Shown here piece by piece: positions 1 to 64,000 of a stretch of DNA of 64,000 nt. The stretch is from NCBI RefSeq assembly GCF_000233695.2, contig NZ_CM001488.1:3707601-3771600 (forward strand). Direction: 5' to 3'. The stretch comes from Desulfobacter postgatei 2ac9. Its GTDB lineage: Bacteria > Desulfobacterota > Desulfobacteria > Desulfobacterales > Desulfobacteraceae. The number at the start of each line of letters is the position of its first letter. Within the stretch, counting starts at the first letter, position 1. A model generated the notes under the pieces. That model searched no databases. It was not told the DNA's origin and saw nothing but the letters and a program-made list of their open reading frames with translations. Both the position numbers and the translations under genes were made by a program.

Positions 1-508
1 CCACGGTGCCCGAGGAGGTGCACATGGCAAACGAAACGGGGCGCCGGCCCACTTTAATACCGGTTTTCATGCTCAAGGGTGATGATCCGGCATAAATGGT
101 GAATATGGTATGGGTATCTGATTTTATAAAAATATCGCCGCCGTTTTCCACAAGGACATTTGAAGAGCATTGAAGCAGATCCCTTCCCACACTCTGGGCC
201 ACAGCCCCTGCCACGGCCGCCATGGGGCCGACACCGGCCGTTTTTGCCGCCATGGTCATTTCAGAAATGATTTTAGGCGCGATCCCCGGATCGGGCAACG
301 GCGTCAGGCTGTGGGCAAACCTTGGAGAGCGGGCGATGTGATTTTCAATGTAATGGCGATGTTTCAGAATAGACCGTACAGCCTGTTCACTGAGATCCGA
401 ATCAGCCTGAATATTGAGGTTGGTTTCCTTTACGGTTACATTAAAGTTGACCAGTCCCTGTTTTTGGTGGCAAACGCGATAGATTTTGCGGTTTTCAAAC
501 ATTGACAT
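1..508 (-). CDS. UPF0280 family protein (ApbE-related), C-terminus outside the window
   Basis: The gene reads leftward off the window edge, so only about the first 169 codons are seen. Start is ATG at 508 (a second ATG follows at 502). The glycine/alanine-rich stretch with GPMAAVAGAVA (about residues 94-104) and VENGGDIF (about 120-127) is the signature of the UPF0280 family, which is distantly related to the FAD-binding ApbE fold; no reaction is established for it. It lies 16 bp downstream of the dGTPase-like gene on the same strand and probably forms an operon with it and mrp. Family assignment is firm, function unknown. Confidence 0.8.
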   Translation of the reverse strand, partial: MSMFENRKIYRVCHQKQGLVNFNVTVKETNLNIQADSDLSEQAVRSILKHRHYIENHIARSPRFAHSLTPLPDPGIAPKIISEMTMAAKTAGVGPMAAVAGAVAQSVGRDLLQCSSNVLVENGGDIFIKSDTHTIFTIYAGSSPLSMKTGIKVGRRPVSFAMCTSSGTV

Positions 509-524
509 TTAAGGTGTTCTGCCG

Positions 525-1691
525 CTACACCCAGTCAATGGGAACAGGGCGTAAATGGTACGGGGCCTGGCGGATAAAATAGGAATCGGTCATTCCGGCA
601 ATGAAATCCCGGGCAATTTCGGCATGGCTGTGGTTCAAACGGTAGCTGTCATCCATGCCGTTGAGAAACCGGGAATAAATAACGGAAGACCCATCTGCTT
701 TAATCAGATCGTTCATGTATCTGTCAAACAAACATTTGAAAATATCTTCAATACCTGTGAGGTGTCGTTTTATTAGGGGATTTTTGTAAATAAATTGGTA
801 GTTAAACTGCTTTAATTCTTTTAGGGCATCAGCCACCCTGGGAGAAAATCCTATAGATCCCTGGTCAATGCTTGTGTTGATCAAGTCAGTGACCAGGTTA
901 AAGACAATGGTGCCCTGGGTCGCCCCTAAACGTTCCCGGCAGGTGCCGGGAAGCTGGTCCCGGGTCACAATATTTAGGCGGACAGCGTCCTCAAAGTCCC
1001 TTCCGATATAGGAAACCGTGTCGGCGATGCGGACCACACACCCTTCCATGGTCATGGGTATTACATCATCCGTGGTGCCCGCCCGAATTTGTCTGACGAT
1101 CGTATCCAGATCTGCAAAATTCCTTGGCGGTGCCGGGGTAAGCGTCCTTGCATGGACCTCTCCGTTGTGGCAGACAATGGCGTCCAGGGTCTGGAGGGTC
1201 AAATTCCAGCCTTTGCCGTTTCTCTCAATGACATCTAAAAACTGCATGCTTTGAAGGTTATGGTGGAATTGACCCGCCCCAGCTGCCTGGGTAAGGCGGG
1301 AGAGAAAACGTTCACCGTCATGACCGAAGGGTGTATGACCGATATCATGTCCCATGGCTGCCGCTTCAATAAGATCGGTGTTCAGTCCAAGATACCGGCC
1401 AATGGTTCTTGCCACCCGGGAAAGCATCTGTACATGCAGAACCCGGTGGGTAAGATGGTCATTATTGATCAGGGAAAAAACCTGGGTTTTATCACTGTAA
1501 CGGGTGTAGGCCAAAGAGTTGAGGATACGGTCCGCATCTGCAGAAAAAGCAAGGCGGTATTCGGTCTCAGATCTTGGCTCCGAATACCGCCGGAGAGCAT
1601 TTTTGGAAAAACAGGCCCGGATGCCGAGGATTTGGGCTTCCCTTTGTTCAAGGCCGGCTTTCAGTGCCCGGGGTGTTTTGTCCAAAGTCAA
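525..1691 (-). CDS. dgt: dGTP triphosphohydrolase-like HD-domain protein
   Basis: A 388-residue cytosolic HD-domain phosphohydrolase of the deoxyguanosinetriphosphate triphosphohydrolase-like family, which splits dNTPs into nucleoside and triphosphate. The metal site is visible: His at about 82 (HRVLHVQM), the HD pair at about 115-116 in AAMGHDIGHTPFGHDGE, and a later Asp in VVRIADTVSYIGRD. The N-terminal SEPRSETEYRLAFSADADRIL segment is typical of the family. The start is a TTG at 1691 with a GAGG ribosome site 9 nt upstream, placed just after the mrp stop (tandem, 4-bp gap). Substrate preference among dNTPs cannot be told from sequence. Confidence 0.9.
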   Translation of the reverse strand: MTLDKTPRALKAGLEQREAQILGIRACFSKNALRRYSEPRSETEYRLAFSADADRILNSLAYTRYSDKTQVFSLINNDHLTHRVLHVQMLSRVARTIGRYLGLNTDLIEAAAMGHDIGHTPFGHDGERFLSRLTQAAGAGQFHHNLQSMQFLDVIERNGKGWNLTLQTLDAIVCHNGEVHARTLTPAPPRNFADLDTIVRQIRAGTTDDVIPMTMEGCVVRIADTVSYIGRDFEDAVRLNIVTRDQLPGTCRERLGATQGTIVFNLVTDLINTSIDQGSIGFSPRVADALKELKQFNYQFIYKNPLIKRHLTGIEDIFKCLFDRYMNDLIKADGSSVIYSRFLNGMDDSYRLNHSHAEIARDFIAGMTDSYFIRQAPYHLRPVPIDWV

Positions 1692-1695
1692 TTAA

Positions 1696-2577
1696 TCATA
1701 CCTCAATCTGTTTGAGGATATTTTCCACCACCTTTTCAAATGCGTCTTTAAAAGGACCGGGCGCCTCATACATCATCACGGGCACACCGTCATCTCCGGA
1801 TTCCACGACGCGGGTGTCAAAGGGGATGGACCCTAAGAAATTTAAGCCCTGTGCCTTGGCGGTTTTTTCTCCGCCGCCGCTTTTAAAAAGATCAATATGC
1901 TTATTGCAGTGGGGACAGGTATATCCGGCCATGTTTTCAATTATACCAAGAGTTTGCATTTTTACGGTTTTACAAAATGAGATGGATTTGCGGACGTCTG
2001 CAAGGGCCACTTCCTGGGGGGTGGTCACGATAATGCCCCTGGCATCCGGAATGGTCTGTACAACGGTGAGCGGTTCATCACCTGTACCCGGAGGGGCGTC
2101 AATGACCAGAAAGTCCAAGTTTCCCCAGGCAACGGAACCTACAAACTGCTTGATAATCCCGGTTTTTGCAGGGCCTCTCCATATAACGGCCTGGTCCTTG
2201 TCCTGCATCAACGCCTGAACACTGACCACCGTGAGGTTTTCGTTGATTCGTCTGGGCAACAGCTGCTTGGTATCGGGTGCAATATCTAAAAGTTCCGTTA
2301 TGTTGAACATCTGGGCAATGGAAGGACCATGCACATCCACATCCATAAGCCCTGTTTTATATCCTTTTTTTGCAAGGGTTGCTGCAAGGTTTGCTGATAC
2401 GGAGCTTTTACCCACGCCGCCTTTGCCGGACAGAACAAAAAATTTATGTTTGATTCTGGCCAGATTGTCCTTGATCATTGCGTCCATTTCCATCCGTTGT
2501 TTGTCAGCGTCATTCTGGGGGGTCTTGGATGAACAGCTGCTTGCTTTTTTGGCCTGGTCAACGTTTTTGTGAATCAT
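1696..2577 (-). CDS. mrp: Mrp/NBP35-type iron-sulfur carrier P-loop ATPase
   Basis: A 293-residue ATPase of the Mrp/ApbC family, which assembles or delivers Fe-S clusters in the cytoplasm. The deviant Walker A GKGGVGKSS lies at about residues 51-59, the switch region DAPPGTGDE in the middle, and the CPHC motif at about 216-219 is the dimer-bridging Fe-S site of the family. The N-terminus has a short Cys-containing extension (SSCSSK) of low complexity. Start is ATG at 2577; an AAGGAG lies 13 nt upstream, which is long spacing. It is first of the apparent mrp-dgt-UPF0280 operon. Confidence 0.92.
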   Translation of the reverse strand: MIHKNVDQAKKASSCSSKTPQNDADKQRMEMDAMIKDNLARIKHKFFVLSGKGGVGKSSVSANLAATLAKKGYKTGLMDVDVHGPSIAQMFNITELLDIAPDTKQLLPRRINENLTVVSVQALMQDKDQAVIWRGPAKTGIIKQFVGSVAWGNLDFLVIDAPPGTGDEPLTVVQTIPDARGIIVTTPQEVALADVRKSISFCKTVKMQTLGIIENMAGYTCPHCNKHIDLFKSGGGEKTAKAQGLNFLGSIPFDTRVVESGDDGVPVMMYEAPGPFKDAFEKVVENILKQIEV

Positions 2578-2638
2578 GATTTATATTTGTCTCCTTATGA
2601 GGTTTGGTAATAATAACACCGTATAAATATGTTCATTT

Positions 2639-3442
2639 TCATGATCCTGTCAACCTGAATACGGATTCTTTTATATGAATATTGGGCATAATATCGTTCA
2701 AAGCAATCTTCATGATTCTTTGGTTCCCGTCTTTTATGGTTATGACACCGGGCAGAATGAAATTATCGCGTTTGAAAAATTGAGAATACCATATTCCCAA
2801 AATGAGATTCATTTTTTTATCGAGCACCCGATACCTGGTGGGTATTCCGGTTTCGTTCGTTAAACATTCCTGAATTTCTGAAGAGAATGATTGTGAGGCA
2901 AAAACAGTATTCGGCTTTTCAGGAAGAATCCAGGCCCTGTCAAAGGGTCGTTTCGGCACCTTTCCAAGAAGAAGGCTGACCAGTTCAGACAGACGCAACG
3001 GGATATTGATGTAGGGATCAAGATCCGGGTCTTTAGATACAGCTGAATGGAGCTCGTGAGCCCCGGTGTGGGAGGCAAAGGTCACCCACTGGCCGGTCGA
3101 GGCAATGGTTTCAACAGGATGACCTGACATAAGCAGGGTCATGCGCACGCGGTTGGGCGACTGGGCCGCCCAGATAATTTTATATTTTTCCTTACGTCCC
3201 CCCTGGATCAGGGTCAATTCACCAGTGCCCTTGGATGTGGAAATCTGTCCATTGAACGCCTGGATACGGTTTATGATATCTTCGGCATGGGTGTTTGTCT
3301 GTTTACCGGATTGAAGTCCAAGCAGGACGCACCCGGGTCCTGTGAATATGACAGTAAAAAGGAATATCGTAACAACGCCGACGCCGGAACGCCAAAGATC
3401 AAGATCTTTCACTTGCCTGAAACTCAGATATGCCGGTATCAT
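2639..3442 (-). CDS. LolB/DUF4292-like outer-membrane-type protein
   Basis: A 267-residue protein with one N-terminal hydrophobic segment (about 20-42) that ends in a Cys (TGPGC), then a beta-rich body that begins with a short alpha region and GELTLIQGG. This layout resembles LolB-like/DUF4292 lipoproteins that handle lipids or lipoproteins at the outer membrane. Its ATG overlaps the stop of the upstream TPR lipoprotein gene by 4 bp (ATGA), so the two are translationally coupled. The lipobox is imperfect. The LolB resemblance is by overall pattern only and the function is not proven. Confidence 0.55.
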   Translation of the reverse strand: MIPAYLSFRQVKDLDLWRSGVGVVTIFLFTVIFTGPGCVLLGLQSGKQTNTHAEDIINRIQAFNGQISTSKGTGELTLIQGGRKEKYKIIWAAQSPNRVRMTLLMSGHPVETIASTGQWVTFASHTGAHELHSAVSKDPDLDPYINIPLRLSELVSLLLGKVPKRPFDRAWILPEKPNTVFASQSFSSEIQECLTNETGIPTRYRVLDKKMNLILGIWYSQFFKRDNFILPGVITIKDGNQRIMKIALNDIMPNIHIKESVFRLTGS

Positions 3443-5181
3443 TGTACGGGATTTTCCAAATTTTTAAGTTTTTCCTTGATTTCCATGATCTCTTTTTCAT
3501 GATCCGGTTTGGCGTTATCAAGGGCTTTTTTATACATGGCAATCGCCTTCTCCCGCTGTCCTGTTTTAAGGTAGGCATCTGCCAGGTGGGCGGCAATGAC
3601 GGTTTCATATTCAGATAGCTCAACAGCTTTTTCAAGGTAAAAAATAGCCTTGTCATACGCCTGTTTTTTAAAATAGACCCACCCCAGACTATCCATGATA
3701 TAGCCGTCTTCCGGTCGGATCTCAAGGGCTCGTTGTACCAGTTTCAGGGCTTGATTAAGATTAATGCCCATTTCTGCATAGGTATAACCCAGGTAATTGA
3801 GGGCTGATGCATGCTCGGAATCCAGTCTGATAATGGTTTTCATGGTTTCAATGCTTTTGCGTCGCTGCCCTGCAGCATCCAGAACAACACCAAGCTTGAA
3901 CAGTAAATCCGTATTTTGGGGAGCCTCTTTTAATGCACGCTGCAGCATGGTGACGGCAATGTCATGACTGTTGTTTTCCTGGTAAAATGAGGCCAGGTAA
4001 GAGGTGATATCAATGTCTTGTGGACTTTGTCTGTGGTGCTGTTCCAGAAATTGAATTGCCTCTACTGTGCGGTTCATGTCCCTGTAGAGAAAAGCAATAC
4101 TTAAAATTGTTTTTTTATACTGGGGATGATCGGGCGTGACTTTAAGATAACATTCAATGGCCTTGTCCGGTTTTTCTAATCCTTCATAAGCCATCCCCAG
4201 GAAAAAATTAATGTTGGCGTTCCCGGGGAGTGCTTTCCTGATCTGGGACAAAACCGTAACAGCATCCTGGTATCTATCCTCGGGCATCAGGATCTGGGCA
4301 ATGTTTAACACCAAATCCGTATTTTTTCGGATTTCCCGACCAAGTAGGGCAAATATGTCATCTGCGTTTTGATAATCCTTGGTGTTAAAATATAACAGAC
4401 CAAGCTCTATCAGTGCCTTTTCATCTCCGGGCTCTAAACTAAGAACCTGGTTGAGAAGCTTTATGATTTCCGCCTTATTTATTTCTTCACCCATGGCTTT
4501 ATACACATCTACAAGCCGGAAGCGGGGTTCTATAAGGTCAGGCTCAAGTTCAAGGGTTTTAAGGTAAGACTTCTTAGCCGCTTCAGGGTTGCCGGCTATC
4601 CGCTGGGTCTCTCCCAGGTAGAAATAGGCAACATAATAGTCGGGAAATATGGTTGTCATACGGGAAAACAGATTCATGGCTTTCAGGGTCATGCCCTCAT
4701 CCATATACACTTTTCCCAACCGTAAAAAGGTTTCTTTATCTTCTGGCGCAAGCTCAAGTATCCGTTCCAGCAGGAGGGTCATGTCCTTATCATCCCCTTT
4801 TTTCAGCCGGGCAAGCAGGAGAAGGTTTTCCACATCATCCGGATATTTTTCTGCCAGAAGCTGGGCAAGTGCCATGGCCTGGCCTGACTTTTCTTGTTTC
4901 TGCAAGCAGATGATATATTCGCGCTGCAGAAAAGAGGAGTCCGGATCTTTTGCAATGGCCTTTTCCAGAGCTTTTTGCGCCAGATCAGTTTCATTTTTAA
5001 TATCGTAGAGCCGCGCCATAAGATAGTAGTATGACGCCTGGAAATCACTCTCCTGGTCGGCAACATTTTCGCTGTCGGTTTCCCCGAGGATAGGAGCCCC
5101 CGATTCCTTGATACAGCCTGAAACAGAAAAAAAGCTTAAGGCTGAAGCCAAGGCCAGGGTACACATGGTAAGGTGTTTCAT
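3439..5181 (-). CDS. Tetratricopeptide-repeat lipoprotein
   Basis: A 580-residue protein with a lipoprotein signal peptide (lipobox SVSGC, Cys at about 23) followed almost wholly by TPR units recognisable by repeated A..YL....A...Y/F..A patterns (for example LGYTYAEMGINLNQALKLV and LGWVYFKKQAYDKAIFYLE). TPR arrays are protein-protein scaffolds, and the lipobox suggests anchoring at the periplasmic face of a membrane. It lies upstream of and overlaps the LolB-like gene, and follows the sigma-32 gene after 37 bp. The short tail (EKEIMEIKEKLKNLENP) looks coiled-coil. Partner proteins are unknown. Confidence 0.85.
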   Translation of the reverse strand: MKHLTMCTLALASALSFFSVSGCIKESGAPILGETDSENVADQESDFQASYYYLMARLYDIKNETDLAQKALEKAIAKDPDSSFLQREYIICLQKQEKSGQAMALAQLLAEKYPDDVENLLLLARLKKGDDKDMTLLLERILELAPEDKETFLRLGKVYMDEGMTLKAMNLFSRMTTIFPDYYVAYFYLGETQRIAGNPEAAKKSYLKTLELEPDLIEPRFRLVDVYKAMGEEINKAEIIKLLNQVLSLEPGDEKALIELGLLYFNTKDYQNADDIFALLGREIRKNTDLVLNIAQILMPEDRYQDAVTVLSQIRKALPGNANINFFLGMAYEGLEKPDKAIECYLKVTPDHPQYKKTILSIAFLYRDMNRTVEAIQFLEQHHRQSPQDIDITSYLASFYQENNSHDIAVTMLQRALKEAPQNTDLLFKLGVVLDAAGQRRKSIETMKTIIRLDSEHASALNYLGYTYAEMGINLNQALKLVQRALEIRPEDGYIMDSLGWVYFKKQAYDKAIFYLEKAVELSEYETVIAAHLADAYLKTGQREKAIAMYKKALDNAKPDHEKEIMEIKEKLKNLENPVQ

Positions 5182-5218
5182 TAACGGAATGCCTTTTTAA
5201 ACTCTTGGAATACGAATA

Positions 5219-6181
5219 TTACTGGTCATGGTCATACATGTCAAAATCCGGCATATCTTTTTTAAAATATGCTTTCATTTTTTTTATGATGTTGTTTTCA
5301 ATCTGCCGGACCCGTTCCCTTGAGATGTTGTAGACTTCACCTATTTCCTGCAGGGTTTCGGGGGAATCTGAAAAAATTCTGCGATCGAAAATATCCAGTT
5401 CGCGTTCGTTCAGTGTCTTTTTAAACTCATCCACCTTTGTGTACAGGATATCTTCGATCTCTTTTTTTGCCAGGCGGTCTTCGGAGGAATCCGAATCAAC
5501 GTTAATAAATTCAATGCGTTCGGTATTTGAATCATCTTTAAGCGGTTCATCCAAAGAGAGATCCCAGTTGGCAAGCCGCTGGTCCATATCCACCACTTCC
5601 TGTTCAGACACGCCCAGGCGTTCGGATAACAGCTTGGGCTTGGGATCAAACCCCTGTTCAATGAGCAACTGTTTCTCTTTTTTCAATCTGAAAAAAAGCT
5701 TGCGCTGTCCCTGGGTGGTCCCAATTTTGACCATTCGCCAATTGTCCATGATGAATTTGAGGATATATGCCTTGATCCAAAATGATGCATAATAGGAAAA
5801 TTTGACATTTTTATACGGGTCAAATTTTTTTACGGCCCGGACAAGACCAATATTGCCCTCCTGGATGAGATCAAGAAGATTCTGCATCCATATGCGTTGA
5901 AATTCCAAAGCAATCTTTACCACCAGGCGCAGGTTGGAAGTGGTCATTATATAGGCGGCTTCCTGGTCGTTATCCTCCTGAATCCGCCGGCCCAACTCTA
6001 TTTCCTGCTCCCGGGTCAAAAGTTTATATCTATTGATTTCATTAAGGTAACTTTGAATGGGATCTGATTTGACCAGGGCTTTTGACGTGCTGGCCCTGGT
6101 TTTGCCTGCGGGTACCAAAAAGTCCTTCTTGGTCAGTTTTTTAGAAACTGTGGGATTCTCTTGGTCAACAATATTTTCCAT
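5219..6181 (-). CDS. rpoH: RNA polymerase sigma-32 (heat-shock) factor
   Basis: A 320-residue sigma-70-family factor of the RpoH type. Region 1.2/2 is clear: SYLNEINRYKLLTREQEIELG, then NLRLVVKIALEF, the core-binding stretch NLLDLIQEGNIGLVRAVKKF, and the promoter-melting/-10 region KFSYYASFWIKAYILKFIM. The RpoH-box-like segment RKLFFRLKKEKQLL follows, and region 4.2 with the helix-turn-helix (TLQEIGEVYNISRERVRQIE) is near the C-terminus. It should direct polymerase to heat-shock promoters. It is first in the block ahead of the TPR and LolB-like genes and diverges from purC across a 305-bp spacer that contains a long hairpin. Confidence 0.92.
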   Translation of the reverse strand: MENIVDQENPTVSKKLTKKDFLVPAGKTRASTSKALVKSDPIQSYLNEINRYKLLTREQEIELGRRIQEDNDQEAAYIMTTSNLRLVVKIALEFQRIWMQNLLDLIQEGNIGLVRAVKKFDPYKNVKFSYYASFWIKAYILKFIMDNWRMVKIGTTQGQRKLFFRLKKEKQLLIEQGFDPKPKLLSERLGVSEQEVVDMDQRLANWDLSLDEPLKDDSNTERIEFINVDSDSSEDRLAKKEIEDILYTKVDEFKKTLNERELDIFDRRIFSDSPETLQEIGEVYNISRERVRQIENNIIKKMKAYFKKDMPDFDMYDHDQ

Positions 6182-6273
6182 TTAGGAACCTTTAACTTTA
6201 ATTAACTTAAACTTTATTACTATCATACTTTGATTTAAAGCGATATAGTTGCATATTACTAATTGATTATCTT

Positions 6274-6334
6274 GTGTTTGGACGAAACGTCACCCATCTG
6301 CGCCTTGCGTCTGGGCGACGTTTTATCCAAACAC
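6274..6334. other. Long imperfect hairpin in the rpoH-purC divergent spacer
   Basis: Arms GTGTTTGGA (6274-6282) and TCCAAACAC (6326-6334) pair perfectly. Inner arms AAACGTC/GACGTTT and CCCA/TGGG continue the stem around a 13-nt GC-rich loop. There is no T run on either side, so it is not a simple terminator. It could be a leader structure of either divergent gene or a dispersed palindrome. The rest of the 305-bp spacer is AT-rich and shows no other gene. Confidence 0.6.
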
Positions 6335-6486
6335 GGGTTTCCTTTCAGGCACTACCTTAAAAAGGTGAAGCCCTTGAAAAAATAATTTTTAAGGTTATTT
6401 TTATGGGTCTGATAGTAAAATTAATCATTGTATGATAAATCTATTTTCAAAATTTTTAAATTAAATTGTCAGGATAGGAGGAACGC

Positions 6487-7374
6487 TTGAGCATTATACC
6501 CGGAACAGAATATGAAGGTTTGCCGCTGATCAGACAAGGAAAGGTCAGGGACATTTTTGATACGGGCGATGCCCTGCTCATGGTCACAACCGACCGGCTT
6601 TCCGCCTTTGACGTGGTCTTGCCTGACGCTATTCCGGACAAGGGCAAGGTATTGAACCAGATCTCGGTGTTCTGGTTCAAACAGATGGAAAGCATCGTTA
6701 AAAATCATATTATCAGTACGGATGTAAATGATTATCCGGTGGCGTTTCACAAATACAAAGACAAGCTTGAAGGCCGCAGCATGCTGGTGAAAAAAGCTGA
6801 ACCCATGGCCGTGGAGTGCATTGTCAGAGGCTATATTTCAGGCTCGGGGTGGAAATCCTATCAATCTGAAGGCCATGTGTGCAATATCAAGTTGCCCCAG
6901 GGGCTCAAGGAGTCCGACAGGCTTGAGACGCCTTTGTTTACCCCGTCGACCAAGGCTGAAATCGGTGATCATGACATCAATATCGGCTTTGATCAGGCTG
7001 CAAATATTCTTGGGAAAGAAACTGCAGAAAAACTGCGTGACCTGAGCCTTGAAATTTATAATCGCGGTGCAGCACTTGCCCTGGAAAAAGGTATTATCAT
7101 TGCCGACACAAAATTTGAGTTTGGTCTGCTTGATGGTGAAATTATACTTATTGATGAAATCCTGACTCCGGATTCATCCAGATTCTGGCCCCTGGATGAT
7201 TACACACCCGGGAGGGGACAGAAAAGTTTTGACAAACAGACTGTCAGGGACTGGCTGACCAATTCGGGTTGGGGCAAAACGCCGCCGGGTCCCAAATTGC
7301 CCCAGGAAATCATTGACAATACCAGTAAAACCTACAAGGAAATTTTTACCCGGCTGACCGGAAAAACCATCTGA
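6487..7374 (+). CDS. purC: Phosphoribosylaminoimidazole-succinocarboxamide synthase
   Basis: SAICAR synthase, 295 residues (the longer form of the family), which joins aspartate to CAIR with ATP in purine synthesis. Diagnostic segments are [46 protein letters not shown], the ADTKFEFG motif and the [14 protein letters not shown] motif. The start is a TTG at 6487, chosen because AGGAGG sits 5-10 nt upstream and the protein begins in the right place. It is followed after 3 bp by a ParB-domain gene. Confidence 0.95.
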
Positions 7375-7377
7375 TCC

Positions 7378-8337
7378 ATGACAGGAATAACAGTTACTGA
7401 TATCCCGGTCTCTGAGATTGATCTTTCAGACACCGGGTTTCGCATTACAGGGCTACACCATGATATTGAACATCTATCGGCTTCCATTTCCCAATATGGC
7501 ATCATGGTCGAGCCCCTGGTGTTGTGCGGATCGGATAAATACAGTGTGGTGTCCGGGTTCCGGCGGATTGAAGCCGTAAGGTATGCGGGATTGTCCCGGA
7601 TAACCTGCCGTGTCATGCCTGCAGGAGAAAAACCGGGTGCGGCCATGGCCGCTGTAATTGAAAATGCCTTTTCAAGGGAACTTACGTCTGCAGAACTCGT
7701 TCGGGCTACAGCGCTTTTATTGCGTTTCATGGATGCTGAAACTATCGCAAAAAACGCTACATCCATCTTCAACAGGCCGCTGAATACCGCGTATATTAAT
7801 ACGCTGGCGCATATCCATGCCATGCCTGATTCTGTTCTCAATCTTATGGATGAGGGCAAGATATCCATTAAGGCATGTAAAAGCCTTGTATCTATGGATG
7901 CAGAAACCATGACTGAATTTTTGCATCTTTTTTCTCTGATCAAAGTATCTTCGGGCATTCAGATGGAGATCATTGCATGGGCAAAGGAGATCTGCGCCCT
8001 TGAAAAAATGAGTCTGTCAACCCTCATTCAGGAAAGTCCCCTGGGAGATAACGAGAGCGATGGCCACAGGGATATTAGTGCCCTTGGAAAGCAGTTCAAG
8101 GCGTTTCTTGCCCAAAGACGTTTTCCTGCGGTCACAGCAGCTAAAAACCAGGCCCAAGAACAGATCAAAGCACTTGAACTGGATTCCGGACTTCAACTGG
8201 CGGTTCCCGAAAATTTTGAGGGATTGGTCTATGCCATGCAAATGGAATTTAAAAATATGGATGAGTTTAAAACACGCCTCAACCGCCTGGCGCAACTTGC
8301 AGACCACCATGACTTCAAATCCCTTCTGGATAGATAA
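7378..8337 (+). CDS. ParB N-domain (ParB/Spo0J-like) protein
   Basis: A 319-residue protein whose first ~100 residues match the ParB/sulfiredoxin-like N-domain: the start IPVSEIDLSD, then HLSASISQYGIMVEPLVL, VVSGFRRIEAVRYAGL and, after a short linker, ENAFSRELTSAEL with an adjacent helical region. The canonical CTPase/DNA-clamp motif GxRR appears as SGFRR. No ParA lies beside it, so this is not a plain partition pair. It sits 3 bp after purC and 11 bp before the SPL-like gene, which suggests co-transcription. Its role is unknown; it may be a DNA-binding or nucleotide-binding regulator. Confidence 0.75.
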   Translation: MTGITVTDIPVSEIDLSDTGFRITGLHHDIEHLSASISQYGIMVEPLVLCGSDKYSVVSGFRRIEAVRYAGLSRITCRVMPAGEKPGAAMAAVIENAFSRELTSAELVRATALLLRFMDAETIAKNATSIFNRPLNTAYINTLAHIHAMPDSVLNLMDEGKISIKACKSLVSMDAETMTEFLHLFSLIKVSSGIQMEIIAWAKEICALEKMSLSTLIQESPLGDNESDGHRDISALGKQFKAFLAQRRFPAVTAAKNQAQEQIKALELDSGLQLAVPENFEGLVYAMQMEFKNMDEFKTRLNRLAQLADHHDFKSLLDR

Positions 8338-8348
8338 AGACAGATAAA

Positions 8349-9458
8349 ATGATCAATCCAACCCGGGTATTCATAGACAAAGATCTGAATCTGACGCCGG
8401 AAATTGAGTACCTGATCTCAAGGGTCAAACCGATACCGGAGAAGGTTGGGGACTCAAGCCCTGTATATGACCTGATCAATCAGGCTGATGATCCCGTGGG
8501 CTTTGCCAAAAAAGTGCTTTACATCACCAGCAACAAGGGCGCTTTGATCCGCCAGTGCCCGGGCACCAGCTACTACACCTGCTGTGATTACACCATCTTG
8601 CATTGCGGCACCTATTGCACCATGGACTGCGCCTACTGCATCCTGCAAGCCTATTTTCACCCCCCCGTGCTCCAGTATTTTGCAGGCTTTGACCAGTACA
8701 CTGCCGCACTGGAGCCGATTTTTCAAGGGAACAATATTTTTCGCATCGGCACCGGTGAGTACACCGACTCCCTGATCTGGGAACCTGTCAGTCTCATGCC
8801 CAGATTTCTGGTTGAAAAATTTGCAGCCCAGGACCGGGCGGTTCTTGAACTGAAGACAAAAACAGTTAATATAGATACGCTTCTTGACCTGAACCATAAT
8901 CGGAAAACGATTCTGTCCTGGTCCGTAAATACCCCTGAAATGATTGCATCACAGGAGCGGGGTACAGCCGGTCTTTCCGCACGGCTTAAGGCTGCGGCTA
9001 AAGCCGTATCAAAGGGGTTTCGGGTGGCATTTCATTTTGATCCCATTTTTTTGTATCCTGGATGCGAAAATGCTTATGAACATGTGATTGAAGCCATTTT
9101 TGACCATGTTCGCCCAAAAGATGTTGTATGGATTTCCATTGGTACTTTCAGGTTCATGCCCCATTTGAAATCCATTATTGAAGCACGTTCTCCCGAGTCA
9201 ACCATCCCCTACGGAGAGTTCATCACAGGGCTCGACAATAAAATGCGATATTTCAAACCATTACGCATCGCCATCTACCAGCGCCTTGCTGCCGTGTTCC
9301 GACAGATTGCCCCAGACGTTGCCGTCTATTTCTGCATGGAAGATGAAGAGGTGTGGATGAAAACCTTTGGTTTTTTTCCGGGAAAACCCAAAGCGCTTGC
9401 CCATATGCTCGACCGGGCTGCCGCAGACCGTTGCGGATTAGACAACCGCCTGCTTTAA
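8349..9458 (+). CDS. Spore-photoproduct-lyase-like radical SAM enzyme
   Basis: A 369-residue radical SAM protein of the SPL (SplB) family. The cluster motif is CTMDCAYC (CxxxCxxC, about residues 95-102), preceded by the family-typical CPGTSYYTCCDYTILHCGTYC; further along are FRIGTGEYTDSL and FHFDPIFLYPGCENAY. True spore photoproduct lyases repair UV thymine dimers in Bacillus spores. In non-sporing bacteria these homologues are usually labelled DNA photolyase-like with untested activity. It ends 26 bp before a hairpin terminator that serves the convergent gene. Confidence 0.85.
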   Translation: MINPTRVFIDKDLNLTPEIEYLISRVKPIPEKVGDSSPVYDLINQADDPVGFAKKVLYITSNKGALIRQCPGTSYYTCCDYTILHCGTYCTMDCAYCILQAYFHPPVLQYFAGFDQYTAALEPIFQGNNIFRIGTGEYTDSLIWEPVSLMPRFLVEKFAAQDRAVLELKTKTVNIDTLLDLNHNRKTILSWSVNTPEMIASQERGTAGLSARLKAAAKAVSKGFRVAFHFDPIFLYPGCENAYEHVIEAIFDHVRPKDVVWISIGTFRFMPHLKSIIEARSPESTIPYGEFITGLDNKMRYFKPLRIAIYQRLAAVFRQIAPDVAVYFCMEDEEVWMKTFGFFPGKPKALAHMLDRAAADRCGLDNRLL

Positions 9459-9483
9459 CCCGATTATTTTATTCCCCAAAAAA

Positions 9484-9520
9484 AGTACGCCGTTCGGATG
9501 ATATATCCGAACGGCGTACT
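9484..9520 (-). terminator. Rho-independent terminator of the EF-G paralogue
   Basis: A perfect 15-bp inverted repeat (9484-9498 with 9506-9520, arm AGTACGCCGTTCGGA) surrounds a 7-nt loop. Plus-strand A7 at 9478-9484 gives a T run directly after the stem when read on the minus strand, which is the direction of the gene ending at 9565. It may also stop readthrough from the plus-strand SPL-like gene, although without a T tract on that side. Confidence 0.85.
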
Positions 9521-9564
9521 AAGCGCATACCACCAGGTAGAACCCAATGGATTAAATATACGTA

Positions 9565-11634
9565 TTAGGCTTCTTTTTCAGCATTGACCTGATCAACAAT
9601 TTTTTTTGCCAGGTCCGCCGGTACTTCATCATAGACTTCAAATTCCATAGAAAAGGAGCCTCGGCCACCGGTCATGGAACTTAAATCCGGTGCGTACCGC
9701 AACATCTCGGACATGGGCACCAGTGCGTTGATGATCTGTTTGTCATCTTCGGAATCCATGCCGAGTACCCGGCCGCGCCTGGAGTTGAGATCACCCATGA
9801 TATCACCTGTGGCATCATCGGGTGCCTTGACGGATACCTTCATAATGGGTTCAAGTAAAACGGCATTGGCCTGGGCTGCGGCGTTTTTGAATGCCAGAGA
9901 GCCGGCCGTTTTAAATGCCATTTCCGAAGAGTCAACTGCATGGTAGGAACCAAAATCCAATGTGGTACGGAAATCCACACAGGGAAATCCAGCCAGAATA
10001 CCTTTTTGCATGGCCTGCCGGATACCTGCCTCAACTGCAGGAATATAGTTTTTAGGGATCACGCCGCCCACGATTTTATCCACGAACTCGTAACCAGATC
10101 CTTTGGGAAGGGGTTCAAGTTCGATCCAGCAGTCACCGTACTGGCCATGGCCGCCGGACTGCTTTTTATGTTTGCCCTGGACCCTTACTTTTTTCTTGAA
10201 AGTTTCACGATAGGCCACCTTGGGTGTAGCAATGTCCATACCCACGTTGAATTTACGCTGGATTTTTTCTGCGGTGACTTCAATATGAACCAGACCGCGG
10301 CCGGAGAGAATGGTCTGTCGGGTCTCTTCTTCACGGCGCAGGGTAAGGCCGGTATCCTCTTCAAGGATCTTACGCACGGCTTCGTGGATTTTATCTTCAT
10401 CGCTTTTGGACTTGGGAGAAATGGCAAAGGAGATGCACGGGGGCAAAGGTGCCGGTGCCGGAATTTTGATGTTTTTTCCGCTGGTCAGGGTATCCCCTGT
10501 CAGGGTATTTTTCAGTTTTGCCACGGCCACAATGGCACCCGGCAGAGCACCGTCAATCTGTTTTTGCTCTTTGCCGGCAATTTCAAGAAGCTGTGAAAAG
10601 CGCTCTTTGTTGTCCTTGGTGGCATTGAAGATATTGCCTTCCTTGCCAAGTTTTCCTGAAATTACCCGGAAAAGGGAAAGCCGACCCGCATAGGGGTCAA
10701 CGATGGTGGCAAAGACAAACCCTGTAAATTCGGCATCGGGATCCGGCGCCACTTCCACATCGTTTCCATCTGCGTCTTTGGCAATCCATGGGCCGCGGTC
10801 AAGGGGGGAAGGCATATAATCATTGATAAAATCAAAAACCACATCAATACCAATCATCTTTGTAGCTGATATACAGATGGCCGGATAGAAATGGGCATCA
10901 AGAACGCCTTTTCTGAAAGCGCTTTTGATCTCCTCTTCGGTTACTTCTTCACCTTCCAGATATTTTTCGAGCAGATCATCATCAAGTTCTGCGACATTTT
11001 CAACGAATTCTTCCTTGGCAACGGCAATTTCATCGGCCATATCTGCCGGAATATCAATTCTTGTGGCCTTGCCGTCGGCATCATACTCAAAGGCTGTGCC
11101 TGAAATAATATTTACAAGACCCTTAAACCCCTCTTCTTTGCCGATCGGATAGCATACGGGAATAATTTTTTTTTTCAGGGCAGTATCACATGCGGCAACC
11201 GCAGTGGTAAAATCAGACCGTTCACGGTCAAGTTTGTTGATAATGACAAAACCAGGCAGGTTATATTCCAGGGCAGAGGCTGCCGCTTCCTCGGTCATGG
11301 CGGAAGGTCCGCCAACACCGTCAATAACAAAAGCCATGCTGTCGGCTACAGGAAAACATGTTTTGGCAGCAGAAAAGAAATTTTGATCCCCGGGGGTGTC
11401 CATTAATGTTACGACATGCTTTTGGTGCGTATACTTAATAAATGATGTGTTAATACTTTGCTGCTTTTTTATTTCTTCGGGCTGGAAATCCATTACCGTA
11501 TTTCCATCTTCAACTTTGCCAAGGCGGTTTGTCACCCCAGCTTTAAACAGCATAGCCTCAGCAAGAGTTGTCTTGCCCGCACCTCCATGGCCCGCAAAAG
11601 CCACATTCCTCATGGATTTGATTTCTTCGCTCAT
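9565..11634 (-). CDS. fusA: Elongation factor G-like GTPase (EF-G paralogue)
   Basis: A 689-residue translational GTPase with the EF-G domain order: G1 GHGGAGKTT (about 15-23), G3 DTPGDQNF (about 78-85), G4 NKLD (about 133), then domains II-V including HGQYGDCWIELEPLP and the C-terminal SMTGGRGSFSMEF. The P-loop GHGGAGKTTLAEAM, rather than the AHIDAGKTT of canonical EF-G, places it with the EF-G-like/EF-G-2 group that many bacteria carry beside the main fusA. An AAAGGAG ribosome site precedes the ATG. Whether it acts in translocation or recycling cannot be told here. Confidence 0.85.
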   Translation of the reverse strand: MSEEIKSMRNVAFAGHGGAGKTTLAEAMLFKAGVTNRLGKVEDGNTVMDFQPEEIKKQQSINTSFIKYTHQKHVVTLMDTPGDQNFFSAAKTCFPVADSMAFVIDGVGGPSAMTEEAAASALEYNLPGFVIINKLDRERSDFTTAVAACDTALKKKIIPVCYPIGKEEGFKGLVNIISGTAFEYDADGKATRIDIPADMADEIAVAKEEFVENVAELDDDLLEKYLEGEEVTEEEIKSAFRKGVLDAHFYPAICISATKMIGIDVVFDFINDYMPSPLDRGPWIAKDADGNDVEVAPDPDAEFTGFVFATIVDPYAGRLSLFRVISGKLGKEGNIFNATKDNKERFSQLLEIAGKEQKQIDGALPGAIVAVAKLKNTLTGDTLTSGKNIKIPAPAPLPPCISFAISPKSKSDEDKIHEAVRKILEEDTGLTLRREEETRQTILSGRGLVHIEVTAEKIQRKFNVGMDIATPKVAYRETFKKKVRVQGKHKKQSGGHGQYGDCWIELEPLPKGSGYEFVDKIVGGVIPKNYIPAVEAGIRQAMQKGILAGFPCVDFRTTLDFGSYHAVDSSEMAFKTAGSLAFKNAAAQANAVLLEPIMKVSVKAPDDATGDIMGDLNSRRGRVLGMDSEDDKQIINALVPMSEMLRYAPDLSSMTGGRGSFSMEFEVYDEVPADLAKKIVDQVNAEKEA

Positions 11635-11708
11635 TACGGCTCCTTTAGAATTTTAATAAGATAACAATACTCTAATAATCAAAATGAAATAAAAATAACA
11701 GATTTATT

Positions 11709-12461
11709 TTATTTTTTTTGATACACTATCCAAATTACGTATTCCTCATTGCCCTTGGCACCTAAAACCGGCGAGGTAATGGTTCCATTTACCTTGTACC
11801 CCCTCTCCTCAAAGAAAAGAGTAATATTCTGCTTTACCTGATTTCTGATTTCCGGATCCTTTACGATGCCGCCTTTGCCTACATGTTCCTTTCCCGCCTC
11901 AAACTGCGGTTTGATAAGGGCCAGGATATCCGTGCCGTTTCGCATAAATTTTTCCGCTGCCGGGATAACGGTTTTCAAAGAGATAAAAGAGGTGTCCGCC
12001 ACCACCGCATCCATGGGTTGACCGATGGTTTCATAGGGGAGGTGACGGATATTGGTCCGCTCTATCACCACGACCCTGTCATCCCGGCGAAGGGACCAGT
12101 CAAGCTGCCCATAGCCCACATCAACGGCATACACTTTTTTTGCTCCGAATTTGAGCAGGCAGTCGGTGAATCCGCCTGTGGAGGCGCCGATATCAAGACA
12201 AACGGCATCCTGAACAGATACGGGAAAACTTTGAAGCGCTTTTTCAAGCTTAAGGCCGCCCCGGCTGACATAAGGATGATCCGGGGTGTTGACCTCAAGG
12301 CGCGCATCGTGTTTCACCTGGGTGCCGGGTTTGTCTGCCCTGATTCCGTTTACCAGAACCTTTCCGGCCATGATCATGGCTTTGGCCCGTTCCCTTGAAC
12401 GCACCAGGCCCTGGTCAACCAGGGCCTGGTCCAGACGTTTTCTGACGATTTTATTTTTCAC
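11709..12461 (-). CDS. tlyA: TlyA-type rRNA 2'-O-methyltransferase
   Basis: A 250-residue protein with an N-terminal S4 RNA-binding domain (KRLDQALVDQGLVRSRERA, about residues 7-65) and a FtsJ/RrmJ-like SAM methyltransferase domain with CLDIGASTGGFTDCLL at about 88-103 and VVADTSFISL further on. TlyA enzymes methylate ribose of rRNA; some are annotated as hemolysin A, a historical label. The start is a GTG at 12461 that overlaps the end of dxs by 11 bp, so the pair is coupled. Target nucleotides are not predictable here. Confidence 0.9.
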   Translation of the reverse strand: MKNKIVRKRLDQALVDQGLVRSRERAKAMIMAGKVLVNGIRADKPGTQVKHDARLEVNTPDHPYVSRGGLKLEKALQSFPVSVQDAVCLDIGASTGGFTDCLLKFGAKKVYAVDVGYGQLDWSLRRDDRVVVIERTNIRHLPYETIGQPMDAVVADTSFISLKTVIPAAEKFMRNGTDILALIKPQFEAGKEHVGKGGIVKDPEIRNQVKQNITLFFEERGYKVNGTITSPVLGAKGNEEYVIWIVYQKK

Positions 12462-14331
12462 CGCACAACTTCAACCCTGCTGCCACAACCGCCCGGGCAT
12501 CAATGCCGTAATCTTTTCGAAGCTCATTTTGGCTGCCGTGTTCAATAAAAACATCATTAACGCCCACCCGGTTCACACGGCAACCTGACACTCCGTTATC
12601 ACAGATCAGTTCAAGAATGGCTGACCCGAAACCGCCTGCCAGCACATTTTCTTCAATGGTCACTACATTTTTGATTTTCCCTGCAAGATCAAGGATCAGT
12701 TTCGCATCCAAAGGCTTTACAAACCGGGCATTGACCACGGTACTTTCAATGCCTTGGGCCGATAATAGTTCTGCTGCATCCATGGCATCATTCACGCAGC
12801 GGCCAATACCGATAATTAAAAGATCGTCGCCTGTGCGAAGCACCTTTGCTTTTCCAATATCAACGGCTTTGGCATTGTAATCAACGTCAACACCCTGGCC
12901 TGCCCCCCGGGGATAACGCAGGGCAATGGGACCCTGGTGGGCCACAGCCGTTTGCATCATTCGCACCAATTCATTTTCATCCATGGGCGCCATAACGGTC
13001 ATATTGGGAATGGACCGAAGATAGGAGAAATCAAACAGCCCGTGGTGGGTGGGTCCGTCTTCTCCCACAATGCCGCCACGGTCTATGGCAAAAATTACTG
13101 GATGGCTGTCAATACAGACATCATGAAGAATCTGGTCATAGGCGCGCTGCAAAAAGGTCGAATATATGGCCACAACGGGTTTTGCGCCCTTGGCGGCAAG
13201 GCCTGCGGCAAAGGTAACCGCATGCTGTTCGGCAATGCCGACATCAATAAACCTGTCGGCAAAGTGTTCGGCAAATTGCTTTAATCCCGTGCCTTCGGGC
13301 ATGGCAGCCGTCACCGCCACAATGCACGGATTTTGTTTTGCAAGCTCAATCATACATTTACCGAACACCGACGTGTAAGAGGGTGCGGCATTTTTTGACG
13401 CCGGACATTTTCCGGTATCTATAGCAAAAGCACCAACACCATGAAAATAAACCGGATTTTTTTCAGCAGGCGCATATCCTTTGCCTTTTTTCGTGGTGAC
13501 ATGAAGCAGCACCGGCGAATCAGGATCTTTAATATTTGACAGAATATCAATGAGATGATCCAGATTATGGCCGTCAATAGGACCGAAGTAATCAAAATTA
13601 AAGGCCTCGAACAGCATGCCCGGTGTCACAAAGGTCTTAAAAGACTCCTCCCATCTTTTGGCCCATCCATACATGTCATCCCCGATCTTGGGCACGGATT
13701 TTAAAAACTGGCCAAACTGATTACGCATATTCTGCAGAGCCTTATGCGAAAAGGTCCGGGACAGGTAGGAAGACAAAGCGCCGACATTGGCGGAGATGGA
13801 CATGTCGTTATCATTTAGTATAACGATGTATTTCTGCTGGAGATCGCCTGCATGGTTCAACCCTTCATAGGCAAGCCCTGCGGTCATGGAACCGTCACCA
13901 ATGATTGAGACCACATTGGATTTGTCCTTCTTGAGCGCCTTGGCATAACACATGCCAAGCCCTGCAGAAATTGACGTGGAGGCGTGTCCTACAGTGAATG
14001 CGTCATAGGGACTTTCTTTGATTTTAACAAATCCTGAAATTCCCTTATATTTTCGAAGGGTGTCAAAACTGCGGTGGCGCCCGGTTAAAAGCTTGTGCGC
14101 ATAGGACTGGTGGCCTACATCCCAGATCAGGGTATCCTTGGGTAAATCAAATACGTAATGCAGGGCAATGGTCAGTTCTACGACCCCTAAACTTGATGCC
14201 AGGTGCCCGCCGTTTTTTGATACCACATCAATAATTCTGCCCCGGATCTCCCGGGCAACAGCCTCGAGTTCATCCCTTGGAATTCGTTTTAGATCATCAG
14301 GGCAGTTTATTTGGTCAAGATATTTCAACAT
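12451..14331 (-). CDS. dxs: 1-deoxy-D-xylulose-5-phosphate synthase
   Basis: A 626-residue thiamine-diphosphate enzyme that condenses pyruvate and glyceraldehyde-3-phosphate, the first step of the MEP isoprenoid pathway. Visible motifs are SSLGVVELTIALHYVF, WDVGHQSYAHKLLTGR, the ThDP motif GDGSMTAG with a distal NDNDMSIS, and in the transketolase middle domain DVGIAEQHAVTFAAG and DRGGIVGEDGPTHHG. Length and domain order are standard. An AGAGGT site precedes the ATG. It follows ispA after 21 bp in the xseA-xseB-ispA-dxs-tlyA block. Confidence 0.97.
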   Translation of the reverse strand: MLKYLDQINCPDDLKRIPRDELEAVAREIRGRIIDVVSKNGGHLASSLGVVELTIALHYVFDLPKDTLIWDVGHQSYAHKLLTGRHRSFDTLRKYKGISGFVKIKESPYDAFTVGHASTSISAGLGMCYAKALKKDKSNVVSIIGDGSMTAGLAYEGLNHAGDLQQKYIVILNDNDMSISANVGALSSYLSRTFSHKALQNMRNQFGQFLKSVPKIGDDMYGWAKRWEESFKTFVTPGMLFEAFNFDYFGPIDGHNLDHLIDILSNIKDPDSPVLLHVTTKKGKGYAPAEKNPVYFHGVGAFAIDTGKCPASKNAAPSYTSVFGKCMIELAKQNPCIVAVTAAMPEGTGLKQFAEHFADRFIDVGIAEQHAVTFAAGLAAKGAKPVVAIYSTFLQRAYDQILHDVCIDSHPVIFAIDRGGIVGEDGPTHHGLFDFSYLRSIPNMTVMAPMDENELVRMMQTAVAHQGPIALRYPRGAGQGVDVDYNAKAVDIGKAKVLRTGDDLLIIGIGRCVNDAMDAAELLSAQGIESTVVNARFVKPLDAKLILDLAGKIKNVVTIEENVLAGGFGSAILELICDNGVSGCRVNRVGVNDVFIEHGSQNELRKDYGIDARAVVAAGLKLCGEK

Positions 14332-14352
14332 ATACCTCTTATTATAATACTC

Positions 14353-15294
14353 TCATCGCTTCCGGTTGATAATATAAGCGGCAATGGCGCGCAACGGTTC
14401 GCTGTTCTTTTTGAATTCTTTTTCCCCGTAACTGTCTAAAGCTTCCAGGGCATCGGCTACAAGCTGCCTTGAAAAGGCTTTGGATTCTTCGAGGCCAAGG
14501 ATGGCAGGAAAAGTCATTTTATCGTGCAGCGCATCGGTACCCGCAGCTTTACCCATGATTTTCGGATCACCTATCACATTCAGGATGTCGTCCATCACCT
14601 GGAAGGCCAACCCGATATTTTGGGCATATGTGCCAAGGGCGTTTAAGGCATCTGGATCAGCCCCGGCACTGATAGCCCCTGATGCGACACTGACCTCTAT
14701 CATGGCCCCGGTTTTATGCCGGTGAATTTTTTTTAAATGGGTCAGGACACCGGGGCTGTCTGAAGGCAAATTTTCCGGATTTTTTTCAGCCTGCATATCA
14801 AGCATCTGGCCTTCCACCATCCCGTTAATACCGGCTGCCGCAGATATTTTTTCCACCAGAATCAACCGGGTTTCGGCATCGGGGAAAACCTTGAAACAGG
14901 TCATAGGTGCGGCAAGGATATGAAATGCATGGGTTAAAAGCCCGTCTCCGGCCAGAATGGCGGTGGCTTCGGAGAATTGTTTATGGCAGGTAGGAACGCC
15001 TCTGCGAAGATCATCATCATCCATGCCCGGCAGATCATCATGGATCAGGGAATAGGTATGGATCATTTCAATGGCACAGGAAGCGGGCAGGGCAATAAGC
15101 GGATCTGCACCTAATGCATCGGCAGTTGCCAGCGCAAGGGCAGGGCGTACCCGTTTGCCGCCGGCCATTAAAGAGTGCGTCATGGCCTGGACAAGCTCGC
15201 GTTGTCTGTCAAATTCATCAAAAACGGTTGCCAGGGCGTCATCAACCAGTTTTCGGTTCCGGGACAAATATCCGGAAAGATCAAAGGTCTTCAT
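14353..15294 (-). CDS. ispA: Polyprenyl (farnesyl/geranylgeranyl) diphosphate synthase
   Basis: A 313-residue all-helical trans-prenyltransferase. The first aspartate-rich motif is LIHDDLPGMDDDDLRRG (about residues 91-107) and the second is QVMDDILNV (about 235-243); GGKRVRPAL lies near the N-terminus. Such enzymes extend DMAPP with IPP to C15 or C20. Its ATG overlaps the xseB stop (ATGA). The neighbour dxs supplies the precursor pathway, which supports the assignment; product chain length is uncertain. Confidence 0.93.
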   Translation of the reverse strand: MKTFDLSGYLSRNRKLVDDALATVFDEFDRQRELVQAMTHSLMAGGKRVRPALALATADALGADPLIALPASCAIEMIHTYSLIHDDLPGMDDDDLRRGVPTCHKQFSEATAILAGDGLLTHAFHILAAPMTCFKVFPDAETRLILVEKISAAAGINGMVEGQMLDMQAEKNPENLPSDSPGVLTHLKKIHRHKTGAMIEVSVASGAISAGADPDALNALGTYAQNIGLAFQVMDDILNVIGDPKIMGKAAGTDALHDKMTFPAILGLEESKAFSRQLVADALEALDSYGEKEFKKNSEPLRAIAAYIINRKR

Positions 15295-15518
15295 AGGTCT
15301 TCCTTAAAATCCGATACATCGGGCTTGCCGTCAGCATCCATGGTCAATTGGGTAATTTTCTGTTCGGTTTTATCTAAAATTTCAAGGCAGAAACGGCTAT
15401 TGGCAATCCCTTCTTCATATTTTTTGACTGCCTTTTCCAATGTCAAATCACCGGATTCCATTTCTTTGACAATGATTTCAAGCTGTTTTAATGCTGATTC
15501 AAAGGTTTTCTTTGCCAT
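15291..15518 (-). CDS. xseB: Exodeoxyribonuclease VII small subunit
   Basis: A 75-residue helical protein: MAKKTFESALKQLE, then VKEMESGDLTLEKAV and YEEGI, the XseB hallmark. I chose the ATG at 15518 because the family begins there; the open frame extends 27 codons further upstream inside xseA without any family match. It partners XseA to form the single-strand-specific exonuclease VII. It overlaps the 3' end of xseA by 20 bp and ispA by 4 bp. Confidence 0.93.
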   Translation of the reverse strand: MAKKTFESALKQLEIIVKEMESGDLTLEKAVKKYEEGIANSRFCLEILDKTEQKITQLTMDADGKPDVSDFKEDL

Positions 15519-16851
15519 ATATTTTTTCCACCCGGGCATCCAGGCGTCCTTTAGATAAAATAATTTCAATCCCATCGTTCGTATTAAGCGTATCCGCATC
15601 CATCACAACATGACCATTTGACATACTGCGGGTGATGCTGTAACCGCGGTTCAACACCGCTGACGGATTTAAGGTCTCAAGTTTGGCACTTTGTTGATTT
15701 ACCTGGGCTTTGCATTGTTTCAGGTAAGCATAAAAAAGATAATTCAGACTTTGCTGAAGATCCTTGACATCCTTTTTAAATCCCTGGGTGCGTGACAAGG
15801 GCAGGGTGCCTGAAAGCGCTCTTTTAAGCCAGTTGGTTCTTTCTCGCTGGTAATTAATATGATTTTTGACCAAAGATAAAGCCCTGGATTGCAAATCTTC
15901 GATGCGGAACCTGAAATCATCCACAATCCTGGCCGGACTTTTAAGTCGGGTGTGTAAATCGTTTATATACTTACGCAGTTGAAGAATGCGACGCTCAATC
16001 TTATTGTTTAAATCATTTTGTAATCCAAGGATTTGATGAACAATAGCAGCCTGGTCAGGCAAGGCCATCTGGGCAGCAGCCGATGGGGTAGGGGCCCGAA
16101 GATCGGCTACAAAGTCTGCAATGGTGAAATCAATTTCATGCCCAACACCCGAAATGACGGGGATTTCAGATTCGTAAACAGCCTTGGCCACGGTCTGGGT
16201 GTTAAATGCCCACAAATCTTCCAAGGACCCGCCGCCCCTGGCAATGATAATGAGGTCACAGGTTTTGACACTATTTGCAAGTTCAATGGCATGGGCAATC
16301 TCAAATTCTGCGTTGTCGCCTTGTACCTTGACGGGAATGATTTCAAGGGGAACGCTGGGACAGCGTTGTTTGGCCACCTGGATAATGTCACGCACCGCAG
16401 CACCCGTGCCCGAGGTAATCACATGGATGCCTGACGGCAAAAAAGGGATTTGCTTTTTTTGGGCAGTATCAAACCAGCCCATGGCCGCCAGTTTAGCTTT
16501 AAGCTGTTCAAAGTCTTGCTGAAGCGCACCTGTGCCTTCGGCTTCCATGTGCTCAAAAATGAGTTGGTAGGAGCCACGGGGCTCGTAAAGGGAGAGGCGC
16601 GCCATGCCTTTGACTTTCATCCCGTTTTCAGGGGTGAATTTTAAATGGCGTTTCTGTCCCTTAAAAATCACGCAGGAAATTACAGCAGCTTCGTCTTTTA
16701 ATGAAAAATAGGAATGGCCTGAAGCCGGCGTTGAAAAATTTGAGATCTCACCAATGATCCATAAAAAAGGATACTGCTCCTCAAGCAGATTTTTTATCTG
16801 CCTTGTCAGCGTGCCTACGGTGAAAACCTTATGATTATCCTGTGTTGCCAT
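15499..16851 (-). CDS. xseA: Exodeoxyribonuclease VII large subunit
   Basis: About 450 residues from the ATG at 16851, which is preceded by AAGGAAAGGA and starts MATQDNHKVFTVGTLTRQIK, as expected for the family. The N-terminal OB-fold contains LWIIGEISNFSTPASGHSYF and LKDEAAVISCVIFKG. The catalytic domain shows the conserved ARGGGSLEDLWAFN and GVGHEIDFTIADFVADLRA motifs, and the C-terminal half is coiled coil with the NPSAVLNRGYSI tail. The enzyme degrades single-stranded DNA to oligonucleotides. An upstream in-frame start at 16914 is possible but lacks a ribosome site. Confidence 0.95.
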   Translation of the reverse strand: MATQDNHKVFTVGTLTRQIKNLLEEQYPFLWIIGEISNFSTPASGHSYFSLKDEAAVISCVIFKGQKRHLKFTPENGMKVKGMARLSLYEPRGSYQLIFEHMEAEGTGALQQDFEQLKAKLAAMGWFDTAQKKQIPFLPSGIHVITSGTGAAVRDIIQVAKQRCPSVPLEIIPVKVQGDNAEFEIAHAIELANSVKTCDLIIIARGGGSLEDLWAFNTQTVAKAVYESEIPVISGVGHEIDFTIADFVADLRAPTPSAAAQMALPDQAAIVHQILGLQNDLNNKIERRILQLRKYINDLHTRLKSPARIVDDFRFRIEDLQSRALSLVKNHINYQRERTNWLKRALSGTLPLSRTQGFKKDVKDLQQSLNYLFYAYLKQCKAQVNQQSAKLETLNPSAVLNRGYSITRSMSNGHVVMDADTLNTNDGIEIILSKGRLDARVEKIYGKENL

Positions 16852-16980
16852 TCCTTTCCTTATCCGAGGCGTATACGGCTTGTGCGCAAAGTTCGTACTT
16901 ATAAAATAAATCATTTATAAAAGTCAATAAGCGCAAAACCATGAAAGACAGCGACGTCGACCCGTCAAAGATTTGGAAAA

Positions 16981-17748
16981 TTAATCCCACAAACTGCGTA
17001 CCATATTTCGGCTCAGGTCCAGATAGGCAACCTGCATCTGTGGATCATTACAGAAAACTTCCAGGGTGATGGTGTTGTCGTATGGGATTGATTTTAAGCA
17101 ATCCACGGCCTGTTGCCAGTCTATGGTGCCTACGCCCAACGGGAGGTGATCGTCGTTTCGTGACCGGTTGTCGGAAAAGTGAACATGCACAAGGTGCTCC
17201 CCGAGCTCTTTGCAGAAGATCTGATGCCCATCCTTGCCGAAGTTGGTGTGTCCAAAGTCCAGATGCAGCTTCAGGCCGGATACCCGGGCGATCATTTCTT
17301 TAAAAACCGACACCCGGTCAAAGGGCGCTTTATAGTTTTCAAACGCCAGAGTAAGCCCATAGGTTGCGGCCATTTCAACAATGGGCGGTAACGCCTCTAT
17401 CTGGAATGAGACCAATTGATCTCTCATGGCAGGCGGGCAAAAATAGCAGGGGTGGATGTTCATAACCCTTGCACCTAAACCGGAAAATATCCGTGCGCAC
17501 CGCTCAAGTTCCTTTAAACAGGCATCCCTGATCACAGACACCGGATATGCCCAGGGAAGGCAGGGATCGGTGTGGCCGATGATACCAAGTTCGCAGGTAT
17601 CCAGAAGGGCTTTAAGTCGTTGAGTATCCACATCTGCGGCGTTGGGGCCTTCTATAGTCAGATCCAGGAAGTCAAAACCGGCTTTACCGCATTGCTCGGC
17701 TTCTTCGTAAACCGATTTTAACGGGTTGTTCATTACACCTATCTTCAT
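16981..17748 (-). CDS. Sugar phosphate isomerase/epimerase-like TIM-barrel protein
   Basis: A 255-residue AP-endonuclease-2/xylose-isomerase-like TIM barrel. Metal-ligand positions typical of the fold are visible: E53-like in DLTIEGP, H in MNIHPC, E in LAFENYKAP, D and H in LHLDFGHTNF, H in VHVHFSDNR, and E in ITLEVFCND. The ATG at 17748 with AAGGATG upstream is preferred over the frame's earlier Met at 17805. Members act on sugars or sugar phosphates; the substrate is unknown. It appears to be a single-gene unit. Confidence 0.8.
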   Translation of the reverse strand: MKIGVMNNPLKSVYEEAEQCGKAGFDFLDLTIEGPNAADVDTQRLKALLDTCELGIIGHTDPCLPWAYPVSVIRDACLKELERCARIFSGLGARVMNIHPCYFCPPAMRDQLVSFQIEALPPIVEMAATYGLTLAFENYKAPFDRVSVFKEMIARVSGLKLHLDFGHTNFGKDGHQIFCKELGEHLVHVHFSDNRSRNDDHLPLGVGTIDWQQAVDCLKSIPYDNTITLEVFCNDPQMQVAYLDLSRNMVRSLWD

Positions 17749-17785
17749 GGTGGCATCCTTTATTTCTTTGATCCTGTAAAAAAAC

Positions 17786-17837
17786 ACGAAGATCATGAAG
17801 GACACGAAGCACTGATATCTTCGTCTCCTTCATGGTA
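17786..17837. other. Interleaved inverted repeats (pseudoknot-like topology)
   Basis: Within the 311-bp spacer upstream of the TIM-barrel gene, ACGAAGAT and CATGAAGGA are followed by their complements ATCTTCGT and TCCTTCATG in the same order, so the two stems would cross. The spacer otherwise has no gene. This could be a pseudoknot-forming transcript or simply overlapping degenerate ACACGAAG repeats; it has low functional weight. Confidence 0.35.
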
Positions 17838-18058
17838 AAAAAGCAAGCTCAGTAAAGTTTATACTTTCTGTGGGTAAATTGCGACAGCTTGAAATTAAAA
17901 ATTAACCTGTTCAGACAAAGGGGGCTTATCATGGTAAGCTGGATATGTAATAATTAATGATTTACAATCCAATATCAGAGTATCAGAGTAAACAAAAAAT
18001 GTTCAAGCTGATTGGCTGAAAATCCGGTTCAACAAATAACAATTGGGGAGGTTCACAA

Positions 18059-18907
18059 ATGAAATGGCTACAGTTTTTTACGCCCGCCAAATCAATGGAT
18101 ACCGCGCAGGCAAAGGCGTTTATTTCCACACATCCGAGTGAGAAAACCACTATCCTTGATGTCCGTCAGCCCTCTGAATATGAGACGAGCCATATTCCGG
18201 GGGCAGTCCTTATCCCCCTGTCCGAGCTTTCAGACCGGCTGGAGGAACTTGACCCGGACAAATCGACCCTGGTGTACTGTGCCATAGGCGGGCGCAGCCG
18301 GGTTGCTGCGCAGATGCTGGCAGGCAAGGGATTTAAAAAGGTAATTAATGTTTCCGGCGGTATAAAGGCATGGGCGTCGGAAATCGCCGTAGGGCCGCAG
18401 GATCTGGGTTTAGACTTGTTCTCTGGGAAAGAAGAGCCGGCAGAAGTGCTCAAGGTCGCCTACTCCCTGGAACAGGGGTTGAGAGAATTTTATCTTACTC
18501 TGGGCGAACAGACGACCAACAAAAAGGTGAAAGACCTGTTTGCAAAACTTTCTGAAATCGAATTGAATCATCAAAAATCCATTTTTCAGGCCTATCTGGA
18601 TATTGGTGGGGAAAATGTAAAGATGTCTCAAAAAGACTTTGAGGCTATGGTGGAAGTAAAATCCCTGGAGGGTGGTCTTTCCACGGAACAGTATCTTGAG
18701 CTGTTCAGCCCGGACCTGGACAAGGAAACGGATGTGATCTCGCTGGCCATGTCCATTGAAGCACAGGCTCTGGATCTTTACCAGCGTGTCACAGTGAGAA
18801 TAGACAACCCTGATTCAAGACAGATTGTTCAAAACATCGCCAATGAAGAAAAAGCCCACATAGAAAGCCTGGGAAAACTTATGGATACCCTAAAAGGAAC
18901 GAATTAA
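18059..18907 (+). CDS. Rhodanese domain fused to ferritin-like di-iron domain
   Basis: A 282-residue cytosolic protein. Residues about 15-110 are a rhodanese domain (TTILDVRQPSEYETSHIPGA, active loop VYCAIGGRS with the catalytic Cys). Residues about 125-280 are a rubrerythrin/ferritin-like helical bundle with two ExxH motifs (ELNH and EKAH) plus EQGLREFY and EAQALDLY carboxylates. The fusion suggests sulfane-sulfur handling tied to redox or peroxide chemistry. A GGGGAGG site precedes the ATG. Its stop overlaps the start of the flavoprotein gene (TAATG), so the two are coupled and probably act together. Confidence 0.87.
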   Translation: MKWLQFFTPAKSMDTAQAKAFISTHPSEKTTILDVRQPSEYETSHIPGAVLIPLSELSDRLEELDPDKSTLVYCAIGGRSRVAAQMLAGKGFKKVINVSGGIKAWASEIAVGPQDLGLDLFSGKEEPAEVLKVAYSLEQGLREFYLTLGEQTTNKKVKDLFAKLSEIELNHQKSIFQAYLDIGGENVKMSQKDFEAMVEVKSLEGGLSTEQYLELFSPDLDKETDVISLAMSIEAQALDLYQRVTVRIDNPDSRQIVQNIANEEKAHIESLGKLMDTLKGTN

Positions 18908-20028
18908 TGAAAAAAAATTTGATTCTGATCGGCGGCGGACATGCCCACATGACGGCGCTTGAAAATATTTCCCGCTTTGTTGAAAAGGGGTATAAGGTTA
19001 CCGTGATCGGTCCGTCCCTTTACCACTATTATTCCGGCATGGGACCGGGTATGCTGGGCGGGACATACACCCCGTCGGACATTCGTTTTGCCACCCGGGA
19101 TGTTGTATGCAAACAAGGCGGTCTTTTTGTAAAGGATTATGTGACCCGGATTGACCCGGCGGCAAAAACGGTTCAAACCGCCAGCGGCCAAAGTTTGGCC
19201 TATGATGTGCTTTCCGTGAATGCAGGCTCCTATGTCTCCATGCAGGATGTGCCTGAAAATGCGGAAAATATTTATCCGGTCAAACCCATTGAAAAGCTTA
19301 TGGAAGCGGCAGAAAAGCTCAAGATTCTTTTTAAACGTAAAAAAGCAGTGGTGACAATCGTTGGCGGCGGCCCCTCCTCGGCAGAAGTGGCAGGGAACAT
19401 ATGGCAACTGGCAAAACAGACAAAGCAAAATATGCCGGAAATAAAAATTCTTGCCGGCAACCGGTTTATGGCCAGGTTTCCTGAAAGCGTCCGCTGCCGT
19501 GTAAGCAGTATTCTTAAAACAAGGGGTATCCGGATTTTTGAAAACGGGTATGTAGAAAAAGTAACAGCCGAATCCGTTCTGATGGCTTCGGGCGAATCGC
19601 TGTCCACTGATTTTACTTTTCTTGCCTCGGGCGTGAAACCGTCAAAAATTTTTGAAGCATCCGGCCTGCCGGTTGGTCCGGATAAGGGTATGCTGGTAAA
19701 CAGATACCTGCAAAGCGTGAAGTATCCGGATATTTTTGGCGGGGGGGATTGTATCAGTTTTAAGGATCAACCGTTAGACAAGGTCGGCGTGTACGCGGTC
19801 CGGCAAAATCCGGTGCTGCTGAACAACCTGTTTGCCCGGCTTGAAGGCAGTCCGCTGGAGAGGTTTAATCCGGGACCGGAGTACCTGTTAATTTTTAACC
19901 TTGGCGCAAACCACGGCGTGTTGAAAAAAAGAGGGATCGTGTTTAGCGGAAAACCGGCATTTTGGATCAAAGACTATATTGACACAAAATTCATGAAAAA
20001 ATTTCAGGCCATAGAAAAAATACTTTAA
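18907..20028 (+). CDS. FAD-dependent pyridine nucleotide-disulfide-type oxidoreductase
   Basis: A 373-residue flavoprotein with N-terminal FAD-binding GGGHAHMTAL (about residues 9-18), a second nucleotide-binding GGGPSSAEVAG (about 151-161) and the C-terminal FAD contact IFGGGDCISF. It resembles NADH dehydrogenase/sulfide:quinone-reductase-like flavoproteins and especially the flavoprotein half seen fused to SelD in some bacteria. No redox-active CxxC is apparent. It is coupled to the rhodanese-ferritin gene, so a role in sulfur or selenium redox is plausible but inferred. Confidence 0.8.
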   Translation: MKKNLILIGGGHAHMTALENISRFVEKGYKVTVIGPSLYHYYSGMGPGMLGGTYTPSDIRFATRDVVCKQGGLFVKDYVTRIDPAAKTVQTASGQSLAYDVLSVNAGSYVSMQDVPENAENIYPVKPIEKLMEAAEKLKILFKRKKAVVTIVGGGPSSAEVAGNIWQLAKQTKQNMPEIKILAGNRFMARFPESVRCRVSSILKTRGIRIFENGYVEKVTAESVLMASGESLSTDFTFLASGVKPSKIFEASGLPVGPDKGMLVNRYLQSVKYPDIFGGGDCISFKDQPLDKVGVYAVRQNPVLLNNLFARLEGSPLERFNPGPEYLLIFNLGANHGVLKKRGIVFSGKPAFWIKDYIDTKFMKKFQAIEKIL

Positions 20029-20033
20029 AGGGC

Positions 20034-20072
20034 AGCGCCTCTTGCGGATAAAGCATTTCTGCAAGAGGCGCT
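20034..20072 (+). terminator. Hairpin after the flavoprotein gene
   Basis: A perfect 12-bp stem AGCGCCTCTTGC/GCAAGAGGCGCT (20034-20045 with 20061-20072) begins 6 bp after the flavoprotein stop. There is no clear T run (CTATTGAAAA follows), so it could be a Rho-dependent stop or an mRNA-stabilising stem rather than a classical intrinsic terminator. Confidence 0.5.
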
Positions 20073-20133
20073 ATTGAAAACATAGTACTGAAGTACCGGG
20101 AGACCGTTCCCGGCACACGGAAAAGACGGGGTT

Positions 20134-20232
20134 ATGAAAAAAGTTCCTTATGCTGTAGGCAATTTTGAGCAAATTATTATTGCCTCCCAAAGTTACGACT
20201 CACGAGGAAATAAAAGCATCAGAGGCAGATAA
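20134..20232 (+). pseudogene. Remnant of an AAA-ATPase-like/PD-(D/E)XK family gene
   Basis: The 32-codon frame starting ATG at 20134 reads MKKVPYAVGNFEQII, which matches the very conserved N-terminus of the AAA-ATPase-like family with C-terminal nuclease domain (usually M-K-K-x-P-Y-x-x-x-x-F-E-x-I). The expected NYYYVDKT does not follow and the frame stops at 20232. The remaining 320 bp to the next gene has no recognisable continuation, so this is probably a decayed or truncated copy. The assignment rests on about 15 residues. Confidence 0.4.
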
Positions 20233-20556
20233 GCCCGATTGGCATAATTTTGTGAAAAAATCTTGATATAGAGTGGAATAGTCCATTTGCAACGCAGATT
20301 AACTCCGTATTACACTAATGTCGAGATTTTTTTACTAAAGATACAAACAACGCCTTGGTTGATACCTTAAAAGTTAGTAAAATTTTTAAATGCTATTGGG
20401 CGACAGATATGTCTATAATTGGAGCTCCATAGCCTTGCCAATCACAGCGTTTACTACTTCAGCATTGTGTCACTGAACCTTTAAATAAGGGGTGACCACT
20501 TCTTCAGCCAGTCCTTCTCCAAGATGATTTTTTGGCCGCTTCATCGATGAAACAGT

Positions 20557-21054
20557 TTACAGCAACTCGGAATAATTTTTGTGTCCGGACCACTTGGGCA
20601 GATCATCCTGTATTTCAATTACCCTTGAACCATAGAAAAGATGGCATGTTGGTTTGAATGACTCTGGCACCTCGACTGGATACCCGAAATCAAACAACGA
20701 TGGGAAAGCGAGCCACATCCTGCGCCCTTCATCAGCAATTGGGGTGCCACATTTACCGCAGCGAACTTTACAGGGGAGAATGCGCTCTGGCCGATTTTGT
20801 TCACTGTTATAAAAAAACAGATCCTCCAAACCAGCGATGAACCTTACATGGTGTTTGTGGAAAATCGCCGCCCACTGCATAGGTGCACCATGTAGCCTCT
20901 GGCAAGTCGTACAATGACAAATCTTGGCATCCACTGGATCAGCGCTCACCTCATATCGGACGGCTCCGCAAAAGCATGAGGCTTGGTACTTGGCAACAAA
21001 TCCTGTATCTTCCAGGGAAGCATAATCGAGGCCGAATGAGGTTTCCATTATCAA
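20557..21054 (-). CDS. GFA-family (glutathione-dependent formaldehyde-activating-like) zinc protein
   Basis: A 165-residue protein with the GFA/CENP-V zinc fold: SCFCGAVRYEV (about 27-37), CHCTTCQRLHGAP (about 46-58) and KVRCGKCGTPIADEG (about 95-109) supply the cysteine ligands. Homologues bind zinc; the name comes from a Paracoccus enzyme, and activity in most members is unknown. It lies 12 bp downstream of a SAM methyltransferase gene on the same strand. Confidence 0.85.
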   Translation of the reverse strand: MIMETSFGLDYASLEDTGFVAKYQASCFCGAVRYEVSADPVDAKICHCTTCQRLHGAPMQWAAIFHKHHVRFIAGLEDLFFYNSEQNRPERILPCKVRCGKCGTPIADEGRRMWLAFPSLFDFGYPVEVPESFKPTCHLFYGSRVIEIQDDLPKWSGHKNYSELL

Positions 21055-21066
21055 TGCCTGTTTTTT

Positions 21067-21696
21067 TTATTCCGTTTTTCTTATGCCCTTGATTACAACA
21101 AAAGAGCCTCTCCCGAAGCCTTCCACAATGGTATTGGGTATTTCTCCAGGGATAAGGGTTTGTAAAACATTCGATATCACAAAACCCGATACATTAAGAT
21201 AGCTTAGCACCTCCGGCACTGAGAAAAAGGTGGCATCTTTGTAGAACTTGCTGTTTTCTTTCTTTTCAGAATACTGTTTGCCAAGCTCGCTCTCTTTGTC
21301 TACAAATCCAACAATAATGAATCCATCGTTTTTTAATACCCGGAAAGCCTCTCTAAAAGATTTAACGATATCATCAACAAAGCAGATGGTCGTTACCATC
21401 ATAACAAAATCAAACCGGCCATCAGAAAAGGGCAAATTTTCTGCAACACCGGAATGAACGTCGATGCCTTGTAATCTTGCTATGCTTGCCATTTTTTCTG
21501 AAGGCTCAACGCCGACCTTAATCCCCAGAGGAACAGCAAACTTCCCCGAGCCAACGCCTACTTCCATGCCCTCCGCTCCGGCGGAAGGGATAAGCCGGCG
21601 GATTGTCTCTATTTCAGCGGCATAGAAATCTGGGTGCTTATCAAACCATTGGTCATACTCCTCACTGTACTTTTCGAATGATTCAATTTTGGGCAT
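21067..21696 (-). CDS. Class I SAM-dependent methyltransferase
   Basis: A 209-residue protein from the ATG at 21696, which has GGAG 6 nt upstream (an earlier Met at 21720 has no site). Motif I is GMEVGVGSGKFAV with the acidic VGVEPS strand after it; motif post-I and II appear as VHSGVAENLPFSDGRFDFVMM, then the LKNDGFIIVGF segment. It resembles UbiE/COQ5-like methyltransferases but the substrate is unknown. It is co-directional with the GFA gene. Confidence 0.85.
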   Translation of the reverse strand: MPKIESFEKYSEEYDQWFDKHPDFYAAEIETIRRLIPSAGAEGMEVGVGSGKFAVPLGIKVGVEPSEKMASIARLQGIDVHSGVAENLPFSDGRFDFVMMVTTICFVDDIVKSFREAFRVLKNDGFIIVGFVDKESELGKQYSEKKENSKFYKDATFFSVPEVLSYLNVSGFVISNVLQTLIPGEIPNTIVEGFGRGSFVVIKGIRKTE

Positions 21697-21771
21697 GATC
21701 AACTCCAATAGGCTCATCATGGAACGATTGAGCTGTGCGGCACGGCTTTTTGTGTCCGCACCGGTGACAGG

Positions 21772-21987
21772 TTAGCTATAATTCTCAATAATCTGAAGAA
21801 TATCCCTACCCGGCCCAATTATGCAAGAAAAAATAGTATTTGATGAATCAGAACAGCAAAGCAACACCACACTATCCACCCCTTCTCCTAATATATCTGG
21901 ATCATAATTTGATGGGAAAGGGGCCAGTACTAACCCTGGAAGCACTGGTGACTCCATGAAAGCTCTGTACCTTTTCAATGAGTTCAC
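21772..21987 (-). CDS. Small hypothetical protein
   Basis: A 71-codon frame from GTG at 21987. It has no clear ribosome site and no recognised domain; the sequence is of mixed composition with several Cys and Ser residues in the middle. The gap around it (21697-22101) has otherwise no gene. It could be a real small protein or the tail of a decayed gene. Confidence 0.25.
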   Translation of the reverse strand: MNSLKRYRAFMESPVLPGLVLAPFPSNYDPDILGEGVDSVVLLCCSDSSNTIFSCIIGPGRDILQIIENYS

Positions 21988-22101
21988 TTAATCCGGTGTT
22001 GCTCTCATTCGGGGATGTATTGGGTTGAGGGAACAGTTTGTCAATGGGCGCGAGAAATTGAGCCATTTATGGTCATCAAAAATGAGCCACACCGACTCAA
22101 T

Positions 22102-22314
22102 TTATAAATCTCCTTTGCTTTTTTCTGTTAGCGGGCCATGATATTTAAAACCGGCTTCAATCAAAATATATTCCAACATTATCCCAACCTCACCTCTTCG
22201 CTTGAGTTCATCAAGCATCCACTTTTGTATTCTGGCATTGACATGAACCCGTTTTAGGTGTGGTGGTAGTTTGGGCTTTGGTTTTCCCCTATATCCTCCA
22301 CGTTTTTTTACCAT
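22102..22314 (-). CDS. Small basic protein, possible ribbon-helix-helix-like
   Basis: About 70 residues. The N-terminus is Lys/Arg/Pro-rich (VKKRGGYRGKPKPKLPPHLKRV), followed by HVNARIQKWMLDELKRRG and GIMLEYILIEAGF, whose strand-then-two-helices pattern suggests a CopG/Arc-like DNA-binding fold. I prefer ATG at 22314, with GGCGGA 6 nt upstream, over 22335. It stands alone between decayed fragments, so a mobile-element origin is possible. The function is not recognised. Confidence 0.45.
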   Translation of the reverse strand: MVKKRGGYRGKPKPKLPPHLKRVHVNARIQKWMLDELKRRGEVGIMLEYILIEAGFKYHGPLTEKSKGDL

Positions 22315-22395
22315 ATGCATTCCGCCTTTCGGCAAGAATATCGCTGAATATCTCTGATATCAGGTGGTTTTAGATAAGTGTATAACGCTTTACAA

Positions 22396-22434
22396 AAAAA
22401 CAGGGTCATTTTCGAGGTAATTTTGACCCTGTCC
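22396..22434. repeat. Palindromic REP-like unit
   Basis: ACAGGGTCA and TGACCCTGT flank a short AT-rich interior (CATTTTCGAGGTAATTT). It resembles in design, but not in exact sequence, the GGGTCAGAGTAAAATT palindromes near 61068 and 62848. It sits directly upstream of the ABC-ATPase remnant. Confidence 0.4.
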
Positions 22435-22484
22435 TTAATGAACCCTATATTCATGTTTTTTTACCTTTAAAAAACCAATTTCAG

Positions 22485-22628
22485 ATGGGTATTATCTATG
22501 TATCTCACAACATTGAGGAAGTTAAAAATATTGCCGATCGCATCGCGATTATGAAAAAAGGCAATATCATACAGGTAGACACGAAACAGAGAATTTTTCA
22601 AAATCCATTGGATTGTATCTGCCGTTAA
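22485..22628 (+). pseudogene. C-terminal remnant of an ABC-transporter ATPase
   Basis: A 47-codon frame reads MGIIYVSHNIEEVKNIADRI, then IMKKGNIIQVDT and IFQNPLD, which is the H-loop (VSH) and C-terminal end of an importer-type ABC ATPase (molybdate/polyamine/sulfate class). No Walker A, signature motif or partner permease lies near. The fragment is in frame for a few codons further upstream and then lost, so this is the stump of a deleted transporter gene. Confidence 0.7.
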
Positions 22629-22664
22629 GATCGTTAACAAGTATTCGGCCAATGGGAACCTTCA

Positions 22665-25600
22665 TCAGGTGTCTACAAGGCGGGAAAGTTGGTCAATCAG
22701 GTTCGGAAAGCATTTCAAGGTGTCTGGAAGCGAAACCATATCAAAAGTTTTGGCCTGTTTGGATACCGCTTCCCCCCATATCCGCAGGGGGGCGTATCCA
22801 TAGGTTTGGCCAAGTTCGACGATCTCTTCGGCAAAGGCTTGGACATTTCCCATGATCAGGGCTTCATTGAGGTATTCCCACCTGTCCAGCATCTCTTCCC
22901 TGAGCAGGGTCAACAACTCCTTGAGTTTTTCAATCGCCATGGGTGTATCGCATTTGGGCGGGGGAAAGAGGTTGAGGATTTCCTCTTTCCCTTCGGCTTG
23001 TGCCATAACAGCGTCGCAGGGCAGGAGTTTTGTCTTCCCTGCCTCACTTTTGACATTGGGAATGGTCACCAGAAATCGGCTGCCGTTTCCCGGGGTTGAG
23101 TTCACCTCAATGGTGCCGCCCATGGCCGCCACTATTTTTTCGGATATGGAAAGCCCAATCCCGGTTCCGCCATAGGTATCAAAGTCCTGGCCCTTTTGCT
23201 GGCTGAACCTTTCAAATATCAGTCTTTTCTGGTCAGGGGCAATGCCGATCCCACTGTCTTCGATGATAAAGAAAAGTTCTGAAAACCTCTTCTCGTTTTC
23301 AAATTGCCGGTACCCGGCCGTGAGTTTGACAAATCCGGACGAGGTGAATTTAATGGCGTTTCCTGTTATATTCATCAGGATCTGTCTGAGTCTGACCCTG
23401 TCCAGAACAATGATGGAGGGGAGTTCTTTTTCTATCTCCAGGGAAAATTCAAGCCCCTTGATCCGGGCTGTATTCGCATAGATCTTGTTGAGCTCCTTCA
23501 ACAGTCCTTCAAGATCAAATGGTGCATATTTCAGTGGAAAGCTCCCGGATTCCGCCTTTGACAGATCAAGGATATCGTTGAGCATGGCCAGAAGTGAATT
23601 ACCGGCAGAACGGATGGTGGCCACATACTCTTTAATCACCTCATCCTGAACCTCCTTATATATGATATCGGAAAATCCGATGACCAGGTTCAGGGGCGTC
23701 CGGATTTCATGGCTCATATTGGCCAAAAACTCGCCCTTGGCCTGGCTGGCAGCCTCTGCCTTCTCCTTTGCGGCTTTAAGCGCCAGGGTCCGCTCCTTAA
23801 CCATCTCTTCAAGTTTCTGCTTGTTTTTAACAAGTTCGTTCTCCACCTGGTCCTGTTTTTTGAGCAACTCGGATTTCATCCTGTCAATGGCCCGGAGTTG
23901 CTCGGTGATGCGCCTTGCCTTTTCCAGTTCTTCCGCCTGGGCCTTTATTTTTTTTTCTACTCTCTTATGGGCAAGACGCAAGCCCCCTATCCAGATCCCG
24001 ATGCAGGCTGCAATGCAGGCCACATAGGCCCAAGTCCGCTTCCAAGGGGGGTTATCCACCTGGATTCTGATGGCCTTGCCCTTTTCGTTCCATACCCCAT
24101 TGTTGTTGCTGCCGAACAGCCGCAGGGTATATGTACCCCCGGGCAGGTTGGTGTACTTGCCGTACCGCCGCGTTTCGGTGCGGTTCCATTGGGTTTCAAA
24201 GCCTTCAAGAAAATAGGCATATTCATTGTTCCCGGGACGGGTAAAATTCAGGACTGAAAATTCGAATTCAAAAAAATTTCGCTGCCAGGGCAGATGGATA
24301 CTTTGAATGAGTTCCGGGGCCTTTCCAGTATCAAGCGGACGTCCTCCCTGCTCAAGGGAAATCAGGATTACCGGCGGGACATAGGGATTTTTCATGATCC
24401 GGTCCGGATGGAACCGGTTCACCCCTGAAAGGCCCGAGAACCAGAGGTCGCCCTCCCGGCTTTTCAGGGCACTATTGGCAAAAATACTGAACCTGTCTGC
24501 CTGGAGTCCGTCTTTTTCCGAGTAATGATCCAGAACCTTCCGGTTCTTGGCGTCAAAGAGATACAGCCCCATATCAGAACTGAGCCAAAGCCGTCCCCTG
24601 TCATCTTCCTGTATGGCCCGTATAGCTCCGGAGGGCAAACCCTGTGCCTGTGTGACAGGGGTAAAGATCCCGCTTTCTCTGTCAAAAAGATGCAATCCCC
24701 CATCTTCGGTACTTACCCAGAAGCGGCCCTTTAGATCCTCATGGCAGTCATTGATATTGTTCCCCCGAAGACCGTTTTTTCCTTTAGTAAACCGCTGAAA
24801 GTTGTCTGTGCCGGGGTTATAACGGTTCAGCCCGACTTTTGTACAAATCCACAGGGTTCCCTGCCGGTCATTAACAAGGTTAAACGCCACGTTGTTGCTC
24901 AGACTTCGGGGGTTGGTACAGTCGTGGACAAATTGCCGGAATTTGCCGGTCTTCTTATTGAATTGGAATATGCCGTTTTCCAGGGTGCCTAACCAAAGCA
25001 ATTCCGGATTGAGACGGTCCTGAATCAACCCCCTGACAGGCGCTCCGGCCACCAGGGGATTCTGGTAGGTCGCTTCCAGGGTTCGGTTCTCCCGGTTGTA
25101 TACATTCAGGGACCCGTCACCTGCCCCCACCCATAACCGGTCGGCACTGTCCTCGCACACCGAATATACCGAATATAGAGCAGAAATATTTTGTTCAACC
25201 GGGCCTGCCCTGGAAAAATCATCTGTTCCGGGATTGAACCGGGAAAGTCCGCCCTGACTCCCGCCGGCAACCCAGATGGTGTTCCGGCTATCCTGGTAGA
25301 GCATAAACACTGAGTTGGATCCCAGGCTTGTGCGATCTGCGGGATTGTGGCGGTAGAGGGTAAACTGGTGGGCAAAGCTGTCCCAGGCATCTACTGGACC
25401 TGTATTTCCCACGGTCCAGACAATGCCCTGGCGATCCATGAAAAAGCCAACGATCTTGTCCTCTCTGGGGCTTAAGGGGTTATCCGGATCATGGCGCAGG
25501 GATGTGAATGTTTCTGAATCGGTGTTAAAAACTTCCAGCCCGACAGGGTCGGTATAGGAGTGGGAAATCCAGATATACCCCCTGTGATCGGGCATGAGCG

Positions 25601-26510
25601 TGTAAACATAGTTGCTGGCCAGTCCCTGGGCGTTGTGGGGATCATGGGTAAATTGCCGGGTCTCAAGGGTATGGGGATCCAGACGAAAGAGCCCGGCTTT
25701 GGCCGTACCGATCCAGAGAAATCCCTTTGGTCCCTGGATGATGCTGTTGATGCATCCTGGGCCGGAATGTATTGAGGCATCCGGGGATGGCTGTCCAAAA
25801 GACCCCAAGGAAATCCGGGTAATACCCCCTGTTTTCTTATCAAGGCGATTCAGCCCCCCGGCCTTGGTTCCGGCCCATATTTTGTTTTCCTGGTCAACAA
25901 AAACCGTGAAGATACTCCCGTGGCTCAGGCAGTTGGAATTCCCGGGTTCGGGAAGGTAACGGACAAAGGTATTCTCAAGGGGATCGTAAAGATTTAGGCC
26001 GTTTTGGGTCCCGACCCATATCTTCCCGTCCTGGTCTTCGGCAATGCTCCTGGGGGCCCAGTTGAAAAAGTCCGAACTGATGCTGGCCGGATTCCCAGGA
26101 TCATGCCGGAAATAGATAAATTTATTTAACCGCTTGTTGTAACAATTTAACCCGCCCCCCATGGTGGCCACCCAGATCCGGAAACCGGAACTGTCCGCAA
26201 ACACACAGGGCGCAATATCGTTGTTGAGGGAATCCGGGCCCGATGAGAAACGCTTCATCTTATATCCGTCCCACCGGACTATTCCTTCGGGGGTTCCCAC
26301 CCAGATAAATCCGTCACGGTCCTGGGTAATGCCGCAATTATAGGATCCTGTGTCAAAAGGGTGGGAAAACATGGCTTTGAAGGCCAGCGATAGGCCTGGG
26401 GTGGATAAAATCAGGCCCGGGATTAGGGTGAGAAATAGAAGGCTGCCGGACCACCCATGGAAGATGGTCTCCCCCTTTTTACGACATTGTTCCCTGAAAA
26501 ATACCGTCAT
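22665..26510 (-). CDS. Propeller-type membrane sensor histidine kinase with extra C-terminal domain
   Basis: A 1281-residue sensor. After a signal/anchor segment (about 18-45) comes a large periplasmic region of repeated two-component-regulator propeller units (repeated W.GT..GLN.Y/RYN patterns, about 50-700), then a Y_Y_Y domain (about 735-815), a membrane segment (about 826-845), a coiled coil, HisKA with phospho-His in [16 protein letters not shown] (about residue 930) and HATPase with DSGIGIAP and [18 protein letters not shown] (about 1113-1130). A ~110-residue helical tail follows in place of a receiver domain. This architecture usually senses polysaccharide breakdown products. No response regulator is beside it. 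Confidence 0.9.
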
Positions 26511-26698
26511 TTGTTCGCATATAGCGTTGCTAAAACCTGGTTTTCCGGATACCCCCGGTCAATTGAGCTGATGCTGAATTCTTCTTCTGATAAGGACCTT
26601 GAACATTATCCGGGGTTGCCTGAACATCAAATCTACCATAAAATGATAGGCATTGCCAGAACCTGGATGAAACCTTTATCAGTCAAAGGAGAAGCAAC

Positions 26699-28027
26699 AT
26701 GTTCAGATCTAAGCTCAACGGGTTTTTTGTGCTTTTTTTGTTTTTCCTTGCTTCCTGTGCGCCGAAACCTTCTTACCTGAAAGAGAGCGGCAGTCCGGCC
26801 GGCGTACCTCCGGATACAAAGTTACCCTTCAGTCAATATGTTCAGGAAAGCAGAAAAAATATTGAACAGATCCTGGGTGCCCTGCGGTTCGCAAAGGGGC
26901 ACAGTCCCTTTCTTGGTGACTATTCGCCTGCCCAGGCAGCTCAAATGCGGGGCCCATTTGAACGCCTTCCGGAAAACGGCAGCACAGGGCCCGGTAAAGG
27001 TAAGGGGTTTCTTCTCATTCACGGGCTTACCGACTCCCCCTACCTGATGCGCAGCATTGCCGACTCCCTGCATCAGGCGTATCCCAACGGAACCATCCGG
27101 GCTGTGCTCCTGCCCGGCCATGGTACGGTTGCCGGAGACTCCATGAAGATGAAGTATGCGGACTGGATGGCCATCACCGACTATGGGGTTCGCAGCTTTG
27201 AAAAGATGGAGACAATTTCCGATCTCTACCTGGTGGGATTTTCCACCGGCACGGCCCTTGCCATTCGTCATCTGCAGGACAACCCCAAAAATCCCAAAAT
27301 CAAAGGGTTGATCCTGATCTCTACAGCAGTCAAGGCCAAATCCGGTGCTGCCTTTCTCAGCCCCTACCTGCGCTGGGTTAAGGAGTGGCTCGACACGTTT
27401 GAAGAACGAGACGCGGCGCGATATGAATCATTTTCCGTCAATGCCGGCGCTGAATTTTTTCTGCTCACCAAAAACATCATGAAAACCAAAGCCCCCATTG
27501 ACGTGCCGGTACTCATGGCTGTTAGTGCCGATGATCAAACCATTGACGCGAATGCAGCCCGGCAGTTTTTCTGCGAACAGGTGACGGCCCGGCGCCGCGG
27601 TCTGATCTGGTATGCATCCCGCCATGCCGAGCGGAATATTGATCCGCCCTGTGACGACATCAAAGAAGTCAAACCGGGGCCGGTGGACCGGAAATTCCAG
27701 GGAACCGCATACCGGTTCGCCAACTACGCCCATACGGCCCTGTCCATGAGTCCTTCAGATCCCCATTACGGCGTTAATGGCAAGTATCACCACTGCAAAG
27801 CCTATGACACTCCGCCGGATATGGAAGATTTCAATAAATGCCAGAAAGGCTCGGCCAAAACCATTTTCGGAGAAAAGGATATTGCCTCGAAAGCTGCCCA
27901 AAAAGAACTGGATTACGATTACTGGCGAAGAGGCACCTTTAACCCGGATTACCCGAGACTGGAACGGGCCATGATCTGCTTTGCCGATGAGACCTGCGAT
28001 CTTCAGAACTCACTGGAGGATCAATAA
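26699..28027 (+). CDS. Alpha/beta-hydrolase lipoprotein
   Basis: A 442-residue protein with a lipoprotein signal peptide (LASCA lipobox, Cys at about 21) and a serine-hydrolase fold: oxyanion-loop region GFLLIHGLTDSPYLMRSIA (about 100-118), GxSxG nucleophile elbow VGFSTGTAL (about 180-188), and Asp in VSADDQTID with later His residues (for example NYAHTALSMS) as catalytic candidates. It is probably an exported esterase or lipase-like enzyme on a membrane surface. AAAGGAG precedes the ATG. It is divergent from the sensor kinase by 188 bp, so a sensing link is possible but unproven. Confidence 0.8.
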   Translation: MFRSKLNGFFVLFLFFLASCAPKPSYLKESGSPAGVPPDTKLPFSQYVQESRKNIEQILGALRFAKGHSPFLGDYSPAQAAQMRGPFERLPENGSTGPGKGKGFLLIHGLTDSPYLMRSIADSLHQAYPNGTIRAVLLPGHGTVAGDSMKMKYADWMAITDYGVRSFEKMETISDLYLVGFSTGTALAIRHLQDNPKNPKIKGLILISTAVKAKSGAAFLSPYLRWVKEWLDTFEERDAARYESFSVNAGAEFFLLTKNIMKTKAPIDVPVLMAVSADDQTIDANAARQFFCEQVTARRRGLIWYASRHAERNIDPPCDDIKEVKPGPVDRKFQGTAYRFANYAHTALSMSPSDPHYGVNGKYHHCKAYDTPPDMEDFNKCQKGSAKTIFGEKDIASKAAQKELDYDYWRRGTFNPDYPRLERAMICFADETCDLQNSLEDQ

Positions 28028-28038
28028 AAAGAATCTAA

Positions 28039-29853
28039 TCAGCTGGGAAACATGTCGTCTTCAATCTCTACAGCTACGGCGCTTGTGTTCAGCAGTGCCG
28101 CAAACCGGCCCAGAGTGATGGGCAGTACCGTCTGGGCATAAAATTCAAGACTTTTGATGACTCCCTGGTAAAAGGGAATATCTTTCTTTTTGGCCTTTTC
28201 AAGGTTTTGGGCAGCGGTCACGGCGCGCCACAGCAGCATCCATGCAAAAACGGTGTCACCGGTGGCATCCTGGAACGGATGGGCGTTGGCAAAGGCGGCA
28301 AGCACTTTGGGACCCATGGCGGTGGTGCCCATGTGGATGGCCACTTCAGCTAATTTTTTTACCACCTCTTCAACCTTGGTCGCCGCTTTTTCAAGTATCG
28401 GAATATCCTTGGCCCGGGCAATGGTCGTCTCCATTTCACCGAACAGATCCATGACGGGCTTGCCCTTGTTCATGCCAAGTTTTCGGCCTAGAAGATCCAT
28501 GGCCTGGATGCCGTTGGTTCCTTCGTAGATCATGGTTATCCTGACATCTCGCAGCAACTGGGCCATGGGGTACTCTTCGATGAATCCGTAACCGCCGTAA
28601 ACCTGCATGCCCTGGGAACAGACCTCAAAGGCCCGGTCTGTGACATACCCCTTGGCAATGGGGGTGAGGACTTCAACAAAGCCGTGGTATTTGGCTTTTT
28701 CTTCGTCGGTTGCCGCATACTTGGACATGTCAATGCAGTAATGGACATAGTAGATCAAGGTACGCATGGCTTCGACATTGGACTTCATCACCATGAGCTG
28801 GCGTCGCACATCAGGATGGCGAAAAATGGGAACTGCCGGGGCCCCAGGATTCATGATCTCCGTCAGGTTCCGGCCCTGGATACGGTTTTTTGCATAATCC
28901 AGGGCATACATATAGGCTGCACCGGCACAGGCAAAGCCCTGGACTCCTACGAGTAAGCGGGCAGCGTTCATCATGAGAAACATGGCTTTCATGCCCTTGT
29001 TTTCTTCGCCTAAAAGGGTGCCCACGCAGTTGCCTCTGGTCCCTAAAGACAAGGAGCAGGTTGAGTTTCCGTGGATGCCCATTTTATGCTCAATGCCGGT
29101 GCAGATGACATCGTTGAATTGCCCCAAAGACCCGTCTTTGTTAACTCTGTATTTCGGAACCAGGAATAATGAGATGCCTCTTGTGCCGGCAGGTGCCCCT
29201 TCAATGCGCGCTAATACGGGATGGATGATATTTTCTGCCAGATCGTGTTCGCCGCCGGAAATAAAAATTTTTTCACCCACAATGTTGTAAGTGCCGTCGG
29301 CATTAGGGATGGCTTTGGTGGTCAGTGCCCCGACATCGGATCCGGCCTCGGGTTCGGTGAGCAGCATGGTGCCGGTCCATTTTCCGGTGTACATGTTTTT
29401 AAGATAGGTCTTTTTCTGTGCTTCGGTACCAAAATGTTCAATAAGATGACCTGCACCCTGGGTGAGGGTGCAGTAGATCATGAACGGGTAGTTGGCCCCG
29501 TTGAAATATTCGGCTGTTGCCGCGGCAACGGTGAAAGGCATCCCCTGGCCGCCCCATTGGGGATCTTCGGTGGGGGCCAGCCATTCACCTTCATTGAACA
29601 GATCAAATACGCGCTTGAAAGAGGCTGGCGTGGTGACCTTGCCGTTTTCAAGTGTGCAGCCTGTCTCATCCCCTTCCTTGTTTATGGGCAGCAGCTCTTT
29701 AATCGCCAGATTTTTTGCCTCTTTAATCACCATATCAATGGTTTTTTTGTTAAAGTCGGCGTAATTGTCGTTCAGTTCTGAAAGGGTATGCGCCTCAAGG
29801 ATTTCGTGAACGACAAAATCAATGTCCCGCTGGTCGGAAATTAGCTGTGCCAT
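28039..29853 (-). CDS. Acyl-CoA dehydrogenase (long ~600-residue type)
   Basis: A 604-residue flavoprotein with the acyl-CoA dehydrogenase fold plus an extra C-terminal domain, like the DUF-extended enzymes common in sulfate-reducing and other fatty-acid/aromatic degraders. Visible are GTMLLTEPEAGSDVGALTT (FAD/substrate region, about 158-176), GEKIFISGGEHDLAENIIH, EHKMGIHGNSTCSL, and the C-terminal part QVYGGYGFIEEYPMAQLLRDVRITMIYEGTNGIQ with its Glu base. It forms 2,3-enoyl-CoA with electrons passed to ETF. AGGAGGAG precedes the ATG; a palindromic operator-like site lies just upstream. Confidence 0.92.
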   Translation of the reverse strand: MAQLISDQRDIDFVVHEILEAHTLSELNDNYADFNKKTIDMVIKEAKNLAIKELLPINKEGDETGCTLENGKVTTPASFKRVFDLFNEGEWLAPTEDPQWGGQGMPFTVAAATAEYFNGANYPFMIYCTLTQGAGHLIEHFGTEAQKKTYLKNMYTGKWTGTMLLTEPEAGSDVGALTTKAIPNADGTYNIVGEKIFISGGEHDLAENIIHPVLARIEGAPAGTRGISLFLVPKYRVNKDGSLGQFNDVICTGIEHKMGIHGNSTCSLSLGTRGNCVGTLLGEENKGMKAMFLMMNAARLLVGVQGFACAGAAYMYALDYAKNRIQGRNLTEIMNPGAPAVPIFRHPDVRRQLMVMKSNVEAMRTLIYYVHYCIDMSKYAATDEEKAKYHGFVEVLTPIAKGYVTDRAFEVCSQGMQVYGGYGFIEEYPMAQLLRDVRITMIYEGTNGIQAMDLLGRKLGMNKGKPVMDLFGEMETTIARAKDIPILEKAATKVEEVVKKLAEVAIHMGTTAMGPKVLAAFANAHPFQDATGDTVFAWMLLWRAVTAAQNLEKAKKKDIPFYQGVIKSLEFYAQTVLPITLGRFAALLNTSAVAVEIEDDMFPS

Positions 29854-29873
29854 GTCTCCTCCTCACTATGGAA

Positions 29874-29891
29874 AATGAATTATCATTCATT
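29874..29891 (-). promoter_or_regulatory. Putative TetR/FadR-type operator
   Basis: The palindrome AATGAATtatcATTCATT lies about 21-38 bp upstream of the acyl-CoA dehydrogenase start, overlapping where its promoter or leader should be. Fatty-acid degradation genes are often controlled by TetR-family repressors that bind TGAATGA-type inverted repeats, so this could be such a site. No regulator gene is beside it. Confidence 0.5.
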
Positions 29892-29958
29892 GCATTGATT
29901 AGGTTCCTTAGTCAAGAAATTTTTACAAACCAAGGCAATGCTGATATAACGTTCCACC

Positions 29959-30444
29959 ATGGAAAAGATACTGATTTCAGCCTGTCTTCTGGGACAGCCG
30001 GTGCGCTATGACGGCAGGTCCTGTCCCTTTAAATGCTCACTCATTGACCTGTGGCAGGCCAAAGGGTTGCTGGTTCCGGTCTGTCCGGAAATGGACGGTG
30101 GCCTTCCCGTACCCCGGCCGCCGGCAGAGATCTCCCCGGGCGGTGGTCCTGGGGTGTGGGCGGGAACGGCCCGGGTGACGACTCGGCAGGTCGATGTAAC
30201 GGCGTTTTTTATCAAAGGCGCACAGGCCGCTTTGGACAAAGCTGTTGCCTGTGGTATCAAAACGGCCCTTTTAAAACAAAAGAGTCCGTCCTGCGGAAGT
30301 TGCCGGATCTATGACGGCAGTTTCAGCCGGTCTCTTGTGGCGGGTATGGGTGTGACAACCGCATTTTTAAGACAGAACGGTATTATGGTGTTTGGTGAGG
30401 ATCAGATAAATCAATTGCCACAGGCCATTGCCCACAACAAATAA
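29959..30444 (+). CDS. DUF523 family protein
   Basis: A 161-residue protein of the DUF523 family: start ILISACLLGQPVRYDG (about 4-19), VCPEMDGGLPVPRPPAEI (about 47-64), and ALLKQKSPSCGSCRIYDG (about 105-122). The conserved cysteines suggest a metal or Fe-S site, but no function is established. The next gene starts 34 bp after its stop, so the two are probably co-transcribed. Confidence 0.85.
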   Translation: MEKILISACLLGQPVRYDGRSCPFKCSLIDLWQAKGLLVPVCPEMDGGLPVPRPPAEISPGGGPGVWAGTARVTTRQVDVTAFFIKGAQAALDKAVACGIKTALLKQKSPSCGSCRIYDGSFSRSLVAGMGVTTAFLRQNGIMVFGEDQINQLPQAIAHNK

Positions 30445-30478
30445 AGAAACCGGGGCTGCCCGGGGGGGAGAAAGTCTT

Positions 30479-31321
30479 ATGCCGGACATCATAGTAGATT
30501 CCTGGGGCATGCTCCAGGAGGAATTGTTTAAAGGTGCCTGGAATGATGCCATTCAAAGGTACCGGCCACCCTTTGTGTACCGGGGGCTGTCCGATGCATC
30601 CTACCGCCTTGAAACCTCCTTGATGCGTCTGGGCGGACCGTTCTGGTCCCTTGAAAAGCACCTGCTGCGTAATTTCCGTAAATATTCCAGGGCCCAGGGG
30701 CGGGAAGAGCCTGATTCCTTCTGGCACCTTCTGGCTGTGGCCCAGCACCACGGGCTGCCCACCCGCCTCATGGACTGGACCTATTCACCCTATATTGCCC
30801 TCCACTTTGCCCTGGCCAACCTTGAGCGGTTTGACCTGGACGGGGTGATCTGGCGGATAAATTATGAACAGGTCCATGAGCGGTTGCCTTCCGAACTTAA
30901 AGGACAACTGGCCGCAGAAGGGGCCCAGGCGTTTACCGTGGAGCTGCTCACCAGTATCGGCCAGGAAAGGCCGGACTGTCATGCAGGGGAAAAAACCTTT
31001 CATCAGTATGTTGAAACCTTAACCCAGTTTGATGCCCTGGGCGGGTCCGAGGAGTTCCTGCTCTTTTTTGAGCCGCCATCCATTGACGAACGCATCGTGA
31101 ACCAATATGCGCTTTTTTCGGTCATGCCCAATCCATGCCGGGTAATTGATGACTGGCTGAACCGTCATGCCGACCTTTTCCAGCGCATCATTATTCCCGC
31201 GAACCTTAAATGGGAATGCCGGGATAAACTGGATCTGTGCAATATCACGGAGCGTGTGCTGTTTCCCGGCCTTGACGGGCTGGGGTCCTGGTTGAAGCGT
31301 CATTACAGCCCCAAAAAATGA
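30479..31321 (+). CDS. FRG domain protein
   Basis: A 280-residue protein from ATG at 30479, which has GGGGGGAG 7 nt upstream (an alternative TTG at 30428 overlaps the previous gene and lacks a site). It carries the FRG motif region: PPFVYRGLSD (about 29-38), LLRNFRKYS, and the conserved FWHLLAVAQHHGLPTRLMDWTYSPYIALHFAL (about 80-112). FRG domains are widespread, named for a Phe-Arg-Gly-type motif (here YRG), and sometimes associated with phage defence or toxin-like loci. Its neighbours are ordinary metabolism genes, so its role is unknown. Confidence 0.85.
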   Translation: MPDIIVDSWGMLQEELFKGAWNDAIQRYRPPFVYRGLSDASYRLETSLMRLGGPFWSLEKHLLRNFRKYSRAQGREEPDSFWHLLAVAQHHGLPTRLMDWTYSPYIALHFALANLERFDLDGVIWRINYEQVHERLPSELKGQLAAEGAQAFTVELLTSIGQERPDCHAGEKTFHQYVETLTQFDALGGSEEFLLFFEPPSIDERIVNQYALFSVMPNPCRVIDDWLNRHADLFQRIIIPANLKWECRDKLDLCNITERVLFPGLDGLGSWLKRHYSPKK

Positions 31322-31328
31322 TCCGCCA

Positions 31329-32093
31329 CTAAACCGGGTCCAGGGAAAGGACCCGGATTTTATTTCCTGATGCCTGCCATTTGAGATCAAAGTCAAACAG
31401 CCGGATACCGTATACACGATTTTCTTGCGGCACATCCGTCCTGATGTCTCTTTCCAAATTGGGAAGATGAGCATCGAAATAAGCAGGCCGCGGATCATTT
31501 TCCAGCACCTGGGTAATGATGGGCATCAGATTGGGGATTGCCTTTTCCTTTTCCTGGAGCTGTGTGGCTGCCATGTCTGAAAAACTCACCTGACAACGCT
31601 TGTTGTCCGGAGCCGGTGCAAAACCGTCCCGGGCAGTGTCCAACCGGTCTGAATAGGGCAGATAGGGTTTAATGTCCAGAACAGGGGTTTGATCCAGGAT
31701 ATCCACACCGGTCAGGTGAAGCACCGGTCCTTTGGGTGTAGATTCAATGCCTTCAAGCCGGACACAGGAGATGCCGATGGGGTTGGGCCGGAACGGGGAA
31801 CGGGAGGCAAATACGCCGACCTTTTTATTTCCCCCAAGGCGCGGGGGGCGTACCATGGAAGACCATTTTCCATTCTTTTTCACAACCTTGTGAAAAACAA
31901 AAACCAGCCAGATATGGGAAAATTGTTCAAGTCCTCTGACAGCCTCGGGCCTTGCAAATTCAGGAAAAAATTCAAGCATCCCCGGTGCCTTGGCCGCAAG
32001 GTTGGGCTGCCGGGGAATGCCGAATTTCTCCTTGAAACAGGTGTGGATCACACCAATGGGTTCTATATGGACGGGTTCTAAATGGACGGCCAC
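31329..32093 (-). CDS. trmO: tRNA (t6A37) N6-methyltransferase TrmO (TsaA/YaeB)
   Basis: A 254-residue protein with the TrmO/UPF0066 beta-barrel: IEPIGVIHTCFKEKFGIPRQP (about 11-31), GLEQFSHIWLVFVFH (about 57-71), GVFASRSPFRPNPIGISCVRLEGI (about 98-121) and DILDQTPVLDIKPYLPYSD. It methylates N6 of t6A37 in tRNA with SAM. The C-terminal domain (DFDLKWQA, IRVLSLDPV) is also typical. The GTG start overlaps the pepF end by 16 bp. It faces the FRG gene convergently with a 7-bp gap. Confidence 0.92.
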   Translation of the reverse strand: MAVHLEPVHIEPIGVIHTCFKEKFGIPRQPNLAAKAPGMLEFFPEFARPEAVRGLEQFSHIWLVFVFHKVVKKNGKWSSMVRPPRLGGNKKVGVFASRSPFRPNPIGISCVRLEGIESTPKGPVLHLTGVDILDQTPVLDIKPYLPYSDRLDTARDGFAPAPDNKRCQVSFSDMAATQLQEKEKAIPNLMPIITQVLENDPRPAYFDAHLPNLERDIRTDVPQENRVYGIRLFDFDLKWQASGNKIRVLSLDPV

Positions 32094-33889
32094 AGGGTTT
32101 CCAGTTCTCTGATCCGTGATTCAAAATGAGATGCCGCCGCCTGCACCGGGGTAATGGTAGCCATGTCCACTCCCGCCACCCTGAGTTCGTCAATGGGAAA
32201 CATGGCGCCCCCGAGTTTGAGAAAGTCAAGGTAATCGTCCACGGCAGCCTTACCCTTGTCTGTTATGCGCTGGGCTATTCCTAAGGCTGCCGCAAGACCC
32301 GTGGCATATTTATAAACATAAAAGGAAGAATAAAAATGGGGGATGCGCAGGCATTCCAGGGTAAGGGCCTCGTCAATGATCATGTTATCGCCGAAATATA
32401 CGGATAAAAGGTCTTTATATACGGAGGTGAAGGTTTTAATGGTCAGGGGCTGGTTTTCTCCTGCCAGGCCATGGATGATATGTTCAAATTCGGCAAACAT
32501 GGTCTGGCGGAAAAATGTGCCGCGGATATTGTCGATCTCCCGGTTCAGTATGTAGGCCTTCATTTTGGGATCATCCTTGTATTTTTCCAGAAGATGCCGG
32601 GCCAGAAGCGCCTCGTTCAGGGTGGATGCCACCTCGGCCACAAAAATCGTGTAACCGTGGGTGGGGTAAGGCTGGGCTTTGTTGGCAAGAAAGGAGTGCA
32701 TGGAATGCCCTGCCTCGTGAATCAGCGTGAACAGGCTGTTAATGGAATTGGGATCATAGTTGAGCAGGATATAGGGGTTGGAATCGTAACACCCCGAAGA
32801 GTAGGCGCCGCTTTGTTTGCCTTTGTTTTCATATCTGTCCACCCAGCCCTGAAGCAACCCCTGCTCCAGGGTGCGGCAATAGTCCCGGCCTAAGGGTTCA
32901 AGAGCCTCAATGCAGGTCGCAACCGCCTGTTCATAGTCCATGTGGAAGTCAATATCAGGGACAAGCTGTACATAGGTGTCGTACATGTGCAGGTCGTCAA
33001 CACCCAGGGCCTGTTTTCTGAAATCAAGGTATCGGTAAAGGGGTGAAAATGATTTTTTTACATTGATAATCAGGTTGTCATACACATCTTCCGGGACGTT
33101 GTCCGCAAACAGGGCAGATTTTCGTGCCGAATCAAAATGCCTCGCCCTTGCCCAGAATAGATCCTTTTTTACTGAGGCGCCTAATGTAGCGGCAATGGTG
33201 TGCCTGTGGTCATGGTATGTCTGGTAATACTGTTCAAAGACCGTTTTGCGAAAGCTTCTCTCTTTATTTCCCAGAAAAGTGATAAAGTTTCCGTGGGTCA
33301 AAGGCAGTACGTCTCCTGCAGGTGTTTTTACCCTACCGAAATTGAGATCTGCATTGTCCAACTGAGAAAAAATTCTTTGGGGGGCACTTAAGCTTTCGCC
33401 GGCCATTGCCAGGAGCTGTTCGGTTGGTGCATCCCTTGTGTGGGGAATGTACCGGATCATCTGTTCCAGGTAAAACCGGTATGGTTTAAATGCTTCTTTA
33501 TCGAGAAGTCTCGTCAGTTGATCTAAGGGCATGGCCTGAATTTCAGGTGAAATAAAGCTTGAGGCCTCCCCGATGCGGGTGTAAAGATTGGAGGCGCGCT
33601 GGAAAAGACCTTCATTGTCCGACTGGGTTTTATCTTCATCGTTTTTCAGGTGGGAAAATGTATACAAAGCGTCCATATCCCGACTGACACCGTGGTCGAA
33701 CTCAATGCAGGCTAAAAGGATATCAGGTCCCTGGGAAAGGGTTCCCTTGAAATTTTCATAGGTGGGTATTTTTTTTTCCAGCGCCTGGAAAAGCGATTCC
33801 CACGCCCCGATGCTTTGAAACATCGGGGACAGATCCCAGCAGTCACTTTGAAGGACCTCTTTTCTCGGGGTGTCGGGCTGATGAACCAT
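32078..33889 (-). CDS. pepF: Oligoendopeptidase F (M3 zinc metallopeptidase)
   Basis: About 603 residues from the ATG at 33889, which has AGGAG 7 nt upstream; the frame continues to 33961 but runs into the proA end without support. The M3 zinc motif LIHEAGHSMHSFLA (HExxH) is at about residue 390, with the third ligand Glu in VAEVASTLNEALL. The N-terminal helical M3B domain includes TFSHLKNDED. It cleaves cytosolic oligopeptides. It lies between proA and trmO on the same strand. Confidence 0.93.
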   Translation of the reverse strand: MVHQPDTPRKEVLQSDCWDLSPMFQSIGAWESLFQALEKKIPTYENFKGTLSQGPDILLACIEFDHGVSRDMDALYTFSHLKNDEDKTQSDNEGLFQRASNLYTRIGEASSFISPEIQAMPLDQLTRLLDKEAFKPYRFYLEQMIRYIPHTRDAPTEQLLAMAGESLSAPQRIFSQLDNADLNFGRVKTPAGDVLPLTHGNFITFLGNKERSFRKTVFEQYYQTYHDHRHTIAATLGASVKKDLFWARARHFDSARKSALFADNVPEDVYDNLIINVKKSFSPLYRYLDFRKQALGVDDLHMYDTYVQLVPDIDFHMDYEQAVATCIEALEPLGRDYCRTLEQGLLQGWVDRYENKGKQSGAYSSGCYDSNPYILLNYDPNSINSLFTLIHEAGHSMHSFLANKAQPYPTHGYTIFVAEVASTLNEALLARHLLEKYKDDPKMKAYILNREIDNIRGTFFRQTMFAEFEHIIHGLAGENQPLTIKTFTSVYKDLLSVYFGDNMIIDEALTLECLRIPHFYSSFYVYKYATGLAAALGIAQRITDKGKAAVDDYLDFLKLGGAMFPIDELRVAGVDMATITPVQAAASHFESRIRELETLWPSI

Positions 33890-33926
33890 AAAAAACTCCT
33901 TTGGCTGGTCGATAAAATAGTGTTGA

Positions 33927-35183
33927 TCAGGTCCTGATCTGCCCGTTCCCCCAGGCCACAAATTTAGTGGTGGTCAGCTCTTTTATGCCCATGGGGCCGT
34001 AGGCGTGCAACTTGGAGGTGGATATGCCGATCTCAGCGCCCAGGCCCAGCTGGCCCCCGTCATTGAACCGGGTGGATGCATTGACAATGACAAGGGATGC
34101 GTCCACTTCCCGGATAAATCGCCGGGACCGGTTCAGATCCGTTGTGATGATTACTTCGGTGTGATTGGAGCCGTAGGCCGCGATATGGGCCATGGCATCA
34201 TCCATGTCCTTAACCACCTTGACGGCCAGAATCAGATCCTGGTATTCCATGGGCCAGTCCGCTTCGGTGGCGGGAACGGCATCAGGCAGTATTTCGCAGG
34301 TTTTCGGGCACCCTTTAAGAGTGACACCGGCCTGGGTCAGTGCCTTGTGGACCATGGGCAAAAATTGTTGCGCCACACCTTCATGAACCAGCAGGGTTTC
34401 CAGGGCATTGCATACCCCGGGCCGCTGGGCCTTGGCATTGAGTACGATGCTCACGCCCATCTCCAGGTCCGCCAGCTCATCCACATAGGCGTGGCAGACC
34501 CCTTTGTAATGCTTGAGAACTGGGATGCTCGAGGCTGCCACCACATGGCGGATCAGACCTTCTCCACCCCGGGGGATGATCAGGTCGATATATTCTTCCT
34601 GCTTGAGCATGATATCCACGGCAGCCCGGTCCGATGTGGGGATGACTTGAACTGCGCCGGCCGGCAGGCCTTGAGTGGAAATACCCTGCTCAATGGCCCG
34701 GGCCAGGGCCTGGTTGGAGTGAATCGCTTCGGAACCGCCCCGCAGGATCACGGCATTACCGGCCTTCAGGCACAGACCTGCGGCATCCACGGTGACATTG
34801 GGCCTTGATTCGTAGATAATACCGATAACCCCCAACGGAATGCGCATTCTGGCCATTTCAAGACCGTTGGGCCGGATGGAGGAATCCGATAAGGTGCCCA
34901 CGGGATCTTCCAGGCCCGCCACATATTCCAGCCCTTCGACCATCCCGTCCAATACCTTATCGGTAATGGTCAGCCGGTCGATCATGGCATCGGACAACCC
35001 GTTTTTCCGGGCCGCTGCCACATCCTTTGCGTTTTCCGCCTGGATGACCTCTTTATTCTTTTCCAACTGCCGGGCAATGGCAAAAAGCGCCCTGTTTTTC
35101 TGTTCCGCAGACAGGGTTGCCATAATGCGGGCTGCTGCCCTGGCCTGTTTGGCAATTTGAATGATCTGATTTTCCAAAGACAT
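33927..35183 (-). CDS. proA: Gamma-glutamyl phosphate reductase
   Basis: A 418-residue aldehyde-dehydrogenase-fold enzyme that reduces gamma-glutamyl phosphate to the semialdehyde in proline synthesis. Motifs: IPLGVIGIIYESRPNVTVDAA, LKAGNAVILRGGSEA, LIIPRGGEGLIRHV and the catalytic Cys region AQRPGVCNALETLLVH (about 270-285), then FNDGGQLGLGAEIGIST. An AAGGAGAACC site precedes the ATG. It follows proB after 35 bp, completing the first two steps of the pathway. Confidence 0.97.
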   Translation of the reverse strand: MSLENQIIQIAKQARAAARIMATLSAEQKNRALFAIARQLEKNKEVIQAENAKDVAAARKNGLSDAMIDRLTITDKVLDGMVEGLEYVAGLEDPVGTLSDSSIRPNGLEMARMRIPLGVIGIIYESRPNVTVDAAGLCLKAGNAVILRGGSEAIHSNQALARAIEQGISTQGLPAGAVQVIPTSDRAAVDIMLKQEEYIDLIIPRGGEGLIRHVVAASSIPVLKHYKGVCHAYVDELADLEMGVSIVLNAKAQRPGVCNALETLLVHEGVAQQFLPMVHKALTQAGVTLKGCPKTCEILPDAVPATEADWPMEYQDLILAVKVVKDMDDAMAHIAAYGSNHTEVIITTDLNRSRRFIREVDASLVIVNASTRFNDGGQLGLGAEIGISTSKLHAYGPMGIKELTTTKFVAWGNGQIRT

Positions 35184-35218
35184 AGAATGGTTCTCCTTTA
35201 TGTTTATCCCGAAATCAG

Positions 35219-36373
35219 TTATGAGCGGGCATCATCCGGGTATGCGGTGATCATCAGATTATCCCTGTGAATCACCTCGTCATAGGATATAAAACCTAAC
35301 CGTTTCTTAATCTGGCTGGTCTTGCAGCCCATGATTTTTAATATATCCGAGGCACTGTAATTGACCAGACCCATGCCCAGGACCACGTTGTCCTCTGTAA
35401 TGAATTCCACTGGGTCACCCACCTCAAAATAGTCTTCCACCCGGGTAATACCTGAAGGTAAAAGGCTTTTTCCCTGTTCCACCACGGCTTTCTGGGCGCC
35501 TTTGTCTATGGTGATTCGGCCCTTGGCCTGCAGGGTCAGGCCGATCCAGTTTTTCCTGGATGAAGGCTTTTGACCATTGGGGACAAAATAGGTGCCGGTA
35601 TAATTATTGTCCGCAATTTTGACCAGGATATCCTGTTCCAGGCCACAGGCAATGATCATGGGGATGCCTGCCGCAGTCAGCTTTTTGGCGGCGCTTATTT
35701 TGGTGCCCATGCCCCCTGTACCCAAGGGCCCTGCAATCTTTCCGGCCATGGCCTCGATATCGCTGCCCATGGTGGTTACCTCTCTGATAAGCTGGGCATC
35801 GTCATGGACCCGGGGATCTTTGTTGTACAGGCCGCCGATATCGGTCAGATTGATCATCAGATCAGCGTTAAGCAGCATGGTGATCATGGCGCCCAGGTTG
35901 TCGTTGTCCCCGAATTGCAGGGATTTCACAGCCACGGTGTCATTTTCATTGATAATGGGCAGCACCTTCCATTCCAGGAGCGTACTCAGGGTGTTCCTGG
36001 CATTTAGATACCGGACCCGGTCGCACAAATCGCCTCTGGTCAGAAGAATCTGGGCCACTTTCCGGCCGCAGTGCTCCATGGCCTTTTCCCATTCACGGAT
36101 CAGATCGGCCTGGCCGATGGCGCAAACCGCCTGGCGTTTGGGGGTTTCCGACGGCCTTTTTTTCAGACCGATTTTTTTAACGCCCGCAGCCATGGCCCCG
36201 GAGGAGACAAGGATCACTTCTATGCCCCGGTCATGGAGTAGACAGATCTGGCTTGCAATGCTGTTGATGATATGAATATTGAGGCTGTTTTTCCGGGTCA
36301 GCACCCCTGAACCCACTTTGACCACAATGCGTTTGCATGTGATCCGGGCTGAAAATTGCTGGTCGGTGTTCAT
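35219..36373 (-). CDS. proB: Glutamate 5-kinase
   Basis: A 384-residue protein: amino-acid kinase domain with VVKVGSGVLT (about 17-26), VSSGAMAAG (about 58-66), NENDTVAV and FGDNDNLGAMI, GTGGMGTKISAAKKLTAAG, and a C-terminal PUA domain (about 290-370, beginning GRITIDKGAQKAV). It phosphorylates glutamate to start proline synthesis and is usually feedback-inhibited by proline. It heads the proB-proA pair, with pepF and trmO downstream. Confidence 0.97.
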   Translation of the reverse strand: MNTDQQFSARITCKRIVVKVGSGVLTRKNSLNIHIINSIASQICLLHDRGIEVILVSSGAMAAGVKKIGLKKRPSETPKRQAVCAIGQADLIREWEKAMEHCGRKVAQILLTRGDLCDRVRYLNARNTLSTLLEWKVLPIINENDTVAVKSLQFGDNDNLGAMITMLLNADLMINLTDIGGLYNKDPRVHDDAQLIREVTTMGSDIEAMAGKIAGPLGTGGMGTKISAAKKLTAAGIPMIIACGLEQDILVKIADNNYTGTYFVPNGQKPSSRKNWIGLTLQAKGRITIDKGAQKAVVEQGKSLLPSGITRVEDYFEVGDPVEFITEDNVVLGMGLVNYSASDILKIMGCKTSQIKKRLGFISYDEVIHRDNLMITAYPDDARS

Positions 36374-36575
36374 TGTATGTTCCAGGTTTTAAAAAAGGCG
36401 GCAACGGGCCGCACACTAATCGTCTTTATAGACACCCAATAATGGGCCAAAAATTAAACCATAGCGCGAATGATTGCAAGGTATGATTTTTTAGGTTGCA
36501 TAGTCTTTGTGATGGAAAAGGCAAAATATAGCTGGTACATTGATTGCCTGAAAATTTTGGGGCAAAGATAAATGA

Positions 36576-36866
36576 AGGGTTCTGGTAAATATTTTAAGCC
36601 CCCACCCCTTCCTGTTCTGGATCACCGTTGGTGTACCCGTGGCGTCCAAGGCCTGGCAGATTCATCCCGGGGGTGCCATTGGATTTGTGACCGGTTTCTA
36701 TCTGCTGCTTGTGGGCTCCAAACTGGCCCTGGCCTTTGTGGTGGCCAGGACCCGCAGTTTTTTAACCGGTGCCACCTACGTCTGGACCATGCGGGTGCTG
36801 GGTCTTTTTCTGTGTTGTTTTGCCTGGGGGCTTGGCCGGGAGGGGGCAGGGCTTCTGGGGTTGTGA
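36576..36866 (+). pseudogene. C-terminal remnant of a LysE-family exporter
   Basis: The frame from 36576 (just after an in-frame TGA) to the TGA at 36866 reads NILSPHPFLFWITVG, then HPGGAIGFVTGFYLL and two hydrophobic helices, ending RVLGLFLCCFAWGLG. This matches the second half of LysE/RhtB-type amino-acid exporters (the N-x-L-x-P motif and last three membrane segments). The first half with its start and ribosome site is missing, so the gene is truncated. Confidence 0.7.
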
Positions 36867-37233
36867 GCATTTCCAGGGCAATCGCATTTAACTTGCTTGC
36901 AGTTTTAATGTTAAACAGTAAAGGGTTACCCCAAGATATTGTCAAAACTATTAATAATAGTGGGTTTGAAATTCCACATTGAGGACATTTCGATATCGAT
37001 GTAGTCCACAGTGAGAATTGGAAATGATCGCATCCACAATACTTCTGCTATTGAATGCTGTTTTGAAATAAGCCTGGGCGACTGATAATACCATCATTGG
37101 ATGCTTTCAGTTTCTCAACGTTTCCAAATTTCATATTTACATCAAGTTGGTTGACTGATATTGAAATACCATCCTTATTTCCATTTTTTATTAGGATGAT
37201 ATTACAGACTCGGACTCTAATAAAAAAACTACA
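36867..37233 (-). pseudogene. Zinc-ribbon protein remnant
   Basis: Minus-strand frame beginning near 37233 with protein-like sequence (NIILIKNGNKDGISISVNQL, then NVEKLKASNDGI), interrupted by TAG at 37048-37050 and continuing QKYCGCDHFQFSLW and KCPQCG, which form a plausible CxC...CxxC zinc site. There is no start codon with a ribosome site, and the 5' end stops at the edge of the AT-rich island. It is probably a fragment truncated when the island arrived. The 409-bp gap holds nothing else obvious. Confidence 0.35.
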
Positions 37234-37240
37234 TTACCAT

Positions 37241-37251
37241 TCTGTTAGCGT
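37241..37251 (+). repeat. Left 11-bp inverted repeat of the AT-rich island
   Basis: TCTGTTAGCGT here is the exact reverse complement of ACGCTAACAGA at 39647-39657. The G-TT-AGCG/CGCTAAC layout is like that of the cassette ends near 53000-62000 (G-TT tag at the start, complementary tag ending AAC after the gene), although no clear hairpin attC follows on the right. Confidence 0.55.
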
Positions 37252-37274
37252 TTGGGGCATAAAGCGAGGATATC

Positions 37275-39644
37275 ATGGACATAATCGATTTGATTCTTAG
37301 TGATTACACTGACTTTATAAAATTTGAAGATTTGGCAAATGAAATTATGCTTCAAGAAGGTTACAATAACCTGGTTCCTGCGGGTGGGTGGCATGATGAA
37401 GGAGTTGATGCTAAATTAATAAAATATTATGAACAGAAAGAGTATAATATAATTTTCCAATATTCGATGCAAAAGGAGACCAAGTCAAAAATAACTAAAA
37501 CATATGAAAAAATCAAAGGAAGCGGGAAAAGTTGCGATGAATTGATAATTGTGACATTGGAAAAAATCAATAACAAAGAAGAGGTAAAAAAAAATTTTAG
37601 GAAACAGTTTGGAGCTAAACCAAGAATCGAAATTTATGACAGACAAACCTTTAAATCGAGATTAGGGGCTAACTCTACCCTTTTGCATAGGTTCTTTCCA
37701 AATATAAAAAGTCAGCTTGAATCCGATCTATTTAAACCAACAAGTTGCAGCGATAATTTAAATAGTTACTATGAAAAGTCTTTATTAAAAATGACAATTG
37801 CATTTTCTCAACGCAGGCAATTTTTTGAGTCTAATAAACGACTGTTCGATTGCATGGTTCAATCTTTCGTGTATTTGAAATCCATGTGCATGATCGATGA
37901 TCTCACAATTGAAATCTGTAAAAATCTAAATGCTCAAATAGATAAACAGAGGATTTTAGCATCCTTAAATAGATTGATAGGTTCCGGCAAGGTGTTGAAT
38001 AAAGAAGGTCGATATACATTAATCAGGGACGAAATAATAAAGATTGAAGATACATACAAGGCTCTCGAATCTGATAAAGATGCTCTGGTAGAAGATGTAT
38101 TATATAAAACGCAAAATATTTTAAAGCGAACACTTTCTCCGGCTTCAATTCGCTTTGCTAAAAGAAATATTGAGGAAAGCATAACAGAATATTTCAAACT
38201 ATTTGCAATGGAAATATCGATTTCAGAGACTGAATATATTTATAATGATCTCGAATACTATGAGAATCTTATAAACAGACTGAAACGAGATTTACCGCCA
38301 GAAGAATATGAGATTCTAATTTATGCGGTTGGCGAAGTACTGAAAAAACCAACAGATGAGCAAAAGGTAGTCTTAGAGTCTTGGTGTAAAATTTATATTG
38401 GCCACCAAGTATTAAAATTAGATCCAAAACAAATTAAAGTGCAAGCCGACCAGTTACAAGGCAAAACCTTTGTATTAGATACGGATTTCGCATTGAATTT
38501 GTTAGTGTCCGAAGTAACTAAGAATTCAGTGTACAAGCGAATCGTTAATAAATTAATAGATTATGGCGCAAAGGTGTATATCCCTACAGATGTTTTACAT
38601 GAAGTCGCCAAGCATGCCGAATTTTCAGTAAGAAGTTATAAATATTTTGAAAATAAATATAAAGGATTAGACCCAATTATCATTGAAGAACAAGTGATGA
38701 ATGTGTTCGTAAAGGGATATTTCATAGCCAAATCAAATGGGGATATATCGGGATCTACAAGCTTTGATGGATACCTCAAAAATTATTATTCAAAGAATAG
38801 ACCAATAGATTTTTTAAAAGTACTTGTTCATGATTCAATAAGTGACCAAGTTGGTCTAATTGACTTAGTCGACACGGAGTTAGATAAGGACGAATATGCT
38901 CAATTAGAGCAGCTTCAAGAAAAAATTTATACTCTTACGATCAAAACATTTAAAGCCGAATTTAGAGATGATGAAGAGAATCGTGAAATCGCACGTATTG
39001 ATGCCAGATTATACCTTAATTATTTGCATAAAAATAAAAATCATACAAATTCTATGAATAGCTTTAAATATGGTTACTATGTGTTGACAACTACGACAAG
39101 ACCTTTGAAATGTGCTAAGGAATTAAACATCCTGTCAGAATTTTATATAAAGCCATTAAAGATGGTCTCTTTTCTTGAAAAAATAGAACCATTTGATTTA
39201 TCATACGAAGAAATTTCTAATGTTTTCTTAAATCCTTTTTTAGCGTATTCCGTATCAGAAAATTGGAAATATGTAGAAAAATTGCTGAATATAGGCATTG
39301 ATTTAAAAGATGCAAATATAACTAGGCTAAAATGGGAGCTTTCAGAACTTTTCGAAAAAGATCTGCTATCTGACGAAATTGCAAACGATAGCTCATATGA
39401 TGCTGGAGGCAGAGAACTGAAAGAATCCAGTGCAGATGAATTTGTTGATCTCGCAAGAGAAATCAGCAACCGTGGATATAAATTTGTCCCTTCTGTAAAA
39501 AGTCTAATCGATAAATATGAGGAAGAAAGAGAGAAAAATGAAAAAAACACTGATAAATTAGCTGAGTTAGAAAAGGAAATCGATAAATTTGGTAAAAGAA
39601 AACAAAAATACCTAAAAAGAGCTAGTGGCAAGATCGTTTTGTAG
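37275..39644 (+). CDS. Large protein with restriction-endonuclease-like and PIN-like domains
   Basis: A 789-residue protein encoded by DNA much richer in A+T than its neighbours. The N-terminus (about 14-100) looks like a PD-(D/E)XK nuclease: FEDLANEIMLQEGY, GGWHDEGVDAKL and IIFQYSMQKE, though the usual Lys after Q is replaced by Ser. A helical middle (about 170-370) follows, then a PIN-like stretch: FVLDTDFALNLLVSEV with paired acidic residues and YIPTDVLHEVAKHA (about 395-450). The C-terminal end is coiled coil (EKNEKNTDKLAELEKEIDKF). A GAGG site precedes the ATG. It may be a defence nuclease; no exact family is recognised. Confidence 0.6.
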   Translation: MDIIDLILSDYTDFIKFEDLANEIMLQEGYNNLVPAGGWHDEGVDAKLIKYYEQKEYNIIFQYSMQKETKSKITKTYEKIKGSGKSCDELIIVTLEKINNKEEVKKNFRKQFGAKPRIEIYDRQTFKSRLGANSTLLHRFFPNIKSQLESDLFKPTSCSDNLNSYYEKSLLKMTIAFSQRRQFFESNKRLFDCMVQSFVYLKSMCMIDDLTIEICKNLNAQIDKQRILASLNRLIGSGKVLNKEGRYTLIRDEIIKIEDTYKALESDKDALVEDVLYKTQNILKRTLSPASIRFAKRNIEESITEYFKLFAMEISISETEYIYNDLEYYENLINRLKRDLPPEEYEILIYAVGEVLKKPTDEQKVVLESWCKIYIGHQVLKLDPKQIKVQADQLQGKTFVLDTDFALNLLVSEVTKNSVYKRIVNKLIDYGAKVYIPTDVLHEVAKHAEFSVRSYKYFENKYKGLDPIIIEEQVMNVFVKGYFIAKSNGDISGSTSFDGYLKNYYSKNRPIDFLKVLVHDSISDQVGLIDLVDTELDKDEYAQLEQLQEKIYTLTIKTFKAEFRDDEENREIARIDARLYLNYLHKNKNHTNSMNSFKYGYYVLTTTTRPLKCAKELNILSEFYIKPLKMVSFLEKIEPFDLSYEEISNVFLNPFLAYSVSENWKYVEKLLNIGIDLKDANITRLKWELSELFEKDLLSDEIANDSSYDAGGRELKESSADEFVDLAREISNRGYKFVPSVKSLIDKYEEEREKNEKNTDKLAELEKEIDKFGKRKQKYLKRASGKIVL

Positions 39645-39646
39645 GC

Positions 39647-39657
39647 ACGCTAACAGA
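39647..39657 (+). repeat. Right 11-bp inverted repeat of the AT-rich island
   Basis: ACGCTAACAGA complements 37241-37251 and begins 3 bp after the stop of the large nuclease-like gene. The following 60 bp shows no strong stem, so if this was an attC-like site it is degenerate or truncated. Confidence 0.55.
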
Positions 39658-39831
39658 AAAACTAACCCGGATACAATTGCCTTGCAGGCTCCCGATTCTG
39701 TGTGGTCACTGAGTACTTTGTCTATTTATGTGGGGTGCAACCCTTACCAGTAAAGGCGTTGACTACTTTTGTTATTGGTGATCTGAAATATAAAATTGGG
39801 CCGATTAAACCGATGGGTTTGAGGTAAAGAC

Positions 39832-39857
39832 GACCTTCAGGAAAAGGTCTGTTTTTT
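39832..39857 (+). terminator. Intrinsic terminator left over from a lost gene
   Basis: Stem GACCTT/AAGGTC (39832-39837 and 39844-39849) is followed by a T run at 39852-39857. A short plus-strand frame just upstream (about 39752-39826, ending GPIKPMGLR) may be the tail of a gene truncated by the island. The remainder of the 437-bp gap to the next gene has nothing further. Confidence 0.5.
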
Positions 39858-40080
39858 AGGCTTATGAGACCCCCAAACTATCCCTGTTAGTCCACATTTT
39901 TTCTAAGATTATCCGTCCACCATATATTGTGCCTGCTTGAAAAAGTTAAGAATCTGTTCAATTGCAGATTCACTGTATTTTTTAAGATGCGATTGTCCTG
40001 TAAGCGTATTCGCCTTTGTTGACATTGCCGGGGCCAAGGGCATATGATGGGGTGCTTTTAAAAATATCCAAGGAGTCGCC

Positions 40081-42492
40081 ATGAAATGGGTTCGGCGTGT
40101 CAGTGTCGTCACCGCTTTGCTGGTGGTTTGTTGTGTGATTCTTTTTTTCTTTCTGCCGCAGATTAACGGTTACCAAAAAGAGGGGCGATTACACCTTGCC
40201 GGCTTAAGCCGGCCCGTGACCGTAACCCGGGACGATTCCGGCATTGCCTATATCCATGCTGAAAATATCGGGGACCTTTTTTTCGCCCAGGGGTTTGTCA
40301 CGGCCCAGGACAGGCTGTTCCAGATGCAGATGACCCGGATGTATTATGAAGGACGGATCTGTGAACTGGCAGGGGCGCAGGCCAGGGATCTGGATATCCG
40401 CATGCGCACCATCGGAATGCCGCTCATGGCACAAAAACAGGCCCGGATATTGAATCCTGCCTTGCGAAAACAGTTCCAGCACTATGTGGACGGCATAAAT
40501 ACCTTCATACAAAAATGCCCGGATGACCTTGCTTTGGAGTTTCGTGTTGCCGGGATCAAGCCGGATTTATGGCAGGTGGAAGACTGCCTTGGTATGCTCT
40601 TTTATATGGGATATTCCACGGCAGCCAACCTGACTACGGAGATCATTTCCCAGATGCTGCTCAATACCCTGGGGTATGAAAAAACCGCCATGCTTCTGCC
40701 TTTGAATATCAATGTGGATGACCCCGATGACAAAGGCTTTATTGTCATGCCGCCCAAGGAGGACCTTGCCTTGTCCCTGTCGTTTGATCCCGGTCTTTTG
40801 GCCTTTGCCGGGGACCGGCAGCTTCGGGTGGGCAGTAATAACTGGGCCATGGCTCCGGACAAATCCGTGACCGGGTCTGCGGTGCTGTCCGGCGATCCCC
40901 ATCTGGACGCAAGAATCCTTCCGGGTGTCTGGTATCCGGCAGGACTGATCTGCCCCGGCATCCGGGCCGTTGGCGTGCAGATTCCCGGCATCCCGGGTAT
41001 GGGTGTGGGACGCACCGAGCACATTGCCTTATCCGCCACCAACAATTATGGCGACATGGTGGACCTTTATATTGAAACCGTGGATCCGGAAAATCCTGAC
41101 CATTATCTGGAAGGGAGCAATTCCATGGCCTTTGGGCATATTAAAGAATGTTTGAAAATAAGAGATAAGAAGGCGCCCGGCGGGTTTCGAACAGAAGACC
41201 TGGATATCCGGACCACCCGCCGGGGACCGGTGGTGTCTAAAGTCCTCAAGGGGTTGGATGGTAATAAGGTGTTTACGCTCAGATTTGCGCCAATGGAGTC
41301 CATGACGCCTAATATCGGGTTGCTGGATCTGCTTACGGCAAAAAATGCCGAAGAACTTTCCCGGGCCATGCAGGACCTGGCGGTGGCCTGTTTTAACTGG
41401 GTGTTTGCGGACGCTTCCGGCAATATCGGTCACCAGGCATCCGGCCGGATTCCCTTGCGCAGAAACGGCGGCACATTTCCCCATGTGGTCAAAGAGAGCA
41501 CAGACAACTGGCTGGGGTGGATTGCTCCGGATCAGATGCCCGGGCAGATCAACCCGGGAAAAAAATGGGTTGGAACCTGCAACAATAAAACTGTGGACTC
41601 CGGCTTTCCCAATTATTATTCATCCTATTTTGCACCCTCATTCCGTTATGTAAGGCTAAAGGAACTCATGGCGAAAAAAACCAAACAGACTCTTTTTGAT
41701 ATGTGGCAATATCAAAGGGATACGGGCAATGTAATGGCCCGTCGAATCGCCCCGGTTATGGCGCGGATTCTTTTGGCAAACGAAGAGACAAAAGACCTGG
41801 GGCGGATCCTGGCGGACTGGAATTTTGAAGATGATCCTGAAAAATCGGGGCCGCTGATTTTCCAGGCCGTATACCGGCATTTTGCCCTGGCCGTGTTTGA
41901 AGATGATCTGGGGCCACAAAAAGTTCAGACGCTGTTGGATTCCTGGTATTATTGGCAGGAGCGCCTCCTGCAGTTTGTGCTGGCCGGTGAGACTCTTTTT
42001 TTTGATGATATACGCACTACCGGTAAAACGGAAACCATGGCTGATCTTTTTGTCCGGGCCGCCCATGCCGCCCGGAAAGAGTTGTCTCAGAGCCTTGGCC
42101 ATAACCCTGCCCAATGGCGCTGGGGAGATCTGCATACCCTTGAACTGCTCAACCCCCTTGTCCGCAAAGGGCGACTAAAGACCCTGCTTGGCACGGGACC
42201 TATGCCCATGGGCGGATCCGGTGAAACCCTGTATCGGGGATGGTATGACTTTGACGCACCCTATGCCGTGACCCATTGCGCGTCTCTGCGTTTTGTGGCG
42301 GATATGGGGGATAATGAAAAGCTCATGGCGGTGTTGCCGGGCGGGGCGACGGGCCGCTCCTTTCACCGCCACCAGAAAAATCTGGTTAAAGATTTTATGG
42401 ACGGTTCTGTCCGGTACTGGTGGTTCTCAGATGCCGCCATCAAAGCCCATGCAAAAAAGATCCTGACCCTGGCACCGGCAAACAGAGATTGA
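40081..42492 (+). CDS. Penicillin acylase family (Ntn) hydrolase
   Basis: An 803-residue precursor. It has a signal/anchor helix (about 7-27), then the alpha-chain region with VTVTRDDSGIAYIHAENIGDLFFAQGFVTAQDRLFQM. The predicted autocatalytic cleavage and new N-terminal nucleophile is the Ser of VGSNNWAM (about residue 257), with the beta-chain residues ALSATNNYGDMVD and the supporting Asn region following. Such enzymes are periplasmic amidases that act on acyl-homoserine lactones, beta-lactams or other N-acyl compounds; the natural substrate is unknown. AAGGAG precedes the ATG. Monocistronic. Confidence 0.9.
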   Translation: MKWVRRVSVVTALLVVCCVILFFFLPQINGYQKEGRLHLAGLSRPVTVTRDDSGIAYIHAENIGDLFFAQGFVTAQDRLFQMQMTRMYYEGRICELAGAQARDLDIRMRTIGMPLMAQKQARILNPALRKQFQHYVDGINTFIQKCPDDLALEFRVAGIKPDLWQVEDCLGMLFYMGYSTAANLTTEIISQMLLNTLGYEKTAMLLPLNINVDDPDDKGFIVMPPKEDLALSLSFDPGLLAFAGDRQLRVGSNNWAMAPDKSVTGSAVLSGDPHLDARILPGVWYPAGLICPGIRAVGVQIPGIPGMGVGRTEHIALSATNNYGDMVDLYIETVDPENPDHYLEGSNSMAFGHIKECLKIRDKKAPGGFRTEDLDIRTTRRGPVVSKVLKGLDGNKVFTLRFAPMESMTPNIGLLDLLTAKNAEELSRAMQDLAVACFNWVFADASGNIGHQASGRIPLRRNGGTFPHVVKESTDNWLGWIAPDQMPGQINPGKKWVGTCNNKTVDSGFPNYYSSYFAPSFRYVRLKELMAKKTKQTLFDMWQYQRDTGNVMARRIAPVMARILLANEETKDLGRILADWNFEDDPEKSGPLIFQAVYRHFALAVFEDDLGPQKVQTLLDSWYYWQERLLQFVLAGETLFFDDIRTTGKTETMADLFVRAAHAARKELSQSLGHNPAQWRWGDLHTLELLNPLVRKGRLKTLLGTGPMPMGGSGETLYRGWYDFDAPYAVTHCASLRFVADMGDNEKLMAVLPGGATGRSFHRHQKNLVKDFMDGSVRYWWFSDAAIKAHAKKILTLAPANRD

Positions 42493-42554
42493 TTGCCGGC
42501 ATACTCGACGCTGACTTGTAAAACAAGAAAGTGCTTGTTGATGCATAAAAAAAC

Positions 42555-42572
42555 GCCCGCTCGTTGCCGGGC
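42555..42572 (-). terminator. Intrinsic terminator of the psp operon
   Basis: GCCCG/CGGGC stem (42555-42559 with 42568-42572). Plus-strand A7 at 42547-42553 gives a T run after the stem on the minus strand, the direction of pspC. It lies 150 bp beyond the pspC stop and also faces the penicillin acylase gene. Confidence 0.6.
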
Positions 42573-42652
42573 AGGCGAAAAAAAGGAAAAGAAAAATGCA
42601 TTTTATTATTCTGATTCCTGACCTTATTTTTATAAGAAAGTCTGCGTAACTT

Positions 42653-42722
42653 ACTCAGATCTTTCAATATTTGTTGTGGGCTATGCCTGGCAGTTGATAT
42701 GTCAGGTCAGTCCATGGCTGTT
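42653..42722. repeat. 70-bp dispersed repeat, copy 1
   Basis: It matches 51198-51267 at 63 of 70 positions without gaps, starting ACTCAGATCTTTCAA and ending CCATGGCTGTT. It contains a near-palindromic core (CTGGCA-gttgata-TG[T/C]CAG) and reaches the pspC stop codon. Both copies are also preceded by TATAAGAAAG. It is probably a REP-like or small mobile unit. Confidence 0.7.
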
Positions 42723-43164
42723 ATTTAAAATCAAATTCTTTTGACGTGACCGTATCTTCCATGCGCTGAATCCGGCGGTCAATATTGTCAAATTTGCTTT
42801 TAATCCGCTCAATGGCCGAGGATCTTGATCGGGTATATGAATGATAAAATTCTTCGTCACTTTTATTTTCCAACGGAATGACGGGCTCAGGTTGGAGTAG
42901 AAGTCCGGCAACAAGATAAAGGAGACCTACGGGCCAGAACCCGGTGAATAAGAACAGGATCAATACAAGGACCCGGGTCCAGAATACCGAAAAGTTAAAA
43001 TGTTCTGCCAAGCCCCTGCAAACGCCGAAGATAATGCCTCGTCTGGAACGGTAGAAGCCCTCGGCTGCGGTCAGTCGGTCCATTCTCTGACGGAATCGGC
43101 CATATCTTCCCGGTCCTCTCTTCTCGGTCCCGGCATAGTGATAACGGTTTTTATGATATCTCAT
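42721..43164 (-). CDS. pspC: PspC domain envelope-stress protein
   Basis: A 147-residue protein with the PspC core (about 35-95): LYRSRRGIIFGVCRGLAEHF-type start (here FYRSRRGIIFGVCRGLAEHF) and a membrane hairpin TRVLVLILFLFTGFWPVGLLYLVAGLLL. The N-terminal basic stretch and C-terminal coiled coil (IERIKSKFDNIDRRIQRMED) flank it. In the Psp system PspC senses membrane stress and recruits PspA. It is the last gene of the pspA-pspB-pspC operon. Confidence 0.9.
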   Translation of the reverse strand: MRYHKNRYHYAGTEKRGPGRYGRFRQRMDRLTAAEGFYRSRRGIIFGVCRGLAEHFNFSVFWTRVLVLILFLFTGFWPVGLLYLVAGLLLQPEPVIPLENKSDEEFYHSYTRSRSSAIERIKSKFDNIDRRIQRMEDTVTSKEFDFK

Positions 43165-43197
43165 TTTTTATCCTTTCAGGTGTTTTGAAAACAGCCG

Positions 43198-43443
43198 TTA
43201 TTGCTTTGGGTGTCCACGTTCGATGAGTATGGTTTCAAGGGCTTCAACCCGTTGCTCAATTTTTGGCAGAGCATTGTATATGTCCTGGATCATTCTTGTC
43301 TCTTCAGTCCGGGCCTCCTTCTGATTCTTTGAAAGCTCTCCGGTTTTGGCTGCCCGGATAATGCCGATGATGATCATCCCCAGGATGATCAGGGCAAGGA
43401 TTGACCCGCCGACAGTGATGATTGCAATGAATATGTGGCTCAT
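43198..43443 (-). CDS. pspB: PspB-like phage-shock protein
   Basis: An 81-residue protein with one N-terminal membrane helix (IFIAIITVGGSILALIILGM, about 4-23) and a coiled-coil cytosolic tail (IYNALPKIEQRVEALETIL), the usual PspB layout. It lies between pspA and pspC (30 and 33 bp gaps) and probably partners PspC in the membrane. Confidence 0.85.
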   Translation of the reverse strand: MSHIFIAIITVGGSILALIILGMIIIGIIRAAKTGELSKNQKEARTEETRMIQDIYNALPKIEQRVEALETILIERGHPKQ

Positions 43444-43473
43444 ATTTCTCCTTTGAAATTGCCAGGGTTAAGC

Positions 43474-44154
43474 TCAGGACTTTATATCATTAATTGCTGC
43501 GGATTGGGAGGATTTCAATGCATTGAGTTCATTTTCGATCTCCTCGTCTGCTGCCAGGTCATCAAAGGCGGTTTCAAGACTGGATCGTCTGCTAAAATCA
43601 ACTATATCAGCTTCAGCTTCCATGCGCTCAATATGATTTTCCATCTCTTCGAATTTTTTGATGACTTCGGAAGAGTCAGCCCTGCGGATTTCCTGCCTTG
43701 CCCGTTTTTTATGCTTTGCCCGGATATGCCGCTGGACCAGCATGCGCTGTTTTTCCCGGGCGGATTTCAGTTTGTTTTCAAGTTCCGTGATATCGTTTCT
43801 GTACTGATCCACCATGGCTGACAGGTCAACGAGTTCCGTTTCCACCACCTCCAGGCGCTGGCTGAATATGCGTTTTTCCATCAGGGCCTGGCGGGCCAGG
43901 TCATCACGTCCCTTGGTGACTGCCAGTTCCGCTTTTTCGTTCCAGAACGCCTCTTTTTCCCGGGCCTCCTGCCCTAAACGATCCACCTTCTTATGATTGG
44001 CAATGGTGCCGGCGCATGACGATTTAAGCTCAATCAGGGTGTCTTCCATTTCCCGGATCATGAGTTTGATCATCTTTTCAGGATCTTCGGCCTTGTCCAG
44101 CATGGCGTTGATGTTTGAAGATACAATGTCTCTGAAGCGTGTAAAAATTCCCAT
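43474..44154 (-). CDS. pspA: Phage shock protein A
   Basis: A 226-residue, almost wholly coiled-coil protein of the PspA/IM30 (ESCRT-III-like) family: MGIFTRFRDIVSSNINAMLDKAEDPEKMI at the start, then long Glu/Lys/Arg helices. It protects the inner membrane and inhibits PspF. It is preceded by a good sigma-54 promoter at 44231-44247 on the minus strand, 77 bp upstream, and is divergent from pspF. Confidence 0.95.
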   Translation of the reverse strand: MGIFTRFRDIVSSNINAMLDKAEDPEKMIKLMIREMEDTLIELKSSCAGTIANHKKVDRLGQEAREKEAFWNEKAELAVTKGRDDLARQALMEKRIFSQRLEVVETELVDLSAMVDQYRNDITELENKLKSAREKQRMLVQRHIRAKHKKRARQEIRRADSSEVIKKFEEMENHIERMEAEADIVDFSRRSSLETAFDDLAADEEIENELNALKSSQSAAINDIKS

Positions 44155-44230
44155 TTTTATTCTCCTTATACAAGTTTTTTTTAAATTCTTTTGCCCTCGT
44201 GATGCTTTGTCAGGCTATGCTGTACATTAA

Positions 44231-44247
44231 AGCAGAAAATGTGCCAT
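44231..44247 (-). promoter_or_regulatory. Sigma-54 promoter of pspA
   Basis: Read on the minus strand: TGGCAC-ATTTT-CTGCT, with GG (-24) and GC (-12) separated by 10 nt as sigma-54 requires. It drives pspABC and would be activated by the divergent PspF. An AT-rich interval leads to the pspA start about 77 nt on. Confidence 0.8.
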
Positions 44248-44298
44248 AAGCTGCAATTAAGTTTATTTTTCTTATATTTCAATGGGTTGAATTTTTTT

Positions 44299-44314
44299 GT
44301 GGCACATTTTTCGA
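44299..44314 (+). promoter_or_regulatory. Mirror-image partial sigma-54 or PspF-site motif
   Basis: TGGCACATTTTTCGAT on the plus strand shares TGGCACATTTT with the pspA promoter as an inverted repeat (44237-44247 against 44300-44310), but the -12 GC is GA. It could be a degenerate sigma-54 promoter for pspF or part of the activator binding region between the two genes. Confidence 0.4.
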
Positions 44315-44378
44315 TGGTATTATTAACTGTAATATAGTATAAATACTAAAATTTAGTTAACTTAACCATCTTCGGGGG

Positions 44379-45488
44379 GTGAGATTGGCATATACCGATT
44401 CCATGGATAATAATACCGCTCCTGTGAGCATGTCCGAAGCCCTGGGGCAGTCCGAGGCGTTTTTAAATTTTCAGGATCAGATTTCCCGGGTCGCGCCCAT
44501 TGACCGACCTGTATTGATTTTAGGAGAGCGCGGTACAGGCAAGGAACTGGCTTCCGCGCGACTGCATTTTTTGTCCCGGCGCTGGCAAAAGCCTTTTGTT
44601 ACGCTGAACTGCGCCGCCTTGACCGCGACCCTGATCGAATCGGAGCTTTTCGGATATGAAAAAGGTGCGTTTACCGGGGCCGGTACCCGTCGGATCGGGC
44701 GGTTTGAACAGGCCGACGGCGGAACCCTGTTTCTGGATGAAATCGGGAATATTCCCATGGAAGTCCAGGAAAAGATTCTTCGGGTGGTGGAATACGGCCG
44801 GTTTGAACGGGTGGGGGCTGTCAATCCTGTCCATACCGATGTTCGCATCGTGGGGGCAGCCAATGTGGATTTGGCGCAAATGGTCCGCGCCGGCCTTTTT
44901 AAACAGGATCTTCTGGACCGTCTCTCCTTCGAGGTGATTTATGTACCTCCGCTGCGGGTGCGCAATGGGGATGTCATGCTGCTTGCCAATCATTTTGCCG
45001 GACGCATAGCCTTTGAGCTGGGGTTTGACCAGGTGCCGGAATTTGGGAAAAAAGCGGCCCATGACCTTGAGGCCCATGGGTGGCCAGGCAATGTCCGGGA
45101 ATTGAAGAATGTCGTGGAACGTGCCGTGTATAAAACAAACGGCCCCGTTATTACCCGGATTGATTTTTCACCGTTTTCTTCACCCTTCGACCCCTTGCCC
45201 GGGCCTGGGACATCATCCATCGAACAGGTTGAAAACAGGACAGCCGCTTTATCAGCTGATGGAAAGTCAATCCGAGATACAGAGAAGAGATTGGGCACCC
45301 ATGAAGAAGCTGTTCTGACACTGGCGGAACTGTCGGGTCTGCCGCTGAAAAAGGCGGTGTTTGCCCTTGAACGATTCCGCTTATCTCAGGCCCTGACGGC
45401 TGCCCGGTTTAATCAGAAAGAGGCTGCAGCAAACCTTGGAATATCCTATGACCAGTTGCGGGGCCTGAAAAAAAAGCATGGAATGTAA
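44379..45488 (+). CDS. pspF: PspF-type sigma-54 activator
   Basis: A 369-residue AAA+ enhancer-binding protein without a receiver domain, as PspF. Walker A is GERGTGKE (about 48-55), the sigma-54-contacting GAFTGA loop is EKGAFTGAGT (about 93-102), Walker B GGTLFLDEIG (about 116-125), and the C-terminal Fis-like HTH reads ALTAARFNQKEAAANLGISYDQLRG. The start is taken as GTG at 44379; ATG at 44403 is possible and neither has a clear site. It activates the adjacent sigma-54 promoter of pspABC. Confidence 0.9.
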   Translation: MRLAYTDSMDNNTAPVSMSEALGQSEAFLNFQDQISRVAPIDRPVLILGERGTGKELASARLHFLSRRWQKPFVTLNCAALTATLIESELFGYEKGAFTGAGTRRIGRFEQADGGTLFLDEIGNIPMEVQEKILRVVEYGRFERVGAVNPVHTDVRIVGAANVDLAQMVRAGLFKQDLLDRLSFEVIYVPPLRVRNGDVMLLANHFAGRIAFELGFDQVPEFGKKAAHDLEAHGWPGNVRELKNVVERAVYKTNGPVITRIDFSPFSSPFDPLPGPGTSSIEQVENRTAALSADGKSIRDTEKRLGTHEEAVLTLAELSGLPLKKAVFALERFRLSQALTAARFNQKEAAANLGISYDQLRGLKKKHGM

Positions 45489-45493
45489 TCGTT

Positions 45494-46849
45494 CTATTTA
45501 ATTTGCGGGATTTTCAGGGTCCGGCCAACATGGACCACCGCTTTTTTCCCAAGACCGTTGAGTGCGATCAGGTCTTTAAGAGGGACCTGGTAGGCCTTGG
45601 CAATACTGCTGGCGGTATCCCCCCTGACCACCCGGTGAAAGGGGGTGGGTCTCTGGGCCGTTTGGTATAAAGGTCCAAGCGTTTTGTCCAGCAGATCCGG
45701 AGATATATGCTTGGGCAGATACAGGGTTTGCCCCGGCGGGATGTGTTTTCTGCCGTCAAAAACCGGTTCCCTGAACGCAGGGTTCATCGCTTGCAACGTT
45801 TCCAGATCCACGGGCAGTTTGCGGACAATATCCTTTGCCGCCACATATCCTTTAACCTTGTACCGGGTCTTTTGTCCGGGTTTATCCAGGGTAATATTGC
45901 CGAAATAGTTAACATAATTTTTCGCTACCTGGCGGGCGGCGATAAATTCCGGATAAAAATTGCGTGAGGCAAATCCAAAGGATCGGCTGCGGTAATTTGT
46001 GTATATTTCAGGATAGGTCTTGTGCTTATCCTTTGCCCGGGACATGCCGGAAAGGCCGTGGTTGTATGCCGTAATGGCCATGGGCCAGTTTTGAAGCTTG
46101 TCATGATTTTTTTTCAGAAGCCGGGCTGCCCCATGGGTGGAGACAATGGGGTCCCGGCGCTGATCCACCACATCGTCGATATCCATGAACATCTTGCCCG
46201 TATAATGGGTGAACTGCCATAAACCGGCAGCCCCGCATTTTGAGTAGGTCTGGATGTTATAGGCCGATTCCAGGCATGGCAGGTAGGCCAGGTCTTCGGG
46301 CAGGCCATAGGATTTGATTATCATTTTAAACTCATCTATCAGGGCACCTGAGCGGATTATCCCTTCCATGAAATGTTCTTTTAATCCGGTTTGCACCCGG
46401 ACTCTTTTAGCTGCCTGCCCGAACGCCTCGGGTTTTGTTTTGTTCGGGAACAGGGCTGCCACTTTTTTTTCCATGGGCGTTTCCGGAACCTTGCCCTTTG
46501 AAAGCGTCGTCAATATGGTGCTATATTTTTCAAGGGCGTTTTTTTTGATCGCCTTGTTTGCCAGGGCCGCTTCCTTGGTTTTGGCAGGGTCGAGTTTGAT
46601 TTCTTCATAAATTATGGACAGGTTTTCCATATCGTGGACCAGGCCCTGGGCCCGGGTGTATTGGGTAAACACATTGGTCCAGAATGTCACATTGGGTTTG
46701 ATCAGGTCATAAACCGGAAAAAGCTCAGTATTCTCTGGGGGGGCCGTGGGCTGTGCTGCCCGGCAGACCGGAGCGGCAGCCCCGTAAACACAGATTATAA
46801 TGAGGGTGAAGATAGATAAATAGACCGATTGTTTTCGGAAACGGACCAT
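45494..46849 (-). CDS. MltD-like membrane-bound lytic transglycosylase with LysM
   Basis: About 451 residues from ATG at 46849 (GGAG 6 nt upstream); the frame extends to 46882 without support. A signal peptide (about 8-30) leads to a helical region and the SLT domain: LAYLPCLESAYNIQTYSKCGAAGLWQFT (catalytic Glu in the ESAYN motif, about residue 200) and MAITAYNHGLSGM. The C-terminus has LysM-like repeats (YKVKGYV... and FHRVVRGDTASSIAKAYQVP...). It cleaves peptidoglycan glycan strands without hydrolysis. Single gene, convergent with pspF. Confidence 0.92.
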   Translation of the reverse strand: MVRFRKQSVYLSIFTLIIICVYGAAAPVCRAAQPTAPPENTELFPVYDLIKPNVTFWTNVFTQYTRAQGLVHDMENLSIIYEEIKLDPAKTKEAALANKAIKKNALEKYSTILTTLSKGKVPETPMEKKVAALFPNKTKPEAFGQAAKRVRVQTGLKEHFMEGIIRSGALIDEFKMIIKSYGLPEDLAYLPCLESAYNIQTYSKCGAAGLWQFTHYTGKMFMDIDDVVDQRRDPIVSTHGAARLLKKNHDKLQNWPMAITAYNHGLSGMSRAKDKHKTYPEIYTNYRSRSFGFASRNFYPEFIAARQVAKNYVNYFGNITLDKPGQKTRYKVKGYVAAKDIVRKLPVDLETLQAMNPAFREPVFDGRKHIPPGQTLYLPKHISPDLLDKTLGPLYQTAQRPTPFHRVVRGDTASSIAKAYQVPLKDLIALNGLGKKAVVHVGRTLKIPQIK

Positions 46850-47074
46850 ATTAACTCCAAAAGAAAAAAAAGGTTGAAACATTTACTGAAAAATTAATTT
46901 TATCATATCAGGGGGTGGGCTTAAAGGATTTTGATCGCAAATATTCAGATTTCAAATCAAGATTCAAACTTTTTATTGTCATAATCAATTGGAAAAAAAT
47001 AGTCATGAATGACAAAAAAATGCTGAATGTGAAACCTGTTATAAATAATGAAATGTATAGGAGGTAGCCGGGCC

Positions 47075-48166
47075 ATGGCTAAAAATTTTTTTTCCACCCG
47101 CGTCGGCATCATTTTTGTCGGCGCTGTGATCGGAATTCTTGCCGCTGTTTTACAGAAACTTGGGAATCCGGGAAATATGGGAATCTGCGTTGCCTGTTTT
47201 GAACGGGATATCGCCGGAGCCATCGGGTTGCACAGGGCCGGCGTTGTCCAGTACATCCGCCCTGAAATTATCGGATTTGTGCTGGGTTCCCTGGTTGCGG
47301 CCTACAGCTTTAAGGAGTTTAAACCACGGTGCGGATCAGCGCCCATGGTTCGTTTTGTCCTGGGTGTTTTTGCCATGATCGGTGCCCTTGTTTTTCTGGG
47401 GTGTCCCTGGCGGGCCGTGCTTCGCCTGGCCGGCGGCGACCTGAATGCCGTTCCGGGACTTCTGGGCTTGGGCTTCGGGGTCTGGATCGGGGTCATGTTC
47501 CTGAAAAACGGGTATAACCTGGGACGCTCCCAGGCCACCCATACAGGTGCCGGATGGATGCTGCCCCTGCTGATGCTCGGTCTTTTGAGTCTCATGTTTA
47601 TCTATCCCCAGGTGCCGGGGCAAGATAAAAGCGGCGTGCTGTTTTACAGCCTTAACGGTCCGGGGGCCATGCACGCCCCTTTGCTCATTTCCCTTGTGGT
47701 GGGCCTGGGCATTGGCTTTTTAGCCCAGCGCAGCCGCTTCTGCACCATGGGTGCCCTTCGGGACCTGATTTTGTTCGGCCAGACCCATCTGCTTTCAGGC
47801 TTTTTATCCCTTTTGATTTTCGCCTGCGTTGCCAATATCGTTCTTGGCCAGTTTCATCCAGGATTTACAGGCCAGCCTGTGGCCCACGACCTTCATGTCT
47901 GGAATTTTCTGGGTATGGCTCTGGCCGGATTGGCCTTTGCCCTGGCAGGCGGCTGCCCGGGTCGTCAGCTTTTCCTGGCCGGTGAAGGGGATACCGATGC
48001 GTCCGTCTTTGTGCTGGGAATGATTGTCGGTGCGGCCTTTGCCCATAATTTCGGACTGGCAAGCTCTCCCAAGGGGCTTGGACCCCACGGTATCGCCGCG
48101 GTTATCGTTGGTTTTGCCGTTTGCCTGTTCATCGGATTTGCCATGAAAAAGAAAATTGCCGCTTAA
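47075..48166 (+). CDS. yedE: YedE-family putative selenium/sulfur transporter
   Basis: A 363-residue multi-helix membrane protein from ATG at 47075, which has AGGAGG upstream (the earlier 47048 ATG does not). It carries the YeeE/YedE pore motifs: GICVACFERDIAGA, FLGCPWRAVLRLAGGD with conserved Cys, the second half mirrored as LAQRSRFCTMGALRDLI and GGCPGRQLFLAGEGD. YedE is linked to selenium use and to thiosulfate-type sulfur import in other groups. It leads a cluster with tusA/yedF-like, DUF3343 and kinase genes. Confidence 0.9.
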   Translation: MAKNFFSTRVGIIFVGAVIGILAAVLQKLGNPGNMGICVACFERDIAGAIGLHRAGVVQYIRPEIIGFVLGSLVAAYSFKEFKPRCGSAPMVRFVLGVFAMIGALVFLGCPWRAVLRLAGGDLNAVPGLLGLGFGVWIGVMFLKNGYNLGRSQATHTGAGWMLPLLMLGLLSLMFIYPQVPGQDKSGVLFYSLNGPGAMHAPLLISLVVGLGIGFLAQRSRFCTMGALRDLILFGQTHLLSGFLSLLIFACVANIVLGQFHPGFTGQPVAHDLHVWNFLGMALAGLAFALAGGCPGRQLFLAGEGDTDASVFVLGMIVGAAFAHNFGLASSPKGLGPHGIAAVIVGFAVCLFIGFAMKKKIAA

Positions 48167-48193
48167 TTTGAATAAAAAGATAAGGAATATACA

Positions 48194-48412
48194 ATGAGCA
48201 AAATAGTCGATGCAAGGGGACTTTCCTGCCCCCAGCCGGTACTGATGACCCTGGATGCCATAAAATCCGGCAGCGATGGTGAACTAGAAGTTATCGTGGA
48301 CAACATGGCCTCCAGGGAGAATGTGGTCCGGGCCGCAGAGAGTAAAGGCTGGAGCGTTTTTGAGATCAAGGACAATGACGATAAGACGCAGATTTTTATC
48401 CGGAAAGGATGA
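48194..48412 (+). CDS. TusA/YedF-like sulfur carrier protein
   Basis: A 72-residue SirA/TusA-fold protein with VDARGLSCPQPVLMTLDAI (about 5-23), the CPxP active-site motif where the Cys binds persulfide or selenium. It follows yedE and overlaps the DUF3343 gene by 4 bp. In selenium-using organisms a YedF-type protein sits beside YedE, which supports a carrier role here. Confidence 0.9.
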   Translation: MSKIVDARGLSCPQPVLMTLDAIKSGSDGELEVIVDNMASRENVVRAAESKGWSVFEIKDNDDKTQIFIRKG

Positions 48413-48972
48413 TATTGGTGTTCAAACGCATATCCCGCCTGTTTAACCGGACACAGAAAAATGAGGCCCGGAAGGTAAAGGAAGATCTGGGCATTCTGGT
48501 GTTTGAGAACACATCCGAAGTAATCCAGGCGGAAAATTTTTTAAAATCCCGGGGGTGGGAGATCAAGGTAATGGGTCCTCCCCCCGGAATCCAAAGCGGG
48601 TGCGATCTGGTGATTCAGTTTCCCCTCATTGAAAGGCTGATGCTGACAAGACAGCTTGAAGAGGCGGGGCTTGTGCCCCTGGCAGTGGTGCCGGTGACCC
48701 ATCCGTTGCTCAAGCCTGTGGACCTTTTTCATACCAAGGATTTTGGCGATTACCTCATGGTCCGGGCCGCCAACATGAAACTGACCATTGAAAAGAAAAC
48801 AAAAATCATCGTCAATATTTCAGGCGGCGGGTGCCCGGATGTACCCTACCTTGCCCGGGAAATGGTCGGCAGACACCTGGATGAGGCCCCAAGACCCGGC
48901 AAAATCGGACATACACTTTGCGGATACGCCCTGGAACTGGCGCATAAGGAGATGATTCGCCAATGCTCCTGA
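48409..48972 (+). CDS. DUF3343 domain protein, putative Se/S metabolism
   Basis: A 187-residue protein. The central DUF3343-like segment includes LGILVFENTSEVIQAENFLK and VMGPPPGIQSGCDLVIQFP. After it, a second region (about 110-185) contains KIIVNISGGGCPDVPYLA, a Cys-centred loop, and GYALELAHKEMI. DUF3343 is linked genomically with YedE and TusA in selenium-utilising bacteria. It overlaps genes on both sides, implying a coupled operon. Biochemical role unknown. Confidence 0.75.
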   Translation: MILVFKRISRLFNRTQKNEARKVKEDLGILVFENTSEVIQAENFLKSRGWEIKVMGPPPGIQSGCDLVIQFPLIERLMLTRQLEEAGLVPLAVVPVTHPLLKPVDLFHTKDFGDYLMVRAANMKLTIEKKTKIIVNISGGGCPDVPYLAREMVGRHLDEAPRPGKIGHTLCGYALELAHKEMIRQCS

Positions 48973-49832
48973 TTGTCGGTACAGTGCCGGATGAGACCTT
49001 TCCTTTAACTCTGGGGCCGGCGCTCCTGGACGGTGCTGATATGATCGTCAACGGTGTCCGTGTGCCTGTGAACCGGGGAACCCCGGCCCTGGTCGGCGCA
49101 GTGCTGGCCGCCTGTCAAGTGCTTGGGCCGCTGCCGGTGGAAACCGCTTTGGTCGGTGACATCGGCACCGGTAAGGGCAGTCGGCAACTTTATGAACACC
49201 TGTCCCGGGAATTGCCGGGTATGGCGCCAACCACCCTGGCGTTTCACTATCTTCAGCCTGACGTAGACTGGCACAATAAAGTTCTTTTTGCCGTTGAAGA
49301 GATGGAGAAAAGGCCTGTTCTCGTTGCAGACGCCGGATTCATGTACGCGGCCAAGATGAGCGGCCAGGCGCAAAGCTATGATCTTTTTACTCCGGATGTG
49401 GGGGAACTCTCCTTTCTGGCTGACGAAACTGCGCCCCATCCTTTTTACACCAGAGGGTTTATTCTGCACCAGGACAATAATGTGCCGGATCTTATTGCCC
49501 GGGCCCATGAACACCGGAACGGGGCCCGCCACCTTCTGGTAAAAGGCAGTGTTGATTATATGGTGGCTGACGGTGAAATCACAGGTCAGGTCAGCAAACC
49601 TGCTGCCGAAGCCATGGAGGCCATGGGCGGTACCGGAGACACCCTGACCGGCATTGTCTGCGCCTTGATTGAATCCGGGAAAAGCATCCCAAAAGCCTGC
49701 CGCATTGCAGCCCGTGTCAATCGAATGGCCGGGGTGGCTGCCAGGCCGACACCCGCCTCACAGGTTATGGACCTTATCTTACAGATTCCCAAAGCTCTGG
49801 CCCGGGTTATGGCAGATCCGGACTATCAATAA
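48963..49832 (+). CDS. Carbohydrate-kinase/NAD(P)HX-dehydratase-like ATPase
   Basis: A 289-residue ribokinase-fold protein: DGADMIVNGVRVPV near the start, VLVADAGFMYAAKMSGQ, TPDVGELSFLADE and the anion-hole/ATP motif GGTGDTLTGIVCALIESGK (about 221-239). The layout matches ADP-dependent NAD(P)H-hydrate dehydratase (NnrD) and small sugar kinases, but the usual NnrE partner domain is absent. Its position inside the YedE-TusA-DUF3343 operon points to a role in that pathway instead. Substrate unresolved. Confidence 0.6.
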   Translation: MLLIVGTVPDETFPLTLGPALLDGADMIVNGVRVPVNRGTPALVGAVLAACQVLGPLPVETALVGDIGTGKGSRQLYEHLSRELPGMAPTTLAFHYLQPDVDWHNKVLFAVEEMEKRPVLVADAGFMYAAKMSGQAQSYDLFTPDVGELSFLADETAPHPFYTRGFILHQDNNVPDLIARAHEHRNGARHLLVKGSVDYMVADGEITGQVSKPAAEAMEAMGGTGDTLTGIVCALIESGKSIPKACRIAARVNRMAGVAARPTPASQVMDLILQIPKALARVMADPDYQ

Positions 49833-49851
49833 TAAAAAAAACAGTGAAAAA

Positions 49852-50103
49852 GTGACGGATAAATCAGAAAAAAGTTCTTTGATCAGCGCAATTGAGCCCG
49901 GCATGACTGTGCTTGATATTGTTTCAACATACAGTGCTACCCAGGAGGTGTTCAAACGCTGGGATGACAGGGCAGGGGAATGCATCTGCTGCAACGCGCT
50001 TTTTGAGTCCCTTGACGCGGTTGCCGAAAAATACAACCTGGATTTAGCGGCCCTGGTTCAAGAGTTGCGAAATGCCGCCCGCAACTCCAGGGCGAGTACT
50101 TAA
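49852..50103 (+). CDS. Small DUF1858-like Cys-motif protein
   Basis: About 83 codons from GTG at 49852 with no clear ribosome site. The body reads IEPGMTVLDIVSTYSATQEVF, then CICCNALFESLDAVAEKYN, the ScdA-N/DUF1858 pattern in which a short helical domain carries a CxxC metal or thiol site (CICC). Usually it accompanies redox or metal proteins. It ends 3 bp from the convergent asparaginase gene end. Confidence 0.65.
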   Translation: MTDKSEKSSLISAIEPGMTVLDIVSTYSATQEVFKRWDDRAGECICCNALFESLDAVAEKYNLDLAALVQELRNAARNSRAST

Positions 50104-50597
50104 AATTTTTCTTCAAATCTGCCCAATTCTCTGTTTTTCATTACTTTTCCCCCCATAAATATTTTTCCGTTCATAGCTATATAAACACCGGGGCAAGCCT
50201 TTTGAACAGCGCCCAGGGCACAGCCGATATTAAAAACTGCGTCTGTATGACTGAACATAGCAGGAAGCAGAGCGCCTGTAAGCACAACGGTTTTATCCTT
50301 TGCGCCGCCATGGGCCATGATGTGCCTGGCTGTCTCGGGCATGGTATCTGTTCCGTGGGTGATAATAATCATCCTGCAAGGGTCTGCCGCAACCGTTTCG
50401 GCGATAAGTTCCCTGTCCTCATCCGTTAAATCAAGGCTGTCTTTACGCAGAAGTGATGTAATGGTGTAAGGGACTTGCAGGTTAAAATGATTAAGCACCT
50501 CAATGGCGTTTGGCGGCCCCACTTCATATTCACTTTTTGCATCAAAATAAATTTTATCAATGGTGCCGCCGGTAGCAATAATCGAAATGGTGTCCAT
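50100..50597 (-). CDS. Half-size asparaginase-like protein
   Basis: A 165-residue protein equal to the N-terminal domain of L-asparaginase. Catalytic Thr motifs are present: IATGGTIDK (about 7-15) and IITHGTDTMPETA (about 77-89), with the second triad region THGTD intact. The C-terminal domain that forms the dimer interface is absent, yet the frame ends cleanly at 50100 as in other short asparaginase-domain proteins, so it may be functional rather than truncated. Confidence 0.8.
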   Translation of the reverse strand: MDTISIIATGGTIDKIYFDAKSEYEVGPPNAIEVLNHFNLQVPYTITSLLRKDSLDLTDEDRELIAETVAADPCRMIIITHGTDTMPETARHIMAHGGAKDKTVVLTGALLPAMFSHTDAVFNIGCALGAVQKACPGVYIAMNGKIFMGGKVMKNRELGRFEEKF

Positions 50598-50667
50598 GCC
50601 TGTCCCTTTTTAATATAAAATCAATAACCGGTATTTTAGTCCCTTAAATTCTGACCAGGGGCCTTAC

Positions 50668-51111
50668 CTATCCAATAATTTTACTGGTAATTTTTTCCGG
50701 CAACCCTTCAACAAAAAGTCTGATCTCATCCCGGACGCGTCGATAAACAGCAAGTTTTTCATCTTCGTTATTTAAATTTTTAGTCAACTCTGGAGGGTTG
50801 TCAAAGGATTGACAAATGACATTTACCTCAGCCGCAAAACTTGGGCATTTTTGCGCTGCGGTATTACATACGGTTATGACACAATCAATATCTTTTTTCA
50901 TAAAATCCTTAACTTCATGGGTTTCATGACCAGAGATGTCAACACCGGCCTCTTTCATTACCTTAACGGCAAGCGGGTCAAGCGGGCCAGTGCGGATTCC
51001 TGCTGAAAAAGCGTTAATTTTATCCGGATAAAGGTAATGAGCCCAACCTTCAGCCATTTGACTGCGACAAGTATTCATTTCACAAACAAAAAGTATCGTT
51101 TTTTTTGACAT
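50668..51111 (-). CDS. arsC: Thioredoxin-type arsenate reductase (ArsC) / LMW phosphatase
   Basis: A 147-residue protein with P-loop CEMNTCRS (C-x5-R, residues 10-17 region), the resolving cysteines in VCNTAAQKCP (about 82-91), and the low-molecular-weight phosphatase fold. The pairing of P-loop and downstream Cys residues points to thioredoxin-linked arsenate reduction. There is no ars operator or transporter beside it in the window. Confidence 0.85.
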   Translation of the reverse strand: MSKKTILFVCEMNTCRSQMAEGWAHYLYPDKINAFSAGIRTGPLDPLAVKVMKEAGVDISGHETHEVKDFMKKDIDCVITVCNTAAQKCPSFAAEVNVICQSFDNPPELTKNLNNEDEKLAVYRRVRDEIRLFVEGLPEKITSKIIG

Positions 51112-51139
51112 GTAACTTTACCCCTTTTATAAGAAAGTT

Positions 51140-51200
51140 ATGAGTAGTGAGTAGTGAGTATTGAGATTTAAAACAAGCTGTTTTCTCAATACTCACTACT
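51140..51200. repeat. Inverted repeat in the arsC-menF gap
   Basis: GAGTAGTGAGTATTGAG (51142-51158 region) is mirrored by CTCAATACTCACTACTC ending near 51200, around an AT-rich loop. It sits between the shared TATAAGAAAG and the 70-bp dispersed repeat copy 2. No gene is seen in the remaining gap 51268-51525. Confidence 0.6.
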
Positions 51201-51267
51201 CAGATCTTTCAACCTTCGTTGTGGGCTATATCTGGCAGTTGATATGCCAGGTCAGCCCATGGCTGTT
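51198..51267. repeat. 70-bp dispersed repeat, copy 2
   Basis: It matches 42653-42722 at 63 of 70 positions in the same orientation. The core CTGGCAgttgataTGCCAG is a perfect short hairpin here. Confidence 0.7.
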
Positions 51268-51525
51268 CTTAAAAAGTCTTTAATCAGAAAAATTGAGATT
51301 TAGACTATCAAATGTAAAATGAATTACATGTAGCAAATAATTGTTAGACGTTTATGAGAAAATGAATTTAATGGGAGATTAAACATCCCGCCAAAAAAAA
51401 CTGTTATTCATGAACCAGGGATGTTAAAAAAACCGCTCAGGTTGAAATATAATAAAGAAATAAACTGTTAAGATTTATGTAATGGTCGCGTCTGCCGCCG
51501 CTGCCGGTAAAAAATTAGGAACAGG

Positions 51526-52677
51526 ATGAACAGCGTTACACAGCTTGATTGTCTGATTGATGATCTGATAGAAAAAAATGTCGCATTTGCCTGCTGGTTC
51601 CAATCGTCGAGTGACAGCCCACAACTGATTGCCGGGTCGGAAAATGATATCATATTCCCGGCAAGTATAGAGGCGTTGAGCCGGGTCCGCGGATTTGTGT
51701 TTGCCCCGTTTAAAATATCGGACAATGCGCCTGTCATTGTTTTGCAGCCGGCCATACACCTGAAAGGGTATAATCAGATCCAGTCGTTTAACCCGGAATC
51801 CCTGACATCGGCCCCTTTTAGTCGCGAAACAAAAGACCCTTGCATCTCAACGGAGTTTCATGATTACCTGGTGTGCGTCAACCATGCCATTGAACAGATC
51901 AACGCCGCAAAATTTTCCAAGGTCATTGTCTCCAGGCGGATTTGCAAAGAGAGAAAAAGTGAATCCATGGGTCGGCTTTTTCTTGGGATGCACGACGCAA
52001 ACCCGGCTGTGTTTGTCTTTGTGGCAAATCTGCCTAAGGCCGGGCTTTGGATGGGGGCCACCCCTGAACTGTTGTTTCGCTCCGATGGGCGGCATGCCCA
52101 GACCGTGTCCCTGGCCGGCACCCAGCCCCGGCGTCCCGATGGCCGGTATTGCTGGTTTACCAAGGAGATTGAAGAGCAGGCCTTTGTCTCCAGGTACACG
52201 GTGGATGTGCTCCACCGGTTTGGTTTTTCAACCTACCAGACAAAGGGGCCCCAGGATCTTGAGACAGCCACCGTGGCCCACTTGAAAACTTCTTTCTTTT
52301 TTTCCGGAGACCCAATCCAAGACCGGCTTGGAGAATTTGTTGAACAGCTTTGCCCGACGCCTGCGGTCTGCGGTTTGCCCAAGGTTGCTGCAGCTCGTTT
52401 TATCCAGGACTTTGAACCCCACGACAGGCGGTATTATACCGGGTTCCTGGGACCCTGGCGTCTTGGACAAAGCGGCACGGACGTTTATGTGAACCTGCGC
52501 AGCATGGAAATTGAAGACAACCAGTATGTCCTTTACATCGGCGGGGGAATCACGGCCCGCTCCAACCCCGAACAGGAGTGGGAGGAGACCACGCAAAAGT
52601 CCAGAACGCTTTTAAACGCCATAGAGGCGTTGCAGGGACAAGAAACAAGAGACTGGAAACAAGAAACAAGAGGGTGA
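51526..52677 (+). CDS. menF: Isochorismate synthase (chorismate-utilising enzyme)
   Basis: A 383-residue chorismate-binding enzyme. Conserved blocks: KFSKVIVSRRI (about 127-137), LWMGATPELLF (about 175-185), VSLAGTQPR, KEIEEQAFVSRYTVDVL and GFLGPWRLGQSGTDVYVNLRSM. It converts chorismate to isochorismate for menaquinone or siderophore synthesis; no other men or ent genes are near. The short tail has a repeated QETR segment. An AGGAACAGG site precedes the ATG. This is the last ordinary chromosomal gene before the cassette array. Confidence 0.88.
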   Translation: MNSVTQLDCLIDDLIEKNVAFACWFQSSSDSPQLIAGSENDIIFPASIEALSRVRGFVFAPFKISDNAPVIVLQPAIHLKGYNQIQSFNPESLTSAPFSRETKDPCISTEFHDYLVCVNHAIEQINAAKFSKVIVSRRICKERKSESMGRLFLGMHDANPAVFVFVANLPKAGLWMGATPELLFRSDGRHAQTVSLAGTQPRRPDGRYCWFTKEIEEQAFVSRYTVDVLHRFGFSTYQTKGPQDLETATVAHLKTSFFFSGDPIQDRLGEFVEQLCPTPAVCGLPKVAAARFIQDFEPHDRRYYTGFLGPWRLGQSGTDVYVNLRSMEIEDNQYVLYIGGGITARSNPEQEWEETTQKSRTLLNAIEALQGQETRDWKQETRG

Positions 52678-52751
52678 AGCGCCTTTGGCGCCGATTTTAT
52701 ATTTAACCCCACACTTTGAATGTTATCCCGTTCGAAAATTCTATGACACCG

Positions 52752-52856
52752 CTATAACACCGGCACAAAATGATTGTGAATTTCGTTCTTTATTGATACA
52801 GGATTTGTACATGTCATTTGTTGGAGTTATACAGAAAAAAACTACATAATCACTTG
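52752..52856 (+). repeat. attC-like site A (array entry)
   Basis: CTATAAC (R'' type, 52752-52758) is followed by CACAAAATGATTGTG (52764-52778), which pairs with CATAATCACTTGTT (52845-52858) with an extra base, as attC arms do. Cassettes starting TTATAG should own this tail, and such a tag occurs at 57984, so a cassette may have been lost here. A second pairing CAAAATG/CATTTG also exists inside. No integrase gene lies upstream. Confidence 0.6.
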
Positions 52857-53015
52857 TTCTCGGCGGCTGCGCCGCCGAGAATCGCGGTGCTGACTGCGTC
52901 CAGTACCTTGTCCCGGCGCCGCTGGCGCCAGAACAAGGTACTGGACCGGACACCGCACACCGATCATTCAGACTGCGTCTGCCTGATCGGCGCACGGCGC
53001 CGGTCAGCACCGCGA
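52857..53015 (+). repeat. 159-bp multi-hairpin repeat, copy A
   Basis: It starts TT at the attC crossover and ends CACCGCGA just before the next TT. Hairpin 1 is TTCTCGGCGGC-TGC-GCCGCCGAGAA (52857-52881). Outer arms of hairpin 2 are TCGCGGTGCTGAC (52882-52894) and GTCAGCACCGCGA (53003-53015), and inside it GTCCAGTACCTTGT pairs perfectly with ACAAGGTACTGGAC. It has no coding sense. Copies B (54084) and C (55899) have the same length; D and F are the 55-bp form. Confidence 0.85.
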
Positions 53016-53036
53016 TTATACAAAAAAGAGGAAATG

Positions 53037-54029
53037 ATGAAAATTGTAAGCATTTTTAACAATAAAGGCGGAGTCGGAAAAACCACCTACATGTTTCACG
53101 TCGCGCACTTGATGGCAGAGCATGGAAAAACTGTATTAATGGTCGACGCAGACGCGCAATGTAACTTGTCTGCTTATTGCTTATCTGATTCGGAATTGGA
53201 AAAGGCATGGAATGCAACCAGAGGTAATAGTATTTGGCGTGCTGTTGAGGATGTTTATAAAGGGGTTGGGGATATACGTAAACGCCAACCAACAACGGTA
53301 TCAAGCGGCTCAGGTAATTTATATTTAATTCCTGGAGATGTCCTCCTAAGTAACTTTGAAGATTCGCTTGGCGATACTTGGAGCTCCGCTAAAGGTGGTG
53401 CCGAACCAGCTCTTCGTGTTCAGTCGGCCCTGTATCGCTATATAATATGGTGCACTGAAAAGGTAAATGCTGACGTTGTTATGCTTGATCTGGGGCCAAA
53501 CTTAGGTGCTCTGAATAGAGCAGTGCTTGGTGCCAGTGATTATTTCATTATTCCAATGTCGCCCGATTTGTTTTCAATACGTGGTACCGAAAACCTAGGG
53601 AATAAATTGGTTGTATGGAACAAAGAGTGGGGGCAATGCCATGAGGCTTGGTCTGGAGATGGGCTCGCATTACCTCCGGGCAAGCCAAAGTTTCTCGGTT
53701 ACGTGATGCAACAACACAACATTAGACAGTCCCCTGCTGGCATGACCAAGGGCTGGTCAATATTTGGTAACAGAGTAGAAAATGCGGTGAAAGCTAATGT
53801 TGTTGAAAAATTAGCGCCTAATGATCAAGCAATTGAGTGGGATGATGGTACATGGAATTTAGGTAAGATACCAAACTTACATAGTCTCATTCCTTATTCG
53901 CAAGAAGCCCGAAAACCCGTTTTCTATTGCACGTCGCAAGATGGGTTAAAGGGGGCGCATATTTCTACTGCAAGAGATTCCAAAGCACTATTCAAGCCAA
54001 TAGTGGATACTTTGTTGGATGTTGTATAA
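53037..54029 (+). CDS. Solitary ParA/MinD-like ATPase in a cassette
   Basis: About 330 residues. The start is taken as ATG at 53037 (GAGG 5 nt upstream; the adjacent ATG at 53034 is also possible). The deviant Walker A NNKGGVGKTTYMFHVAHLM (about 9-27) and DADAQCNLS (about 40-48) show a ParA-type ATPase, and VVMLDLGPNLGALNRAVL fits the B motif. No ParB or parS-like partner is present, and the gene fills a cassette starting TTATAC (53016) and closed by GTATAAC (54024). Single-gene ParA-like ATPases sometimes serve in defence or as regulators; its role is unknown. Confidence 0.75.
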   Translation: MKIVSIFNNKGGVGKTTYMFHVAHLMAEHGKTVLMVDADAQCNLSAYCLSDSELEKAWNATRGNSIWRAVEDVYKGVGDIRKRQPTTVSSGSGNLYLIPGDVLLSNFEDSLGDTWSSAKGGAEPALRVQSALYRYIIWCTEKVNADVVMLDLGPNLGALNRAVLGASDYFIIPMSPDLFSIRGTENLGNKLVVWNKEWGQCHEAWSGDGLALPPGKPKFLGYVMQQHNIRQSPAGMTKGWSIFGNRVENAVKANVVEKLAPNDQAIEWDDGTWNLGKIPNLHSLIPYSQEARKPVFYCTSQDGLKGAHISTARDSKALFKPIVDTLLDVV

Positions 54030-54083
54030 CAAGTCGTTTCACGCAGATGCGGCAAACGGCACCGCACACTGGTGAACTCTGCG
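54024..54083 (+). repeat. attC-like site B
   Basis: GTATAAC (54024-54030) complements GTTATAC-type start of the ParA cassette. Then GTTTCAC pairs with GTGAAC and TGCGG with CCGCA, and G83|TT marks the crossover where the 159-bp repeat begins. It overlaps the ParA-like stop codon. Confidence 0.75.
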
Positions 54084-54242
54084 TTCACGGCGGCTGCGCC
54101 GCCGTGAATCGCGGTGCTGACTTCGTCCAGCACCTTGTCCCGGCGCCTCTGGCGCCAGAACAAGGTACTGGACCGGACACCGCACACCGATCATTCAGAC
54201 TGCGTCTGCCTGATCGGCGCACGGCGCCGGTCAGCACCGCGA
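54084..54242 (+). repeat. 159-bp multi-hairpin repeat, copy B
   Basis: Hairpin 1 is TTCACGGCGGC-TGC-GCCGCCGTGAA (54084-54108). The right end GTCAGCACCGCGA stops at 54242, followed by TTGGACGA. Compared with copy A, the first hairpin arm is CAC/GTG rather than CTC/GAG and the inner CAGTACC is CAGCACC. Confidence 0.85.
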
Positions 54243-54405
54243 TTGGACGAAGCCCTAACGGGCGGACAGAGAGGGTTTTGATGCTTTTACCCAAGGGGCG
54301 GGACGCCGTGCAAAACTAACCCGATCGTCCAACAAATGAGTTGAAGGCGGGCATCTACCGTCGGAGGCTCTTTTTTTGGCTGTTCGGCAGCCGCTTAACT
54401 CAACG
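54243..54405 (+). other. 163-bp cassette with no full-size gene
   Basis: It begins TTGGACGA and ends in the attC at 54327-54405. A 12-codon frame (MLLPKGRDAVQN) with a GAGAGG site 6 nt upstream of its ATG (54281) is the only reading frame. It could be a tiny gene, a remnant or a spacer cassette. Confidence 0.6.
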
Positions 54406-54411
54406 TTGGGA
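54327..54411 (+). repeat. attC-like site B2 (no hairpin repeat attached)
   Basis: GTCCAAC complements the TTGGACGA cassette start. AACAAATGAGTTGAAG pairs with CTTAACTCAACG, and G|TT crossover falls at 54405/54406. Here the following cassette starts directly (TTGGGAG), so the 159-bp repeat is not obligatory. Confidence 0.8.
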
Positions 54412-54457
54412 GTAAATAAACGCTCATTGCCACTCTTGGAAGATTATTGGAGATAAC

Positions 54458-55174
54458 ATGATAGAAAATTTAAGTGAGTATCTAATCGGAGTCGCAGCAG
54501 GGATAAGATTTAGAGCAAATTTTTCAATTGAAGATCAATTAGGAAAAATTCTTGATACTATTTTATATGCTCAGGACTCCTATTTTAATCCTAAAGTCTT
54601 CCCCAGAGTTGCTAACAATGTCGGCCAAAGAATAATGTATAATTCTGCTACCGACGATAAACTCAGTATTGATAATTCCAATTTTATTTTAGAAATTCAA
54701 TTTGGTTCTAAGGATGGTTTTAACAGTTCAGAATATGATGAAATTTTAAAAAATTTCAATGACCAAATCATCCAAGGCGTTATGTCAGAATTCAAGATTC
54801 AACAAATCATTAGAATAGGTCTTGTTAATCGATATCTTTTTCCTCTTGATGATTTGGCCCAAAGCTTTGTTGATAAAACTATAGGCGAAACATTAGAAGG
54901 GGTTAATGATATAAATTTGAGTTTTTCAAAAAAAATGCCTGTTCCAGAGGCTTTTGTTAAAAGAGATGTTAATGATTACTGCAACGCCATTTTCAATATA
55001 ATTAAAAAGTCTGATTTAGATGAAATCTTTATGTCTATTGACTATCAGCTTTGTTATAGCCCCCCTTTAGAAAAAGCCAGTCATATTAAATTTGCTCCTT
55101 TTATGGATTCAGCACAAAGTTTTGTTACGAATCAATATCTCCCTTGGCTTAATACAAATTATGTGGAGGTATAA
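54458..55174 (+). CDS. Hypothetical protein, TIGR04255-like (first of a two-gene cassette)
   Basis: A 238-residue, AT-rich-coded protein. TTGGAG precedes the ATG. No catalytic motif is evident; IIQGVMSEFKIQQIIRIGLVNR in the middle recalls the sporadically distributed TIGR04255 family, a weak match. Regular mixed alpha/beta spacing suggests a folded globular protein. Its stop touches the next gene (TAA then ATG), so the pair is coupled. Confidence 0.55.
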   Translation: MIENLSEYLIGVAAGIRFRANFSIEDQLGKILDTILYAQDSYFNPKVFPRVANNVGQRIMYNSATDDKLSIDNSNFILEIQFGSKDGFNSSEYDEILKNFNDQIIQGVMSEFKIQQIIRIGLVNRYLFPLDDLAQSFVDKTIGETLEGVNDINLSFSKKMPVPEAFVKRDVNDYCNAIFNIIKKSDLDEIFMSIDYQLCYSPPLEKASHIKFAPFMDSAQSFVTNQYLPWLNTNYVEV

Positions 55175-55681
55175 ATGAAGACTGGCAGAAATGTTCATGT
55201 CCCCAAAACTGATCAAATGAAAAGAAATTATAGGCGATATATTGGGGTGCAGGATTATCAGCCTACCGTGGATGAAAGTCTTGATTTTGAGGAAACAAAT
55301 CAAAGTGGCGAAGATCTATCTTCAATCGATACTTTGAAAAAACGCCCGATAGATCCGGGTGAAAAAATTAGAGATCATTTTTCTAATAACTGGTTAGTAT
55401 GGGTTCTATGTGCACTTTCTGCTGGAATTGTTTATTTAGTTTTCGATTCAAAAGTTGCATTTACCCGTTATGAAACGATTTTGACAACTCAAAGTGAAAA
55501 ATTAACTGACATAAAAAGCACCGAAAACGATTTAGCAAAAAATGATCATTTACAAGATCTTAAAATACAAGAGAATAAGATGCTTTTGGATCATATGAAG
55601 AAGGATATTTCTGATACAAAAACAATGGTATATGAACTTTCAATCTCCCAACAAAACGCTGCAGCCGACCCGGGGGACTAG
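55175..55681 (+). CDS. Hypothetical single-pass membrane protein (second gene of the cassette)
   Basis: A 168-residue protein: an N-terminal soluble basic/acidic part, one membrane helix (WLVWVLCALSAGIVYLVF, about 74-91) and a C-terminal coiled-coil tail (TQSEKLTDIKSTENDLAKN). GAGG precedes the ATG. The pair could be a membrane-anchored partner set, with the first protein cytosolic; homologous systems of that shape include toxin-immunity or abortive modules, but that is only inference. Confidence 0.55.
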   Translation: MKTGRNVHVPKTDQMKRNYRRYIGVQDYQPTVDESLDFEETNQSGEDLSSIDTLKKRPIDPGEKIRDHFSNNWLVWVLCALSAGIVYLVFDSKVAFTRYETILTTQSEKLTDIKSTENDLAKNDHLQDLKIQENKMLLDHMKKDISDTKTMVYELSISQQNAAADPGD

Positions 55682-55740
55682 CGGCTTTTCGAAAGCCCTT
55701 GGTTTTCGGAAAAACTTGGCTTCGACAAACTGCTCTAATT

Positions 55741-55788
55741 CTGGGGACATCTTACATAATCCGAGTTAATTAAGTAAGATGTCCTAAG
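55741..55788. repeat. Short palindromic unit GGACATCTTAC/GTAAGATGTCC
   Basis: The two arms surround ATAATCCGAGTTAATTA. Such GGGGACATCTTAC palindromes look like transposase-associated REP units. It sits where the two-gene cassette should have the first half (TCCCAAC tag) of its attC, which is missing, so it may have replaced it. Confidence 0.5.
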
Positions 55789-55804
55789 ATTACGCTAAGA
55801 GGTA

Positions 55805-55898
55805 GCACAAAATGATTGTGAATTTCGTTCTTTATTGATACAGGATTTGTACATGTCATTTGTTGGAGTTATACAGAAAAAAACTACATAATCACTTG
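55805..55898 (+). repeat. attC-like site C (5' tag lost)
   Basis: From GCACAAAATG the sequence is the same as site A through CATAATCACTTG (55887-55898), but the AAC-ending tag is replaced by GATTACGCTAAGAGGTA. Together with the next repeat this gives 255 bp that differs from 52763-53017 at only two positions I can find. Confidence 0.65.
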
Positions 55899-56057
55899 TT
55901 CTCGGCGGCTGCGCCGCCGAGAATCGCGGTGCTGACTGCGTCCAGCACCTTGTCCCGGCGCCTCTGGCGCCAGAACAAGGTACTGGACCGGACACCGCAC
56001 ACCGATCATTCAGACTGCGTCTGCCTGATCGGCGCACGGCGCCGGTCAGCACCGCGA
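55899..56057 (+). repeat. 159-bp multi-hairpin repeat, copy C
   Basis: Same layout as copies A and B; the right end GTCAGCACCGCGA ends at 56057 and TTGGAAGTG follows. Differences from copy A are CAGCACC for CAGTACC and CCTCTGG for CCGCTGG. Confidence 0.85.
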
Positions 56058-56118
56058 TTGGAAGTGTAACTCAAGATATGGCTCCATCTTGAAACAACAA
56101 AATTTCTTAGAATCAACA

Positions 56119-57825
56119 ATGAGACAATATATGAATATAAATGCAAGTATTATCGATCAACAGGTAAGAGCTTTAGCCGATCGGCAGAAAACGGCAATCG
56201 AGGAAAAGGCAAAATTTAAGAACGATGATAATAAATTGCGTTCAGCTGCATTCGTTGTACTATCCGTAAAGACACTTCTGGAATTAACTGAAGAAGAGGC
56301 AATTGAATGTCTAACTGAAGGTGGAGGAGATTTCGGTGTTGATGCTATTGAAATAGGAGAAATTCAGGATAGTGAGTTCAGCGTCACTCTCTTCCAGGGG
56401 AAATATAAATCCGACCTTGAAGGCACATCAAACTTCCCGCAAACAGGAATCGAGAAATTGATTCAGGCGGTAGGAACACTGTTTGACCCTTACAAAGCCA
56501 TCACAGTTAATCCAAACTTGAAGCCAAGGATAGAGGAAATTCGTTCGTTTGTTGCGGATGGATATCTTCCACAAGTTCGAGTGGTTGCCTGCAACAATGG
56601 TTTGTTTTGGAAAGCGGAGGCTCAGGAACTGATAAATCATACAGGCTTTGGGGGGCAGGTTTTATTCGAGCACATCAATCATGATGGTCTGGTGGCAATA
56701 ATTCAATCGCTGAAACCTGTAAATGATACGGTTCGGCTTACAGGTAAAGCTATTGTCGAAGATTATAATTTCCGTAGGGTTTTAATCGGCAGAATTTTAG
56801 TGTCCGAGCTTGCTGCTGTCTTTGATAGGAATGGGGATAGACTTCTTGAGAGGAATATTCGACGTTATCTTGGATTGCTGGGTAACCGTATTAATGAGGG
56901 AATTGCTCAAACACTGACAATTCCTGGCGAGCAGTCGAATTTCTATTTTTACAATAATGGCATCACTTTAACCTGCAACCAGTTTCAACATAACGCTTTA
57001 CAAGATGAAAATTGGTTGGTGAAACTGTCAGGAATGCAGGTTATCAACGGAGGACAAACTTGTAAAACAATTCAACGAATACTTGGTTCCGGCACTGTAA
57101 CTGCTCCAAACGCATCGGTCCTTATTAGAATTTATGAGTTGCCAAAGGGCGAGGAAGACTTAGTTCGGAATATCACGTATGCGACCAATAGCCAGAATCC
57201 TGTTGATCTGCGAGATTTACGCTCAAATGACGACCGGCAGCGGAAACTTGCCATGTCGATAGAAGAGTTGGGCTACAATTACAGACGGCAGAGAAGCGAG
57301 GTGGCTACAAAAGCCACAGACATTACCAGTGGGACAGCGGCTGAAGCCGTTCTTTCTATCTGGCGTCACCGCCCGCACCAAGGAAAATTTATGACAAGTG
57401 GGCATTTCGGAAAACTTTATGATATCATTTTTACTGATGACTTGAATGGTGCTCAAGTAATAATTGCAGTTCTCTTATTTAGAATTGCTGAGAACAAACG
57501 CAAACGGCCAGCTGTTGGTGCACCCGATTTTATCAGGTACTCATCCTGTTTTGTCGCGATGCTTATGGGTGATTCATTACTTACCCAACTGGGGATCAAG
57601 TGCAACCAGCTTGACCATCGTATATTTGATGATGCGCGCAAGCTTATCGAGACAAAAGGCGATGAATACCATTCTGGCGCAATGAGTCTGATCAAGGTGG
57701 CTTTAAGCGTTTTGTATAAAGATCAGGACGTGAGTCTACAACGTTTGGCTGCCACATTCAGGCGTGGAGATCTTATTGAAATACTTCATCTCTTGCCGAA
57801 TTTATTGAAGAAGCCCGCAGAATGA
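56119..57825 (+). CDS. AIPR-type abortive-infection phage-resistance protein
   Basis: About 568 residues. The start is uncertain: ATG at 56119 is used; TTG at 56089 is in frame, and neither has a clear site. The N-terminus has a PD-(D/E)XK-like core (GGGDFGVDAIEI then LFQGKYK, about residues 60-95) and the AIPR domain follows, with INGGQTCKTIQRIL and YFYNNGITLTCN typical of the family. AIPR proteins give phage resistance by abortive infection. It is a complete single-gene cassette (TTGGAAGTG to CACTTCCAAC), so a defence gene is carried by the array. Confidence 0.85.
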   Translation: MRQYMNINASIIDQQVRALADRQKTAIEEKAKFKNDDNKLRSAAFVVLSVKTLLELTEEEAIECLTEGGGDFGVDAIEIGEIQDSEFSVTLFQGKYKSDLEGTSNFPQTGIEKLIQAVGTLFDPYKAITVNPNLKPRIEEIRSFVADGYLPQVRVVACNNGLFWKAEAQELINHTGFGGQVLFEHINHDGLVAIIQSLKPVNDTVRLTGKAIVEDYNFRRVLIGRILVSELAAVFDRNGDRLLERNIRRYLGLLGNRINEGIAQTLTIPGEQSNFYFYNNGITLTCNQFQHNALQDENWLVKLSGMQVINGGQTCKTIQRILGSGTVTAPNASVLIRIYELPKGEEDLVRNITYATNSQNPVDLRDLRSNDDRQRKLAMSIEELGYNYRRQRSEVATKATDITSGTAAEAVLSIWRHRPHQGKFMTSGHFGKLYDIIFTDDLNGAQVIIAVLLFRIAENKRKRPAVGAPDFIRYSSCFVAMLMGDSLLTQLGIKCNQLDHRIFDDARKLIETKGDEYHSGAMSLIKVALSVLYKDQDVSLQRLAATFRRGDLIEILHLLPNLLKKPAE

Positions 57826-57875
57826 CCTCTCATGCAGAGCGGGGCAACAAGAGTCCAAAAAGATTTTAACTACAC

Positions 57876-57928
57876 TTCCAACAAGGCTAATCAGCCGACG
57901 CAAAAAGCGGCGCGGCTGATTAGCAACG
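57876..57928 (+). repeat. attC-like site D
   Basis: TTCCAAC tag matches GTTGGAA of its cassette, extended to a 9-bp match CACTTCCAA/TTGGAAGTG. Arms GCTAATCAGCC/GGCTGATTAGC are a perfect 11-bp pair with a GACGC-aaaaa-GCGGCGC tip, the classic attC look. G57928|TT is the crossover. Confidence 0.85.
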
Positions 57929-57983
57929 TTCACGGCGGCTCCGCCGCCGTGAATCGCGGTGCTGACTGCATCCAGCACCGCGA
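57929..57983 (+). repeat. 55-bp short form of the hairpin repeat, copy D
   Basis: Hairpin 1 TTCACGGCGGC-TCC-GCCGCCGTGAA and hairpin 2 TCGCGGTGCTG-actgcatc-CAGCACCGCGA. It equals the long form minus 104 bp between two CAGCACC direct repeats. TTATAG follows as the next cassette start. Confidence 0.85.
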
Positions 57984-58296
57984 TTATAGCGAATTGTAAA
58001 CACAACGAAAAAGCATCGGGAGTTGATATGAAAAACAATAAGTTACCCATCTTGTATTCGATGATTCTGATCTTCGTTTTTTACCTTTCACCATTTTGCT
58101 CCTGCCAGGCCCCCCTCAATGCCGTTGACTTAAGAAAATGACGCGTCATTTCAATATGTTAAGGTTCTATATCTGAGCAAGGCGTGAGGGAGGGGTGAAC
58201 CTCTCGAAATTTCCATGACCTTTATATTCAGACATCTTGGTATTTTTGAAAATTACTGGATCGGTTTGAAAGGCAGTGAAACATTTAATAAAATGT

Positions 58297-60060
58297 GTAA
58301 CTTCTCAATAAGTCCGGGTAAAAAGACAAAGGTCAGCCAAATTCAATTGCAGTTAAACAGACAAATTGAGAGCTTTGTTGATGATGAGATCACTAAGATA
58401 AGGAATTTCATTCAAGCCGGATAATCGATCTTCAAGATAATCCCAAAACGAGACATTGAGCTTGCGACATGTTTTTTTCAAACTTGTGAACGTATCCCGG
58501 CATCTTCGACCCAGGTCATTTCTAGTTGAACCGCTGACTTTTCGACGCTTGACATAATCTCGTATATCATTTTCACTGGTATTATTGTGAAGAGGGATAT
58601 GCGGAAAATCCAAAACTCTGAGCAATTCAGGTTTATTTCGATAAATCCGCTTCAAAGCATTGTTCAAGGAAGCAAAACAGGTCTTTTGAGTGAAAATTTT
58701 ATCGAATTGGGCCTCAATATCGGCTTTTTTCTGGTCATCCGGCTGCTCTTTGAAATTTTTGAGGGAAGCATATAAGTCCCAGATGTCGGACCTGATGGAT
58801 TTTACAGCCTCTTTCTGCTTATCCGTAAGACCGATCAATTTATTGATGAGACGTTCTGCATGAATCCAGCACAGCGCGTGAATTAGAACATTGAATTGTC
58901 CGGCATCATCACTGACGATAACCATGTCTGTGTTGAAACCGTGTTCAATTAAACTTCCGACTAGCGCACCTTCAGTGATAATCTTGATATGCAGCGGCTT
59001 TTCAATGCCAAGTAATTTCACGAATTCATCCCACGCAATATCATCCTTGCATACCGTCAAAAGTTTGCTGGTGACAAGCGTGAGAGAATCTTGTGGCAAT
59101 CCTTGAGAGATCATATATGATAAAGCGCTTGCATTGATGATATAATCTGTGCGGCCGGCCTGCAAAAGCTTCAGGAAATTGATTCTGCTTTTGCTGTCGG
59201 TACTATGAAAAGTGGCAAAAAATTCATTTCCGATATGGGTGCAGTAGCCGTTTTGACCTTCGTGTCGGGCAGTCGTGTCATCTACATTGATATGCGTAGA
59301 GACTGACAGGCCTATATCAAGGATGGCATCTTTCTCATCATGAAAGGCGTCATGGTTTTCAATAATAATGTTGCTGAGTTGTCCGGAGGAAATATCAAAG
59401 CCAATATCATGCAACTGTTCAAGAAGTATAGGCTGGGTAACATGGCCATGGTAATACTGGTAAAGTATAAATCTTTTCAGATAGACATCGAAATGACTTC
59501 CGTTCAACTCAGCAGAAAGTTTTCCAGTAAGGGTGCGGCCATCCGGAGTTTCCCATCTTTCCAGACGGTAGCGGATATTATGCGGTTTCATTTCAAGCCC
59601 CTGTACCACAAAGTCTTTATACCCTTTAAAAGTACTCCCCGAAGGAAGATTCTCTGGAGCTACCTTGACGATCTCATGTATTTCCAAGGATTGGGTTTTA
59701 TGACGCTTGGCTGAACCAGGACGTTTCTCTGATGATTCCGGTTTTTTGTGGTTTCCTTCAAGGCTGGATGGCTTGATTTTCGGTCTGGGTTTTTCCCCTT
59801 TAAGGCGGGCAATTTCATCACGGAGGGCCTGATTTTCTTCAGCAAGTGCATTGATGCATTCCAAGAGCGTTAAAACCCAAGACGTCTGCTCTTCTACGGG
59901 AATCTGATCAATTTTTGGAATTTTAACGGTCATGTTTCGCTCCAGAACACAACATGATTAAGTCGAAATTTGTTATAGACAAAAAATAAGAAGGAAAGTA
60001 CTTTTTGCAAGTATTAGCCCCTTACAAATTAATAATCACCCACACTTATTGAGAAGTTAC
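58297..60060 (-). mobile_element. IS66-type insertion sequence (inner)
   Basis: 1764 bp bounded by inverted repeats GTAACTTCTCAATAAGT (58297-58313) and its complement (60044-60060), with an 8-bp duplication TAAAATGT (58289-58296 and 60061-60068). GTAA ends and 8-bp duplications fit the IS66 family. It carries only the transposase gene and looks complete. Confidence 0.9.
58353..59933 (-). CDS. IS66-family transposase
   Basis: A 526-residue transposase. N-terminal coiled-coil/leucine-rich segment (LLECINALAEENQALRDEIARLKGE), basic linker, then the DDE core with Asp in INVDDTTARH (about 228), Asp in VIVSDDAGQF (about 350), and Glu in the HNNTSENDIRDYVKRRK block near the end (about 465-480). Its length, single reading frame and the flanking repeats indicate an intact and possibly active copy. 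It is read opposite to the interrupted cassette gene. Confidence 0.92.
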   Translation of the reverse strand: MTVKIPKIDQIPVEEQTSWVLTLLECINALAEENQALRDEIARLKGEKPRPKIKPSSLEGNHKKPESSEKRPGSAKRHKTQSLEIHEIVKVAPENLPSGSTFKGYKDFVVQGLEMKPHNIRYRLERWETPDGRTLTGKLSAELNGSHFDVYLKRFILYQYYHGHVTQPILLEQLHDIGFDISSGQLSNIIIENHDAFHDEKDAILDIGLSVSTHINVDDTTARHEGQNGYCTHIGNEFFATFHSTDSKSRINFLKLLQAGRTDYIINASALSYMISQGLPQDSLTLVTSKLLTVCKDDIAWDEFVKLLGIEKPLHIKIITEGALVGSLIEHGFNTDMVIVSDDAGQFNVLIHALCWIHAERLINKLIGLTDKQKEAVKSIRSDIWDLYASLKNFKEQPDDQKKADIEAQFDKIFTQKTCFASLNNALKRIYRNKPELLRVLDFPHIPLHNNTSENDIRDYVKRRKVSGSTRNDLGRRCRDTFTSLKKTCRKLNVSFWDYLEDRLSGLNEIPYLSDLIINKALNLSV

Positions 60061-61067
60061 TAAAATGTTACATAACAGCTTGATTTTATGGTTGTTTTTC
60101 TTAAGTCAACGGCATTGAGGCCCCCCTTGGATCTAAAGACTCTGCCGAAAGCTCCAGACTATACGGCACCGGACGGCTGGATAGTCAAACCTGCCGCCCC
60201 CACAACCCCGGTTGATGTTTTTTTCGTTTATCCAACGGTCCTGTTTAATGATAAGGATTGGATAATGGATACGACCAGACCGGACATGAGGGCAGCTGCC
60301 ATGGAGACGATAAAGACTATGGCCTCTGTCTTTGAAGGACAGGTGAATATCTACGCCCCAATGTATCGCCAGATGAATTTGGCCGGTCTGGGATTGAGTG
60401 ATTCTGACGCCGCACCATTGCAAGAGATTGTGCATAGTGATGTCTGGCGTGCGCTGTCCTATTACCTGAAATATGAAAATGACGGTCGCCCCTTTTTCTT
60501 GGCAGGCGATAGCCAGGGTTCCATGATCTTGACGGATCTTCTCATCGAGCATTGGGGTTCAACCGACGCCGAAAAGCTGCTTGTTGCGGCCTTACTTCCC
60601 GGGTGGTCCTTGACCTCGGAGGATCTTGCTATTAATCCCTCGGTACGCATGTGTGAACGTTCAGATCAAACTAACTGTGTTATCTCTTACAATACAATGG
60701 CTGCGGGACGACAATCAATTGCGCCGACTCTCAAAAAGGGCGCCCTGGCGGTCAACCCCCTATCGTGGAGCATGGACAGCGCCTTTGTCCCCGCTAAGAA
60801 GAACCTTGGTTCTGTCTTCTTTGATAGTGCTGACAAAGCCACTACCTACCCGCATTTCACTTCGGCTCAGATTGTAGATGGTGGCCTGATAGTCCAACCC
60901 GAGAATATCGCCTTGGTTACTGTCCAAGGTGGCCATTTCCCGGAAGGGGTTTACCACGCCTTTGACTATTCACTCTTTTTTGAGAATCTTAAGGTCAATA
61001 TTGCCGAACGCATCGATGCCTTTACCCATAAATAAGTTTGATGATCGTGATAAATGCGTGATAAATG

Positions 61068-61144
61068 GGGTCAGAGTAAAATTGAATTTTTTAATTTTAA
61101 CTATAATTTGAACAATTATCTTGAAAATAATTTTACTCTGACCC
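61068..61144. repeat. GGGTCAGAGTAAAATT palindrome
   Basis: GGGTCAGAGTAAAATT (61068-61083) and its exact complement AATTTTACTCTGACCC (61129-61144) bound an AT-rich interior. The half repeats at 62848-62863. It lies between the DUF3089 stop and attC-like site F and fits a REP/miniature-type mobile unit. Confidence 0.75.
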
Positions 61145-61150
61145 TAATTA

Positions 61151-61255
61151 TTATAACACCGGCACAAAATGATTGTCAATTTCGTTTTTTATTGATACAG
61201 GATTTGTACAGGTTATTTGTTGGAGTTTTACAGAAAAAAACTACATAATCACTTG
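61151..61255 (+). repeat. attC-like site F
   Basis: TTATAAC tag, then CACAAAATGATTGTC pairing with CATAATCACTTG (61244-61255). It is the same module as sites A and C with scattered changes. The expected tag for the DUF3089 cassette (TTATAG start) is CTATAAC, so one base differs. Confidence 0.65.
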
Positions 61256-61310
61256 TTCACGGCGGCTCCGCCGCCGAGAATCGCGGTGCTGACTGCGTCC
61301 AGCACCGCGA
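61256..61310 (+). repeat. 55-bp short form of the hairpin repeat, copy F
   Basis: Same two-hairpin layout as copy D; hairpin 1 has CAC on one arm and GAG on the other, so it mixes the two arm types of copies A and B and pairs less well. TTGTGC follows as the next cassette start. Confidence 0.8.
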
Positions 61311-61335
61311 TTGTGCATATAAAAAAGAGAAGAAC

Positions 61336-61959
61336 ATGAGCAAGAAAAGGAAGTTGGATTTTTCCCTACTGCCTCAAATTGATGGAATGGACATTTTCAT
61401 CCGTTTAGATGGTAACTTGGAAGATAAATTTAAGAATAGTTCTGTTTTCAAAGAAACATATGAGAGATCACAAGCTTCAATTATGTTTGTATGTAATGCA
61501 AACAAAGAATATGAAAACTGGCGCAATTCTGCTTATCTGCGGGCTGGGTTGAATGAGTTTTACTCAATTGAAGATGCTGCGAGGAGAGACTTCAGAAAAA
61601 GCAACATAGGCTTTAAGCCTCCAAAGATAAGTGATTCGAAGAATCCATTGGTTCATGCAATGTATATGTTAAGACATGTCAATGTTCATGCTGATATATC
61701 CAAAACAGATATTCATGATACGACAGTGGTTTCAACATTAGGTGAGCAACCCAGAAATATCGATTGGAAGTCTGTAATTCTTGCAAAACCTATTTTAAGC
61801 CAACTTAGTCTTCAAGAAGCTGCAAAGTTCTATGAAAATTCTGACTTGAAACAGATCACAGAGTGGATAGAAGAAAACCAAAATATATTCGGTATTGGAG
61901 AATTGTTTCGTAGAGGACTATCGGCGTACTGTAATGAACTTTATTTGACAACCATATAA
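61336..61959 (+). CDS. Hypothetical protein in a cassette
   Basis: A 207-residue protein with AGAGAAG before its ATG. The sequence (HAMYMLRHVNVHADISK in the middle; AKFYENSDLKQITEWIEENQ near the end) is soluble and helix-rich; the HxxRHVNVH segment could be a catalytic or metal-binding His cluster. No family is recognised. The cassette runs from TTGTGC (61311) to attC GCACAAC (61967). Confidence 0.6.
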   Translation: MSKKRKLDFSLLPQIDGMDIFIRLDGNLEDKFKNSSVFKETYERSQASIMFVCNANKEYENWRNSAYLRAGLNEFYSIEDAARRDFRKSNIGFKPPKISDSKNPLVHAMYMLRHVNVHADISKTDIHDTTVVSTLGEQPRNIDWKSVILAKPILSQLSLQEAAKFYENSDLKQITEWIEENQNIFGIGELFRRGLSAYCNELYLTTI

Positions 61960-61966
61960 AATTACA

Positions 61967-62029
61967 GCACAACCAGTCACTTCACCGGACCCGGCAAACA
62001 GCGCCGGTCCGGTGAGTTCCACGTTATGC
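61967..62029 (+). repeat. attC site G
   Basis: GCACAAC tag complements TTGTGC. Arms TCACCGGACCCGGC and GCCGGTCCGGTGA pair around AAACAGC, then G62023|TTATGC. This is the most textbook-like attC of the array, and the next cassette starts directly with no hairpin repeat. Confidence 0.9.
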
Positions 62030-62051
62030 GTAAAAAGAAACGGAGAAATCA

Positions 62052-62798
62052 ATGGCATTAACGAAATGCAAAGAATGCGGCGAAGAAATAAGTAAGAAAG
62101 CTGAGAAATGCCCCAAATGCGGTGCGCCCGCCAAAAAGAAGACTTCTCTCTTAACATGGATAGTTACAATTTTTATTGTTCTTTGGGCTATCGGATATTT
62201 TTCTAGTCCATCAACAACATCACGTTCATCGAGTCCAAGTACTACGTCCAGCAGTTCCTCAAATTCATCAAGCTATTTGGCACCGAGAGAATATTCACCT
62301 CCGCTTGAGGTAATCTCGTGGAAATGTGACAAAGAATATAGTTATGTCTTTGTTCGAGGCGAAGTGAAAAATATTTCTAGTCAAAGCATTAAAAACGTTA
62401 TGGCCGTTGGTGAGTTCCGCACAAAAGATGGAACTCTAGTCAAATCCGAAGATTCGCTAATTGATTACAATCCAATATTGCCCGGGCAAACGTCTCCCTT
62501 TAAAACAGGAGGCACTGACAATCCAGCGATTACAAACTGCAATCTTTCTTTTAAAACGTTGTTCGGTAAACAGTTGGGTTATACAACTGCAAAAGATAGA
62601 AAGGCGAAAGAAAGAGAAAAAATAAAGGAAGTTCAAACGCTATTATCTAGTCTTGGTTATCAGGTGGGTGTCGCAGATGGAATTATCGGCGCAAAAACTA
62701 AACAAGCGATAAAGGAGTTTCAATCCAAGCAGGGATTGACCGAAAACGGTGAGATTTCAAATCAACTTATTGTTGAACTACGAAGAGCCAAGAAATGA
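62052..62798 (+). CDS. Zinc-ribbon membrane protein with peptidoglycan-binding domain
   Basis: A 248-residue protein. The N-terminal zinc ribbon (CKECGEEISKKAEKCPKCG, about 6-24) is followed by a membrane helix (LTWIVTIFIVLWAIGYF, about 34-50), a long Ser/Thr-rich linker, a FxLYD-like beta domain (about 85-165), and a C-terminal PG-binding domain (VQTLLSSLGYQVGVADGIIGAKTKQAIKEFQ). GGAG precedes the ATG. It is likely a cell-envelope-associated protein; its function is unknown. Confidence 0.75.
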   Translation: MALTKCKECGEEISKKAEKCPKCGAPAKKKTSLLTWIVTIFIVLWAIGYFSSPSTTSRSSSPSTTSSSSSNSSSYLAPREYSPPLEVISWKCDKEYSYVFVRGEVKNISSQSIKNVMAVGEFRTKDGTLVKSEDSLIDYNPILPGQTSPFKTGGTDNPAITNCNLSFKTLFGKQLGYTTAKDRKAKEREKIKEVQTLLSSLGYQVGVADGIIGAKTKQAIKEFQSKQGLTENGEISNQLIVELRRAKK

Positions 62799-62815
62799 CG
62801 CCATGTGCAAAATAT

Positions 62816-62822
62816 CGCATAA
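62816..62822 (+). repeat. Truncated attC remnant of the zinc-ribbon cassette
   Basis: CGCATAA matches the TTATGCG start of its cassette exactly over 7 bp, but the attC arms are gone: CGATAAATGGGGTCAGG follows at once, the start of a REP-like sequence. Confidence 0.6.
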
Positions 62823-62829
62823 TCGATAA

Positions 62830-62863
62830 ATGGGGTCAGGATAAATGGGGTCAGAGTAAAATT
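62830..62863. repeat. Tandem GGGGTCAGG/GGGGTCAGAG motif
   Basis: TGGGGTCAGGATAAA then TGGGGTCAGAGTAAAATT; the second half is identical to one arm of the palindrome at 61068. No complementary right arm is seen in the 170 bp before the next gene, which otherwise is plain AT-rich DNA. Confidence 0.6.
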
Positions 62864-63037
62864 AAACTTCTACGCCCTGTCTTAACACAATAGTTCGGTA
62901 ATTTTTGGGATTTGAAAGGTTAAATTTTTGTAACTAATTGAAATTATTGGAACTGAATTTTATTTTCTAATTTCATAACCTACTGAATTTATTGAGTCTG
63001 AAAAAAATTACCGAAGTATTCTTAACAAGGAGTATGT

Positions 63038-63868
63038 ATGAAGAAAAATTATCTTCAAGTAATCATGGTAATATTGTTGATGATCACCGCTTCAACTGTA
63101 AACGGGCAGATTGATCATTCCAAGCATGGATCGCACTCATCAGGTAGTGCAGTGAAATCTTTTAAGGCTGAAATGTCTGTTCCGTCTGAAATCAGACAGG
63201 AGCAGATTTTTCCGATAACGATCCTTATTAAAGATGAAAAAGAGCGGAATGTTACACGGTTTGAAACATTTCAGGAAAAACTGATGCATCTGATCATTGT
63301 CAGTGATGATCTGGAATTTTTCCGTCATCTTCATCCTGATTATAAGGCAGACGGCAGTTTTCTGACAGAAACCAGTTTCCCCGATGCCGGAGAGTATACT
63401 CTTTTCAGTGATTACAAACCGGAAAATAGCGGAGAGCAGATTTCAGTGCTCAAACTCCGCATAAAAGGAACCGCAAGACCGCTGACCGTTCCGGATACAA
63501 AAAAAACCGAAATAATTGTCGGAGATGTCAAGGTCAGTATGGATGTCTCGCCGAAAACAGTGAAAACGAATGAAGAAACAACTGTTGCCTTTGATTTGAA
63601 AATGGTATCGGATGACAGCCCTGTCAAAGGTTTGCATCCGTTTCTCGGTGAGAAAGCTCATCTTGTCGTAATCAGAAAATCAGAGATATTGAACGTCAAT
63701 GACTATATCCATGCTCATGCGATGAAAGAGGGGGAACCATCTTTGATAAAATTTAAAACCCAATTCCCTTCTGCGGGCATTTACAAACTTTGGTGTCAGT
63801 TTAACTATAAAAACGAAGTGGTGACTGCTGATTTCGTCCAGCACCGCGATTATAGTCCTGGCCTTTAG
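63038..63868 (+). CDS. YtkA/FixH-like secreted protein with a repeat-derived C-terminus
   Basis: A 276-residue protein with an N-terminal signal peptide (about 1-24) and a His-rich mature start (IDHSKHGSHSSG). Two Ig-like beta domains follow; FFRHLHPDYKADGSF and the second DYIHAHAMKEGEPSLI with KLWCQF near the end carry Met/His/Cys positions seen in metal-related YtkA/FixH-like proteins. AAGGAG precedes the ATG. The last residues VQHRDYSPGL are encoded by the right half of the hairpin repeat, so the natural end of the gene has been replaced. Confidence 0.65.
   Translation: MKKNYLQVIMVILLMITASTVNGQIDHSKHGSHSSGSAVKSFKAEMSVPSEIRQEQIFPITILIKDEKERNVTRFETFQEKLMHLIIVSDDLEFFRHLHPDYKADGSFLTETSFPDAGEYTLFSDYKPENSGEQISVLKLRIKGTARPLTVPDTKKTEIIVGDVKVSMDVSPKTVKTNEETTVAFDLKMVSDDSPVKGLHPFLGEKAHLVVIRKSEILNVNDYIHAHAMKEGEPSLIKFKTQFPSAGIYKLWCQFNYKNEVVTADFVQHRDYSPGL
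63827..63849 (+). repeat. Fragment of the hairpin repeat
   Basis: TGCTGATTTCGTCCAGCACC then GCGA matches the centre and right arm of the short repeat (closest to copy B, which has TGCTGACTTCGTCCAGCACC). The left arms are missing. TTATAGT follows, the same start tag as the DUF3089 cassette. The last 132 bp of the window shows only a small CCACTCC...GGTGTGG stem and no gene. Confidence 0.7.
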
Positions 63869-64000
63869 GCCGTAAAACCCACTCCTTTAGGTGTGGGATA
63901 TAAGTTTTTGCTTTAGCATTTTCCCTAGACAAAACGGGTAAAATGTACTAAGAAATTTAAGTTGATGATAGTTGGGGAGCAGACATGATGATTTCAACAA

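Follow-up and report, generated by a model that had tools for sequence, protein, structure and literature searches.

The window analyzed here, a stretch of 64,000 nucleotides of Desulfobacter postgatei 2ac9 (contig NZ_CM001488.1), contains an integron cassette array in which five forward-strand copies of a hairpin-rich repeat unit are interspersed. Three of these are long (159 bp, at 52857..53015, 54084..54242 and 55899..56057) and two are short (55 bp, at 57929..57983 and 61256..61310). The long copies are 98-100% identical to the third, and all five start with TTC after a G and end in CACCGCGA before a TT, which confirms the placement of each copy between a crossover base and the next TT in a preliminary description of this DNA. 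Each copy precedes a cassette: in order, one with a ParA/AAA_31-type gene (53016..54083, forward strand), a small one without an evident gene (54243..54405, forward), one with an AIPR-family gene (56058..57928, forward), one starting at 57984 with an IS66-type transposase gene inside it (58353-59933), and one whose gene has no Pfam match (61311..62023, forward). Farther downstream, a right-end-like fragment of the unit, CAGCACCGCGA-TT, lies near the end of an ORF at 63838-63849.

The sequence layout of the unit can be described with the terms used in the available text of PMC2727003, where the 5' arm of an attC, which carries the AAC, is R''-L'' and the arm with the crossover is L'-R'. The 159-bp unit consists, in order, of TTC[A/T]CGGCGGC, a loop, the complement of this box ending in GAA, TCGCGGTGCTGAC, hairpin A, hairpin B and GTCAGCACCGCGA. 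As read from the sequence of the third copy, R' occupies 55899-55909 and is followed after a 3-nt loop by its complement (55913-55923), by the complement of L' (55924-55936), by hairpin A (55940-55988) and, at the end of the unit, by L' (56042-56057). The 55-bp unit is the 159-bp unit without the stretch between two CAGCACC repeats, and such forms are probably deletions between these repeats that keep only the perfect outer arms. Of 121 candidates, 5 proved to be the palindrome read in antisense and were dropped, which left a set of 116 copies, all of which are made up of hairpins over 49-162 bp, the long ones mostly measuring 155-162 bp. None contains a gene, and ORFs of more than 70 aa that overlap unit copies extend into the flanking sequence.

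Inspection of the long copies shows that the 3' half of the unit is an attC, comprising the AAC, an L stem with an extra base, a branched terminal structure, L' and the crossover. In the window these sites span 84 nt from AAC to crossover (52932..53015, 54159..54242 and 55974..56057, all forward). All 51 distinct long copies have this AAC at position 72-76, which places it 83-87 nt ahead of the crossover. The sequence that follows it pairs with the unit end, and every one of the 51 alignments leaves one or more extra bases on the AAC arm; the letter of this extra-helical base varies among copies. None of the 18 distinct short copies has the AAC. An initial idea that the unit is devoid of an extra-helical base was dropped once the inner attC had been found. 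When the 3' half and the first 11 nt are joined as in a circle and the bottom strand is folded, all three long window copies form a single attC hairpin with an R stem, an unpaired spacer, an L stem with an extra base and a terminal structure. The attC at the 3' end, together with the matching R' box at the 5' end, means that a closed circle would hold a complete attC. The 5' end of the unit is an imperfect complement of the real AAC-side box and a near-perfect one of its copy in the leader. Additionally, in the G055 copies, which have G/TT at the right junction (the slash marking the crossover), a simple attC finder called the inner attC unprompted.

The behavior of a further element bears on this site. 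At locus L265 of the same genome (G000:C1:1424800-1429600), a unit copy is split at the AAC by an insertion with RVT_1 and GIIM domains, and this reverse transcriptase/group II maturase insertion is itself interrupted by a second such gene. Next to ACAA its border is identical to the one seen in two ordinary attCs, L121 and L201. The unit copies of G049 (L123) and G057 (L111) break at the same insertion point and have similar left borders. Thus, another attC-seeking element, a candidate group II intron, seems to treat the unit as an attC.

The 5' half, in turn, is a folding leader. It opens with R' (11 nt) and the loop (3 nt in nearly all copies), after which come a perfect complement of the unit's own ends (of R', then of L') and a complement of the real R''-L'' arm, so that this arm can pair either as an attC or within hairpin A, not in both ways at once. 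The two ends of the unit can form a 22-bp duplex, with 19-22 positions paired in 83 of 83 complete copies and all 22 in 57. In the top-strand consensus fold of the 51 distinct long copies, 2355 of 2388 pair cells are kept and 12 pairs have changed on both sides. None of the long copies has its inside inverted: 50 of 51 were found to be forward by 8-mer count, and the last one (8 vs 9 shared words) by eye. With DNA parameters the bottom strand is more stable than the top strand in all 51 (mean -72.5 vs -62.5 kcal/mol), and wobble cells on the bottom strand comprise 267 G.T vs 17 A.C. The bottom strand is likewise the more stable in 6 vs 2 of the 8 mid-length copies, and the 18 short copies are without strand bias (9 vs 7). 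Control segments are directionless (227 vs 238 among 474), and the 45 ordinary attCs to the left of units give no comparable bias (18 vs 24); hence, the bias is not a general mark of attCs. Chance hairpins were rejected as an explanation on the basis of shuffled sequence, which gave no match on one strand of 990,676 bases and, at looser settings, 2 matches on both strands of 530,199 bases. A scan for promoter consensus sequences, which is not a functional test, placed no site inside any unit and two sites touching unit edges or attI.

These fold data raise the alternative that the unit is a bottom-strand structured RNA, or its gene, traveling as a cassette, with the fold kept for the sake of the RNA. 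The paired changes, the wobble pairs favoring the bottom strand and the recurrence of the fold in sequence-unrelated units (see below) all accord with it. However, the bottom strand is also the strand used by the integrase IntI, and Rfam offered no match at the gathering score either in window positions 51000-64000, where all matches stay below it (best E-value 0.085), or in six other loci. We therefore regard an RNA as an improbable account of the unit.

Turning to the left flanks, the preliminary description had placed all five copies at the attC of cassettes. This holds for two of them: the copy at 54084 is preceded by an ordinary attC at 54028..54083 (forward; finder score 7.6, which falls between the control's 95th and 98th percentiles; its R box matches its own start over 8 nt) and the copy at 57929 by another at 57880..57928 (forward; score 13.8). 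The copies at 52857, 55899 and 61256 instead follow attI-type sites, namely a repeat of about 95 bp ending in CACTTG (52763..52856, 55805..55898 and 61162..61255, all forward), which matches the attI sites beside intI genes of relatives (92% over 36 nt for the attI of G012 and G026). Integrase matches in the family had been sorted by hand into one group scoring mostly above 400 bits and a second, henceforth group 2, of about 340-384 bits with frames of about 410-490 aa. Among 23 group-2 intI loci examined, 16 of which had a frame recognized by the script, 9 of these 16 carry a site ending in ACTTG/TT 82-115 nt before the intI frame. The first unit at these nine attI sites is the repeat in two (G026, G048) and another cassette in seven. 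At L166:14840-16303 and other group-2 loci, the encoded IntI-like proteins are extended at the N-terminus by about 150 aa ahead of the usual domains.

Several features of the attI-like repeats in the window stand apart from the question of the unit itself. Three of them occur in one stretch of DNA, in a genome where no group-2 intI gene was found. Two of them, ending at 55898 and 61255, terminate array members, as in delta-attI cassettes. On the minus strand at 61150-61179, in the third, there is a 12/12 match to the sigma-70-type consensus with a TG extension; it faces away from the array and has the position expected of an intI promoter.

Analysis of the whole copy set shows that the units are strongly enriched at attI and attC crossovers. 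The base before the left TT is G in 100, A in 11 and T in 5 of the 116 copies. From 115 copies with at least 90 nt of left flank, removal of 2 repeated flanks left 113 distinct ones, which were scored against an attI threshold, set at the 99.5th percentile of 1333 control GTT sites, and a hairpin threshold (95th percentile). The former was exceeded by 26 flanks, two of which (L071, L193) are doubtful by eye, the latter by 46, and either by 70, where about 6 of 113 would be expected. The remaining 43 lie under both thresholds; inspected by eye, L013, L031 and L074 among them are attCs, and L063, L068, L199, L203 and L227 are not. The chromosomal unit at L013 sits outside any recognized array. 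Occurrence away from attC-like sites, which the preliminary description had named as a point against its reading, is thus seen in part, since some of the 43 flanks that miss both thresholds are attCs by eye and others are not.

This spectrum of sites also bears on a second alternative, in which the unit is a miniature transposon, either a REP-like element mobilized by a single-strand transposase of the Y1 type or a small element of the IS110/IS1111 type, with a folded attC as its target. Hairpin ends, the multicopy and scattered occurrence and four Y1_Tnp matches in the genome of the window would suit such an element. However, attI, a site that is no hairpin, is also among the targets, with an identical crossover; of the 4 nt preceding the unit only the last is conserved, contrary to what a REP/Y1 target would lead one to expect; the unit carries its own attC; and no transposase with these ends was present among the loci fetched. 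IS1111-attC elements and group IIC-attC introns are known to target attC. They carry protein genes or a ribozyme, which the unit does not; it is too short for a transposase gene, no larger version of it appeared among the fetched loci, and the group II intron described above sits inside a unit copy. A miniature transposon is accordingly very improbable in our estimation.

On the right, the neighbor is a complete cassette in four of five cases, the AAC-side box of its own attC complementing the bases directly after the unit over 8 nt (53016), 8 nt (54243), 9 nt (56058) and 6 nt (61311). Two of these cassettes end in ordinary forward attCs at 54331..54405 (finder score 9.6) and 61971..62023 (score 10.8). 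The neighbor at 57984, with the IS66-type transposase gene, yielded no clean match of an AAC-side box. The small cassette starting TTGGACGAAGCCC (54243-54405) is present in whole or in part in 14 of 86 family genomes. It follows the unit in the window, at L011 of the same genome and in G012 (L126), and stands directly after G, without the unit, in G024 and G080 (both at attI-like sites), in G061 and G062 and, slightly changed, in G051. Similarly, the cassette TTCATGACC follows the unit in G055 and an attI-like site in G056. At one chromosomal gene pair, the genome of the window has 194 nt between common anchors vs 49 nt in G013, the longer stretch containing a short attC-like hairpin and a truncated unit. 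Further, one array contains six near-identical full copies (96-100% to the first) before different cassettes. These observations leave very little room for a third alternative, that the unit is the 5' leader of the following cassettes and not independent: every window copy does precede a cassette, none is in tandem, and no main-family tandem exists among 83 complete copies, but the following cassettes are complete without the unit and occur without it elsewhere, near-identical copies stand before different cassettes, and at L190 another gene-less unit is in tandem with the main unit.

The junctions clarify how the unit is set between its neighbors. The right junction was described at the outset as A/TT and not G/TT, and A is indeed found in 75 of 83 complete copies, with G in the other 8. 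G/TT at both junctions is thus confined to this variant of 8 copies, mostly from one genome, and hence the claim that the unit works like a cassette is stronger than that of strict membership. The same description had likened the TT on both sides to a 2-bp duplication, a reading that did not survive. On the left, the TT is paired with the AA closing hairpin 1; on the right, the TT opens the R' box of the next cassette; and the empty sites carry G/TT once. As the flanking TTs belong to R' boxes, a target duplication was rejected.

A scan for the same layout irrespective of sequence extended these findings to units outside the main family. In 271 loci (1.05 Mb) it recovered 72 places, 7 of them outside the main sequence family, including one antisense reading and one weak case; a looser scan of 40 further stretches, most of them beside intI genes (530 kb), recovered 1 main-family unit and 7 others, of which 3 are weak, 2 belong to known families and 2 are new. 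L118 from the first scan and the weak, AT-rich L299, L303 and L312 from the second were set aside as chance. The unit in G076 is 160 nt long, with three copies and G/TT at both ends, and occurs in 1 of 86 genomes; further convincing units are found in G012 (160 nt) and G028 (182 nt), and smaller ones of 114-121 nt in G056, G052 and the MAG of L190, those of G052 and L190 sharing sequence. The G076 and G012 units share the AAC at 75 and the extra base, and the three smaller units likewise have an AAC with an extra base; the G028 unit does not, and L282 has no convincing inner AAC. A clear stability advantage of the bottom strand is seen for the G076, G012 and G028 units but for none of the smaller ones. 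A covariance model built from the main family matches the G012 unit (E 2.1e-12), L304 (6e-4) and L282 (7e-3) with borders that are equal or within a base, and the 121-nt unit of L190 only on the other strand (5e-4); it misses the G076 unit. A match at L300 (E 0.0056) was not counted as it covers the right half only. Unit-unit tandems within the main family are absent among the 83 complete copies; the 121-nt unit at L190 is the one in tandem with a main unit.

The presence of the unit in the window and its genome is not due to chance, because 16 matches occur in that genome and 37 of 86 family genomes are also matched. The 16 matches can be read as 13 places, with 5 full-length copies, 1 split by insertion and 7 short or partial. 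Related copies are spread over many sulfate-reducing bacteria. In a phylum-wide sample, a 72-nt query from another copy matched 13 of 395 genomes from 11 families. An exact 33-nt pattern returned 48 stretches from named genomes, with titles mostly of Desulfobacter, Desulfobacula, Desulfobulbus, Desulfofustis, Desulfocicer, NaphS2 and Desulfobacteraceae/Deltaproteobacteria MAGs, besides two MAGs titled Planctomycetota and Flavobacteriales that may be binning errors. As to a vehicle, neither plasmids nor phages gave a unit match, and IMG/VR gave none with two exact patterns, which would miss diverged copies.

The connection to particular integrases was then considered. IntI is matched at 1e-60 in 47 of 86 family genomes. 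The genome of the window has a single match over the cut-off, with a stop inside and the last 25 positions 12 kb away, and neither an intact IntI gene nor one of group 2 was found in it; the complete genomes G022 and G057 likewise have units and no IntI match at 1e-60. The link to the presence of any IntI is weak (p 0.28). For group 2, the unit is found in 17 of 25 genomes vs 20 of 61 (p 0.004, with groups assigned by hand and kinship ignored), and it occupies 2 of the 9 attI sites found in relatives, those of G026 and G048. Separately, L160 (G055:C1:3030001-3050000) has three adjacent frames with tyrosine-recombinase motifs at about 12.2-15.1 kb within a cassette array, which we take to resemble a recombinase trio.

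Taken together, the inner attC of the long copies and the enrichment at attI and attC crossovers strongly favor the option, already raised in the preliminary description, that the repeat is a gene-less integron cassette, probably moved by an integron integrase. In the proposed mechanism, IntI would recombine the folded bottom strand of a unit circle with attI or attC, placing the unit after the G of the target site and before the TT with which the formerly adjacent cassette begins. The base before the TT would stay with the left partner, which would give G/TT on the left and A/TT on the right. Later insertions at attI would push the unit into the array, so that the two steps could together account for its places inside arrays.

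Gene-less integron cassettes as a class are already in print (PMC11014356, PMC1382264, PMC8876359, as far as their available text goes), so that the earlier statement that no element of this kind had been described does not apply to the class and could hold only for the self-complementary structure, a form that a literature search, with most subscription papers outside its reach, did not find described. In the accessible portions of these sources, gene-less cassettes of Vibrio, Treponema and Xanthomonas resemble the unit in having no gene, a 3' attC and a position inside arrays, and those of Vibrio often exist as many related copies, up to 45 in one array (PMC1382264). Unlike them, the unit has a 5' half that is the folded complement of its own ends and attC arm, a crossover that is mostly A/TT, and a form that extends across many genera. 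The VCR-type large attC of Vibrio, as presented in the available text of PMC2727003, resembles the unit in its branched terminal structure and in carrying an extra base on the AAC arm; it ends gene cassettes, whereas the unit has no gene and adds a leader complementing the site. The delta-attI cassettes (PMC12901181, in the portion available) are array members ending in attI, like the window pieces that end at 55898 and 61255, but they are resistance cassettes of mobile integrons, and the likeness concerns the neighbors of the unit and not the unit itself.

The gene-less cassette most likely owes its persistence to being a small integron parasite. The two exclusive folds, with the attC formed or its arm in hairpin A, might work as a mobility switch; in the second of them, hairpin A would capture the attC arm and the ends of the cassette would form a perfect duplex. 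More tentatively, and at less than even probability in our judgment, the unit could stand for a class of protein-free selfish integron parasites that combine a minimal attC with a folding leader and use two exclusive bottom-strand folds as such a switch. If this were the case, the recurrence of the fold in families unrelated in sequence, beside different intI genes, would mean that the class is defined by structure and not by sequence. The unit would be a nearly minimal mobile cassette, and it raises several testable points, namely A/TT in place of G/TT, a leader that hides an attC from the integrase, and the existence of parasites of integrons. From its many natural variants one can read which features of an attC are retained, and annotation that seeks AAC...G/TT next to a gene may miss such units.
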